The notes under the pieces are model-generated. The model searched no databases, was not told the DNA's origin, and saw only the letters and a program-made list of their open reading frames with translations. A program made the position numbers and the translations under genes. Shown here piece after piece: positions 1-64,000 of a DNA stretch of 64,000 bases (within the stretch, counting starts at the first letter, position 1; each line of letters starts with the position of its first letter). The DNA is from Haliotis asinina (lineage: Eukaryota > Mollusca > Gastropoda > Lepetellida > Haliotidae), in assembly GCF_037392515.1 (NCBI RefSeq), contig NC_090288.1:3527501-3591500 (forward strand), in the 5' to 3' direction.

Positions 1-726
1 TTGTCGGCTTCTTTCTCATTAAAAGGTGGTACAAGCCTAGCATGCCTTGCAGTGTCAAAAGAGGAAGAATCTGAGGGTAGAGATGGGTTTTCAAACTTTT
101 TCAGTGCAATTTCTATGTCAACTTGAAATTTGTTCAATTCTAATTCCTCTCTGTCTCTTTCCATTTCCTTCTCCATCTCAAACATCACTTCGATCCTTTT
201 CAATTTTTCCTGTTTCTTTATTTCCAACTGATCTGAACCTCCTTCATCTTGGACCATTTCGTTAACATCATGTTCAAAAACTCCCTCATCAATATAGTGA
301 TTCAACACAATTTCCAAAATTTGAAATTTCCTCATTGCAGGTTTGGTATCAAATTTGAGATGTGAAGACATTTGCAACAAATCTGATTTGCGCAGTTGAC
401 TGATTGTCTCGAGTCAGGGGACAATACAAATTTCTGAAGTTCAAACACCATTTTGCTGGTTCCACATTTAACATGTTGCAAAATTGCAAGAATTTGGAAT
501 AAATTTTACAAATGGTCTCAAATGTCAAATGAATTCTATGCCGGATGAGCCCCCAATTTTTGTTAGGGTTAAAAATTTGCAGTGACAAAAGGTGTAAGAA
601 GTCCCCTCAGAACCAGCAAAATACAACACCAAGAAGTCTCATATCAAAGACTTGCAGCTGACCTATTGACGGATTGCCGACGGATGCCGATTTAATGCGC
701 CTTTAAATTCAACTCGTTCAATATAC
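1..726 (-). mobile_element. Gypsy-like LTR retrotransposon fossil: LTR, primer site and gag start
   Basis: Read on the minus strand, the order is a probable LTR (about 726-561, outer limit uncertain), a short spacer, a primer-binding site at 555-538 resembling the proline-tRNA type, a leader, then the N-terminal part of a gag-like protein from about 335 down to the window edge. The gag part is rich in Glu and Lys (probable coiled coil) and ends in the phrase RLVPPFNEKEADK, a wording I know from Gypsy-type gag proteins of molluscs and fish. The element is cut by the window edge, so its full state cannot be judged. The LTR-side flank runs into a SINE. The family call rests on layout and gag wording. 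Confidence 0.6.
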
Positions 727-925
727 GTTTACCGTTGCACTCTGCAATATTTTACCTAAATGACAACGGTTTGTAAACAATCCAGTCTGGTCCAAATAGT
801 CTAGTGACTGGCGTCATGAGCATCGATCTGATTCAATTGGATACGATAACTTGCATCAACCAAATCAGCGACCCTGGCCACCCGATGCAGTTCGTCGCCT
901 CTTTTCTCCCTCAGATCCTCAGGTA
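727..925 (-). mobile_element. SINE family A copy (diverged)
   Basis: Matches the family A pattern: CAATATT, then TCTGTAAA-like, AGTCTGG, ATGAGCATCGATCTG, CACCCGATG and GTCGCCTCTT blocks in order. Orientation is set by the tail shared with family B, which puts the 3' end of the SINE at the low coordinate. It lies directly against the LTR fossil at 1-726. Confidence 0.7.
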
Positions 926-929
926 TGTT

Positions 930-1153
930 TTGTTTTAGCTTGCTTTTATGCCAATGTTCAGCATTATTCCAGCTATTGGCAACGGTCTGTAAATAATCGA
1001 GTCTGGACCAGACAATCCAGTGTTCAACAACAAAAGCATCGATCTACACAAATGGGATATGATGGCATGTGTCAGCCAACACAGCAAGTCTGACCACCTG
1101 ATCCCATGTGTCCCTCATACCACAAGCATGGGCTACTGAAGGCCTATTTTAAC
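930..1153 (-). mobile_element. SINE family A copy, second in a row
   Basis: A second family A copy begins within a few bases of the first. It carries TATTCCAGCTATTGGC, GGTCTGTAAATAATCGAGTC, GACCAGACAATCCAGTG, GCATCGATCTACACAA and the end block GCATGGGCTACTGAAGGCC. It is nearer to the common form than its neighbour, so it may be the later insertion. Confidence 0.8.
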
Positions 1154-2344
1154 AGAAAGATAGCTTCTGGTTGAAGGTGTTGCGGGTGGAAGTTGAAAGA
1201 AGTTCCTGATGGAAGTTGAAGGGCGCTTGGTAGGTGAAGGAATTGGTACTAACTTTTCCAAAGAATTTTCAGATCAAATTCATAAGAAATATATAGATAT
1301 TCTAAGACTCGTTATTAACATGATTGTATTCACCTAAATCAGTAGTATGTATCCACATATAGCTTGATACTGAATAAAAGGAGGTTGAAATCTATTGTGT
1401 ATGGTATCTATGTTGTTTGATAATTCAGTGTAATGCATATATTTAAAACACCGCACATTTTAGAGAAATTGTAGTCAAATATTTTGTGTTGTTGTTTCAT
1501 AAATGAATACCATAAAATCATATATGGTTGGCATCTCTGCTTATCAGACTCATAAATTTAAATTAAAAATCAGAAATGTTTATCTTCCCATTTTATTTAT
1601 AAGAAAATATACAGTGTATCCCTCATGTATAAGAACAAAGATGTGTAACAATAAATCCTCACTCATTACTATGGCTAACAAAATGTAACTAACCACAGTA
1701 TCAACAAAACATAAACCATACGAAACACAAGATCAGACAACATACCCCAGGTGAGGCATATGGAGGTCTCTAACCATGAATTTCACTTGAGTGAGTGGGT
1801 AGAATCACTTACTGTACAATTAAACTCTAATCCTGATTTAGTTTATTGCTGACACATTGAGGAAAACTCCATTTTCATGATGCTGATAGATGAAAGATCT
1901 ACATACACTGAGCAGCAAAAGAAACACAAGTCTGGGGTTTTTTTTCATGTTTTTGAATAGATCACATAAACACGAAAACATACTTTTATGTGATTTCATT
2001 TTTTTAAATTGCGTTTCTTTTGTTGTTCAGTATAGATTCAGACAATCCTGTGATTGATACTGGGATCTGTTCGTGGGTCAAGCGAATCACCAAGCCTGAC
2101 CACATGGTTGTTTTGTCATCTTTTACATCCTGCACCATGCTTTGGGATACTGAAACATGAACCTGGTTCATTGCCATTTTGATGACATTATTCCAGACTC
2201 ACCTTTTTAAAATGACTACTATGATATATCACTTCAGGTAGATTAAGCTGAATCACTTCTGATATGTATACTTATCTGATGTAACTTGGGTTACTTGTGC
2301 AACCATGGGTGCTGAGAACATAAATCAATGTAAACAAGTGGTGG
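1154..2344. other. Non-coding stretch, one SINE remnant
   Basis: No coding pattern is recognised. The only structured part is 2030-2165, a heavily diverged family A SINE remnant with CAGACAATCCTGTGAT and AGCCTGACCAC blocks. The rest is AT-rich with short chance open frames. Confidence 0.5.
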
Positions 2345-2715
2345 TCCAATTAATTGAAATAATCAAAGACTGGTCGCAGAGATTTAACAATAAAAAAATC
2401 AATCATGTTTTATCATAATTGAACACAAACGATTCTAAAACAGTTGTTTGCATCAACAATATATTTCACAAGGTTGGTTTTTATTCCTTGCCATAACTAA
2501 ATTATCTTAAAGACTCTAGGAAATTTATGTTCCCAATATACAAGAAATCCCTTAAAGATGTGAAATACAAAGAACATGCTTATTTCTGTATGTTTTTGTG
2601 CATTAACAAAAATAACCAGGAAAATTTCATAAATGACACTAACCAATTATTTTGTATATTGACCAGCCCTAATGAACCAATCATCAATATGAGATTGCAA
2701 CCAATTCCCCAACAC
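2345..2715 (+). repeat. Interspersed repeat C, copy 1
   Basis: Shares several blocks with 42005-42345: a CAAAGACTGGTCGCAG-like block, CATAATTGAACACAAACGATT, and an end block AACCAATTCCCCAACACTA. Two diverged copies of similar length in one window point to an old non-autonomous transposon about 0.35-0.4 kb long. No coding part is seen and the superfamily is not determined. Confidence 0.5.
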
Positions 2716-5395
2716 TAGTGTAAACTCAGCTTTGGGATGGGTAAAGTAACCAGAAACAAGTTGACTGGACTCAAATGTTTTCACTGTGGTTTTGCAGCCA
2801 ACACAAGCAGTTTCAAGAAAAATAGTTTGAAAAGTAATCATGTCAACAGAAACAAATATGAATAAACATCTAAAACATAACACTGTACAAAAGACTTGGA
2901 TAAATTACTTAAGTAATTATGTAATGATCCACTGGCAACTAACAAGGTCACAGCAAAGCTTTCAAAATATTCTACCTCAGACATGCTATTTACAACTTTG
3001 ATCAATAAGTGATGAATATGATGGCCAATGTAAATTCCCTATTATGACTTCTAAAAAATATTCCCATGTGAATATTTTCCATGTGAATTGACTTGTAAGT
3101 GCATGTATTTTTTATGATACCATGCATGAGGAAGGATCAGGGATTGGGAAAGAGAACCTTGACAATGGGCCATTTTCTGAATTTAGAATGGTCTACTGCC
3201 CCTGTACCAATAGTAAACTTCAAAATTTCATGGGCCATTTTTCATTACAATGTGCAAAATGGCCCCTGGTCAATGGCCCCAGCCATTCCCAATCTCTGGA
3301 GGATATGTGTTAATGCTTGCAAGCACATGCAATTGATAGTGATTCATAAACACATGCTAATAGCATAGTAAGAACCAGACAACAGACTCTCCTTTCATTG
3401 GCTTTTTCTTATGATCATCGTGCCCCTTCTAGTTGCAACAAGATGCAAGTTGGTAAAGTTCGAAACCTCTCGTTTGAATGCGGTGGTCAGATGCATTACT
3501 CTGACCCAATACCACTGAGAATGTAAAAGATCACAATGTAATGGGATTGTTATTTTAAGGTATTTGTGTAATTACTAAATTTCAGTTGCAATACAAACAG
3601 CACACAACCAAACTAAGCTGCCTTGATGTATACACAAAGTTGCCTTATAACTAGCCAGGACCCTGCATCACATCTAGTGTACTGGATACTAAATGCACCT
3701 CAAACTATTATGTGTGATAAGTAAATGCACTGCTCAACAACAAAATGGATACAATACTTGCTCACATGCTTCTAAAAGGCACACCCGACATGAAGATAGT
3801 CTACTTTCTATACTAGCTTCATTACATTAGCTACCAAAAATAGCAACCAGCAAGGTTAACTTTTAAGTAATATTTATCACTACCCTTGATAAAGTTTAAA
3901 AAACAGTACATAAAATGTACATCTACGTCATAATTAACAGCATAGATGACATACATACCTTGTAACTATTTAGAAAACAAAAGTAAAAATAAGCTTATTC
4001 AGAAACAATCTATCACCAAAATTACCCTCTTCAATGAGTGAGAAGTTTTATGTCGTGCAGCAAATCTCAATCTTGGCGAAATGTCATCATACACACAAAC
4101 CAGGTTGAGAGTTTGAGTAAATATATCCATCATTCATAATCACTAATTTAGTCTGCATCACAGTCCCTAAACTGGAGACTAAGCATTAGTCCATCACAAT
4201 GGAAACTTCATAATTTAAGTCTAGAGGGTTGGTTATATTAAGAGGAGGATAGGGGGTGTCACCATCTCGATCGTGGAGATGGAGGGGTGATTTCTTTTTT
4301 GTGCACAAGTACAGGGGGAGTCATCGTTGATTCTGTACATGACAGCAAGGGTTGCATGGCGTCACTTTATATCGTACATAAATTTCAGAGGTGTGAGTCA
4401 TTCACATTATAAATGCTTCTCCATAAAAATTATTATCACCCCACTAGCGATAAATTATGGGGGTCCTTAAAGTTGATAACAATAGCAACAATTGTCCAGT
4501 TCTATGCTTCATGTACCCATGATGCATGCTTAAAGTAACAATTTTTACAAAGAACTCATTAACTACTCTGCAAATCTCAACACACATTATCTCCCGTACA
4601 ACTGAATCTTCTGGAATATAGCCTAGGGGTGCACCAATGTCTAATACATATCACACATCCATGCAGCATTTTGGAGACAAACATATTCTCAGAATAACTC
4701 AACGACAAAAATTATACTGACATAAACATCATGATCTGAGTCTTGTACCAAACAGCATCAACAGACTTAGGTGCCAGAGTTGGATTTATATCACATTTCT
4801 TTATATATTTAGGATAAATGGCGGCATGTCAGCTTATATCTGGAGACACAAGACCACTGTGTTCACAACTCGGTTGGTTATACATTGGTACATTGGGGAC
4901 ACAAACTGGGCAAATCTAAAATTCAAATGAACAATAATGGTGCAGATAAGGGACATAACTCTGTCTAGTAATTTGCATTACTTGTGCCTTCCTGCAAATC
5001 CACATTATAATACACCCATCAGTTTTAACATAAAACCCAAGACACTGTTACTTCAAGGAGTATTGCAGCATTATACAGTGGTGTTGTCAACCAGTTTGTC
5101 AACCTGTTAGTGAACCTGTTAGTGAACCTGTCTGTGTAGACTACTACCAAAACTCTCCCTCAATACCAAACACAAACAATGCTTCATCCTACACTACAAA
5201 GACACCACTACACATGGCTAAAACCTCACACAGACATGTTAAGTACAAGAATTATTCCATAGGAAATCACACAAATTAATGTCATATGAAATAATGCATG
5301 TGTGAAGGAAAAGTTATGACGTCATAACATATTGTATAATCGAGTAAACTGTGGATTTGGAACATAAGAAAATAATTGTTCATTGTTTAAAATTG
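2716..5395. other. AT-rich non-coding stretch
   Basis: No gene, RNA gene or clear repeat is recognised. Open frames are short and lack codon pattern or homology that I know. It could be far 3' flank of SLC35C1 or plain intergenic DNA. Confidence 0.4.
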
Positions 5396-5735
5396 CGTAT
5401 CATGAATTGGCTCAATAGTGGTTAACAGGCTACTGCATCATGATCGGTGTGCGCTGTTAATCAATGGTGATATGAAACATATGCATTATGAATCATTGCA
5501 TCATGAATACGAATCATGAATCAGATGAAACAGAAATATGCATCATGAAAAGCTTGAATCATGAATCAGATGCATCGTGAATCACATACATTGGGAATCA
5601 CTGCATAATAAAATGGTATGAATTACATAACACATGCAACATGAATACATGAGCATTGTGAATCATTACATCATGAAAGGTATGAATCATATACCAGACA
5701 CAATATGAATCATTCTCATCAGCTGCATCATAAAT
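5396..5735 (+). repeat. Degenerate minisatellite built on GCATCATGAATCA
   Basis: The phrase (G)CATCATGAATC or near variants (GCATTATGAATCA, GCATCGTGAATCA, ACATCATGAAAGG) recurs more than ten times in 340 bases at irregular spacing of roughly 15-35 bases. This looks like a decayed tandem repeat. No open frame runs through it. Confidence 0.6.
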
Positions 5736-6607
5736 TCTGTACCATCACAATACATTCCTGATGATGCTGATCATAATTTACTGTTAGCAAATCTGTATAA
5801 ATGTTCTCATTCAGTAAAAAGTACTTTCTTACAACCACTTACAGACACAAAGAGTTCTACACTCCTCTGTGCCAGCATAAGCAAATCAACAATATTTACA
5901 TGGACCCTTTCAACCAAACCACACTTAGCTCTACTACTATGTCAGTCTTCATGCCTTACTTTGATATACTAGTAACGTATGACAGCAGTGGCACCAAGAG
6001 AGCTTTGTGGAATGGGGCCCACTTTTCACAGGCATCAGTCACCAAAAAAATACTTTTTGGGTTTAATCATAATCCAGACTTGAAAGAGTCAAAACCATTC
6101 TGTAATCTAGTGAAGTTAGATTGAGCAGTTTGAGACTAAAATTTGCAGCAACTATGATACAATTGTAGAAGTTGGCATCTCTGTTAATTGCTTCCTCACC
6201 AAGTGTTCTCTGTTCTTCATCTTGTTATAAATATTATCCTTCTGATGTTATTAATCATGTCATTGCTATCTCATGTATGCTGTGTTTGTTACTATTTATC
6301 AATCATATATCATGCTAATTATTCAGTCTTGATGATGATGTGAAAACCTATACCAAAATGTTGGTATTACAGCAAAATTATTAGCATTGTTTCCCAATAA
6401 TTGAATCTAGTTTGTCCTGTCCAAACTGAGATGTGTATTTAACAATTCAAGGAGTTTAACAGTGTTTTAAATACATTTTACTTCAACATTAGAAGTATCC
6501 TCACCCCCTGCTATGAATGCTAGTTGAGTATTAATCTCAGAAAGAAACAATTGCATGTGGGTTCTCCGAAATATATTGCTTTTTGGTAGATCCTGTAATA
6601 AATGTTA
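5736..6607. other. Non-coding stretch
   Basis: A 107-codon open frame exists at 5801-6124, but its predicted peptide has no recognisable domain and no flanking splice or conservation signal. I do not call it a gene. Confidence 0.4.
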
Positions 6608-6977
6608 TAGGGCTGCAACGATTCATCCAGACCTCGATTCAATTCAAGTTTCTATATTGGACCCTCAATTCAATCATTTTCGACTTGATTCTTCTTACAT
6701 GTAAAACATCAGATTTCATTTTTAGTGTGAAATCCACTGTCAACCTGGCAATGTTTACTAGCAATAATTCTTACTGGATAATTAGCCCGGCATCAACCAT
6801 GTTTTGCTTTAGTCCAGTGCTCGAAACTGGTCTTGGCGTAAAAATTATGTTCTTGCTACATGGAAATAATTTCAATAAGTATTAAAATATATAATCGAAA
6901 TAGTGCTAATGTTTATCGAAAATCATAAGGTCCCAGATTTGATATTTGATGATTCAAACCGTATCATTGAAGCCCTA
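6608..6977 (+). mobile_element. hAT-like non-autonomous element
   Basis: Starts with TAGGGCTGCAACGATTCA and ends, on the other strand, with TAGGGCTTCAATGATACGG, giving imperfect terminal inverted repeats. The TAGGGCTGCAACGATT start is typical of hAT-type elements in animals. Inner blocks (ATCAAATATC, CACTATTTCGAT, AACATCAGATTTCATT) recur at 61994-62340. No transposase is present. A convincing 8-base target duplication could not be confirmed. Confidence 0.6.
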
Positions 6978-7844
6978 ATACGATATACTTGGGATTACAT
7001 TTTCTCGCTAAAGTACAGATTCTAAACTTGAACATGCACACAAACTCAGCCATTTAACCTACTAAGACACCACAGTTTCCAAAATATAACAATGTTACGC
7101 TTGACAACTGTAAAGATGAGATTGTGTATTTGTAATTTCACAGTTTTCACTAAGTCCTGCATTAAACACAGCTCGCATGAAGTAATACTACTGGTTCAAC
7201 AGCCTCATTGTTAATGAATGAAGCTGAAAGGCATCCTTCAAGAAATATATAAACAACTCCTGCATGAATGAATATATTTGATTCTACTGACAAACATTCA
7301 CATCAATCACAGCACATAATCTTAAGCCCAAAAATGCTCACGAAATGTCAATGACAAATTTCTGAACTTGCAGCATACACATAATTTCAACCTGTTTAAC
7401 ATGAACACGATATATGCTATTAAGACTGATGTGAATGTTTAGGCTTAACACAAGTATTAGTCAACTTGAAACAACAGTAAACTAGAGTAAGAACAAACTC
7501 AAAGGGACCACTATCTTAGTTAATAAAGCTGATGTTTGTAATATGGATTTCAAATAATTCACAAGTGACACGAACACTGTCATTAGTTCATTGTGGATTC
7601 ATACGCCAGTTCATTAAAGTGACTTTGTTACAGGAACTTTAACTTGAATCACTCGTCGTTAATACATAAGGGTTTCGAATATATTTTGGATATATAATGT
7701 TAGGACATCTCCTATGAAAAGCAGAGGATAAGCAAAGTTTGAATTATACACTGCAAATTTGTGCACAGACCAAAATCCATCTGCATTATTAACTACCATG
7801 TCTTGCTCACATAGGTGTTCACACAAAGTTCGTGCACTGAATGG

Positions 7845-8010
7845 TGAATGAGTGAGTTTAGTTTTGTGTTGCTTTTAGCAATATTCCAGCAATATCGCAG
7901 CAGGGGGACATCAGAAATCAGCTTCACACATTGTACCCATGTGGGGAATCAAACCCAGGTCCTTGACGACATAAGCGAATGCTTTAACCACTTGGCTCCC
8001 ACCCACCCCC
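7845..8010 (-). mobile_element. SINE family B copy (tRNA-like head)
   Basis: On the minus strand it reads: AGTGGTTAAAGC (box A-like), GGGTTTGATTCC (box B-like), ACATGGGTACAATGTGTGAAG, then the tail with GATATTGCTGGAATATTGCTAAAAG and CTCACTCA. The two pol III promoter-like boxes point to a tRNA-derived SINE. Confidence 0.8.
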
Positions 8011-8261
8011 GACACCATGCACTGAACACAGCTCATCTGACCTATTTTCCCCTGATTCATTTCATTATCGAACAAAGACATGCATGCAACACTATGATAC
8101 TGAAGGAATGTCTTTTCAGCAATATTCCATCAATATTAAAATTTACAGGTGACAAGTGGAATAGCTTTCACATATTTGCCTTTGGCATGACAAGTAAATG
8201 CTTCAAATACTAGACTACAGCACTGTTACACTTGATCTGGGTTAGGTTTGAACTAAGAATC

Positions 8262-8350
8262 AACAGAATGGATCTGGTTGTCAGGAATGCTGACTTGGTC
8301 AATGCTAATCATTGCAGCCAATTGTGTAGTTCAATGCTCATGACGTTAAC
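8262..8350 (+). mobile_element. SINE family A fragment
   Basis: A short, diverged piece carrying GGTTGTCAGGAATGCTGACTT and CAATGCTCATGACGTT, which match the head half of family A. The tail half is missing. Confidence 0.5.
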
Positions 8351-8964
8351 CACTGCATTAATTATTTACAAACAACTGTATAAGCAGTAACAAACAACAC
8401 ATTGCTACCATGGTTACACTGTTTAACAGCCATATGTAGCCGAAGTGATGCAGAGATGACATAGCATATAAAAGCCGATCAAGTTATAACAGTGTTCGTC
8501 ATTACTGCAGATCAAATCCCATCCTCACATCACAGTTTGATTCAAGAGATCAACAGTTGTTCCCATGCCAAATATACACAATGTAACAATCAGGAGATCA
8601 AACCCTAGAAATTTGCAATTCCAAATCTCATTCGGATTATCACAAACAGTCCAATCAAATCTGATCTTAATTCTGGTTACTGCAAAACTAGAAAACATTT
8701 CATTAGAGTCCACACCAGGACAACCATTTTGACTAATTTAGGAAATAAATAACAAGTGAACATTAGCCAATCAGAAAACAGGGTTGTATACCTTTATGGA
8801 ACTACATTGTATCTTTAAACTGGAGTGGGTGATGTTTTACGCCGTTTTGTGACTTCAGAAGTTACACATGTAGGGGATGACTGATACTGGTGTGGCAGCA
8901 TTATTTGTTCATACAGTCAGAACAATACAATTCTGGATCTGCCAAAATTATCTGGCACTCTGAG

Positions 8965-9117
8965 TAAGTGAGTTTGAATTCAAGCTGCTTTTAGTAATAT
9001 TCCAGCAATGTTACAACAGGGGACACCAGAAATGGGCTTTACACATAGTACCCATGTGGGGAATTGAACAAAGATCCTCAGCAAGATGATTTAACCACTA
9101 GGCTACCCCACCTGCCC
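8965..9117 (-). mobile_element. SINE family B copy
   Basis: Minus strand shows GTAGCCTAGTGGTTAAATC, the ACATGGGTACTATGTGTAAAG block, CCATTTCTGGTGTCCCC and the TATTGCTGGAATATTACTAAAAG tail. It lies about 450 bases beyond the SLC35C1 stop and may be transcribed within its 3' untranslated region. Confidence 0.75.
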
Positions 9118-9560
9118 TTCACACTGCAGAGTTTCAATTCAGAGTTTTAATTCAAAAATTCATAATTTAACAAAATGACATGTCTGACATAATACCCAGT
9201 AGATGGCTAATGTGGTAGGACATGATTGAGCAACAGGCTTAGGAATTTCTTTACCATTTCAAATGTCTACATCCTGAAAGTGAGGGACAGATCATGATTT
9301 CTTTCGAAATTCCCCCCGCAAGAAAACACATCAGTTTCTGATATGGAAAGTGACACTGATGTTCCAGATGAACTGTAAGGAATGTCCTTTGTTGAGCAGC
9401 AATAAGAAATAAGGCCTGATTAAAATGAGATTGTCACAAATACACATGGCCCAGCCATTCTGCAGCCACAGATGATATCAAATGGAAATCATATAAATAT
9501 GTACGCCCTCTGCACGAAGCAATGAATTACAATAACCCTGTATGGAACAACCCAGTGTTA

Positions 9561-12500
9561 TTAAGCTTTTGATGGAGCATTCTCATCACTGGAAACTTCT
9601 TGTAATTCTCTTAACTTGGCTTCTTCTGCATGCTTTTCTTTCATTTCCCGTCGTTTAACTTCCGTGTAGCCTGTCGAGCCACCAAGGACGACAGCATTGC
9701 TCAACCACCATAGTGCTGGCTTAACCTCTTGGTAAAAGACACAGGCAAGCACAGTCTGAGCACAGGCCTTGGCAGTGCCGGAGATGTTGTGCGTCAGTGG
9801 TGACGTCAGCTGTATCTGCATACCAGTGACGTAGCCAATGGCGAAACCGAAAATACCACTGATGATCATCATGTTCCAGAAGTGGAAGTCCCCGATCTTT
9901 GGGAAGTTGAAGACCTCTTTGAATTCCCCTGTCACCAGCATTAGGGGGAGGAACAACACGCTTGCGTTGATGTTGTTGTAGAGGGTGATGCGCCAGATGT
10001 TGTTGTCGACAAGGGGGAGAATTTTCTTCACGTAGATGGAGTTAAGAGCAACACTGGCGCTTGCCATCACACCAAAGAAAACACCCATTACAGATAGAGA
10101 ACCTGTTGGATAAAAAGGTACAAATATATATTACTTTATTAGATAGATTCAAGTGATGCTGCAATACAGATACTGGCTTGTTGATCTGCAGAGATGCCTC
10201 CTCAATTTATCAAAAACATCCCGAAAAATGCATGTCATGAGTTTTTTTCAAAAAAGAACAAAGATATAAATAGTAATACTTACTGGAGGGCTAGGATTAT
10301 CTTCAACTATTAATAATGATAATTAAACAAATATAACACTTTATTTACAGTTATAAAAATTGTTTACACATGAAAGTAATCCGGAAGTTGAGAAGGCTGC
10401 CTGATAAATTCCATGCATTGTTTTTTTAATTTACTTAACATTCACAAACAATGCTGCCGTGTACTGCAAACCGGTTGCAGTTGCATAAGGACTGCTATGT
10501 GTAATGGCATTCAAAAGTTTTGTTCCTTGTGAGCAACAATTTTATATGGATCCCTAATTTGGGGGGAATTCCTATTTTTTTCTTATTTCAGGGAGCTCAG
10601 ATTCCTAACTGCACCGATTTGGGATTGGCATGTCTGGATCTGGGTGATGATGAATAGTATGGGAGTATCCATGATACAAGAGATATGTCCATCTAAACTC
10701 TGTCAAAAGAACAGTAGTTACAACCCTCCAGAGTTACAGTGAGTGCGTGAGTAAGATTATATGTCACCTCCACAATATTGCATGACTGAAACAAGATACA
10801 CATTCATAACACATAAAGTTTAAATATAAAAACCTGTCAACTAAGGACAAATGATAATATCACAGATACAGATGTAAAACAGGTATGTAAATCTAAAACA
10901 TTTTCACTATTGAAGAATATACAACTTTAACACATATAAACAGTCTTAGATCACAATCAATCATAGGTCAATCTCTAGACTTCCTAATACCATAAGTCTA
11001 TGTTAAATGACAAAAAGTAGAGAGATCATACAGAGTAATATTGAGGTTTAAAATCAGTCTATTTGTTAAAATAACGGAAACAAAAACATAAACTGACCTG
11101 GTTTCATGAGTGCAAAATTATTTAGAACTATGTCTGCATGAATCATTAACATGTTGACTGCCACCATGAGTATACTCATGAATCAATTCTGGTTGAATTT
11201 GCCACTACAAGTTATCTCATAGCTTGGTATTTTAAAACAAGTTTCACATAACGGCAAACAGGCACAAGAAGCAACTGTCTCCTGGGGATAACAAAGAAAA
11301 CCAGAAGCCGTTTGTTTCTTGTGCCTATTTTGCCAACATATGAAACTTGCTTTAAGATACCACTGTTTCAACTACGAGATAACTCAAAGTGGCAAATTCA
11401 ACCAGAATCGATACTTCAAGTATACTCGTGATAGGCAGTCAACATGTTAACATTTTGCTTCTTATGAAAATATTTTTGTTCCATATACAGTGAAAGGATA
11501 CTAAACGTTCTCTTTGAAAACTTGAACTTTACCAAACATCCAGGATAGCAAATTGTGTATGAGCAGTTATGCCCCTTTGCACTTATATGAAGAAAAGCAA
11601 GGGGTGAAAGTCCTGCAATCTAGAATTCTGCATCACAGTTTCACAAGTATGATGAGACAAAACTAACCCTAAGAAGATAATTACACTTGGCCTACATTAC
11701 CATATTACATGGAGATGCAATTCATACACAACCATGTTCTATGTTGCTTTTAGCAATATTCCAGGAATATCACAGCAGGGGCTGCCAGAAATGGGCTTCA
11801 CACATTGTACCCATGAGGGAAATTGAACCCAGGTCTTTGGCATCACAAGCGAATGCTTTAAACACTAGGCTGCCCATTGGCCATCATCGGAGAAGTGGCT
11901 TACCTGACACCTTCTCCTGATCCACCCCAAGGAAGAAGCCGAATATTATGATGCCACAGCATATCAGAGCCTTCACCGATGTCGTCTGCTTCAACAGTAG
12001 GTAGGAAAATATCTGGATGGATGAGAATTTCCCTTTTTTAGAAGTTGCACATATCTGTATGTACATAAAACCATCTACTCTCATTCAAGGCATCTGTAAA
12101 ACAACATGTCAGTTCTCAAATGTCACTGAGGGTCATCTCTGTCACTTTCACTTTCGACGTCAGGAGATGAACAGTTGTTGCATAATACACTTCCCTGGAC
12201 ATCAGGGAACGATGGATAACATGAATTACTGGACACCACTGGATAGATATGATTGGCTGGTTGGTTGGTTGTTTAACATCTCACTCAACAATATTCCAGC
12301 TACATGGCAGAGGTCCGTAATTAATCGACTCGACCAGACAGACCAGGGATCAAAGTCATGAGCATCGATCTACACACTTGGGATATGATGATATATGTGA
12401 CTCAGTCCTGCTAGGCACCTCTTAACGGTCACATGCAATGCAAAACACAACTTTGTAGATTCTGGTACCTTTCAGTATGGACTTACAGTAACAAATTATC

Positions 12501-15500
12501 AAAAACGCAAATTCAACTTAGAAAGTTGAAAAATAGTGTGTTGAGAAAAACCCTGTGAAATCAGAGTTCAAACAATTAACTAATTTCACGCCAGTGCTGG
12601 TTTTACAGGCAGCTGTCATGCTGCAGAAATATTGCTGGATTCAGCCATATACAACCAACAACCTGACCACAATATGTCCATACTGACCACATTAAACACA
12701 GTAGTTAGAGATCGGCCAACGTAGTAGAATGCAACACCCACAAACTTCAGACAGAGGTTGTTGAAAGAAATCATGCAGACGAAGATGACTGACAGAGGCA
12801 GCGTCTGAAACAGAAATGTCATGGACTTCCTATAAATGCTGCAACCTAATATCATCTCTCCACTTGTCTACAGTGAGGAGTAACTTTTAATTATATTTGA
12901 TGTAAAACACTACAGTAATATGATACATTAAAAAATACATGAAGGATAAGTAAGTGAAATAACACGTCAAAACTTTATGAAAATATCAATATCCTTAACA
13001 TGTTTCCCATGGTCCTCCTCAAACTTGAGGTCAACTTCACTGAACAAAAAAATCTGGAAAATTGGGCCTAGACCTTTGAAGCTCTCTTGGTGCAAAGAGT
13101 GTTGTAAGTTACCATTAAGTTACTAGGTCCTGGCATCGTGATACACGTCTTTTTCTTAAACTTGTATTGACAGGAGCTGAGAGAGTATGGTTTTATGTTG
13201 CTTTGGCAATATTCTAACAATACACACCAGAAACAGGCTTCATATATAACACCCATATAGGGAATAGCACCCAGGTCCTTGCCTCGACAAATGAACACTT
13301 GAACCACTAGGCTACCCTATCGTCCCCCAACTGAGTGGAAGTAATATTTGTGTATATATGTGTATTTCTCTCGATCAGATCTTCATCAAATTAATTTGTG
13401 TATATATATATGTAATAAATGGGTCTACTCACGGCTCTGCATAGTTTGAGGTCGATCACAAATGGAGGGAAGGTCACCTTTCCTGGGAACAGTTTTCCAG
13501 TAAAGCTGAGCACAGCACATAGCAGAACAGTAACAACACACTGGAACCAGGTGACAAACAGCGGAGCATCGAGCTGAAACATCACAACAACAGCCTTGGA
13601 AATAAACACTAGTCTGCTGGCCCTGCCTAGTAAACTGTGCTGAGGGCAAGTAAAAATCAGGGATTGCCTTTGATGTAATGTGTGTTGGAATATTCAGGTC
13701 AATTTGGCTGTAATGTCCCTTTATATGAACCTGAAGTGTGCTTCTCACTATACATTAGGTCATCTCTTGTTTTACCAGAATAACCACATTTGAGGTTTTT
13801 GTTTTGTTAGTAATAGACTAAGACCTCTTCCCAGGTTTTACTTTTTGTAATTGTCTTTTCCTAAATCAACATGAACATCGACATTAAACTGATATATGAG
13901 TGTGTGAAATCAATTGAAAAATAACATTCAACATTAAGTTCAAAGTGCAAACATTTTCTCAAGCAAAATTGGAACTATAACTTTCAGATTTGTAGGCAGA
14001 CGCTCTCCCACACAGCCGCTGGGCCGACAGAGGAAGTAGCGTTAAATTATCTATTTATAGTTACTGTCATTGAATTCATTTTACTTCCACTTCAGTTACT
14101 GTTATGTAGCTTCATTAAATGATATCTTCAATGTAAATATCCATCACTGAGTGTATATATGTTAAAGGAAGCACTTTTGTACAGGAGAAAAAACTCCTCC
14201 TCTGGTTTGGTAGACAATGTAAAACTGGGTTGGGGTCGAGGTCAGGGTCGGGAAATCCCTCGGGGCTCTAGCCCGAGGATTTCCCCCCTGCTCTGGTTTT
14301 ACATTATCTACCATAACCTTGGAGGTGTTTTTTCTCCTTTATGACAAAACAGAGAGTCAAATTATTCTCCTGATATTAGTAACCAGGGATTGAAATTAAG
14401 TTTTTCTCAAGCGTGCCTCATGGGCACTGCCATGGTACTGTAAGTACCTCATGTACCTCAGTTTCAGGTGTGCCATAAATTCATGGTCTATTATAATGAC
14501 TTATATTATTATATATCTATTATATGACTTAAAGTGAATGTAAAAGTTGTAACATTCCCTAATAAATAGTGTCACTTTAAACTATGAAAAGACAATATGG
14601 TAAAAACATGCTTTAATGCAAGTGTGCCGTAAGAATTTAACTGCGCCATTTCAATTTTAGATGTGCCATCAGTGGGATGGCAATAACAATTTCGATCCCT
14701 GGTAACAGAAACATCCTGACACTTGGATACTGACAGACAGACAGACAGACAGATCTTTATTAGTATATATGGCCATGAGACCAACAGTACAAGTGTACAT
14801 TATAAGCAGTATTTGTAACCTGGAGATACATTTATAACATCAAAATAATAGATACGTTTTAACAATTTACATTTTCCTTAACTTGAAAATATGGTATATA
14901 GCAACGGCTAACTTAAACAGGAGATCACTATTTTTAGTACCAAGAAGTATGTAGAACTTCTGTCTTGACGGTTGGTAGGTATAGGTGTAGGGCAGATATT
15001 TTTGTCTTATTTCTGAGTATTTAGGGCATATAAAAAGTATGTGGTATTCATCTTCAGGAGAAAGATTACAAACGGGGCAAGAGACATCTTGTTGGGTTGG
15101 AGATTTGGTGAAACGTGCCGCTTGAATCTTGAAGTTATGTGCATTACATCTAAACTTAGTTAGTGCGCGCTTAAGTTGTATCGATTTAAGCTTCGAAAGA
15201 TAACTTGGATACTGATAGACTGAATGAGTATGGGTTTGCACTGCTTCTAGTAATATTCCAGCTATATCACAGTGGGAAATTGTATTGGTATCTTTACATG
15301 TGCTGGTAATTATATTGCTCTCTTTGTGCATCGATATATATATATATATACATATCATTCGTTACTACATGGTTGTACGTCTTGATCTTGATTAACATCA
15401 ACTCCCTATGGTGTACAGAAATTATTCATGTTATGTGAATTCAAGTCAATGGAATGGAGATAACTCTATATCTATTTTTTCTTGTGTCGTCTGCCAAACG

Positions 15501-18500
15501 TAACAATGGCTACAAACAGATCTGCCTCACATACCCATAAATACATTTTGACCAAAACGTTCAAATTTAGTCTGTGTGAATACAAAGAAGAGAAATTACA
15601 TCATGCTGACTTTACTAAAACAATCAGGTAGGAAAACAGCCAGATGCAAGATTCAAATCATTCCATTCACATAGGTTCGCTGAAGTGTACAATCCAATAC
15701 CAGTGCTTGAAACAGTTCAAAATTAACATTGAGGTGTTCAGTAAGATAATTACGTTGTTCACTGGTCCCTCAGAGCCCATGGGTTGATGTATCCTCAATG
15801 TTTGTTTATGTCAAAGGTACACTGCCCTTCTTGCTCAGGGTGCATCAACCCATGGTCTAGTGACTAGAGAACAATGTATAATATTCACTCTTTGTACTGA
15901 CTCCGCATTCACCTGATGAAGGAGCAAGAATTAGCTAAGAAATGTCGTGTGAAGAACAAAAAGAAATTAAAATCCATAAAACTTGTGATGCATTCAGGTT
16001 CGTTAAGCTTCTAACTACCTTTCAACAACACCTAATTTGTCATACATGTAGGATATATATGTGTCAAATGTCCTGTGCCTATCTGGTGTCCTCTATCATG
16101 CACCTCTAATGTGTCACACATCCACTATATCTGTGTTGCAAACAGCATTCGAAATAATCCCCGGACTCGAGGCCAAGGGCTGCTAGTAATTTTATCACAG
16201 GGCCTCAAAATAATTTTTGAAAGAAACTTGCCATAGGAAAAGTGACTTTAAGAAAGCAACATGTCCTAATTTTCCTCTTGTCACGGGTGTCAGGCAATGG
16301 GATTTTTAACCCCTGTATCGGACCAGCAATGTCAAGTATTTGCAGACCCTTGTGGCTTGCAGTAACTTATCTGTAGTTTTAATTTTTGACAGAAATTTTT
16401 ATTAACAGTTAGGAATTATCAATGATCCATCATGTTACGATTCACTTCCTGATATTGCAGGCAGCAGCAGGCCTGGATGGCTAACTGGCAAATTTGAAAT
16501 ATAGCAAAAGCTGGTTCCATTTAAGCAATATCGTGAGTCTAAAGAATGTACTATACACTAATCAGTCATTCAAGGGGCATGGGACTGCACTCTCTCAGGC
16601 AGGACCAAACATAGTTGCATGTGATCAGCTAACCGCTCCAGTTACAAAGGGGCAGCTGTTCAGACTGTGCAACCAGACTTACAGGATTAGACCCTGTCAC
16701 AACACGAACTCAGCACACTACATTTTTGTCATTACAGCAACCATGTAACTGGCTACTCATTTCTGGGTCAGCATGCCTCCATTCTTGGTCCATGTACAAG
16801 CTCTATATTAGCTGTGTATTTTAATAAAATACATAGCATACATTACATTGCTGACAAATATGTGTGGCAAATTGCTAAAACCCAACAGTAAAACACTCTC
16901 TCTCTATATATATATATATTTACTGATTAACATGATTTTAAGCACACATCACACTTCCATACCATAATTAATGCAATATTGGTGAATTATTTATTGTTAA
17001 TAAGACAAACATATAGTTGTGGTGAGATTCTGTGACATGTTCACTTATGTGAGTTTATGTGGCATGTTCACACAAAGTGCAACCAAAACCAGACAAAAAA
17101 TAGTTGCCTAAAAGAATACTATTTGACAGCATTTAAACACTCTGCCATATTTGGACTTAACTGTTTATTCATGAACTTTTGTATATATTTCAAACTTTAA
17201 GAAATAACCTTATACTGCGAAATGTATTACAAATAAAACACATTTTAAAAATACTGTTCCTTGCAAACAAAAAGTCATAACTATTTTCTTTGATAATGTA
17301 TGAATTCAGCATTCTTTTTTACCACAAGAGAACATAACAAAATTGCTGACGACAAAAAATGTTTGGTTAAATCAAATGGGCGGCAACTTTTTTCTGATTC
17401 CTAAAAAGTGTTATACTTTGTGTCAAATAATGCATGAATCATCACTGTAAATAATTATAATACAATCGTTGTAATTATCACTATAAACATTATACAATGT
17501 TCTGCAAGACTTGCACTATTGCTGGTATTATATTAACCTTGTACAATCCTGATCCCTTAATGACTACTTCAAAGCATAAAAATGAAAAAAATGTTCCCGA
17601 GTCATGATGGTCAATATCTATATCAAGATCCTTATCAATACCACAATCAAGATCAAGATGATCCTAAAAATAACTGTGACTATACGAAATGCCTCTGGCT
17701 AAACAGAATTGCAGGGATAAGTTCATCTAAAGACTTCTCACAGACAGACATTTCTCTTGCTCTGGATATAGCTCATTGTTGGTTTACAAAGCTATAGCCA
17801 GATCCCTAGATTAACACCGCCAGGGCAAGTCTATCCACAGGCTGTGACAGTTGGACAATATGACGAGGTGTTAAAATGGCTTTGGTCAATGTGTGTAATC
17901 CACAGATTAAGAAGACAACAAGCTGGTGCCTGCCCTTTCATAATCCCATATGTACCAGTAAACAGATGGTTGCATTTAACTCAATACCATAGCCGGCAAA
18001 TATTGAACTAAAAAATCTGATGCATCTATCACATACCTAGATAGAAAGAACTTCTCAATGAAATATATGGAAAATCACACTCTCTCCAATATGCTTACAA
18101 TAATATATAATATATGCATTATATAGTTGAAAAGAACTTGCTATGAAGAAAGTTAGCCCAATTCATTTTTCAAGTTCCAAGTCCATTTTATGTCATTGTC
18201 AAAATCTAATTTGCTGAAAGGATGTTAGTCTGTCACACAGTCCCTGAACTATATTATATTCCCTACTGCCTAGTCCTCACTGCAATTGCAAAACCCTAAA
18301 TGAAGCAAATCTACAAAAAGAATGCATGATATTCTATTTGATAAAACAACTATCAAAAGTCATGAAACAGTCACAAACACAGCAGGAGTGAGTGAGTGAG
18401 TGAGTGAGTGAGTGAGTGAGTGAGTGAGTGAGTGAGTGAGTGAGTGAGTGAGTGAGTGAGTGAGTGAGTGAGTGAGTGAGAATGAGTTGAGCTTAGTCTT

Positions 18501-21500
18501 ATGCTGCGCACAGCAAAATTTCAGCCATTTGGTGGTGGTCTGTAAATAATCGAGTCTGGACCTGGCAATCCGGTGACCAACAACAATGCATGAGCATTGA
18601 TCTACACAATTTGGACATGAAGACATATGTCAACAAATATGCAAGTCTGACCGTCCAATTCCATTAACTATCTCTTATGACCAGCATGGGTCACTGAAAA
18701 TCAGTTCTAGCCTGGATCTCCAGAGGTACAAAACATGACTATGATATATGTATAAAACACATCACAGATTGATAACCACTATTTGGGGTGTTGTTTTTTC
18801 TTTTTTTGCTTTTCACCAGAGTCAACAATGAGGGTATACCTTCCTTTGAAGAACTGCATGTACTGAAAATTCACAAAATTAAAACAAAATTGGCTAATTT
18901 TGGCAGAGATGCCTTGACACAATTTTAAACAAACATTTTCAAAAAAAAGGTAACCTTGAATATTTTCAGCAACAGCTGCTCAGATATCAATAGATGGTTA
19001 TAATGGATTGAGTGGCAATGGCAGCTAGATGTGCCAATCAATACCTTAGTTGTATACCAGTGGGATTTTTTATTCATATTGAGGACATGTCATTCAAAAA
19101 CTTGCTCTTGGCATCTGCTGAATCCTTTTGACTGTTTAGCAAATATATTTTCTTGTCCTGTAATCCTGGGTAGAATCTAAGTTATGTGTAACACTTTAAA
19201 ACCCAAGCGAGAGTCAGCTGATTTTGCTGAATGCTGCATCAGCAATTCTGACTGTGAACTGATTTATCATCAAAAGCTATAAATTGTACTTTATTATTAA
19301 AATTCATATTAAAAATCAAAGTATCCAACAAGCTGAAAAGTATTTTGGGACTTAGTGCTAATATTAACAGTAATTTATGGGCTAAGTTATCACAATACCG
19401 TTTTTGATATGTTAATTGCCATGAAAAACAAAAATATTTGGTTTACAGATTTATAAAAAAATTCTGCAAACTGATTTATCGAAACAAACACCATTGATAA
19501 ATACATGTGATTTCAGAGACAATTGTTAAAACAAGAAACATGTATAATCATGATGATGATTTTGAAGTCAAGAGTTTGCTGAATCCAATTTCTAGGAAGT
19601 CAATCCTGAACAGATAACAAACATTTGGGGGAAGGCAATACATTGGTGCATTCAAAGTAGAATATAAATCTTCCTTTCATACATGCACCATGTTATCCTT
19701 CATAGGACTTGATGACATTAGGATTGGTTAAAAATAGAACAGAAAACAACTACATCTAGACACCCGCTTCTCGATGCAAGGTGAGAATGAATTCAAGACA
19801 GACATGATAATTCAGTTGAAGACTGTAAATACTGCTGAATAAAAATTACAAAAGCTGCATATGAAAGTAATCATTCCCCTGTCCATTGATTAAATGACTC
19901 TCCTTCTATATCAGTACACAGGGATCACACAGATTAATAAATTATTAAAAAATTAATATTGTTAAACTTTCTCACCTTCAGATCCTTGCTGCTGAGAAGG
20001 TATTTATTCACAAATACCATTGATATTGAAATGGACCTGAAACAGTGAATACATAGATATTAATACACGAGCGAGTGTGTCATATTGTTTTTCTGACACA
20101 AGTTTTGCAAAAACAATATGACAAACTCACGAGAGTGTTAATTTGTTTATTATCCATTTGCATCTAACTTTTTATTTCTAAACAACTAAGTCCATGTAAA
20201 ACGAAATCAGCAGTTGTCGTTTGAGGTACAGGGCAAGGTCACATAAGAATACAGTAATACGGCACTATGGACGTAAACTCCCTGTGTAATGCTACTAAGT
20301 AAACAGCGCAACATACTGACTAGTTACTCTTGCAAGAAGGCATAAAATACAAACACATTTTGAACTGAAATTTAATCCTTATCAACTTAAGTAACTGTAA
20401 GAATTGTATAACTGGAGACATTGTTAATGGGAAAGTTATTCGTTGTCCGAAGAATCATTGAGAGGAGAGAGAGCAACCAGGCGACAGTTTGTAATGGCTC
20501 GGTCTCACTCACTTCCATAGAAGACTTGTCAATTTTGATGTGGAATGTTCCCCCGTATATTGGGCCTGCGAAGATAGTGCTTGTGTTTGTGTATGACATG
20601 CATTGGGATGTTAGATTTATTTTGGACAAACCGACGATGATGGAACGATTGAAGACGCGCAACGCGAGCATGGAAACATGGTAGGCTGATTTCTGGTCCG
20701 GTGAAGACAACAGATTTCCCACTTCCCCAGTGGTGTGCAACAGAAAGGCATGAATAATTGTTCACACTCTGTACATTTTTATGTCCGGACACTTGCATGA
20801 TTTGTGTTGGAGCTACGTTTTTGTCCTCTGAATCAAATGTTTGCTGGCACTGTGATAAGTTAGCCGTTTGTTGCCAGTGACGTGTCCTTCCCTTGTTGTT
20901 ATCGAGCAGAGTTTACTTTTATCTTTTCTTGAAATCTCATATCAATAAACACGGTGTGTGAAAAATTGTTTGTAACGTTTTGTATTTGATAGCATTTCAT
21001 TGGTTTGTTCTCGTAGTAGTGAGACTGAACATTCGTAGTAAATTTGTAGTAGTGAGTGAGTGAGTTTAGTTTTACGCCGCACTCAGCAATATTACAGCTA
21101 TATGGCGGCAGTCTGTAAATAATCGAGTCTGGACCAGACAATCCAGTGAGCATCGATCAACATGAGCATCGATCTGAACAATTGGGAACCGATGACATGC
21201 GTCAACCAAGTCAGCGAGCCTGACCACCCGATCCTGTTAGTCGCCTCTTACGACAAGCTGAGTCGCCTTTTATGGCAAGCATGGGTTGCTGAAGGCCTAG
21301 TAGTAAAAAGTTATGAATGAAAAAAGTAGTTCCACATTCCAATGGGGTCATGGAGGTCATGGAGGTCATGGTCAGATAACTGACCAATGAAATTTGTTTT
21401 AGGGTTTATTACATGTGTGCAACATATGATTTTTATGTACTCTGTTATGTTTCACTGTATGGATAATAAATTGGCATATTTGGTACATCTTACAGTACAG

Positions 21501-24500
21501 ACAGTACTGGACATGTGAGCATAAGGAACTAGCTTATGTTTATGCAATGTATTCACTGACCACTACACACTGCAGCACGGGATCTGAGTTAATACACATC
21601 AGTGTTTGCTTTACTTTAATTTGCTAGTTAGCCAGCAGGGCCTGCTGCCTCCAGCAGGGTTTAAAATCTACAGGAAATGAATGAAATCTGCAGGCACATT
21701 TTGTTCAAGTCAAAACAACGGAAACAAAATAGACAAACAAATTTCCACAAATTATCTAAACCATGGGCCTTGTGTACATGTACAATGAAACATACAAAGA
21801 AATGAATACAATAGGCCGCGGACGTAATCTTTATTGATTGATAACACATCAACAAGCACTTGCTGCTTCACCTTCATATTTCCCGCTCGATACACTATGT
21901 CTACACTTAAAACATGTTAACCAGTCACGAGAATAAACCGAGTCTGTGATACCCATGCTAGTGTCAAAAGTACATGCTTTTTCAATTAACATTTTGTCAC
22001 TGACAGGCAAACTGACATGCCTCAAAATTAACTCAGTGTCACCTTGCTAATTACAGGTAGTTAATCTTCTCATGATTCAAAGACTGCTGTCTTCTTTCAT
22101 ACTAGGGCACACAAGGTCCAAATAAGTCAGAAATTTTACAACATTGTGAATTCGTTCTAGGGAATTTTCGTTTGGGAAGCAAGTTTTTCGGATATCTGAG
22201 GTTCGGATAAATGGGGCACAACTGTACTCTAAACCAAGGACCAGTGGATTGGCCTGCAATATTTGGCGTAGGTGGCGAAAAAATAGAAACATAATTTACA
22301 ACTTCCTGATTACTCTTGTACAAATGAAGTGGTGACAATATGTTTTTCATGTTAATAAATATGAAATTACAGCCAGTCCGAACACCGAAGTCATTTTCCT
22401 TTTCTTCTGATTCAAGAAAGGGGCAGGAATAGTGGGGCAGTTTGGTTGCTAACTTCCTAAAATATATAAGACTCAAGATTACTGTTCTAGTTTCAATTCA
22501 AACAAATTCTGCTGAGCAAAGTTGCCCAGGTGTGCCACCTTTCCAGTGTACCAGTGAAGACACAGACGGTAATCACAGGACAGATCAATGATGTTAAATA
22601 GATAAGCAGCCCCTACATAATTTACTGATGAATAAATACACAGTGATACCTGTAAAATTCTGTCTAACATGTATTATATTACTCTCCTGTTTTAGTTTCA
22701 GCAATTGATTGATTATACTGTATACTACAGATATTCAGAAATTTGATAACAAGGTTATCATAGAACAGCTGATAGATACGAAAACAGTAACAAGTAAATA
22801 GTTGGAGATATCCCGGCTAACAATTCATTATATCTTGACTATTGTTATTGTTGTCAGTAATCTTCCTCATGTTTCAACATAAACCTGCGATTTAACTGGG
22901 TCTGTACAATATTAAATATACAATTCATCATTTAATATTTTTGGTGGTCAAAAACTGCATAATCAACATACACTGATTTTCATAACATTTCATAATTACG
23001 AGGGGTGTCCCACATGTGGTTTCATATTATCTCTCAAGCTTAAGCAAATTGCTTTTGCCATGTTCCAGCCTCACAATCCCTGTTTTGTTTGACGTTTATC
23101 TTGGTACCCCTCAAAACACAATATCAGCAATAAATGCATCACTAACTTCAGGAAACAAAAAATGAAGAAACATTTTGTGTGCTTGAGACAAGTAGAAGTC
23201 TTCTAGAATCAAACATAGATATTAAAGTGAATGAAAATGCAGTTTCAAACTACAATCGCTTGTTAAAGTGACTCCCTACTATGATGTTTACTGACAGTTT
23301 GTTTTGGAGACATTACCCTGCCCTTCTTTAAGATGACGTAATCAAAAGGACATAACTTATTCTTGTGTTTTCCCATGATGCCAAGGGTTCAAACAAAATA
23401 CTGAGTGGTCACACAAGTGTCAGATCACAATATATTGTGAACAGTGCCAACTTGAATGTCTGGACAAAATGTTTTTGAAAGATTAAAATGGGAGTGTCTT
23501 TCAAAAACAGCCTCATCTAAATATAAATCAAGCAAAGGTGATAATGATGTGAAGCCATCCGTACCATACTGAACATATTTTCAGTGTTCCCGGTGGTTTT
23601 GAAAACTGCCGGTAGCTTATGCCAACAGGGTCTGAAAATTCCAGCTGAACCAGTTTTTATCCGGAGAGAAAGTAATGAGTATTTATAACGAAATACTGTC
23701 AATAAATGTGTTGCAGGGTGAGCTGTTCACAAGACCTACATTAAATACAATTATCGATTCAATGCCATGCTGAAGCAATCAGAAAATGATTTCAAGTGGT
23801 CCAACTACATTCAATAAATGTGTTCAGAATGTCATTAAATAAATTGAATAAACTGTTCAATAAAATCGACAACAGCATTCATAGAAGTTGTCAAACATAC
23901 GTATAAATTACTGTCCACCCTTTTGCGCAGTCGTGTAATGTAAGTCTAGTAACTGACAAGTGACATCTCAGCTTTCGCCACCTCAGTCTTCACGCTCAGA
24001 CACAATGTTTAATGAAGAAACGTGCATAAAGTATATTTGTCACAGGTCATAACCCAGCATGATACGTCCAGTAGGTTCCATAATTTACATACTGATACCA
24101 GCAATGATAGCGATTTCTGGCACAATGCGTTCCAAATACCATTATTTTACCCACAACGTTTGTGTCAACATTACTGTAATATGACTGGCTGCCTTGGCTC
24201 ACGTGCCTGATTTTGGCAAATTACAATCCCTGTAGCAAACTGTGTGGCAAACGTGTCATTATGAACCAATTTTTATCCAATAAAATCGCTTCTTACAACT
24301 GTATAATACCCTTGGCAAGGGTACAGTCATATAGTTGATAATCAAAGCCTTCGAAAGATACCCACCATCAAGTGAATCGCCTCACATGTTATTCATACGA
24401 AGCTTATAAAGCGGAGGTATTTTCCACTTCTGTGTCATGTTAGCGAGTGGAAAGCTTCTGATAACGGAAAATGGGCGACTATATATACTATTTAAGATAT

Positions 24501-25962
24501 CTTTTCACAATAATTTTCTGATTACGTAAATATGACAAAATAAAAGAAAAGGCATGGGGCTGTTATGACATATCACAACTGTAAAAAACATCGTCATATT
24601 TTTCCCTTAACCAGTGGATTAGATGTTTGACTTTTATCTTGCATCTTATTTGTTCCCGAAAAGAACCCAGTCAGTGTACGCTGTTCCTTTTCACTGCTGA
24701 AAGTCATAGATTTTTCACTATGCACGCAATGATTATCACGTGCAAGGCTATAAATAAATAAAGGAGTGTGGCAGTGTACGACTGTCTGTATCAGCCAATC
24801 AGATGGCATGGCTTGACCTGCATATGCGCAATGTGCTAAAGTCTATATCCAGATGTCCCAAGACGTTGTTTTTAACTGCAATTTACCAATAAATGGCAAC
24901 TCAATGCAATGAAAAATTTCCCCACAACAGCTACCGATGGCAGTTCAAAATACCAGATCATCCCATTTTTATCAGTAAAAACTGGTATTTACCGGAGGAC
25001 AGGAACACTGATTTTATATCATATTACCATCATCAAGAGGTTCCAAATGACACATTGTTTTTCTCTTTCTGCAATGTTTAAAGAAATATTGCACCACAAT
25101 GTGTCATGATGACAAATATCTTGTTAACCACATATGTGAAAGTCTTGATATGCCTTTGCTAATGATTCCTTCCTAATAAAATGGAAGCTTTTCTAACACT
25201 GGGCATCGAGAATATAGCGACACCTTTTGGGACACCCCTCGTATAAAAGAATATTTATGTGCATGATATGAATAAATTGTAAAATCCACCATTGTGATTC
25301 CCTGTTGTCGTGTTATAAAATGGATCAACTTTAACTCATAAGTGCAATCAATGTTTATGTACAATAATTAACAAAAGTTACATCACCATGTTGAGTGTTG
25401 AGTTCACAGGGAATTTGGTGAGTATACATCACCATGACAACCAAGGTAACAAATTCTCGTACGTTTTCTTAATAACAAAATAGCCAGAGTTACAAATCAA
25501 GTCACTGACAGTGACACTAGTTGAATCGAGCATGTCCATACTTAAATTTATCATGTACAGCATATCGCCAAACGATACACATTACAATAAGCCAGAGCCC
25601 CTGTTCGCCCCTAAATTTACCGACACTAACATGAGGGGAAAACAGATTCTGTAGTTTCACCTCCTGCCCTAGTTCAGCTAGCTGAACTACTCCTGACTAA
25701 AAGTTAAGGTGAACAGCGTCCATAGTTACATCGAATGCACATATGATCTACTATTTTAGTACTATGTTTGCAAGCCCACTGGGCACTGACAACGTGTACA
25801 TTCCCAGCCAAGTGTCAACTTCACATTGACTGCACAGACATACAAAAGGTTACAACAAGCTTACCAGTAAGCAGCAACTACAGATGCAATCTTCAACGAT
25901 TTTGAAGCAAACGATTCCATTTTTACTTTCCTTCCACCAGGATAATAACCAAATGAACGCAT
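9561..25962 (-). CDS. SLC35C1: GDP-fucose transporter 1 (Golgi), six coding exons
   Basis: Carries GDP-fucose from cytosol into the Golgi lumen in exchange for GMP, feeding fucosyltransferases. Coding exons, all with GT-AG borders: 25865-25962 (or from 25920), 19976-20036, 13433-13573, 12688-12804, 11904-12012 and 9561-10102. Phases join exactly, giving 355 residues from the ATG at 25962 or 341 from the one at 25920; the human protein has 364. Conserved family wording includes [65 protein letters not shown] and [16 protein letters not shown] in the expected order. About ten membrane helices are expected for this drug/metabolite transporter family. The last exon covers nearly half the protein. 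The start is uncertain because the N-terminus is not conserved. It stands head to head with DPM3. Introns are full of mobile elements, the largest being 20037-25864 and 13574-19975. Confidence 0.96.
11146..11450. mobile_element. TTAA-bounded foldback element (piggyBac-type MITE candidate)
   Basis: Both ends read TTAACATGTTGACTGCC inward, and the two halves are inverted copies of each other over about 130 bases, including ATTCTGGTTGAATTTGCCACT and AGGCACAAGAA blocks. The TTAA at each outer edge is the target site used by piggyBac-type transposases. Just inside the ends lie small palindromes around GAGTATACTC. It has no coding capacity and lies in SLC35C1 intron 5. Confidence 0.75.
11733..11884 (-). 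mobile_element. SINE family B copy
   Basis: Minus strand: GCAGCCTAGTGTTTAAAGC, ATGGGTACAATGTGTGAAGC, CCATTTCTGGCAGCCC and CAATATT-containing tail. Its head ends about 20 bases from SLC35C1 exon 5, on the donor side in intron 5. Confidence 0.8.
12268..12425 (-). mobile_element. SINE family A copy, partial
   Basis: Contains CAATATTCCAGCTACATGGC, GGTCCGTAATTAATCGA, GACCAGACAGACCAGG, GAGCATCGATCTACACA and a shortened head with AGGCACCTCTTA. It lies in SLC35C1 intron 4. Confidence 0.75.
13186..13325 (-). mobile_element. SINE family B copy, diverged
   Basis: Minus strand: GGTAGCCTAGTGGTTCAAGT, GACCTGGGTGCTATTCCC, ATATGGGTGTTATATATGAAG and a tail with TTGCCAAAGCAACATAAAAC. It lies in SLC35C1 intron 3. 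Confidence 0.7.
14183..14338. mobile_element. Foldback MITE, about 156 bp
   Basis: Left arm AGGAGAAAAAACTCCTCC...GGTAGACAATGTAAAAC and right arm GTTTTACATTATCTACC...GGAGGTGTTTTTTCTCCT are inverted copies over about 43 bases with few mismatches. The middle is GC-rich (GGGTCGGGAAATCCC). No coding part is present and the superfamily is unknown. SLC35C1 intron 2. Confidence 0.7.
14734..15202 (-). mobile_element. 5'-truncated LINE with 3' GTCT-type tail
   Basis: Minus strand: an open frame (stop near 14867) holding the C-terminal end of a non-LTR reverse transcriptase protein, with phrases RCNAHNFKI and [19 protein letters not shown] (a zinc-knuckle-like CPxC...H...C region) typical of the LINE C-terminus. 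A short 3' untranslated part follows, ending AATAAAGATCTGTCTGTCTG. The simple-repeat tail fits CR1/L2-like LINEs. A direct repeat ACTTGGATACTGA(C/T)AGAC flanks it at 14721-14738 and 15203-15220 and is the target-site duplication, so this is a bona fide target-primed insertion that lost its 5' part. Confidence 0.85.
15222..15275 (-). mobile_element. SINE family B tail fragment
   Basis: Only the tail half remains: on the minus strand, TGATATAGCTGGAATATTAC then AGAAGCAGTGCAAACCCATACTCATT. It abuts the LINE target-site duplication, so the LINE probably landed at the edge of this older SINE. Confidence 0.5.
15716..15890 (+). repeat. Inverted-repeat element D, copy 1
   Basis: Contains GTTCACTGGTCCCTCAGAG and CCCATGGGTTGATG near one end and the inverse (CATCAACCCATGG, CTAGTGACTAGAGAAC) about 90 bases further on. 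The same element, other orientation, is at 58930-59135, including the flanking TTCAAAATTAACATTGAGGTG. Non-autonomous DNA transposon candidate. Confidence 0.6.
18387..18715 (-). mobile_element. SINE family A copy with expanded (ACTC)n tail
   Basis: 18387-18480 is about 23 perfect copies of GAGT (ACTC on the minus strand), followed directly by a family A body: GGTGGTCTGTAAATAATCGA, GAGTCTGG, GAGCATTGATCTACACAA and GTCTGACCGTCC. The microsatellite occupies the place of the normal short CTCACTCAC tail of this SINE. It lies in SLC35C1 intron 2. Confidence 0.85.
20059..20142. mobile_element. Small foldback element next to SLC35C1 exon 2
   Basis: Two inverted arms of about 35 bases (ATTAATACACGAGCGAGTGT...CATATTGTTTTT and its inverse) enclose a short loop, 84 bases in all. 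It starts only 22 bases upstream of the exon 2 splice acceptor on the minus strand, where the branch site normally lies. Confidence 0.65.
20420..20905 (-). mobile_element. Crypton-type tyrosine recombinase relic
   Basis: Minus strand translation gives the end of a tyrosine recombinase: a [12 protein letters not shown] piece (compare the TNHSxRK motif), then in another frame [21 protein letters not shown] (20751-20810), which carries the catalytic His and the terminal Tyr in the GHKN...NNY arrangement, and finally [14 protein letters not shown] (about 20530-20577) in a third frame, matching the C-terminal glycine-rich segment of Crypton proteins. At least two frame changes separate these pieces and the catalytic Arg of the HSxRK motif reads Ser. 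It is therefore a dead DNA transposon. Only the C-terminal third is present; a SINE at 21051 lies upstream. SLC35C1 intron 1. Confidence 0.75.
21051..21300 (-). mobile_element. SINE family A, near full length
   Basis: The best-preserved family A copy: tail GAGTGAGTGAGTTTAGTTTT, CAATATTACAGCTATATGGC, CTGTAAATAATCGAGTCTGG, GACCAGACAATCCAGTGAG, CATCGATCTGAACAATTGGG, GTCAACCAAGTCAGCGAGCC, TTACGACAAGC and GCATGGGTTGCTGAAGGCC. Listed in plus-strand reading; the SINE sense strand is minus. Confidence 0.9.
22095..22227 (-). mobile_element. Pogo/Tigger-like terminal fragment
   Basis: Minus strand reads TACAGTTGTGCCCCATTTAT, then CCGAACCTCAGATATCCG and AACGAAAATTCCCTAGAACG. A CAGTNNNNCCCC end followed by TATCCGAA-type phrases is common at the ends of pogo/Tigger elements. 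The other end was not found. Only a terminal piece is claimed. Confidence 0.4.
22999..25241. mobile_element. 2.2-kb element with mariner-type ends, no transposase
   Basis: Left end CGAGGGGTGTCCCA and right end (inverse) TGGGACACCCCTCG match over 14 bases, and each is flanked by TA, the mariner target site. The interior has no transposase-like frame. Either a long non-autonomous element, or an element that has gained other sequence, or two separate relic ends. It lies in SLC35C1 intron 1. Confidence 0.5.
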
Positions 25963-26933
25963 TGACCCGCCTGGTCCGTGGTGTATATATCCACGCCTCA
26001 GAAACCGGTTTTCGCACCACACAAGCAACCGTACCAATAATATCCGGGTAACCTAATTTCACGAGAGTGTTCCTTGAGATCACAACGTGGTGCAGTAATT
26101 GTTGGCGTCATGAAATTGTCCCATTAGTCAATATAACACATAATCATTGCATTAGCTATTGTTATAATTTCGTATTTGTTCGAGCTGTTGTTGTTGATCA
26201 CGAAAACTTTGTGAATCAATATTTACAGTAAACTATTTTACTCAACACCGTTTTTGACGATTTTTGACCGACGTAAAAGTATGCAACATGGGGAGATGAA
26301 ATGACGATAATGTGGTCTCCCCGGGGCTAATCAACACTTAAAACGGTCTCGATAGGCTGTAAAGTTAATTTTCTTTATCCTTTAGAGAATCAGACGTTTA
26401 GCTACTTTTGTCATAACGTTTTATGTTAGGGGGCCTTTATTGTGGTATTACATTTTTAGTCAAAATATCAGTTAATGTATTAAAATCAACTAAATTCTAT
26501 ATTTGATGAAGAATGAACTGAAATATTTATTAGTTCTTGTTTAATTTTATTTATTTGTTCGTAACTTTGTTTGGAAAATAATTGCAAACTTCTGATGAAC
26601 GACATTATCCCTTTTTATGAAAATAGTTCAAGTAAATAAATAATAAAACGGAATAAAAATGTATATTTAATGTTATTTTAAATACACAGATATATGTTTT
26701 ACAATATTTGAATGTGGTTATTTTAAGTATGTACAAATTATATGTATATTTCTATTTGGTAGGTACATACAGTTGTTTTGGAAGTATTTCCGATGAAAAT
26801 ATTCCAGGCGAAGGTTAGATTTTTAGAACGTCCTTTGCCGGTGCGTGTCCACTTTTCGTCTGCTGGCGTGGCAAAGAATTTAGAGCAAACATTCTTGAAA
26901 TATCCGACCGCATGTTCTTTTGTTCCTAGGAAA
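25963..26933. promoter_or_regulatory. Head-to-head promoter region of SLC35C1 and DPM3
   Basis: About 970 bases separate the two start codons, which point away from each other. No TATA box in a convincing position was seen for either gene. Transcription starts cannot be placed from sequence alone. In-frame ATGs at 26778 and 26793 lie upstream of the chosen DPM3 start, so its transcription start probably falls after them. A shared promoter is an inference from the spacing. Confidence 0.5.
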
Positions 26934-29900
26934 ATGGTAATTCTGTCTATTTGTTTAGATATTCAGCAATGCCAGTTTTCAGATATTGTTAATTTACTGA
27001 TGGGCTGTGGGTTTATGGTTTATGTTCTGGTAAAACAGTAGGCTCATGGTTACGTCAAATCTAGACGATCTCTCAGCTACGTCAAATCATATACTAGAAG
27101 ATGAGAACGAGGTATGGATGTGCGTATGAAGTGATTGACATTGCCGGAATAATCGGTCAGTTTCTGTTGACTCAAATGCCAAGTAGCATGAATTCGTAGC
27201 AATATTATTATTATATATCTGGACCGAGTTACATCTCTTGTTTTCTGACTGCCTCTTGACAAGTCTGATGCAATGCTTGTCATGGCCGCCTTATGCTGTT
27301 TATTTACCCCCAACATAATCACATTTCTGTACTGTTGCTAATCAACAATCAATAAAAAAAAATCCCTTGCCTTGCCTGGGCCCCAAGGTCGTTTTGGGTG
27401 CTAGCAGAGACCATCTATTATATGGTCTCTGGTGCTAGGAGGTGTGCCTCAGTTAGGTTTTTGAATACAGAAATGTGTGTACCCCAAGGTATAGAAAAGT
27501 AGAAAGGTAGCCAAAATACACAAACATGGCCATGTACCATTTCCAGACTGTAACTCCTTCAACCCAGTGAATTGCAGATATCACAGACATTTTTACAGAC
27601 TGTTCACCCTTGTTGTTTGTTTAGATGAAATACATTTTCTAGTGCAAATATGATTGCTGTATTTAAAAGTGGTCGGGCAAATGGGAACAAGTTGTGTAGC
27701 ATTGCCTAATACTCTGTATATTGCATTACTTACTATGAATGATTAATAACCAGTAGTTCTCAAATAGTAACAGCAGTGCCTGCATGGACTGATCTCTTTG
27801 ACGCCTCTGAAAGTAGAAATGAATGTTATGCAATTTCCACCAGGAAACATACCCAACCATATGTTGACATAGATGCAAGCTGAACTTATGGGGCATCAAC
27901 ATGGATAATATCATGGATGTGATGTACTCAGCTGCACTAGGTAATCTAAGCTCAAGGCTCCCCATTTTAATGCCCCCTGGGTAAGATCAGTTAATCTTTT
28001 TTATGGCTATCATATTGCCCACAGTGTTTCCTGTGGTCCATAGCCATCTTATCAAACAACTTTTCAAACTAGTTAATTAGACTACTTGTTTTAAACGGAT
28101 TAAGAAGGAACATTTTCCAACAACGTGTAGATATGTCTATGACAGTGAATAAATAACATGTGAAAATAATTGTAAAACTCATATTTATGTTTGAGGGAGG
28201 ACAGAGAGAGATGAGAGTTTCAAGCTCTACTTAATCTGGACTCCAGACAAGAGCAGTATCTGCATATGTACAGATGAACAATATGCCCCATACAGTAGGA
28301 GATAATTCAGAAAACATAGCAGATACGCACCACAGCAGTGATGTACAGTCTTGGAATCATTTATAAACATATTTATATGAAGAAACATTATTCTATTGTT
28401 TATGGACCTGTTTACACAAGAGTAGCTATGTTCTGGTACATATATGAAACGAAACATAAGATAGCTGATGCTCCATTAATTTCTATTCAGTACTCTCAAT
28501 TTAGCCTAAAGTTTTTCCAGTACTGCTGTATTGAAAAAAAATAAGGAGTACATATTCCTGGTGTTCAAAACTTCTCTAGAAGCCCGTTTACACAAAAATA
28601 AGAAATTCTTGAATAAGATGTAATGTGTTATACTGTCTTTAAATATTGCAGAAAATATGAGTCTGAGCAAAATTATCAAACAGTATATTTTTAAATGTTT
28701 GTTAGTAATGGCATTAGTGTAATTATGTATGGTGTTAGAATTCCCTTTTCCTCAAGTGAGGCATGTAGTGACAAGGCAGTCTTGATGCTTGTTAGATTGT
28801 TCCCCTCCCCTCCATCCCTTTCATTGAAATGTACAATAGGTCATCACTGCTTGTGCTGACATAAACGCATGGTTTTATAGCATTGGAGTAAGTATGGAGA
28901 GTGGAAGGTGAAGGGGTAATTCTCAGCTGTGAAATACGGAGAGACGTTAAATCATTGTACTTGTGGTTATCCTGCCTGGAACCTGGATTTCAGTTTTAAG
29001 TCATTCTATGGTGTCTAAGTAGGGCCCATGTTAACCTGTAGGATACATCCAGACACATAAATTGACTTGAATATTATGATCTGTGTAGTCCAGGAGAAAA
29101 GATAGACTCAGACTATCAGACTAGAGGCTAAAATCCTGAACAGTTTCTGTGTCGTAAATAAGTTGTGCATGATATTGCTACACACTTTGCATCACTGACA
29201 ATGGCATGAAATAGCATTCACTCCCTCATACAAACCAAAGGTTTGGTGAATCAGTCTCAGGCTTGTTTTTTTCTTATTTGCCTGATTAAATGTTTTCATG
29301 AAAAAAATGGAGAAGAAATAAGTCCAAAGTTAATATCTCACATAAAAATACTTTGGTGATTACTAGCTCTGTGTTTTTAAAAATTCACCAACAACTCTTA
29401 TGGTATGTTTCATGGATATTTCATGAAACAGAGCAGATTTTGTGCATGATGAACTAGTACATTTAAGATAAAGTTTCCTCATTTAGCATATATTTTGATA
29501 AATCAAATATTTAAGCCAAAGTGACTTTGTCAATTCAGAAATTTAGTGAATTTGTCAATGTAAAGCTGCCTTTGGTAGAAGGCATCTTTGATCTAACAAA
29601 GATAATAGCATAATTTGTTTTACTTTACCATCTTTATGTCATTATGTCTATATGGGTTTTTTTTCTTGGAATTCAGGTTCCCAAATTGTTCCAGTGGCTC
29701 ATTGGCATCAGCCTGCTGATGTCAGTATGGTTCAGCATAGTCTTTGGCTACGTGAAGCTTGATATGCCAGGAAACTGCATGGAGGTTGTACAAGTGGTAT
29801 GGAGAATCTGTTGTTTTAGTCAAGACTCTGAAATACTGTTTAAAGCCTGATCAACATTATCGAGCCTAATACCCAATTTCACCAAAGTCCAAAACATTTA

Positions 29901-31897
29901 AGACCTCTATCACTTCATCTGTCTTCCCACATCAAGGTGCTATCACATGATGTAAATGAAAAACTTAAAGTGGATTTAAACCCAACTCTTAGCACAATGG
30001 TGTGTCATTTGAAATTAACCATGTAGAGTTGTGTCCCTTTGAAATGCTTGCCAGTGATGATTGTCATCTCTAATTTGACCTGTTTTCCATACGACTGAAA
30101 TTCTGTGTAAACAATCCATCACACAACAAACTTAAGTTTAACAACACATGTTGTTGAAATTTTAAAAGCTGTCAAACTCGCACTTTCACACGTCCAAGAT
30201 GTGTTGCCAAACTTTCGTGTCATGTGAACATTATGGCTATATCAGTACATTTAGGTGACAATTTCGTCGACAGATTGGTTGTTTCTGAACAACACAAGTT
30301 TGACCACAGACATCAAACTCAAGTTTGACAACTCCAAACTTTTGATGGAAAGTTGTTGAAAATAGAGACCTATCCTCTATTTAAACAACAGTTTGACAAC
30401 ACTGAAATTGGTGTTGGTGGCGAGTTGTTGGAAAGTTCACACTCTCAAACTCAAGTTTGACAACATGTAGTTTACCATTTGAAGGCCGCTTAAGGCAGTA
30501 TTAAATCAAATTCATTATATCTTTCAGATGCCCCTATATCTGTTGATGTGTTTTGCTGTAAGTATACAAGTATATTTATCCCCAGTGTTATATAAAATTC
30601 ATTATCTGCAAAATGTATGGTATTTTATCTTCAGGTGTGATGAGGTGTCACAATATTTATACACTTCAAAGCTGAACAATGTTGTATTGACTCGGATAGC
30701 TAGTATACTTATCTCACAAAAAAAATTTTCAGGAAAATAAGAAATTTGCTAAATGTAATAATGAGTTCTTTACATTGTTAACAGTTCGGTAAGTACTGAC
30801 ATTGATTAAATTATAGTGCCCATGTTGAAATAATGATAGAAATGTTGTTTTTGTTCTCAAACAGTAGATAAAATTAAACTTGTGATTGTAAATATTTTGT
30901 TGTAAGTAGCAATGATAATCTCTTGTCATTTCAGTGTTACTCTTTGGCTGTGGTGGGATATAGGGTGGCAACGTTTAATGACTGTGTGGATGCATCAGAA
31001 GAACTAAAAAGGGTAAATATGATTCTAGTTAGGAATTATAGCCAGTGAGGGTTTCTTGTTAACAATGTGGTAGATTTGGCTCCAGTGTGGAGGTTGATGG
31101 AAACACAAGATTCCTTGATTTGAATAATGAAATAAATCATTATATAGTACTAACGCTTGATGTCTGTGAGTTTAATTTTACACTGCACTTAGCAATATTC
31201 CAGCTATATGGTGGCCATCTGGAAATAATTGAGTCTGGACCAGACAATCCAGTGATCAACAGCATGCACATCGATCTGCACATTTGGGAACGTCAGCGAG
31301 CCTGACCACCCAATCCCGTTAGTCGCTGTTTACGAAAAGCATGGTTACTAAAGATCAATTCCAACTGCATCTTCACAGCTTGAAGTTTGATGTGCCAGTA
31401 TTACTCACTTAAGAAGTATTTCTTCCTTACTCAAATTTCACCTGAAAACCATAAACCTGAACATAATCTTTTTCGCTATCAAGGACACACATGAAAGAGA
31501 ACATTTGTTAATCCCAGTTACACACTGTAGACGATGATAATAAAGAGATTTCCAAGACACCTGCCTATACATTATGATAATCCCATGTACTAAAAGATTT
31601 AGTGGTATATGATTGTCTACCTGTGACTGACGCTACAGTGACTACTGATAATTTATAATGTATTCCACAGAAATATTTCTTGTCATATTTGTTTGTTTAT
31701 CGCGCTATATTTAAGATTTTTGTGGTGTACACACTGACTATCTGCTAGTAGTTGTCTTTCAGGTTTTAACCAAATTTTCTTACCAATGGTCGTCTATTGT
31801 TTTATCAATTCCAATATACAGTTTTGTTTGTTTTTTGCAGCAAATAAAGGAAGCCAAAGCGGATTTGAAGAAGAAAGGATTTAAATATGCTGATTAA
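26934..31897 (+). CDS. DPM3: Dolichol-phosphate mannosyltransferase subunit 3, five coding exons
   Basis: Small ER membrane subunit that holds the catalytic DPM1 in the dolichol-phosphate-mannose synthase, which makes the mannose donor for N-glycans, GPI anchors and O-mannose. Coding exons: 26934-26936 (ATG only), 29677-29796, 30528-30557 (30-base microexon), 30935-31012 and 31841-31897; all have GT-AG borders, and every join is in phase 0. The product has 95 residues; human has 92. Signature wording: PKLFQWL near the start, two hydrophobic helices, then [20 protein letters not shown] and [14 protein letters not shown], the C-terminal helix that binds DPM1. The start is chosen because MVPKLFQWL aligns with the usual MTKL start. 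Alternatives: an upstream in-frame ATG at 26778, or an exon 26793-26813 (MKIFQAK) spliced to exon 2. The other exons are secure. Confidence 0.93.
30125..30475. repeat. Palindrome-rich stretch in DPM3 intron 2
   Basis: The near-palindrome CAAACTCAAGTTTGACAAC occurs twice, and variants (AAACTTAAGTTTAACAAC, ACAAGTTTGACCAC, AACAGTTTGACAAC) several more times within 350 bases. The ends are roughly inverted to each other (ACATGTTGT). It is probably a decayed MITE or a clustered insertion, just before the 30-base microexon. Confidence 0.45.
31165..31365 (-). mobile_element. SINE family A copy in DPM3 intron 4
   Basis: Blocks CAATATTCCAGCTATATGG, AATAATTGAGTCTGGACC, CAATCCAGTGATCAACAGC, CATCGATCTGCACATTTGGG, CGAGCCTGACCACCCAATCC and GTTAGTCGC are present. 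A short internal gap falls between GGGAACG and TCAGCGAG relative to the 21051 copy. Confidence 0.85.
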
Positions 31898-31905
31898 CAA
31901 CCGTC

Positions 31906-31911
31906 AATAAA
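31906..31911 (+). terminator. Candidate DPM3 poly(A) signal
   Basis: AATAAA begins 9 bases after the DPM3 stop codon, followed by T-rich sequence (ATATTTTTGT). If used, the 3' untranslated region would be only about 30 bases, which is unusually short. Confidence 0.5.
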
Positions 31912-33852
31912 TTCACAAAAATATTTTTGTATTCTTAATGCAACCAGTGGGAGCCATGTCCTTGACAATGACATTTCATTTGGGTAGAATATTTCACATT
32001 CATAGTGTGATACAGATCTGAACGTAACCAATGACAGAAACATTTACTTTCAGAGAAATTGTTTGTGGCAATATCTGTTGATGAACATATCTCTGTTACG
32101 AGAGGTTAATGTGCTGTAGATTTTCCAATATGTGCAGTTGTTCAGGGGTTATGCAAACACAAGGTCAGCCTGAACAGGCCCCGTATGATCACATAGCAAA
32201 CTTTTACAATCACATTTACGATCACATGTACCATCTGAAGTTACAGGCATTTACAGGGCTTAATTTAATGCAAGTTAATCTTCTTCCACCAGGTACTATC
32301 TAAGATAAAAACCTGGCTCCACCAGAGCATTGCTTTTATTACAATGTGTAATGAAAAACAGTATTCTTTTGAATTGTTCAGATAATTTTTCTGAAGTCTA
32401 CCCACTCAATAACTGATTTGCACCTGTGCAAGATCAAGTAATAACAAGGTTGCACATTGTAACAATGGGTTGCACCCATGCAAGTATCAAAACATTGAAC
32501 TGAGCCCTGATTTAGGTTGAATATATCCTGCTATACCAGACACAGATAACAGGATGTACTAATATCAACTTCATGCTGAAGAATTACTGTTTGTGAAACA
32601 TCATGTCAAGGTGGGAGTATATCGTGATAAATATTGTTATCCATCATACTGGTTCATCTGTTTGCATCATTCAAGCTCGAGATGTATGTGTGTACTAGAC
32701 CCCAGTTTGCCAAAATGGACCGGAAGTCAGGTCAGGTATAAACTCATGCAGAGATTCACCCATTGGATGTGCCAGAATCCCTTCATTGTGATCGAGATCC
32801 AAAGTTTATATACTTAGTAGCCACAATTTTTTCCTCCAAACTGACAAACTTTTCACAAGACAGTCATTAAATAATATGAAGCAAATTTGGACATTTCCCC
32901 TAGCTATCATTTTGTACAGATGTGGTTACAGGTCTTTCAAATCAAATTAAACACATTGATATAGGTCAATGATTTTGCTCAATACTTTCAGTGGGACCAT
33001 TAATTTATGCTAAATGCCTTCATGACAAGCAAGAGTTTGATATTGATTTGGCACTTCAGATTATAGCTGAAATATTGCCCTTGTGACGTAAATTCATACT
33101 CGCCCATATTGATTTGTTGGATTTTTATTTTTGTCTGCTTTTACAGACAATTTGTTTATCATGTTAAGAAAACTTCTAGAATGACAATTCGCCATTTTGT
33201 CTTATGTGGGTAGATGTCTGCATATATGATAATGGAAGTGTTGATTATATATTTATTGTTGTTTCTAATATGGGAAAAAGTTGAAACATTGAATAGGAAT
33301 GTACATGTGTGTTCAAAAGATACAGAATCATGTGATTATAGATACTGGGTTGTCTTAGACACAAAGTGTGTGAATAATATTCACTGCAAGTCTTTCTTAA
33401 TGCAGATAAATGTTGACATGATTGAAACTAATTAATTTGAGACTTGTACAAAAAATTATGTGAAATGTCTGTGCTGATAAGAAATACATCAATGTTTGTG
33501 ACAATGTCCATTTTTTTTCACTCAAGTTCTTATTCAAAATATGCCATATGTAATAAGCTAATGGCAACACATACACTATGTTGTATTTGCTGTCAGTAGG
33601 CACATAATTGGTCCAAGTCTGTTAGTGAAGGCTGCAAATGTGTAAATAAATACTCAACTATACATCTGGTATCTGAATCATTTTCACACATTCATCACTA
33701 TCATCACATTGTGCATCCTTTGCTGCCTCTGCGAGTCATATTAGGATGTATAACTGTAAATATTGTACCAGAGAAAGTTTTTGTTATACCCTCATGTATA
33801 TTAAAACTGATATTCTGTATGTTTTGTTTGTTTTACTGTTGTGTGAAGAGAG

Positions 33853-34025
33853 ACCAGAAACAGAGTTTGTAAATAACAGTCTGGACCAGACAATCCAGTG
33901 ATCAACACCATGACTCGATCAATCTAAGCAATTGGGATATAATGAGGATGTGTCAATTAAGTCATTGAATCTGACCACACAATTCCGTTAATCACCTCTT
34001 ACTACAAACATGGATTACAGAAGAC
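33853..34025 (-). mobile_element. SINE family A copy, diverged
   Basis: Contains TTTGTAAATAACAGTCTGG, CCAGACAATCCAGTGATCAA, CAATTGGGATATAATGAGGA, CTGACCACACAATTCCGTTA and CACCTCTTACTACAAACATGG. The tail half is missing. Confidence 0.75.
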
Positions 34026-34861
34026 AAATTGTTTTGCAAATATGTGGCAGAGAATCAACTTTGGGTATTTTCCTTATGAGATATTTCAGAGCATGTTGGG
34101 TAATGACTGCTTTTGTAAAGTCATATTTTAGAGGTCACTGCCTATGGATTACATTTGTAAAGGGAATGTTTGCTGAACTATATTGTACCATGCAGGTACA
34201 AAGTATCACCAAAGTACTTTGATTTGCTGAGTAGTCCAAGTTACGCAGTCACATGACATTGAGTGGAAATACATGTTCAAACATGCATCATCTTAAACAT
34301 ACACATCACAAAGAAATTTATAAGGTTGTGTTCATTATCACCTCAAACAAAACAGGGTGGTGTGAAACCGTTGTTGTTCAGATCTTATATACATATGAGC
34401 ATTTATTAACACCACTGGAATCAAAAGTCAGTTTAAAAAGTTCTAATCCAAACACTTGATCATACCTTTAGGTACTGGAATTCATGTGTAAAACACATTC
34501 TTGTATAAAATCTCGAAGCTGTGCATGACTTTGAAGTGATTTGAAAGGTAGGGTTCTATAACAAATATTTTATGGCATGGCAAGAGGAAGATTTTATCAA
34601 AGTACATGATGGCAAACAGCTGACATGCATGACGCTGAAACCCTCTCTAACAACATTGGTGGTGGGTAAACATTGGCTACAGGGTCGACGAGGGGAAGCA
34701 CATGGTCACCTGCGAAGTGAAGGATCGGCCTCCCACGATCTGGAACAGGAAAAGCGTTCTGAAAAGACCAAAGACATTGATAACTGAGTCCTAATTCTTC
34801 TCACAAGGTGCAATCTCACGCTTCATGCTGAGGAATAACGCCCGCAGTGCAGATCGTTTAA

Positions 34862-35012
34862 TTGGAGATTCATGGACTGGCCACTGGAACAATACCATCT
34901 GACCACCGGTTCCTGTTAGTCGGCTCTTGCAACAAGCATAGTCGTCTTACATGGCAAGTATGGGTTGCTGTAGACCTGATCTACCCCAGATCTTCACGGG
35001 CCATATTAAGAG
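34862..35012 (-). mobile_element. SINE family A head fragment
   Basis: Carries CTGACCACCGGTTCCTGTTA, GTCGGCTCTTGCAACAAGCA, TAGTCGTCTTACATGGCAAG and TATGGGTTGCTGTAGACCTG followed by a CTACCCCAGATCTTCACGGG end. This is the head end of the family, longer than in other copies here; the tail half is absent. Confidence 0.7.
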
Positions 35013-35610
35013 GAGATGTTATAGGTGAATGCGGCCAGTGGTAGTTCATAGTCACACTAATTATTCTTCGGCAAATGTGTGGCAATCAGATTGGTGGCAG
35101 TCATTCATTCTCCGGCATTGTTGGTATTCACGTTTTTGAGTATTCCTCCCAAACTACCAAATTTCCCAAAGAGTCTTCTTCTATTTCAATGCCGACAATG
35201 GGAGAGTTATTTGGTTGTCCAAGCATACGTAACAACATGTACCAGAGTCTCCGTACAAACACTGTCATGGGTGGAGCTTAATGAATACCTATGTATACAA
35301 GGTTACACCTGGATTTGGGGATTTTTGATACATAGTATATCTTGCCAGTTACAGGTGCGCTTTTGTGAGTTTCAAGACTTACAGCACATTGCAACACTAC
35401 ACATTCAAATACGTGAACGCACCTCATACTTTCGACCTAACGCTAAATGGCCTGGCGGGCCGTCACGACGGAGATCATTGTCGTCGTCGGAGGCTGCGGC
35501 GCCTGACACTTGACCCGAAGTTTGTGGTTTTCCTAACGTTTTTCAACAGTCACAGTGGTCCACACTGAAACGTGGATCGCTTCACATGGCCGGGAGATGC
35601 ACACCCCTGA

Positions 35611-35632
35611 GCACGCACGCACGCACGCACAT
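35611..35632 (+). repeat. (ACGC)n microsatellite
   Basis: About five perfect GCAC/ACGC units, in a locally GC-richer patch. Confidence 0.85.
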
Positions 35633-36070
35633 GGCGATAAGTACGCCTATAACCTTCCTTCCCTTTTTTCATTTTATAAGTTTATCCCAAAGGGCGTGGA
35701 TGAACACACACGAGTATATTCACTTGCGAGACACCGCCTATTAGCGATCTCTGGATGCAATGTAATGAGTCTTTTTGATGTCATTGACGGAGGGCTTATA
35801 CATAACGTTATACCTAATCTCCGGGGCTGCTTGACCTTCATGTGAGGAATTAGGTTCACTACAGCCTTGACCTGTTACGACGTATCTCCTGCCATCCACT
35901 CTTACATAAATAACAGCAACTAAAGAATTAATATGGACCCTCACGGAATATGCATGTGCGAGTCCCTCCAAATCTGTGTCTGTGTGTACAATAACTATAC
36001 ACATCCATACAGAAACGATGTATATCTGCACATATTCATTGGGTAATCTTAAGCATTCAAGGTATAGCGT

Positions 36071-36072
<2 letters not shown>

Positions 36073-36118
<46 letters not shown>

Positions 36119-36145
36119 CGTGCGTGTGTGTGTGTATGCGTGTGC
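36073..36145 (+). repeat. (TG)n microsatellite
   Basis: A run of TG units, interrupted by GCGTGCGTGCG and TATGCG. Alternating purine-pyrimidine runs of this kind can adopt Z-DNA. Confidence 0.9.
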
Positions 36146-36800
36146 AATTTGAGTCGATCACCTACAAGACATATTCTAACCCAGATCGTCACGGGTCGTG
36201 TATGTGTGCGTGCGTACACCTATGGATGGGTGGATGGATGGATAGAGGCAGGTACAATTCTGAAATGAGAGACTTTGTTACACTGGTTGTCGGCATTTAC
36301 AGAGAAACGTCTCCACATACATTCCTTATTGAGAGATTACAAAATGCTTATGTTAAAAGATTTATTTGGAAACACATGGTGTGTGTGAAGAGAGACACAT
36401 GTGTGCATTATCTTTACAGCGAGACGCATGTATACGTGTATCGTCTGTATAGAGAGGCACTGGTATATATACACGATCTGTCTAGGACACTACATGCATC
36501 AGCAACTTTGACAAGGTCATCAAGAATTACAGTGAGGAGAATTAACATCAGCTGACATTGGAGCCTATAGCTGCCTTTATGTTTAACCAATGTGGAATGA
36601 CACAAGTCAATAATGACGTTCCATTAAGCATGAACCACCAAGCATTGTATTAATGAACAGTTCTTGTAAACACCATTGTCACCAAATATTGTTTATGGTA
36701 ATAAAATGTAAATGTTAATTTGTATGTATTTACGTAGTCCGTACATTTTTACATACTAAAGGGCAATTATGTTTGTAGAAAGTATCCAATCGCCCCTCCC

Positions 36801-36801
36801 G

Positions 36802-36865
<64 letters not shown>

Positions 36866-36912
36866 CTATATATATGTATATATGTAAATATACATACATA
36901 CATACATACATC
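36801..36912 (+). repeat. (TC)n followed by (TA/TG) and (CATA)n microsatellites
   Basis: About 28 TC units at 36803-36860, then TATATATGTATATATG, then about five CATA units to about 36910. Confidence 0.9.
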
Positions 36913-38039
36913 TTTCTCATGGTGACTTTAAGGCAATCATATGCCCCTTTTGTAGCCTACATGGAGTCCTACCATTACATCATCACCTGAAATGGACCCA
37001 AGAAATGTTCCCTCAAGAAGTTCACACGTATTTATTCATCCAACATTCAGATAAGAACACAGATAAGATCATATGATTCTCACTAAAATCTATCAAACCC
37101 AGCTCCTTAAATTTATCCTGCTGTAACTATAATAGTATACTACAGTATTTTCAGTTGTTAAAGAATTTGGAACATTACTGTTCTTGATGTAGGTGATTAT
37201 CCATATTTGAGTTAAATAGTTTTTGATGCCCAAAGCCCTTCCTTAACCAAGGGATTTATAGGTCATTTTTGCCGGTGACACAATTCTACAAGACGACACT
37301 TAAGGGTCAGCTGTCGTGTTAAGTGGGTCGTGTGTTACTCGTTGTATGGCGTGTAAGTGGTGCGTGTGGATTCCTCACAAGTGGAAAGTTACTGTTCCTG
37401 ACTTGGTAATATCATAGGTTGTTCCACTGATGCTCCTTGTATGGCTATAACATTTTTATAGCCCTGGTTATTTTAAAATATTATGTGAAACTGACTGGCT
37501 GAATAACGGCGTGAATTATAAAGTAAGGTATATCTCAAAGTTCTTGGGGGCAAAAAGCATTGAGCATATTATTTCATCATTGCTATAAATGGGGACAAAA
37601 TTGACCTCAATATAATTCCATCTGGGACTCATGAACAAATATTAAAATCGTCTGAATTTATACTTATGTTAAGTTTCGAATACACTGACAAACAAAGCAG
37701 CATATATGAACGGGGCATGCGTGTATATATAAAAAGTAGGTTTCTCCGTCATGTTCTAAATTATTAAAGAGATAAATTTACAGATGGAATAGCACTTGAC
37801 ATCGGTCTATAGAACATTTAGTTGAAGTGCGTTTACGTTTCCCATTATCAGTACCAGTTTTGATCGCTGTGTCTCACGAACGACAACTCTTACCGAGGGC
37901 AGATAACTGTAAACCTTTCCTGCCTTTATTTTCTCACGGGTGCAGGCGAGCAGAACCGGTTCAGCGTCGGTCAAGACACGGGTTCGGACATAACGCATAA
38001 ACCTCGAATCAGTCGTCCGTGACTTGTGTAATCAACGAG

Positions 38040-38052
38040 GGGCCAAAGTTCA
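38040..38052 (+). promoter_or_regulatory. Candidate DR1 nuclear-receptor site (HNF4/PPAR type)
   Basis: GGGCCA-A-AGTTCA is two AGGTCA-like half sites with one-base spacing, including the CAAAGTTCA core favoured by HNF4. It lies about 116 bases upstream of the SLC25A20 ATG. In vertebrates carnitine-carrier genes respond to PPAR through such sites, and HNF4 controls fatty-acid oxidation widely in animals. A single 13-base match can occur by chance. Confidence 0.4.
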
Positions 38053-38167
38053 CTAGCCTTGCTTTACTACTTCAAAGCCGACGCAAGCGAGAAATAGTTC
38101 AGTCGACTAGTTTCAGTCGTTATTTTGCGTGAGTGTGGGCCTGTGTAGGACGTGCAGATAAAACAAC

Positions 38168-41100
38168 ATGGAAAGTGTGAAAAACTTCATCGCAGGTGGA
38201 GTTGGAGGAGTATGTTGTGTCGCAACTGGCCATCCTCTTGACACTATCAAGGTATGTACGTGCAAATGTCACAAATTAATGGATTTGTGTGTCTGTTGGA
38301 CTTTGTACTTAGTACTCACCTGGCTCGCTATGGCATTGGTACTCGACAATTCCATCGACATTATTGGAGCAGTCATGATTTTACCACAATAGAATACTAT
38401 TCATTTTCCAATACCGAAAATAGGATTTGGAGACATTATCACAAAACTTGTCATAAGGGCTGTTTTAACACGTCATGTAACTTATTGGGTTTTTGTATGT
38501 GGCGAACATTCATTGTAAATAGTGTTCTGTATTTAGTAATGTGATATATGTCTGCAGTTTCTGCAAACCATGAACGGGATGCAATATTGCTATCGTTTAA
38601 CATTGATATCAGTCTCTAAGCAAGTCAAGTAGGACACTATTAACATTGTAACAATAAGACATTGCAGAAAGTGGTACATTTTCTCATTATCAATTTAAGA
38701 CCTAAGCAGATTAAAATCAGTGATTAGACTCCAGATTATAATTCATGTCTTTTTTCACAGGTGCGACTTCAGACAATGCCAAAACCAGAGCCAGGACAGT
38801 CCCCTTTGTACAAGGGTACATTTGACTGTGCCTTAAAGACTATTAGGCAGGAGGTCAGTTAACAACTTTAGCCACTTCTCAGGAGCTCAGTAATAAAATT
38901 CTGTTTAGTCTTGTAACATCAATGAACAGCCAACATAACTATATCAGACATGTAATAAGGTATTCTAAAAATGATGCTAAGTACTGCCAGATGTTGGAAA
39001 GACGTATCTGGCCCATTTCCAAAACTGATTTATAGCAAATATTATTTACCATATCAAGCATATCCTTTCCATCTTACACAAAATGTCTTACTTAGGCTAT
39101 TGTAGGCAACATTCTTAAGACGTAAACTGTTTTCTCAGTGGCTGTGTTTGAACAAATCAATGTGTCATGTACATTGACTGGACTTTGGACTCAGTAGTCA
39201 GTATATTCCAGCTACTGACTTGTTAATGCTATTTACAGAAGTCGGACAAATACAAAGATCTACACCAGTATTGGAGGGTCCATGCCATGTTAATATGATC
39301 AAATGTTTCACTTCATGTAAAATATTTCATCTTATATGCATGACAGGTAAAAATGGATTCTGATAATATAAATTGAATTATCAGAAAGTGGAACTCGGGA
39401 GTAAAAGAATCCCATCGCCTTATTGCCCAGTTCGGGCAATCAAATAATGGTATCTTACTTGTCTGTGGATGCCTAGATAATTTCCACTTATGTTTTCAAA
39501 CTGCAAATAATTAGATAGATGCTCATGAAGCCAATCAGTGGATTGTCTGGTTCAGACTCGATTATTTTACTGACTGCTTCCATATAGCTAGAATATTTCA
39601 CGGTACTAACCAGCCAACCCTGTAGATACAGAGTCTGGCTTGTGGTGATTTGGACAGATAAAATTTGTACCCTATGTGGCAAATCCACTACATGTATTTG
39701 AACAAGAGTGTAACATTTTTGTCTGTTGCTAGGGCGTCCTGGGCCTGTATAAAGGTATGGCAGCTCCCATTACAGGCGTGGCACCGATCTTTGCTATATG
39801 CTTCTACGGATATGGCATTGGAAAGACCTTGCAACAGAAGACTCCAGGCGAGCAGCTATCGTGAGTCCGTTATGTTTGTGAATTAGGAATTTGATGACAA
39901 TTTGCATATTTTTAGGTAAATCTGCAACAGTTATAACACTATGACCAGTGTTTTAGTGTTAGTAATGCAATGGAATATCCCCATCAAAGCAGCTCAGTCT
40001 TGTTGAGGACACACTATGTGTAAAGAGAAGTCATTATTATATTACCGCTGTTAACCCAAGCTGCTTATGTGGTGCTAGGAAATCAACAGTTATATGACCA
40101 TCTTATGCCACCTGGTACCCATTCAGGACTGGGTGAACAGAGGTAATTTTGAACAACTCACTAACCTTAGGTGAGAGCACAAGTTTCATCAGTGCTTTAT
40201 TGTGGGACAAGAGTGAAGTCCTAGAAACTCTCAGGAGTCAAACTGCCAAACACAGTCACCCACTGATAGATTCTCTCTGACCAATATTGCTTAACTTCAA
40301 CTAATTTGGGACCTGGACTCTATGCACAAGAGATATGATACTGATAGTTCACTTTCATCTGAATTTTGTCAGGAAGTGTGTTAATATACAAGGTACCTTG
40401 TTGATACTTATTTATTATCATTTATAATATGGAGAAATATTAACATTAGTTATTACTTGTTTACCAGGGACTTGTTTCACAAAGCTCACATAAACCTCAT
40501 AAAATGCTTTCTTTGTAGCATTCATACTTCCAATGTTACAGTATAGGAGGTACAAATGTTACAAGGAAAGTTACAAGATCTTTGGCTTACGAGAGCTTTG
40601 TGAAACATGGTCCTATTCACAAGTTAATTTAAGAACTACAGCTTGATTTTTGTTCAAGAGAGGGGTAGTGGGATAGCGCAGTGGCTAAAGTGTTTGCTCA
40701 TCACGCTCAGGGGTTCATTTCCCCACATGGGCACAATGTGTGAAGCCCATTTCTGGTGTCCCCAGCTGTGGTATGGCTGGAATATTGCCAAATCAAACTC
40801 ACTCACACACTTTCATCAGGAGAGGGACATTGTATTCTACTTTTATTTTTAGAGAAAATTGTGTGTCTATATATGTTGATGAACATTTCCTTGTACAGGC
40901 ATATCCAGACATTCAATGCTGGTATGATAGCTGGCGTGATGACCACAGTCATCATGGCGCCTGGAGAGAGAATCAAGTGTCTCCTGCAGGTAAGTAAAGT
41001 TGTGTGTCGCTACAGCTGTAACTTTTTAAGAGATTGCCTTCTGCCTTAGCAATGACATGTCCCATTTCGGGAATCATTGTTTTGAGTTGGGTACACATTT

Positions 41101-44100
41101 TTAGTTACATTATTGATAGACCCATGAAGATTTGGGTTAGAATTGATCTTCAATAAACCATGCTAGTCATAAGAGCTGTCATATAGCTGGTATATTGCAG
41201 ACTTTGGTGTCAAACTACTTTAGTATTGATAGTGTGTCTGTTTCTTTATATTGACTGGATTTCATTTTTTAGCTTTTCTGCTCTGTTCATATATGTTCAA
41301 ATAGCTGAAACAAATTTTCTAAATTTCAATTTCCTTTCCTGCTGCCTGATACGGAGACTTGACACGGATAGAAATATGCTTTTTTTAAGGGTGCCATTAA
41401 GCCCCAAACAGATATTTTTGGAGGGCCTTATGTAAAAATATTGTAATATTTGTTGAATTATTTTTATTAATTTTGTCACGAAGGGACACACTGAAAATAT
41501 TTCAGCCCTGTCATTTCGATTACTGTGTCATGGCATGGCATTAAGCACTATTTCGATCCCTGTTGATATTGTCCATATTGTACAGATCCAACAAGCTGCA
41601 GGTGGTGAGGCCAAGTACAAGGGTCCCATTGACTGTATGAGGCAGCTATACAAGGAGTCAGGGATAAGGGGCGTGTACCGTGGCACGTTTGCCACACTCT
41701 GCAGGGATGTGCCTGCAACTGGCATGTATTTTATGAGCTACGAATGGCTGAAACGAGTGCTCACTCCAGAGGGAAAAACGTAAGTTGGCAGAGGCAGGTA
41801 GTGTGCAAGCATTAAACTTATTGCATACCCAAGTGGTTAAAATGATCGCTTGTCATCGTGAGGACCTGGGGTTGATTTCCCATATTGGTTCAATTTGTGA
41901 AAGCCCATTTCTGGTGTTCCCGCTGGGATATTGATGCAGTATTGTTAAAATTGGCATAAAACCTAAGTCTCTAACCTAACTAGTCCTTGCTAATGGTAGT
42001 GTTCTGATAAATTAAATGCTCAAAGATTGGTTGCAGTGACCGAACTACCAAGCAATCAATGATATTTTCTCATAATCGAACACAAATGATTTGGAACTAC
42101 TGTTTGAGTCATTGAAACACTTGATGATTGAACATGTCTGAAAAGTTGTCTAGCCTGTGTTTAGTTCTTAGAATACACACTTTACTTAATGAAAAGTAAT
42201 GACTCAGTATTTCCTGAAGACACCAGGCAGTTCATGTTCATGATGAAAGGGTAAATCTGAGAAATGATGCCAATAATTTTTTTTTGATAATTGCTCATTT
42301 TATTGAACCAGGCATTTGGAGATTTCAACCAATTCCCAACACTACTTACTAGTATCTGTACATTGTGCTTGTTTTGAGTATTATAGAGTGATATGAGGTG
42401 CTTGTGTCTCCAGGACTAGTGACCTTGGTGCTGCAAGGCTGTTGCTGGCTGGTGGAATGGCGGGGATCGCCAACTGGATGGTTGCTATGCCACAAGATGT
42501 GCTCAAGTCCAGGTTCCAGACTGGTGAGTTTTCTGTCATCTCCAATCTTAGAAGGGTTAGCCAAGTGGTTAGAGCATTTGCTTGTTGTGCCAACAGCCTG
42601 TGTTTGATTCCCCACTTTGGTACAATATGTGAAGCCCATTTCTAGTATCCCTTGCTGAGATAATGCTGAAATATTGCCAAAAGCGACATAAAACTAAACT
42701 CACTCACTCACAAATTGGTCCCAATATTCATATAGTCGTACCAGTATTCATAAATTGGTCTCAGTATTTGTACAATATTCTCCAGTGTGATATTTCAGGA
42801 ATATTTGCTAAGAGCTATGTGAAAAACATTCACTCAGTGTAATGACTGTGTTGTTCAGTGATAAGTCAGGAATATGGGAACTAGTTGCAAATGTCATTGT
42901 AGTGAAATTGATGGTATAAGAACTGATATAATCATCAAACCATACGGCCATAATGTCATTATACAATGTTTATCTTGATCATTATTATGTAAAATCATAA
43001 TCTTAATCTTAACACATACCGTGATCAAAATTGTAGGGATGTTTTCATACAATGGCTTATGATCATAATTTCAAGAATTTCACATTCCAAGTATTGTGAT
43101 AAAAATATGGGAATGGAAACAGTATATCTCATGGTCAATAGTGTATTGTACAATATGTATCATGATAAAATCTGTATCATAACCATTTATACGAATACGA
43201 CAATGCAGTATTCATAGTCATTGAGATAGCAACTATTTGTGTAACCACCTCTTCACCTCAACAAATTTGTGAATGTTGCACAAATGTATATCTACAGTGT
43301 GATTGATTGAAATACTCAAACAAAATTTGGTACATTTATTGATACAAAAACCAGTTAAGGAATGACATCCATGGAATTATGAAAACATTTTGTAGTGGAA
43401 ATAAGCATTAGATATGATAATTCATCTGTAGTCTCATGTAATCTGGGTAAAATATTTGGATTAAAACAATTAACTCAGATGGGATGGCTTGGATTGTAGC
43501 AGAGAAAATAATTCAGTATTTGCACTTTTCTCAAAAACAGGGAAAGGAAGTCGACTGGTATGATCATGTGGTCGTGGTATTTCTGCTTGAGACAAGAGTT
43601 CATTTGAATAAAATGTTTTTATGTATTTTGGGGGGAACGCAACGCAGGCAGTTTCCTCTACATTTCAGGTGAATGAGGGGATTAGCAGTTAGCATGAAGG
43701 AGAGATCAGGAAAGTGTTCATATTTCTGAAATTGTTTTGCTTGAATTGAGTCTCACTGACCTGTTTATGCTGCAGCACCCCATGGTATGTACAGTGGGAT
43801 CCGGGATGTGTTCCGTCACATGATGAAGGAGGAGGGACCCCTGGCCCTCTACAGGGGATTCACCCCAGTCTTGATTAGGGCCTTCCCTGCTAATGCTGTA
43901 AGTGTCACATGTTTGACTAAAGTCAAAGTTTCCCTGTCTTGATTCTGGCTTAGACTCGGTCAATATGTGTATTGGATGACTTAGACACCATGTGGATTGC
44001 ATGGTCAGACTCAGCTGATCATATGTCATTGTTCACACAAACTTTGTTCTTAAGATCAATCAATGGAATGTGTGGTCCAGTTGGGATGATTCATGTCATG

Positions 44101-47100
44101 TGGCTGGAATATTGCTAGTGCTAAATATGACATTAAGTAGCAAACAGAAATTTGTTGTTTCAATAGACTTCCAACAATTCATTAAATGAAGAAATAAACA
44201 GACACACTTTTTCCAACTTGAGCATCTGTTGAAGTAGACAAGTAGTTAAAACATTCTTTCATCACACCAGATAGTAGGTGTCAGTCTTCACATGGGTAAC
44301 TGATGCTTGTAAGAGGCAACTGATAGGATAGGATGGTCAGGCTTGCTGACTTGGTTGACATATGTCTGTGATCCCAAATGCTTAGACTGATGCTCATGCT
44401 AGGATTGCCTGGCCCAGGTCGATTATTTGCAGACCTCTGACATATATTGGAATATTGCTTAGTACAGAGTTAACAAACCAAGCATCCAACCAATCACATG
44501 GGTAAAATGTGTGAGGCCCATTTCTGTTGCCCTTCACAATGATTTTGCTAACAGGAGGTTCAAACAGCTAAAGTCTATCTATCTATAACCTTATTGGTAT
44601 TCTACAGCCTATTTTCTATTTAAAACATAACATTCAATTTTTCCTTATCCTGACTCATGCTTATTGCTTATCTCCTCTTCCCTGGTGAAGGTAGTGGAAC
44701 ACCTGAAATCCCTTGAAGTTCCCTTCTAAAAGAAGCGGACGTAAAATACGCTCACCCACACGTAGCCTCCCTTTTCCTGCGCAAACGATCAGCTGACCAA
44801 TCATGCTTGTCACTCTCTCCTTATCGCCCCCCAAGGGCAGCTGGAGTTAATGGAGTCCCCACTACTGCGATAAGTGTTTCAACTATTTCGGTCCTTTAGC
44901 TATATTTATGTCGTATGCAGTATTTGGTTTATGCATATGTATCACAATTTGTTTATTTGTAATTATTGTGTGTTGATATAGCACGTATTTCGTCAACCGA
45001 GACTTAGTCTCGATGAAATCATTTTACAGTGTAAATTACAGCTGTCAGCGGTTGACCCAGCGTGTAAGCCCTTATGTTCTTCCACTATTTGCTGTGAATT
45101 TATTGTTTAAATTCGTTCTTTTCACAGACGTGCGAGGTACAGGCAACGTCAACTTTCATTTGTCATGTCTAATCGGATGATTTAGCTTTGGGTCAGACGT
45201 GTCCCTGGGGTTATAACTTGGGTCCAGCGAGTCATTCCCTGGACCACAGAAAAGTACTTCATCGGGAACGGGGCCGTCGTAGCCTAAGAAGTCTAGATCA
45301 CCATCGTCGTCGAAGACAAAGTTGTTGCAAAATCAACATTCTTTGACAAAGAAGTTCTGTGGTGACAAGATCGACCCTCTACAGGAACGACATATGTACG
45401 ATGAGCCGCCGTTGTTGCTACACTTCGAGCAGAATGTCAACCAGCATAGACAACTCCGGATCGTCAGACAACGTAGACTTTGTCAGCAGCCTTGGTCATT
45501 GCAGTAGATATCTATGAGTCAGCCGTCACTGCAATCAACGCAGCTGGTCGATGCAGATGCCTTCATGCAACGTGAGTTGGGAAAGGTCATGTTGAAGAAG
45601 AACGAAGACTACAATCTTCAACTTTGTCGACAGCTGCTCCTAGATAGGCCACAAGTACATGATCACCGACAACGTAGACTTAGTCACCACGCAGACTTCG
45701 TCAGCAACCTCGGTCATCACAGCAGACATCTCTAGGAGTCAGTCATGACTGCACTCAACGCAGCCATTTGACACAGACACCTAAGAAAGAACACAGAAGA
45801 AATTGACTGCTGCTCGCTCCATGTTAGCACTCAACTAGATCTGCACTCACTCCAGAGGATGAAGAGGAGGCATATGCATGCACCTGCTCAGGAAGATCGT
45901 CACCGTCATCCGTGTCATCCCCTCACAGTCTGGAGAGAGAGAACCACCTACGTTGAGTGAGTGCACCTGCACGGGTGAGTGTCCTCACGTGAGTGACTAC
46001 ACCCGCGTGAATGAGGAAGCTCACGTGGGTGAGTGCACTCACAGGTCTACTCGTCAGTGAAGAAGATCTTCATCAGTCTCCCCAGCTCGTCGAAGGCGCC
46101 ATCAGCACTCGTCATCCCTTTCAGACCTGGACTCACATAAGAAGGATCGTCAGCGTCCATCGAATACGTCGCACTCATGGAAAGATGAAGACAGATATTA
46201 CCGATCGTCATCTCCAGAGGAAGCCTTCTTTTCAGACTTGGAAGTCACATCGTGGATCATTAATGGTCTGGACTTAGTCTCACCATCCAAGGACTCCAAC
46301 AAAACTAACTCTTATAAGGATGAAGAAGGAAGACATGCGTTGATGTTTCTGGCGATAGCTCCGATATCTACGATTTCTGAGAAGTTATCTTTGGCATTCA
46401 AGTCAGCATCCAAGTTTCAACAACAACATATACCACCTTTCAACGCTCATCTTTTCCCTCTTCGCCATGTAGAGCCCTCCATTAGAGCACCAGATGTAGA
46501 TGGGGCATACAAGATCATCAGCAGTCCCCGCAACAGATCTTACAAGATAGACTGGCTCAATTTAGAGCTGGCAACAAGACTTTCATCTCAAGTTCAGCAA
46601 TCCTGCGAGTGAGGAAGAGTGAATGATCCAGTCAACTTTCGTCACTCAGAAGAAGGATAAGCAGTTTACATCCAAACACCTCGTCTCAACTACTGCGGAA
46701 CTGAATCTACTTCCTAGACAAGATTGAAGAGTTAGCAAGGATGACTGGTCAAGATGTTAGAGAAGTCATGATGATCAAGTCCATCGACACCTTGACAACG
46801 GTGCTCAAGCAGACAAGTCAACATTACACTAACAAGTCCAAGTTCTCCAGTGTCATGAGAGCAAGAGATAAGAAGATACCGGGGTGTCCAGGAGATTACA
46901 CTCGTTACAACCGTCTCCAGTGGGTGAATGTCTTCAACTCGACTCAAAGAAGTGGGGAATTCTCAACGATGAATACGTCACGAAAATTCTTCGAGACGAT
47001 TGCAACAAACCACTGCAAACTACACCTCTGATCACAAGATATGACGGTATTATCTTTACTCACCTAGACACGTGCTCGCCAAGCAGCATGGTTACAGACA

Positions 47101-50100
47101 AGCCTTAATGGTAGCAAGGGTATCACCGTTTGCACAAGATTTCATGATGATCAGTTGTCTGCAACATCGGTGATGTCACGTCTACAATCTGATTGGCCCC
47201 CAAGAGACAACGCCCTTCAAAGAAAGCCGGTGACGTCACGTCTACAATCTGATTAGTCCCCGAGAGACCACGCCCTGCTAAAAAACCCAGAGACATTACA
47301 ATCTGATTGGTCCCCAAGAGACAACACCCTGCGCAGAATGTAAGGTTATTATTCCAGTGTGTCAAGAAGGCATCTAGTTCGACTTACAGTCTTTCAACGA
47401 GGGAAAGATGTTGTTTACACACTAGATTAGCAGTCTATAGCATCATTTGATTCTTCAGGTGGCATAGAGATCTAACAGCAGACTCAACGCCGCCAATCAG
47501 GAGGCTTGCAGCAATGAATGACAGCCAGCCAGCTACGAGGTTTGGCTGAAAAGTTCTAAGCCTCACTGTGAAAAAAAGTTACAAAGTCCACGTTTGTAAT
47601 TTATTTTTCTACATAGTCCCCTTTCAAGTTCACACACTTTTGCCAGCGATGCTGTAAGGCCCGAATCCCGGTCAGGAAGAAATCTTCAGCTACCCTAACA
47701 AAATCAGTCACAGCGGAAATGACGTCATCATTACTTGCAAAATGGCGACCGTCGAGTTCCTTTTTCATTTTGGGGAACAGGTGGAGGTCAGAAGGAGCCA
47801 AATCAGGTGAATAAGGAGGATGGTCAATGAGTTCAAAGCCACAATCGTGGATTGTTGACATGGCCACCACCGATTTGTGAACAGGCGCATTGTCTTGGTG
47901 GAAGAGGACACCTTTAACGATCATCCCTCGTCGTTTGGCTTTGATTGCTTCTCGCAACTGGTTCAGTAGATCAGCATAGTATCTGCCGTTGATAGTTTGA
48001 CCTTTTTCAAGATAATCAATGAGCAGAATATCCCTGGAATCACAAAAGACTGATGCCATCACCTTTCCAGCTGAAGGAACAGACTTGGCTCTCTTCGGAG
48101 CTGGTGAATCAGGATACTGCCACTGTTTTGACTGTAGTTTTGTTTCTGGTTGAAAGTGATGTATCCAGGTCTCATCCATGGTTACAAATCGTGCCACAAA
48201 AACATCGGGATCTGCTTCAAATTGACGCAAATTGTCAAGGGACGTCTGGAACCTGACACGTTTCTGTTCTGCTGTCAAGAGCTTTGGCACCCATTTTGCA
48301 GAAACTTTAGTCATTCCTAATTCGTTGGTGATAATATGCTCAACCCTCTCATGAGAGATGCCCACTACACTAGCAATATGGTGAGTAGTCAATCGTCGAT
48401 CATCCATCAACATATCGAGCACTCGCGTGATGTTTTCTGGAGTGGTTGCTGTTGAAGGCCTTCCTGAGCGTGGGTCATCATCAAGGCTTTGTCTGCCATG
48501 CTTAAATTCTGCAGCCCACTTCTTTACAGTGGAAAATGAAGGAGCATCATCCCCTAGAGTGGAGACCATGTCAGCATGTATCTGTGTTGGGGACATCCCT
48601 TTCTTTTGCAAGTACTTCATGACTGCCCTGTATTCAGTTTTGTCCATTTCTAATGATTTCAGAGGGTAGGTTTACCAAAAAAGCTGTAGTTGAGATAAAA
48701 CTATTAGTACATTTGTAGTTCTTGTGTCTATGATTCACTAAATGATTGTCCTCATTGGTGGCAAACACCTGTCTCTACCTGGTGGGGAAAAACCACTCAG
48801 GCTGAGAACTTTTCAGCCAACCCTCGTATAAACAGACTTCCTTGGAATGTCAACTCGTTCATAATGAACAGTGTTGATGATCTGGTGACGAAGAATGATG
48901 CATCTTCAAGGCATACAAGTTCATCAGAGAAGTCAACAGTTGGACTTCACTATCAGGCTACTAACACAGCTCGGATGACTTGGGAATCTAAATTCCTTGG
49001 GATTTCATTCATCACTACGTTGAAATACATTGCTGTCCCAGAGGATTAGTGGGTCAAAGTTCAAGCTACTTGAGATCCACATGGTCAACTCAACAGTAGC
49101 CTTCTACGTAAACAAGGGTCAACGAGACCTCCATCTCTAGTACACCTAACTTTTCTACTCTCCAACGTGGTTGACAGTCTGAATCTCCAAATAAAAGCAT
49201 ACCAGGAGCCTGCAGACACCTTATCTCGTCCTGTTCGTCCATCACCAACAGATCACATGCTGCATCGAGAGACATTTCAACTGATCAGCCAGAGGTTCAG
49301 ATCAGTGCAAATAGACTTATTTGCAACAAGGTTCAACTAAGAGACAGCAACCTTTGTGTCACCGGTACCAGATCCGTTAACTTGGGCATCAGTCGTTCTC
49401 AGCATCTCGTGGGAAGGACGCATTTGTGTTTCCCCCTCTAGTGCTGCTACCAAGAGTCATCGAGAAAATCAGACAGCTGCCAGGTCAACAGGACAGACAC
49501 TTACGCATACCGGCCTTGTCTGCAATACTTGGACCTCATGACTACTGAGACAGCTGAAGGCAACATATCCGCAGATAGCAGAATATTTATGTCACTTACA
49601 ACATTCCCAAGGTCTGAAAGAGGCTCTACATCATCTACATACTTGGCAGTTCGCATCTCTGTCGTCACCATGGAAACGGGAACCAAGCTGACTTAAGTAC
49701 CCAAGCTACTTGCCTTACTACGCTGCGTAGATTTAGTGCTCCAGCATGGGATTTAAACATCGTACTTCAGCATCTCACAAGTGATGCGTACATATCGCTT
49801 GATCGGACCTCATTTGATCTGCCAACTCAGAAGACGCTATTTTTATTTGCCTTAGCTACAGCTGCACGCATGTCACAAATTCATGCACTAGATTTGAAAC
49901 GCATGAGCTTTGATGCAAGTCATCAGCAGACAGATCATCTGGATCTACGATGGGATTTTATTTAAAAAAATCAACTGGATAGACAATTCCACATACTGGC
50001 ACTATCTTCAATCCTGGGACCTCATGATGCTCAAGATTTATCGTTGTGTCCAGTCAGAGCATTTAAGATATACATCGCACATACCAAGTCTAGAAGGAAA

Positions 50101-51231
50101 CGTTTCAAACCCCTGTTTATCCCTATATCCATTGAGACACCTAAGTAAAGGAAGTAACACTATCTCAGTGTAGATCAGAGCTGTTATATTGAGAGCCTAT
50201 AAAGCAGCAGGATTGGAGTCAGAGCCTTGGCCTCTTCACTAGCGCTATGGGAATTGCTCGCTAGCGACATGGGAATTGCTCGCTATCAACTATAATGGCA
50301 TTCATCAGTTGGGCCTCTTGTCATTGCTCAGCAACTAGCGGTTCTCCAAAGGCGCTGAGTTTATTCATCCTTTTTATCACGTGACTTGTGGAAGTCAGAT
50401 GCTCTGCAGAGTATAATGGTGGAAAGTCCATGTGCACATCTTAAAGAGACTAGCATGAGTGATTATGACCCTTTACTCGTAATGAAGATACTTGTACATG
50501 AAGAGGGGTCGCAACTAGTCTTGATTACAATATCTTGATATTTAGTTACATCAAAAACTAGCAGGACGCTAGTTACTTTCGATGTCACCACATTCCAGTC
50601 AACAAAGCCTTCTGCTGAAGACAAGTTCAACTGGATGTGATCCCCCAGAATCTACATCGAATATTAGAAGAGCAGGACCGAATTATCGCTGTTACAAGTT
50701 CCTGTTGGGGGGGAAATTATTGGATGTAATTTTGACATCCAGCAGAATCCAGCCTGGCCTGATCCACCGTAGTTTGCATCGGATTCTGTAAGCAATTAAG
50801 TCAGGATAAGGAAAAATATGTAATTTTCTGAATAAAATTGATATATTATACTTATCCTGACTAATGACGAAAGCCCTCCCAACCAACCCTCACAGGCACG
50901 CTATATTCCTATAATTCTCGTGTCAGGCGATTTACAAGGAGAGAGTAACAAGCATGGTCGGTCAGCTGACTGTTTGCGCAGGAAAAGGGGAGGCTACTTA
51001 TGCGTGAGTGTATTTTACGTCCGCTTCTTTTAGAAGGGAACTTCAAAGGGATTTCAGGTATTCCATTACCTTCACCAGGGAAGAGGAGATAAGCAATAAG
51101 CATGAGTCAGGATAAGTATAAAATATCAATTTTATTCAGAAAATTACAATTCTGATACCGAAACCTTTTTATTTCAGATGTGTTTCCTGGGTTTCGAGAA
51201 GGCGATGCAGTTTCTGAACTATTTGTTTTGA
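38168..51231 (+). CDS. SLC25A20: Mitochondrial carnitine/acylcarnitine carrier, eight coding exons
   Basis: Exchanges acylcarnitine for free carnitine across the inner mitochondrial membrane, bringing fatty acids to beta-oxidation. Coding exons: 38168-38251, 38761-38853, 39733-39860, 40899-40989, 41586-41779, 42414-42523, 43776-43897 and 51178-51231, all with GT-AG borders and matching phases. The product has 291 residues; human has 301. Three repeats each carry the carrier signature PX(D/E)XX(K/R): PLDTIK (23-28), PGERIK (123-128) and PQDVLK (223-228), the same three variants (PLD, PGE, PxD) as the human protein. Other shared wording: [61 protein letters not shown] and [13 protein letters not shown]. 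It lacks the roughly ten extra N-terminal residues of the human form. Intron 7 is about 7.3 kb and holds the nested DIRS-like/mariner insertion. Confidence 0.96.
39495..39610 (+). mobile_element. SINE family A fragment
   Basis: Head-to-middle piece: ATGCTCATGAAGCCAATCAG, TGGATTGTCTGGTTCAGACT, CGATTATTTTACTGACTGC and CATATAGCTAGAATATTTC. It lies in SLC25A20 intron 2, about 120 bases before exon 3. Confidence 0.7.
40100..40290 (+). repeat. Interspersed repeat E, copy 1
   Basis: Shares CTGGTACCCATTCAGGACTG, GGGTGAACAGAGGTAA and GAGTCAAACTGCC-like blocks with 57235-57400. The TGGGTGAACAGAGG phrase is the best conserved part. Class unknown. Confidence 0.5.
40467..40614. mobile_element. Foldback MITE with TTTCACAAAGCTC ends
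   Basis: Left end AGGGACTTGTTTCACAAAGC and right end (inverse) AGGACCATGTTTCACAAAGC frame a 148-base element with complementary arms (CATTCATACTTCC, ATCTTTGGCTTACGAGAGC). A diverged relative is at 55756-55890. SLC25A20 intron 3. Confidence 0.65.
40660..40812 (+). mobile_element. SINE family B copy
   Basis: Plus strand: GGATAGCGCAGTGGCTAAAG, GGGGTTCATTTCCCC, ACATGGGCACAATGTGTGAA, GCCCATTTCTGGTGTCCCC, GGCTGGAATATTGCCAAATC and AAACTCACTCACACA. Ends about 90 bases before SLC25A20 exon 4. Confidence 0.85.
41826..41968 (+). mobile_element. SINE family B copy
   Basis: Plus strand: CCAAGTGGTTAAAATGATCG, GGACCTGGGGTTGATTTCCC, GAAAGCCCATTTCTGGTGTT and AATTGGCATAAAACC. It begins about 45 bases after SLC25A20 exon 5. 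Confidence 0.8.
42005..42345 (+). repeat. Interspersed repeat C, copy 2
   Basis: Relative of 2345-2715 with TCAAAGATTGGTTGCAGTGA, CATAATCGAACACAAATGAT and the end block AACCAATTCCCAACACTA. SLC25A20 intron 5. Confidence 0.5.
42550..42716 (+). mobile_element. SINE family B copy
   Basis: Plus strand: GGTTAGCCAAGTGGTTAGAG, TGTGTTTGATTCCCCAC, TGTGAAGCCCATTTCTAGTA, GCTGAAATATTGCCAAAAGC and TAAACTCACTCACTCAC. It starts about 27 bases after SLC25A20 exon 6. Confidence 0.85.
44325..44540 (+). mobile_element. SINE A copy followed by a SINE B piece
   Basis: 44325-44475 is a family A copy (CAGGCTTGCTGACTTGGTTG, ACATATGTCTGTGATCCC, GATGCTCATGCTAGGATTGC, GTCGATTATTTGCAGACCTC, TGGAATATTGCTTAGTAC). 44492-44540 is the middle of family B (CACATGGGTAAAATGTGTGA, GGCCCATTTCTG). 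Both lie just before the DIRS-like element in SLC25A20 intron 7. Confidence 0.7.
44645..44822 (+). repeat. Left inverted terminal repeat of the DIRS-like element
   Basis: Begins CTTATCCTGACTCATGCTTA and includes TATCTCCTCTTCCCTGGTGA, AGAAGCGGACGTAAAATACG and TTCCTGCGCAAACGATCAGC. It matches the inverse of 50938-51115 over nearly its whole length. Confidence 0.9.
47158..47333 (+). repeat. Three tandem copies of a ~60-base unit
   Basis: TACAATCTGATTGG(T/C)CCCCAAGAGACAACGCCC recurs three times (with GTGA(T/C)GTCACGTC before two of them). It lies inside the DIRS-like element, about 200 bases left of the mariner end. Its origin is unclear. Confidence 0.75.
47536..48826 (-). mobile_element. Full-length mariner transposon with TA duplication
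   Basis: 1,291 bases. The terminal inverted repeats start CGAGG(T/G)TTGGCTGAAAAG and continue TTCT(A/C)AGCCT, 28 bases with two mismatches, and both ends are flanked by TA (47534-47535 and 48827-48828). The transposase reads from 48647 to 47601. It is inserted inside the DIRS-like element. Near-matching ends and an uninterrupted coding frame mean it arrived much later than its host element. Confidence 0.95.
47601..48647 (-). CDS. Mariner transposase, uninterrupted, DD34D
   Basis: Cuts and pastes its own element at TA sites in the nucleus. 348 residues, the usual mariner length (about 340-350). The N-terminal half (about 1-115) is a double helix-turn-helix DNA-binding region with the GRPS-type linker ([10 protein letters not shown] at 61-70). 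WVPKLLT at 119-125 matches the WVPHEL linker motif. The catalytic triad is visible: D158 in [11 protein letters not shown]252 in [11 protein letters not shown] and D287 in [13 protein letters not shown], with 34 residues between the second and third Asp, the mariner signature. The C-terminus [12 protein letters not shown] is also typical. The start codon is the first ATG of the frame and gives the expected MDKTEYRAV start. All key residues are present, so the protein may be functional; activity cannot be judged from sequence alone. It is antisense to SLC25A20. Confidence 0.96.
   Translation of the reverse strand: MDKTEYRAVMKYLQKKGMSPTQIHADMVSTLGDDAPSFSTVKKWAAEFKHGRQSLDDDPRSGRPSTATTPENITRVLDMLMDDRRLTTHHIASVVGISHERVEHIITNELGMTKVSAKWVPKLLTAEQKRVRFQTSLDNLRQFEADPDVFVARFVTMDETWIHHFQPETKLQSKQWQYPDSPAPKRAKSVPSAGKVMASVFCDSRDILLIDYLEKGQTINGRYYADLLNQLREAIKAKRRGMIVKGVLFHQDNAPVHKSVVAMSTIHDCGFELIDHPPYSPDLAPSDLHLFPKMKKELDGRHFASNDDVISAVTDFVRVAEDFFLTGIRALQHRWQKCVNLKGDYVEK
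50799..50862 (+). repeat. Internal complementary region of the DIRS-like element
   Basis: AGTCAGGATAAGGAAAAAT is the inverse of the extreme left end (44637-44655), and GTAATTTTCTGAATAAAATT...CTTATCCTGACT is the inverse of the extreme right end (51106-51147). The two lie joined back to back. This arrangement is known from DIRS elements, where it templates completion of a circular intermediate. It also fixes the outer limits of the element. Confidence 0.88.
50938..51115 (-). repeat. Right inverted terminal repeat of the DIRS-like element
   Basis: Inverse of 44645-44822, containing GCGCAGGAAAAGGGGAGGC, TTTTACGTCCGCTTCTTTTA and GAGATAAGCAATAAGCATGA. A further 32 bases beyond it (to 51147) belong to the element according to the internal complementary region. 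Confidence 0.9.
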
Positions 51232-51317
51232 TGCTGTGGAGAGCAAGAGACGTGTGTTGTCCTGTATGCCAGTTCCTACTTCTCACATCTCAGGGCTATC
51301 ATTCATGCCATGCTCAC

Positions 51318-51382
51318 AACTGTGCCTGTCATGTGATTGTCATATGTCTGTCATGTGACTGTCATGTGACTGTCACAGATTT
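51318..51382 (+). repeat. 11-base tandem repeat in SLC25A20 3' untranslated region
   Basis: About five units of TGTCATGTGAC or variants (TGTCATGTGAT, TGTCATATGTC, TGTCACAGAT), some 90 bases after the SLC25A20 stop. CATGTG contains an E-box core. Confidence 0.7.
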
Positions 51383-51485
51383 AACTGTGTCCTTACGATT
51401 AACTTCCCTTGACTTCCTCTAAGGACTAGCTCTCGATACAGATCATAGAGATTGATATTCGTTAACCAAATATTGATCGATTATC

Positions 51486-51491
51486 AATAAA
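51486..51491 (+). terminator. Candidate SLC25A20 poly(A) signal
   Basis: AATAAA about 255 bases after the stop codon, the first good match downstream. A T-rich run follows within 30 bases. Confidence 0.45.
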
Positions 51492-51827
51492 TATTAAAGA
51501 TTAACTTTGAGTATGACCGCAGAAAATGTCTGACAGAAATGAATATATCTTGCACCACTGTGAGTTGTGACATGTTTCAACATGGAGTATTAACGAGACA
51601 GCGTCATGAACATAATTAATAAGCAGGTCATGAATAGAGTACTAAATATGTATCTTGTGTGAGAAAGTTGAAACATTTTTTCTGTCACAAAGGCTAATGT
51701 GCGATATTGACATCACATTTTTCATGTTGATTATCATTAATAAGTTTTCCTACTGACAATATTTCTGATTATCAATCATTTTGGCCAGCCTTACTTGCTC
51801 CATACAGTATACCAACAGGCATTTGTG

Positions 51828-51990
51828 GGTGCTGGGGTATCCTAGTGGTTAAAGCGTTTGTTTGTCATGCCGAAGACCTGGGTTCAATTCCCCTCATGGG
51901 TAAAAATGTGTGAAGCCCATTTCTGGTGTCGTTGCGGTGATATTGCTGGAACATTGCTAAAAGCAGCATAAAACTAGATTCACTCAGTTA
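51828..51990 (+). mobile_element. SINE family B, near full length
   Basis: The clearest family B copy: GGTATCCTAGTGGTTAAAGC (box A-like), GACCTGGGTTCAATTCCCC (box B-like), TGTGTGAAGCCCATTTCTGG, GATATTGCTGGAACATTGC, TAAAAGCAGCATAAAACTAG and ATTCACTCAG. The GGTTCAATTCC box is the canonical tRNA-type internal promoter. Confidence 0.9.
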
Positions 51991-52797
51991 CAGGCATTTG
52001 TGAAAGGGTTATTTATGGTGTTTCCATGTGCTGTCTCCCTGTGATATTGTTAATACTTACCGTATACTGCTGTGTATAAGGCAAATACTTCAATACAATT
52101 TTTTCATATGCGCAAAATATTTTACAAAGTGATTCCAATCTGTATCAAAAGAGAGACAGAATGTGAGGTCATCTCAAATTAGCTGTTACATGTTTAATGA
52201 ATTAGGATTGATCTTAAAGCTTGTAGATTGGTCGCTGTATACTTTGGCTTGCACTATACGCAGCAAGATATGGTAGTCTGTGGCTCCAATTTCCCCACGG
52301 GGGTACGTGGGTACAACACATGAAGGGAATATGTTTATGTTGCTGGAATGTGGCTAAAAATGGGATAAAACCTTCTTGTTCACAATCATGTCTACAAGGA
52401 GATCCATTTAAATTGTTATAGCATTATGGAATGAGGCAGAATGAGTTGTTTCTATTTATGATCTAGGTAAATCTGTTTGGTGAGCAGACTGTGAAATGAC
52501 ATGACTGAATTTGAAAGATATTGAATGAACGTGAATTTAGTTAAAGCGGTGGTTCTTGTCAGCAAGTCACGTCACACATTTTGTACAAGTTGGGTACTTA
52601 GAAAGAGACAGTTGACTTGTTTATATGATCAGGAGTATGCGTACAGGGAATGGTTGAGAAACTTTTCGGGATGCAATCCCATTTAAGATTGTTCAGCCTG
52701 TTGATTACAACACACCTTCTCTCATCTTACAGATCATTTTGTTTGGTTTTGATTGAAATGTTGTTGACTGGGTTGTGAGTTGTAGGCCACACCAATT

Positions 52798-52920
52798 TTA
52801 TTACTTGTTTTCACATGGGCACAATGTTTGAAGCCCATTTTCTGGTGTCCCCTGTCATGATATCGCTGGAATATTGCTAAAAGAGGCGTGAAACTGAACT
52901 CACTGACTCACTCACTATTT
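52798..52920 (+). mobile_element. SINE family B copy, head missing
   Basis: Starts at TTTTCACATGGGCACAATGT and runs through GAAGCCCATTTTCTGGTGTC, GCTGGAATATTGCTAAAAGA and GCGTGAAACTGAACTCACTG to a CTCACTCAC tail. The box A part is lacking, the usual pattern for 5'-truncated SINEs. Confidence 0.8.
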
Positions 52921-55755
52921 CTCGCTTTACAGATTTTTGCCCTTGGAAAAACTAAAGGCAGGAGGGAAAAACAAAAAAGTACTTTTTGCAATTTATGAGT
53001 ATACAATGTATATGGGCCAAAATACAGTGTAAGAAAGAACTCTTGTTAGTTTACATTTTTGGCCAACAAAAATTTTAGGATTGTTTTTTTGTTATGTTCT
53101 TGAAAAAATATGACCAGCAGATCCACAAAGCAAGATAATTGTTTGTTTTTCTTTATAACAACAAACATTTTTATGTATTATTCAACATTTTTTTCAGAGG
53201 TGATAATATATCCAGTTTGTTTTTCTTTCACCTAGCTAATCAGCTAACACAAATAGTCAAAAGTCATTAAAATATTTTACCTATTTAAGATTTTGAAGGA
53301 AAAAAAAATATCTTGGAAGACATTTAGAAGTTTGATGAAAAGAATACATGGAATGTTTGATGGATAACAACTTCTTTGTATTCTTTACACAAGATTTCGT
53401 TGCTGATTCTTGCAAGCATTAGCTCTGAAATGTATAGAGCATGAAACAAAGTTGTTATCCACAAAACGTGTCACATATTCTTTTTTCTTTCTTCTAAACC
53501 AACTGAAAAAATTTGTAAGATTCTTTGTTGCAAATTATCCATGAATGTCCTGATTTCTTTTACATAGTAGTGTCTGCTCTCGTATATTGTATCATAGCAC
53601 TGCACTGTAATATCTTGGTTTTGTGTATGGTGGAGAAGATGAATGAATGGTATTTTGTGGCATGTCCATGATGCGTGGAGAGTATTATTTTGATACATTA
53701 TCATATCGATCCATTATCTACAGAGCTGATAATACATGTACATTTAATATTTTGACTGTAAAACATGAACTTCATTCTATGAAACAGAAGTTTGTTGAAA
53801 ATAAAGACTTCTACACAGCTATTGTGTATTGACCTGTTATGTTAGAAAGGTAAGAGAATATGGAAACATTACAGGCACTGGGAACCTATCCACAAAGCAA
53901 CGTTTTACAATGATAGTCAATGATATGGTACTGCTTGACAAGTATTAGATGAGCCTGTGCAGTAAGCACATATGTAACAAGTAGGCGGGGCAGGAAATGT
54001 AGACGAATATACTTGGTTGCTACAGGTACATGAGATAGACCTGGGAATAAGCATGTGCAATGCACGCAGACCATGGCGTGAACTCCATGCCACTTCTGTT
54101 TAATACGTAGTATGATATAACAATCAAAACACAATTCGCACGAGGAAATTGAATTCTTCAGTATTTAGACAACCTTTTTCCCTCTTTTTTTCAAATGGAA
54201 TGTTCTGGATGGCATTCCCACGTAGGCAAATTGGGTCATTTGTCAGGTCGTGGCTCATCTAATACATTAGGTTGTAATTTTGTGATTGCTTTGTGAGTCT
54301 TGCCCCAAATTTGTGAGAAGAAATATCTAACCAAATGATAAAGTGTGAAATGAGTTGATATTTTTTATTAAGGCCAGAAAGGCAAACCTGTGTTTCTTGC
54401 ATCAGTGGTATTTCAAAACAAATTACACATGTTGACAAGCAGAAGAAAAGAACGTCTCCTGGTGTTCTTTCTTACCACCAGGATACAATTGCTTCTTGTG
54501 CCGGTTTGCCAGCTGGTGACTTGGTACCATGGTACGTTGCGGATATTGGCTATCATTGAATCCAGACACGTTGCTAATGAAGGACATTCACAAACTTACT
54601 GATATATATTTCATGAAAGTATTACTTATTGCTCAGGCATGGCCGTATGGATCTAAACACTCGAGTTGCTAGTTGAAAGCATGTTACCTGTCATCCTTTT
54701 TCATGAACTTTTTGTGATTTTTCCTTATAAAATGTTGAAATTTACAGTGTTGAATATGTTTGAAGAGATTTGTAATTTTTGCAGAGAGTTGACTACTCTG
54801 ATAAGTTAAGCTTGACACAAGAATGGATGTGTTGATAAATATATGTGTAACAATATATATGCAGAAAAGGTGTGTGTTTCCTTGTTATTTTGCATTAAAT
54901 ATTTCTTCACAAGCATGTTATGTTGGTATCAGTTCTTCTGATATGTTTGCTCTTCAAACCTACATCCACTGAGCATAATAACCATGAATTCCAGTGATCT
55001 GGCTAATAAACAGGCCAATAAATATATACACCAGTGCCTTCTAAATTTTCATTTATTTCCATGGAATTTTGTCCTTAATTGAAATTAGTGGTAAAAATCA
55101 TCCTTGATTATGTAGTGTAATGTATCTCCATGCATTTCTCTTGAAAATATGTTGGATTCATTAATTATCACTGCCTGCTGCGTGGGTTAAGTCTGCATGT
55201 AGATTCACCAGCCCTCTGTGTGAAGAGTTAAAATAGACAATGTTTGTAATAGTTTCTTAAACAACTGTTTCTGTGACTGAAAATAAACCGTCACATTTCA
55301 GATCCTGTTTCCTGGATACAGAGATTTCAGGACCATGTGACTTATTTATGTTTTGCGCACTTATCCCAATTTCAACCTGTTTGATCATTCTTCAGTCTCA
55401 TTTGAACCCAAACAGATTGTATATACACATGAAGCATGTGGGATGCCAACAGGCTCTGGCTACCTAGCGTCATCCTTGTGTGCTTCTATTCATCTTGATG
55501 ACTAGACACACAAAAAACATGTGAGGTTTAGTCCCATTTCACCTCAAGTCAGATGACATGTATCCTGTTCAAAGCCTAGTAGCATACATGCAATTACTGT
55601 CTAAGTAAATACTGAAGATCATGTTGCATCCCAGATCATTCAGCAAATTCAGCTGAACTGCTTGTTCAGTTTGTAGAAAAATGCTTCAGTGTGGTGAATG
55701 CAGAACAGGTGGAAAGCAATCCTATGGTTTGTCAGATACTGTTCCGGCACTGATT

Positions 55756-55890
55756 GGGGCTGTGTTTCAGAATGCCCTCATAGAGATACGACTGTCATAA
55801 GTCCGTGTTAAAGTATTGGAAGTATGAATGCTACAAGAATAGTTACAAGATCCTAGGTTTATGAGAAGTGCAATATTTTGTACCTGGGCT
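55756..55890. mobile_element. Foldback MITE, diverged relative of 40467-40614
   Basis: GGGGCTGTGTTTCAGAATGC at one end, AAGTATGAATGCTACAAGAA and GTTACAAGATCCTAGGTTTA inside. These match the inverse-order blocks of the 40467 element. More decayed than that copy. Confidence 0.5.
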
Positions 55891-57234
55891 TACTTTCCTT
55901 GAAACTAAGCCCTCCTATGACCGAACCCAGTCATAGTGGGTGGGTGTGCACTCAAGTGTAATAACGGCTTCCGATTGGCTGGTTCATTATGTGTACAGAA
56001 AGATGATCTGTTTGATGGGCATTTTAGAAGCATGGCGAGTCACAAGAAAGTAAGATTTTTTCTGGATAACAACTACTTTTATTGTACTTGATGGTCTAAC
56101 AAAATCATATACACTAGAAGTTGTTAGCCATAAAGAATGTATACAGAGATGTTGGGTTTTGTAAATACATGTTCTCTGAACTTGCATTCGATCCAATCAA
56201 AAATCATCTCAGTAGAGTGGCTGGAAACTGTCATTCGTCCATGTACAAAGCAGGACTTGAAACTGACAAGAGTTTGCACCACTTTCCGTCAGATCCAGTC
56301 ATTCAAGAAAAATGAATGTAGTTTGTTTGCAACCCACGGACATAAAAACATGTCATGTGTACAAGTATCCCACCTGCCTGATTACATAATTTGAAAGGGA
56401 CATGCCTTGTGTGCACGAGTCATAAATCAATTTAGTTTGGTTATGGTGTATAGTCTGACAGATGTTAATTTTAAATTGTATGTGGTCAGTGACTGAAGCA
56501 GTATATAGCATATTGCCTTTAGCAGACAGGCAGGCAGACATATAGGTGTCAATAAACCAGACATTGAGCTTTCTCTGTGACAGAGGCTGCTTACCACAAT
56601 CAATAAGTTTGTTTTTTTATGTACCAAGTAGATCACTTACTTGTTTGTGTACACAACCAAGTAGACTACTGCTCACGACCTCATACTCCGGGCATGCATA
56701 CTTTTTCAAACTCGGCGAACCTACTCACTACGCATGTGCTATGGGCACAGCGCAGCCCAGCTGTTGAAACCACTTTTTCCCCCAGCGCTGTGGAAAATTT
56801 ATAGAATCTCTTGAACTCCTACTTCACAGGTTTTTTTCCATCACATTTTTTTTTCAACTTTATATGCTGAAATGGCATTTTTGATGATTTGTTTCGGTAA
56901 GTGCATACTGAAAGGTATCAGAATCTGTGAAGTTGTGGTTTACGTTGTGTGTGACCCTTTAGGTTAACCTTAGCTCTCTTAGTGACTTATGATCACTTTA
57001 GTTCTTTGTGAAAGGAGGACCAGGTTGTGCAAGGGCTCTAAACACGGACTGAATTCACACATTCCAGCTCTGAACACGTTTTCTCAGGGCAGAAATTCAC
57101 AAAGGACTGAAAGCTACAGGGCACTGCAGCAGTGACTGCTCATGAATATTTGTACTATGTGATTTTCTGTAACTTAGTCTCCAAACACCAAGTGATAGCT
57201 CAGGGCACTTACTCAGAATCTGATTCTTATTACC

Positions 57235-57400
57235 AAGCTGCCTGTTAAGCACTAGAAGGTTATAGTCACCTGACTTTTTCCAACCGGTACCCATCTTCTG
57301 CTGGGTGAACAGAGGTAAAATGCTATCTCCAATCTAAATTACTTGATTCAAATTCGCTTTTCTTGGCAAGGAGCAGTCAAACCTGATAAATATGTAAAAT
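57235..57400 (+). repeat. Interspersed repeat E, copy 2
   Basis: Shares GCACTAGAAGGTTATAGTCA-like, CCGGTACCCATCTTCTGCTG and GGGTGAACAGAGGTAAAATG blocks and a GAGCAGTCAAACCTG block with 40100-40290. Confidence 0.5.
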
Positions 57401-58929
57401 CCACTCACACACAAGTTTCAATACCCAAAGGAAAACAAACTTAAGTTGTTTAATAATAAGGATTCATTTATTTAAGTGACAGCTTTTGTACATGTTTTAT
57501 ATTCAAGTCAATTTTACAAATCATACACTGTATTTGAGACACCACTTTAGATCACTGGCAACTCAGTCCAAGTTGTGGCATTACCAGTATATGCAAGATA
57601 TATTGGTTTAGCATGAAGATATACATCAGTAATGTGTTGGAAAGCCAAGAGACTTGCTGTGTCTACAAAATAAGCAAAAAACTACTTGTTGTGTCTAATA
57701 TGATTACAAACCATGTGAAAAAAATGAAAGTAATAACAATTACAAAAGAACTCTTACAGACCGAAAAAGTATGTCTAAGAAGTGTGAGTTGGCACCACCA
57801 CTTTGAACAGTACTGAAGAAATATCATGGCCTGCCATTTCTTTGTGGCAAGAATGGAAGTAGGTCTCTGAGGGTTGCCACTTTCATGAAACCCATGAGTG
57901 CAGTATGGTGCTGACACACTTAAACATAACTGGGACCAACCAAGATTCAAACCCAATCATAGGATTCTGGTCTGCCCAAAGGGACACAACTCTGCACCAT
58001 GATACCTAAAATCAGACTTTTTCGAATATAGCATTATGTTATGTTCATGAACAATAAGAGTCATCATATATATCTAAAATTATTTCTGCTATCTAACCAA
58101 AACACTATTTGTTGGAAACATTAATGTTCTCTACTGTTTGATGGAAAATCACATGTCTTAGGGAACAGAAGACTTATTTCATTTCATAATGAAAATTTGA
58201 GTTATGTTAAAATTAATCTCACAATGCAGCTTGCAGATAACACAGCTTACTGTTCTGTTCGATGCCCCCAAACAATCAGAAAATGATCACACAATATGAA
58301 AAGAACTAACATATCATCTAACATTAACTACAAATCAAGCATTTTCAACCAGTGGCATAAATATATGAATATTAGTAATAATTTGAAAATCAAGATTCAT
58401 TACGTATATTAGAAAAATATAATCTGAACAAAATATATAAAGGAAAGAGTGCATTTGGTACCACAATCCATGATTACTAAATCTTTGATTTCCTAGTGTG
58501 TTTCATTTCCATTCTAAACAACTAAAACAATGGTAAGAATCACCCGATTAACTGCAGCAATGTGAAACAATCAGGACACCCTTAGCCTTTTTTTGTTGTA
58601 TATTATGATAGAAATCCTAGGACCATTCATCATGGTGGCTTTGTTAATGAAGTGACGTTTTTATCTTCAGCAACAAAAGATTGACCTCAACAACAAATGA
58701 AAATGACTTCCAGACTGAATTTGACAAAACTACATTCAAAATGTAGGCCATGTACACGTGAACATAAGATATGTTTACGGCCATTATGATTCACTTGTGT
58801 ATTTAGTGAATTGTATCCATTACTTGTGATCACCAGAATCAAATATTCATGCATCTTTAGATACTGAGTGATTTTACCGTAGTATGAGTGTTATCTATCG
58901 AGGTGAGATATGCAAAATGGAATAAAACG

Positions 58930-59135
58930 AAGCCAGGCAGGATACCAGTCAACAATATAAGTTGTTCACTGGTCAAGAGGGGACATGGGTTAATGTACTC
59001 TTGATGTTTGTTTATGTATGAACATACACAAACACCGAGGGTTCATCAAACCATGGGCCCCGAGGGACCAGTGAACCACGAATCCATCTTGCCGAACACT
59101 TCAATGTGAATTTTGAACTAAATGAAACACAAGTA
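58930..59135 (-). repeat. Inverted-repeat element D, copy 2
   Basis: Inverse of the element at 15716-15890: TTCACTGGTCAAGAGGGGAC and ATGGGTTAATGTACTCTTGA at one end, CATCAAACCATGGGCCCCGA and GGGACCAGTGAACCACG at the other, then CACTTCAATGTGAATTTTGA as shared flank. Confidence 0.6.
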
Positions 59136-59729
59136 TCGGATCGTAGCCATTGCTAGACTTTGAAAATGACAAGAAAAACAGATTTAGAGTTACCTCCCTT
59201 ACATTGATTTGCATTCAAAAAACACTGGTAATTTCCATACACCATACATAATTCAATGTTTATCGAGATAAAGTATTAATACCAAGAAGTAACAAATGAG
59301 TTCGCCATTCCAAGCAGAGTACACACAAATGTTACTAGCTTGTAAGTGGGGTACACTGAAAATAACAGAAGAACGCTCAGCCAATCAGAAAACATCATTA
59401 AAGTGTGAGGTAAGATAATCTTATATGTATAATTTGACAATAATGAGGTCATAGGTTATTGTGATAAATTAACTGAAAATGGTCAAAACTGTTAAAGAAT
59501 GGTCTCATTTTGTTTTCTGAATATTATGAAAAACACATCAATCTGAATCATTGTATTCATTACCCACTATTTGTGATAAATTTCAAATTCAACTCAGAGT
59601 AGATTCACTGCAGAACTTCAGTCCTAAGTAGAATTAAGTACTAACCTGAAGATTTATTTTTCAATCTAATAACAGGGGAGGGAAGCCATTATGCTTGGCA
59701 GTGCCCAAGTGGTATTTAAGACTACACAA

Positions 59730-59896
59730 TGGTGAGTGAGAGAGTTCAGTTTTTACGACACTTTCAGCAATATTCCATCAATATCATCACAGGGAACACC
59801 AGAAACTGGCTTCACACAATTTACCTATGTGGGGAACTGACCCGGAGTCTTCTTCGTAACAGCGACCACTTGAACAGAACACTACTCCATCGCCCG
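59730..59896 (-). mobile_element. SINE family B copy
   Basis: Plus strand shows the inverted tail first (GTGAGTGAGAGAGTTCAGTT, CAATATTCCATCAATATCAT), then CACCAGAAACTGGCTTCACA, TGTGGGGAACTGACCCGGAG and CCACTTGAACAGAACACTAC. It is antisense relative to box A to tail order. Confidence 0.75.
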
Positions 59897-61207
59897 ACTA
59901 TACATACAACAGCAGTGTACTTAGAAACTGCCTTGTCCGTATGAAAAATGGCAAAATATGACTGGCCATCAATTTCCTGCATGTCATCCATTCTGGACAC
60001 AAAACAAAGCTAATCTGGTGAATGATCAAGGATTTTTATCAGAATATGATGGACATAAAACACCCTGTATTTTATAGGACAATACTGGGCTCTACACAGA
60101 ACCTTGTTCATTGATCATCACTTCGCACAGAGTAAAATTACGAGCTTATGTCAGTAAATTCGAACAGAAATACAAGAAAAACATGCTCTATCAAACCTTA
60201 AATGCCCAGCTTGGTTTTTTGGGAAACAAAAATACATGAACTGGCCAGTTTTGACAGAAATAAAGAACATAATGTTTTATCATAATGAATGCATTAAAGC
60301 ACCAGAATGTCGACCGTTCTAAAGCACTGTTTGTTATCAGTGGCTGGTAACCGCTCAGCTTAAATGTCTCTGATAGCCTTATTCCACAAGAGAACTTTCT
60401 GCTCTACGACCACGCAATGGGGGCAGGTTCCTTAGCCGATCATGAAGTGCTTCTTCCTGAGGAATACTCCTGCCTTATTCCTGACTGGCTTCATATGACT
60501 ACAGGAAGGATAATAAATCTAGATTTGGATAAACACTGGCTCTTTATCCAATCAAGCGGACAACAAGTAATTTGAAATTTACCTAAATGAAAAGAACATA
60601 AGTTTTCTCTTCAATTTGCCCCCACTGAAACATTGCTGAAAATATTTGGTGTAGTGCTTGAAACTGCGAAAAGGAACGAAATCCAGTATGACAAAAACAT
60701 TCAGAACCATTGACATCCTAGCCTAAAGCATCAAGAAGTACTTTCCATGTGTCGAAGAAAAAAAACAAAAACAATTCCAAAAGACACAATTCCTAGGCAT
60801 TTTATTTTCTGCTAATAATAAATTATTCAGATAATAAACCTATTTAAACTAAATGGAATGGGTCTTTGATAAGCGATCACACTTGGAAACCTCTTATATG
60901 GCCACGGATCTTAATGTGTAGAATGTGAAATACAAACATCCATCATAACAAACTCACTTGGAAACTTCTTATGTCCCCAAGGCTCTTAGTATGTCGAATG
61001 TGCTATACAAATGTTGAACATAACAAACATGTCCTTTTGACTTCCATCACATAGCTATTTATGAATCAAGAACCTCATCAGATAAGTCAAGGTTTGCAGT
61101 AGTATAATTCTCCTATAACAGTCAATATTAAACTCTAACAAATACCTTTAGTTTATATTGTATCATAAGTCCTACGCCTTACTCCCTTCTTTACTCTCAG
61201 AGTATGA

Positions 61208-61436
61208 TTAAGCGGGTTTATGGCATTTCCCAGGCACGTTGTTCAGAATACATCTCTGTCCCACCGATTCTCTGTATTCAAACATAGCCGTTACAATGCA
61301 TACATATTTACAACACTTGCAACCGTCCAAGAAGACGTGTTGCAAAGACTGCGCTGGCCGTAGGCTACTTGCATGTTCCTCCATTTGAAATTGGGACCAG
61401 AAGTTCCCTTTATCATCCATTGCATGTTCAGAATCT
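61208..61436 (-). other. Possible orphan 3' exon, product unrecognised
   Basis: On the minus strand a strong acceptor (CTCATCCTCGTCTCTTTTCAG) ends at 61437, followed by 229 bases with two open readings. One reads about 75 codons from phase 2 (phrases DDKGNFWSQFQME and a Cys-rich CKCCKYVC) to a stop at 61208; the other reads about 47 codons from phase 0. I know no protein that matches. It could be an alternative terminal exon, a non-coding exon, or chance. Low confidence. Confidence 0.2.
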
Positions 61437-61596
61437 GAAAAGAGACGAGGATGAGTATGAATGTACAGATCAGTAGTTTTGCATCTATCCTACAGTGTTC
61501 ATTCTAGCCCCTACCCCTATGTCATTTGCATAAAAACATTTAAAATGTTCCAGGTGGAAGTGGTTGCGTCAGGACATCAATGAATGAAAAATATGA

Positions 61597-62447
61597 AACG
61601 CAAGCAAAACTCCAAGCTAAGTAGGTCTTATATATATGTCTGACCTGCTTGAAAGTCATAAAAAACTGTGAGTAAATACAAACTGACACAACCCACAATA
61701 TGTGTGAAAAATGATTGAGGGACCAATATAAACAAGAGTCATAAGAAGATGACATCGCCCCGGCCCCCACATATTTGAAAGGACAAGTCATCTGACAGTT
61801 ACTTATTGTGTTTTTAGACCAAGTCTGAATTGAAACGCAAGCAAAACTCCAAGCTAAGTAGGTCTTATATATATGTCTGACCTGCTTGAAAGTTATAAAA
61901 AACTGTGAGTAAATACAAACTGACACAACCCACAATATTTTCTAAATGATTCACCTAACTGAGAGCTGGTGGGCAATGGGCCTGCTTCTTAGTAGGGCTG
62001 CAATGATTCAGTTCTGTTCATCAAATATCGAATCTGGCACCTTAGTTTCGATTTTCAATAACTATTACCACTATTTCGATCCCATATTTGAATATCTATT
62101 TAAATTATTTCCATACAAACAGAACATATTTTGACTCCCATTTCTAGCAGTTTCAAGTGATGAAATAAGGTGAGACCTGATCAATTGACATCAGGGTAAT
62201 TATAACACATCAATCGTTTTTAGTAGACCTTGCTAAGTTGACAATGGATTTCATGATTAAAGCTTACTCTGAGACTTAAATGAAATCTGATGTTTCTACT
62301 TGTATGAAGAATTGAATGAAAAATGATTGAGGGACCAATATAAACAAGAGTCATCAGAAGATGACATCGCCCCGGCCCCCACATATTTGAAAGGACAAGT
62401 CATCTGACAGTTACTTATTGTGTTTTTAGACCAAGTCTGAATTGTTT
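61597..62447. repeat. Local duplication split by an insertion
   Basis: Block 1 (61597-61700, GAAACGCAAGCAAAACTCCA ... CACAACCCACAATAT) repeats almost exactly at 61833-61938. Block 2 (61704-61832, GAAAAATGATTGAGGGACCA ... GACCAAGTCTGAATT) repeats at about 62318-62442. In the first copy the blocks touch; in the second they are separated by about 380 bases that include an hAT-like fragment. Few differences separate the copies, so the duplication is recent. Confidence 0.85.
61994..62340 (-). mobile_element. hAT-like fragment related to 6608-6977
   Basis: Begins TAGTAGGGCTGCAATGATTC and shares ATCAAATATCGAATCTGG, CACTATTTCGAT, GTTGACAATGGATTTCATGA and AAATCTGATGTTT with the inverse of the 6608-6977 element. 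The far terminal repeat is missing; the sequence passes into the duplicated block 2. Confidence 0.6.
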
Positions 62448-63412
62448 CCATGGAATTCATGAAAAATATAAATGCCATATATCTGTAATAGAAAAGTCAC
62501 CATTTCAAAATCTGTCTCATATATCTGCCAATATCTTTTGAAAGATATGAAATGGTTTTCGAGTTGTGCTCCGGAAACCAAGTCAGCCACATATTCATGG
62601 AACCAAGAAAACAATACATCATAAAAACTGTGAATAGCAAAAGGCACCACTTTGGGGTCTGCAACACATATCTACCAAATAACACTGACAGATATTAAGA
62701 AGTTTTTGAGTTCTGCTCCGGAAGCAGAACACATCTTTCACGTTTGAAAGTAAGTCTGAAACGTTTCCATGGAAACCGAGAAAATAATAAATCACAAAAA
62801 CCTGTAAGTAGCAAAAGGCACCACTTTAGCTTCCGAATTGATATATGTACCAAGTTTTGCAGAAACATATTGAACGGTTTTTGAGTTCTGCTCCGGAAAC
62901 GAAGCCCATCTCTCAAATTTGAGACTAAGTCCGAAATGTTTCCATAGAAAGGGAGAAAATAATAAATCACAAAAACATGTACATAGCAAAAGGCACCACT
63001 TTGGCGTCTGCCTCACATATCTACCTGTTACACTGACAGATATTAAGAAGTTTTTGAGTTCTGCTCCAGAAACGAAACACACCTCTCACTTTTGAGACTA
63101 AGTCAGAAACTTTTCCATGGAAACCGAAAAAATAATAAATCACAAAAAACTGTACATAGCAAAAGGCACCACTTTAGGTTCTGATTCATGTATCTACCAA
63201 GTTTTGCGGAAAAATATTGAACGGTTTTTGAGTTCTGCCCCGGAAACGAAGCCCACCCCACCATAAGACTAACACCAAAATGTTCCATGGAAAAACAAAA
63301 AAAATATAAATGCCAAAAATCTGTAAATAGCGAAAGGCATTATACTATATCTATCAAGTTTGGTCTATAAATATTGAACGGTTTCTGAGTTATGCTCCGG
63401 AAACAAAATGAT
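62448..63412. repeat. Tandem array of about 170-base units
   Basis: Five to six diverged units, each with TTTCCATGGAAACCGA-type start, ATAATAAATCACAAAAAC, TAGCAAAAGGCACCACTTT, CATATCTACC, GTTTTTGAGTTCTGCTCC and GGAAACGAAGCCCA in the same order. Unit starts near 62598, 62768, 62939, 63113 and 63281, plus a more diverged one at 62448. On the minus strand it leaves open frames up to about 96 codons, but these repeat the same wording and are a by-product. It lies just downstream of ARPC4. Confidence 0.85.
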
Positions 63413-63731
63413 TACAGCATGGTTTATGCAGCCAAGTTTAATCAGTTAGATAAATTAAAGTACAAAAGTGAGTTGTAATTGCTACACTCATCTTCCAAGC
63501 ATAGACACCTGATTGACAAATAAGCCAGCCAAGGGAGGTAATAAATTCATCGAGCCGAAGACACATCCAGGGTATAGTGGAGTCCTATTGGAATGTATTG
63601 GAGATGTGGAGATGCATTGTAATAGGTGATGGAGTATTCATAGGTGATGACAATGGCAATATTAACAGTACCACATAGATTACACAGGACATACATGGAC
63701 ATTTTACCAGCACGCTGTGGAGTTGTGACGC
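63413..63731 (-). other. Probable ARPC4 3' untranslated region
   Basis: 320 bases between the ARPC4 stop codon and the tandem array. No clear poly(A) signal on the minus strand was found here, so the transcript end may lie within or beyond the array. Confidence 0.35.
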
Positions 63732-63908
63732 CTAAAACCGTTTCAAGAATTCTTCTGCACTTAGTCGTGCCCTTGAGTTGACAGCTAGCTTCATTTCATT
63801 AATTTCTTTGTCTATTTCCTCCATGAAATGAATGATGAAGTCCACCAACTTGTGTTTGTACATCTGCTCTGCATGGAAGTTGGTGATGAGGAAGCTGATG
63901 TCGTAGCC
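63732..63908 (-). CDS. ARPC4: Arp2/3 complex subunit 4 (ARPC4), last coding exon
   Basis: ARPC4 is a core subunit of the seven-protein Arp2/3 complex, which nucleates branched actin filaments in the cytoplasm. This exon encodes the last 58 residues and a TAG stop. The wording [38 protein letters not shown] and AEEFLKRF is almost identical to the human C-terminus (human has 168 residues). The long helix pairing with ARPC2 lies in this segment. The acceptor CTATTGTTTCAG precedes GGC TAC at 63908, phase 0, as expected after the VE of the previous exon. The remaining N-terminal two thirds lies beyond the right edge. Confidence 0.95.
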
Positions 63909-64000
63909 CTGAAACAATAGTTTTGAGAATGAGTCTTTCAGAAAGTAGCACCATAAAGTCAGAGGAAATCCCAACTTGAGACTGATTGTATGCATTTACC

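Follow-up and report, generated by a model that had tools for sequence, protein, structure and literature searches.

The window analysed here, a stretch of 64,000 nucleotides from the genome of Haliotis asinina (C9:3527501-3591500), contains on its plus strand a mitochondrial-carrier gene of eight coding exons (38168-51231; Table 1). All seven introns have GT-AG borders and the joined exons form one uninterrupted frame of 291 amino acids, in which Pfam finds the three Mito_carr repeats characteristic of SLC25 carriers (E 3e-75). In the PDB the protein matched eight sequences, all of them other carriers. The gene is likely SLC25A20-like, judged by the human SLC25A20 protein, which also served to locate the eight coding exons; the residues at the exon 7/8 junction appear close to those of the human carrier, and exon 8 matches its C-terminus. 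An earlier note on this DNA had put six of the introns at 0.5-1.3 kb and the seventh at 7.3 kb, and had explained the length of the latter by a DIRS-like element with inverted ends that landed in it and later received a full mariner. The measured lengths (509, 879, 1038, 596, 634 and 1252 bp for introns 1 to 6, and 7280 bp with GT-AG borders for intron 7) bear this out. Removal of the DIRS-like element leaves 768 bp, within the range of the neighbouring introns, and the insertions thus lengthened intron 7 about ten times. The nest of three layers, the types of the elements and the cause of the intron's length are all supported by the analysis.

Table 1. Features of the carrier gene and of the elements nested in its seventh intron (window positions)
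Feature	Position	Strand	Remarks
Coding exons 1-7 and introns 1-6, mitochondrial carrier (likely SLC25A20-like)	38168..43897	+	
Exons 1-4	38168-38251, 38761-38853, 39733-39860, 40899-40989	+	
Exons 5-8	41586-41779, 42414-42523, 43776-43897, 51178-51231	+	
Intron 7	43898..51177	+	7280 bp, GT-AG
Two old interspersed-repeat remnants in the original intron	44305..44549		44497-44549 is a piece of a tRNA-like SINE
Element with DIRS1-like ends, degenerate	44637..51151	+ (gene's orientation)	6515 bp (5222 bp without mariner)
Left inverted terminal repeat, conserved part	44644..44822	+	differs from 50936-51115 by 11 substitutions over 178 columns
Coding-body remnant upstream of missing reverse-transcriptase core	46705..47056	+	named by eye
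Three 60-bp repeats with TGACGTCA / TGATGTCA and CTGATTGG motifs	47168..47341	+	
Mariner (DD34D)	47536..48826	-	1291 bp, TIRs 28/30, TA on both sides
Mariner transposase	47604..48647	-	348 codons, then stop; three catalytic Asp aligned with Mos1
Second half of RNase H-like region	49066..49340	+	64% identity over 84 columns to frame of relative L060
Degenerate tyrosine-recombinase-like region	49618..50370	+	67% over 78 aa to frame of relative L054
Internal complementary region	50788..50866	-	left part inverse of left end, right part inverse of right end
Right inverted terminal repeat, conserved part	50936..51115	-	
Divergent part of right repeat and right extension	51116..51151	+	inverse copy present in internal complementary region
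Branch-point-like CTGAT	51152..51156	+	starts at the base after the element end, 22 nt before the 3' splice site
Exon 8, last coding exon	51178..51231	+	contains the stop codon

The outer element is bounded by inverted repeats (44627-44822 and 50936-51135) that are 91% identical over 200 bp (BLAST E 3e-72), and its conserved arms are separated by a K2P distance of 0.065 (6.2% between arms). Upstream of the right repeat lies a region complementary to both ends. Its stretch 50819-50866 matches 51101-51148 in 46 of 48 positions (96%, E 9e-16), and the core of the left end is repeated in inverse at 50799-50817, with 19 of 19 bases identical and indels beyond. The two complementary parts overlap on the AAT at 50815-50817, which constitutes a circle junction, and the element itself starts with ATT at 44637 and ends with ATT; beside this junction a single base distinguishes the right end from the complementary region. 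No target-site duplication is present, the two insertion junctions having only CAATT in common, which is partly element. Because this CAATT is shared, the borders of the element are uncertain by about 3-5 nt, and an uncertainty of a few bases also arises because the right end of its relatives mostly reads ...TTACAT followed by a varying base. The element thus combines inverted terminal repeats, internal complementary regions overlapping by 3 bp and the absence of a target-site duplication, as DIRS1-like elements do, and the DIRS-like insertion with inverted ends proposed for intron 7 is confirmed. The complementary region and the right end can form an internal hairpin (fold z -8), and an influence of this hairpin on splicing is conceivable.

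Could the stretch from 44.6 to 51.1 kb be a misjoin or a chimera of the assembly? At 50.8 kb the complementary region reproduces the left end (44637) as well as the right end (51151), and therefore the two ends belong to one element. Moreover, the terminal repeats of the mariner and its TA dinucleotides are in register, and the flanks of the outer element, when joined, give an intron of normal size with intact acceptor signals, all of which makes an assembly artefact exceedingly improbable.

Relatives of the outer element were sought in the host genome (1,143,192,487 bases in 159 contigs). A query with 48829-50788 yielded 1343 first-look candidates, of which 40 were scored, with matches of 69-95% apart from the window itself, and a query with 46200-47533 yielded 710, again with 40 scored; over most long matches the relatives are 75-90% alike. 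The DIRS-type ends are also found in these relatives, the internal complementary region having a counterpart in 18 of the 30 loci compared, at 16 places (some of the 30 loci overlap and seven are centred elsewhere in the element). For the RNase H-like piece no relative was confirmed in viral_contigs.

What does the element encode? Its body is full of stops, and a Pfam search of its pieces and broken frames gave nothing above chance (best E 0.13); a methyltransferase domain likewise had no Pfam match in the pieces of the outer element that were scanned. Among the relatives an open frame of L060 matches RT_RNaseH with E 0.039 and an open frame of L054 matches Phage_int_SAM_1 with E 0.012; neither match reaches the curated cut-off. 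Compared by sequence with the PDB, the L054 frame hit no recombinase and had a single match, PF16, with E 0.02, and Pfam found nothing above chance in the other pieces and broken frames of the relatives. Relatives that span the respective points contain some 70-80 bp extra at 47056 and about 380-430 bp extra at 49062-49066. The latter stretch encodes, as judged by eye, RNase H-like sequence, and therefore the window copy has lost the first half of its RNase H-like region. That the outer element is a large DNA transposon with inverted repeats, or another mobile element not of the DIRS type, would agree with its long inverted ends and with the lack of a reverse transcriptase or recombinase scored by Pfam, yet a complementary region with a circle junction together with a one-sided right extension is the DIRS1 layout as described (Piednoel et al., 2011; PMC3266345), and frames resembling RNase H and recombinase occur in the relatives, albeit as weak matches. 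We therefore consider a non-DIRS origin highly unlikely and treat the element as DIRS-like.

A reverse-transcriptase core was searched for by motif as well. In the window copy the sense frames lack the YL/IDD motif and have only FHDD, at 47140. Among the ten aligned relatives Y-x-DD occurs in none, and the sole form of Y/F-x-DD is again FHDD, present in seven of them; S/N-V/I-DD, perhaps a relic of the reverse-transcriptase motif, is present in six. The equivalent of window positions 47056-49066 measures just 616-789 bp in the ten relatives and contains 5-17 stops per sense frame, and a Pfam search of the three sense frames of this stretch in L037 and L048 detected no reverse transcriptase, which is weak evidence given the broken frames. 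Generally, the search for a reverse transcriptase is weakened by the decay of the sequences. A match to LCPV in the window copy was considered as a reverse-transcriptase motif and dropped, since in the survey LCPV appears only as the variant of one fungal element (PMC3266345). As the YL/IDD motif is absent, we class the element as a defective one whose ends are DIRS1-like and not as an autonomous DIRS1-like retrotransposon.

At the place where the reverse-transcriptase core would be expected, the window copy carries the three 60-bp repeats; in the ten aligned relatives the number of units is one or two. The motifs TGACGTCA and TGATGTCA of these repeats are CRE-like, and CTGATTGG is a reversed CCAAT motif. 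Distant RNase H-like places in the genome (150 scored of 1612 first-look candidates) contain open frames of up to 534 amino acids, and therefore DIRS-type kin bearing a reverse transcriptase may exist in the same genome. It could be imagined that the outer element belongs to a large non-autonomous DIRS-type family that lost the reverse-transcriptase core before it spread, carries the CRE/CCAAT-like repeats in its stead and is mobilised in trans by such kin, a proposal that we put forward tentatively and hold to be somewhat less probable than its opposite.

The inner element is a mariner in inverse orientation to the gene, with terminal inverted repeats matching in 28 of 30 positions, TA on either side and an unbroken frame of 348 codons. 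The transposase frame has no internal stop, scores above cut-off with Pfam HTH_48 and Transposase_1, matches Mos1 over 332 residues (phmmer E 1e-39) and has, by hand count, 34 residues between the second and the third aspartate, the spacing that defines DD34D elements. The family is abundant: among 860 first-look candidates in the genome 40 were scored, namely the window copy and 39 others, and these 39 are 97% identical to the window copy and are complete or at most 2 bases short at an end. Counted by hand, 20 of 25 copies, that of the window included, show the arrangement TA-CGAG...CTCG-TA, and 14 of the 24 other copies fetched have a stop-free frame of 357 amino acids. No mariner relatives were confirmed in genome_contigs and viral_contigs. 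From the majority of the family sample the window copy diverges by 1.94% as compared with 0.54-1.24% for the fetched sister copies; the 24 copies are among the best matches and not a random sample, and since such sampling favours copies near the centre of the family, we do not claim that the window copy is older than its sisters. Domestication of the window copy was also considered and rejected, as the changes that separate its coding sequence from the majority of seven others (17 replacement, 4 silent, 0 stop) are those expected of neutral drift.

The order of the two insertions is evident from the nesting and from the relatives. The alignment across the mariner site comprised ten DIRS-like relatives (loci not spanning the site were left out, as were second fetches of two places, L046 and L047), of which nine run through without a mariner and one, L041, is deleted there. 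Seven of the nine mariner-free sites read AGCTATAA, six after C and one after A, which is the sequence predicted from the window by removing the mariner and one TA; one of the remaining sites reads AGCTATTAA and the other AGCTGTAA. As the mariner is nested within the element and nine relatives are free of it, the DIRS-like element inserted first and the mariner later. Nesting alone would be compatible with a different course, in which the mariner already resided in a DIRS-like copy elsewhere and both reached the intron as the cargo of one retrotransposition, and there are other places where the two kinds of element meet: L023, one of the 24 fetched mariners, is a second copy of the same mariner family inside another DIRS-like element, and next to the DIRS-like relative L059 lies, on the minus strand and as seen by eye, a transposase frame that is mariner-type but of a different kind. 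As both families are abundant, nests of this sort arise repeatedly and call for no special explanation. A joint arrival is difficult to reconcile with the nine of ten relatives that lack a mariner at the site, with the flanks of the 24 other fetched mariners, none of which are the DIRS-like flanks of the window, and with the contrast between a less diverged, unbroken mariner and a DIRS-like body riddled with stops. A close sister bearing the mariner could have been missed, as 24 of the 860 first-look mariners were examined and similarity to the relatives is only 75-90% over most long matches; even so we regard the cargo course as very unlikely. In a simulation an undamaged mariner frame had a likelihood of about 0.0007 if the mariner were as old as the DIRS-like repeats, a figure that depends on an indel rate estimated from 2 indels. 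The counts behind the dating are small: with 11 substitutions, the DIRS-like element diverges by about 3% per arm (1.5-5.5%, Poisson, by hand), which overlaps the range of the mariner, 1.2-2.9%.

For the third layer the evidence is of another kind. The remnant at 44305-44475 matches seven further places in the window with 68-76% identity and is 12.2% diverged from the majority of six copies there, as compared with about 3% per arm for the DIRS-like element, which suggests that the SINE-type remnants were in the intron before the DIRS-like insertion. As these remnants lie beside and not under the DIRS-like element, nesting does not order them. Of the time line SINE remnants, DIRS-like element, mariner that had been read from the order of the elements, the second step therefore stands, by nesting and by nine of ten relatives, while the first is indicated by divergence only. 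A whole copy of the tRNA-like SINE is found at 51820-51990, and its 13 other matches in the window include copies in three more introns of the gene (3, 5 and 6); the whole copy contains a B-box-like GGTTCAATTCC. Scans of the window with Rfam at the gathering threshold and for tRNAs gave no match. The window also holds a tandem array with a 173-bp unit in about four copies (62596-63339) and a perfect (GAGT) tetranucleotide array of 23.8 copies (18386-18480).

How might the gene tolerate these insertions? The splicing signals lie outside both elements, and for this reason intron 7 is most likely still spliced as a whole. The CTGAT directly behind the outer element is the sole YTRAY in the last 60 nt of the intron, with a decoy AG upstream at 51139. 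Since only three of introns 1 to 6 have a YTRAY near the acceptor (16-19 nt away; the other three have none in their last 50 nt), the reading of CTGAT as branch point is plausible but not proven. On the sense strand AATAAA occurs within the outer element at 49190 and 50831. In a predicted fold CGAAACC at 51159-51165 can pair with GGTTTCG of exon 8 at 51190-51196, looping out the 3' splice site.

Taken together, the locus is very probably explained by a DIRS-like insertion into a 768-bp intron followed by insertion of a mariner into that DIRS-like copy. Briefly, one element of a large family with DIRS1-like ends would have entered an intron of this size, which contained old SINE-type remnants. 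By the route of the published DIRS model, a copy in the form of circular DNA may have recombined with the intron through a short match around ATT, the point of integration lying just upstream of the branch-point-like sequence. Such an insertion would add about 5.2 kb without target-site duplication and would leave the donor site, the branch-point-like sequence, the pyrimidine tract and the acceptor in place. The DIRS-like copy would then have decayed, and a member of the young and abundant mariner family would later have been pasted, in inverse orientation, into a TA of the decayed copy.

Nested mobile elements in introns are common and ordinary, and this case is unusually easy to read, as the nesting and the empty sites of sister copies both reveal the order of the two insertions. 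By ending at a branch-point-like sequence, the outer element offers a natural example of an insertion that probably came close to disturbing splicing without doing so. In this genome the mariner family is young and abundant, and the family with DIRS-type ends is large and may have no reverse transcriptase of its own. No title describing a mariner within a DIRS-like element within an intron was among the literature matches listed, from which we do not claim that none is in print. The one lead that merits pursuit is the possible existence of a non-autonomous family of DIRS type.

Among known elements the closest in layout are LgDIRS1-3 of Lottia gigantea and AcaDIRS1-2 of Aplysia californica, as described in the survey of DIRS1-like elements (Piednoel et al., 2011; PMC3266345). 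Like these, the outer element has inverted terminal repeats, left and right complementary regions overlapping by 3 bp and a right extension, and it shares with them, by description only, a length of about 5.2 kb and the lack of a target-site duplication. According to Table 3 of that survey AcaDIRS1, AcaDIRS2, LgDIRS1 and LgDIRS3 start with ATT, end with ATT and have the junction AAT, as the window element does, and the fifth molluscan row, LgDIRS2, has AAT/AAT/ATT. With a conserved repeat of 179 bp and 5222 bp without the mariner, the window element also falls within the ranges given there for DIRS1-like elements, 31-304 bp for the terminal repeat and 3974-6283 bp for the length. Unlike the LgDIRS and AcaDIRS elements as described, the window copy is degenerate, carries a mariner and has no recognised reverse-transcriptase core, with 60-bp CRE/CCAAT-like repeats in its place, whereas 25 of the 28 annotated DIRS1-like elements of the survey have the YL/IDD motif. 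The inner element resembles Mos1 (PDB 3hos, 4u7b) and the transposase domain of SETMAR in its 1.3 kb, terminal repeats of about 30 bp and TA target, and in the combination of HTH and DDE domains with an aspartate triad whose second and third members are 34 residues apart. It is a distant relative of Mos1, and one of many copies in its host genome.
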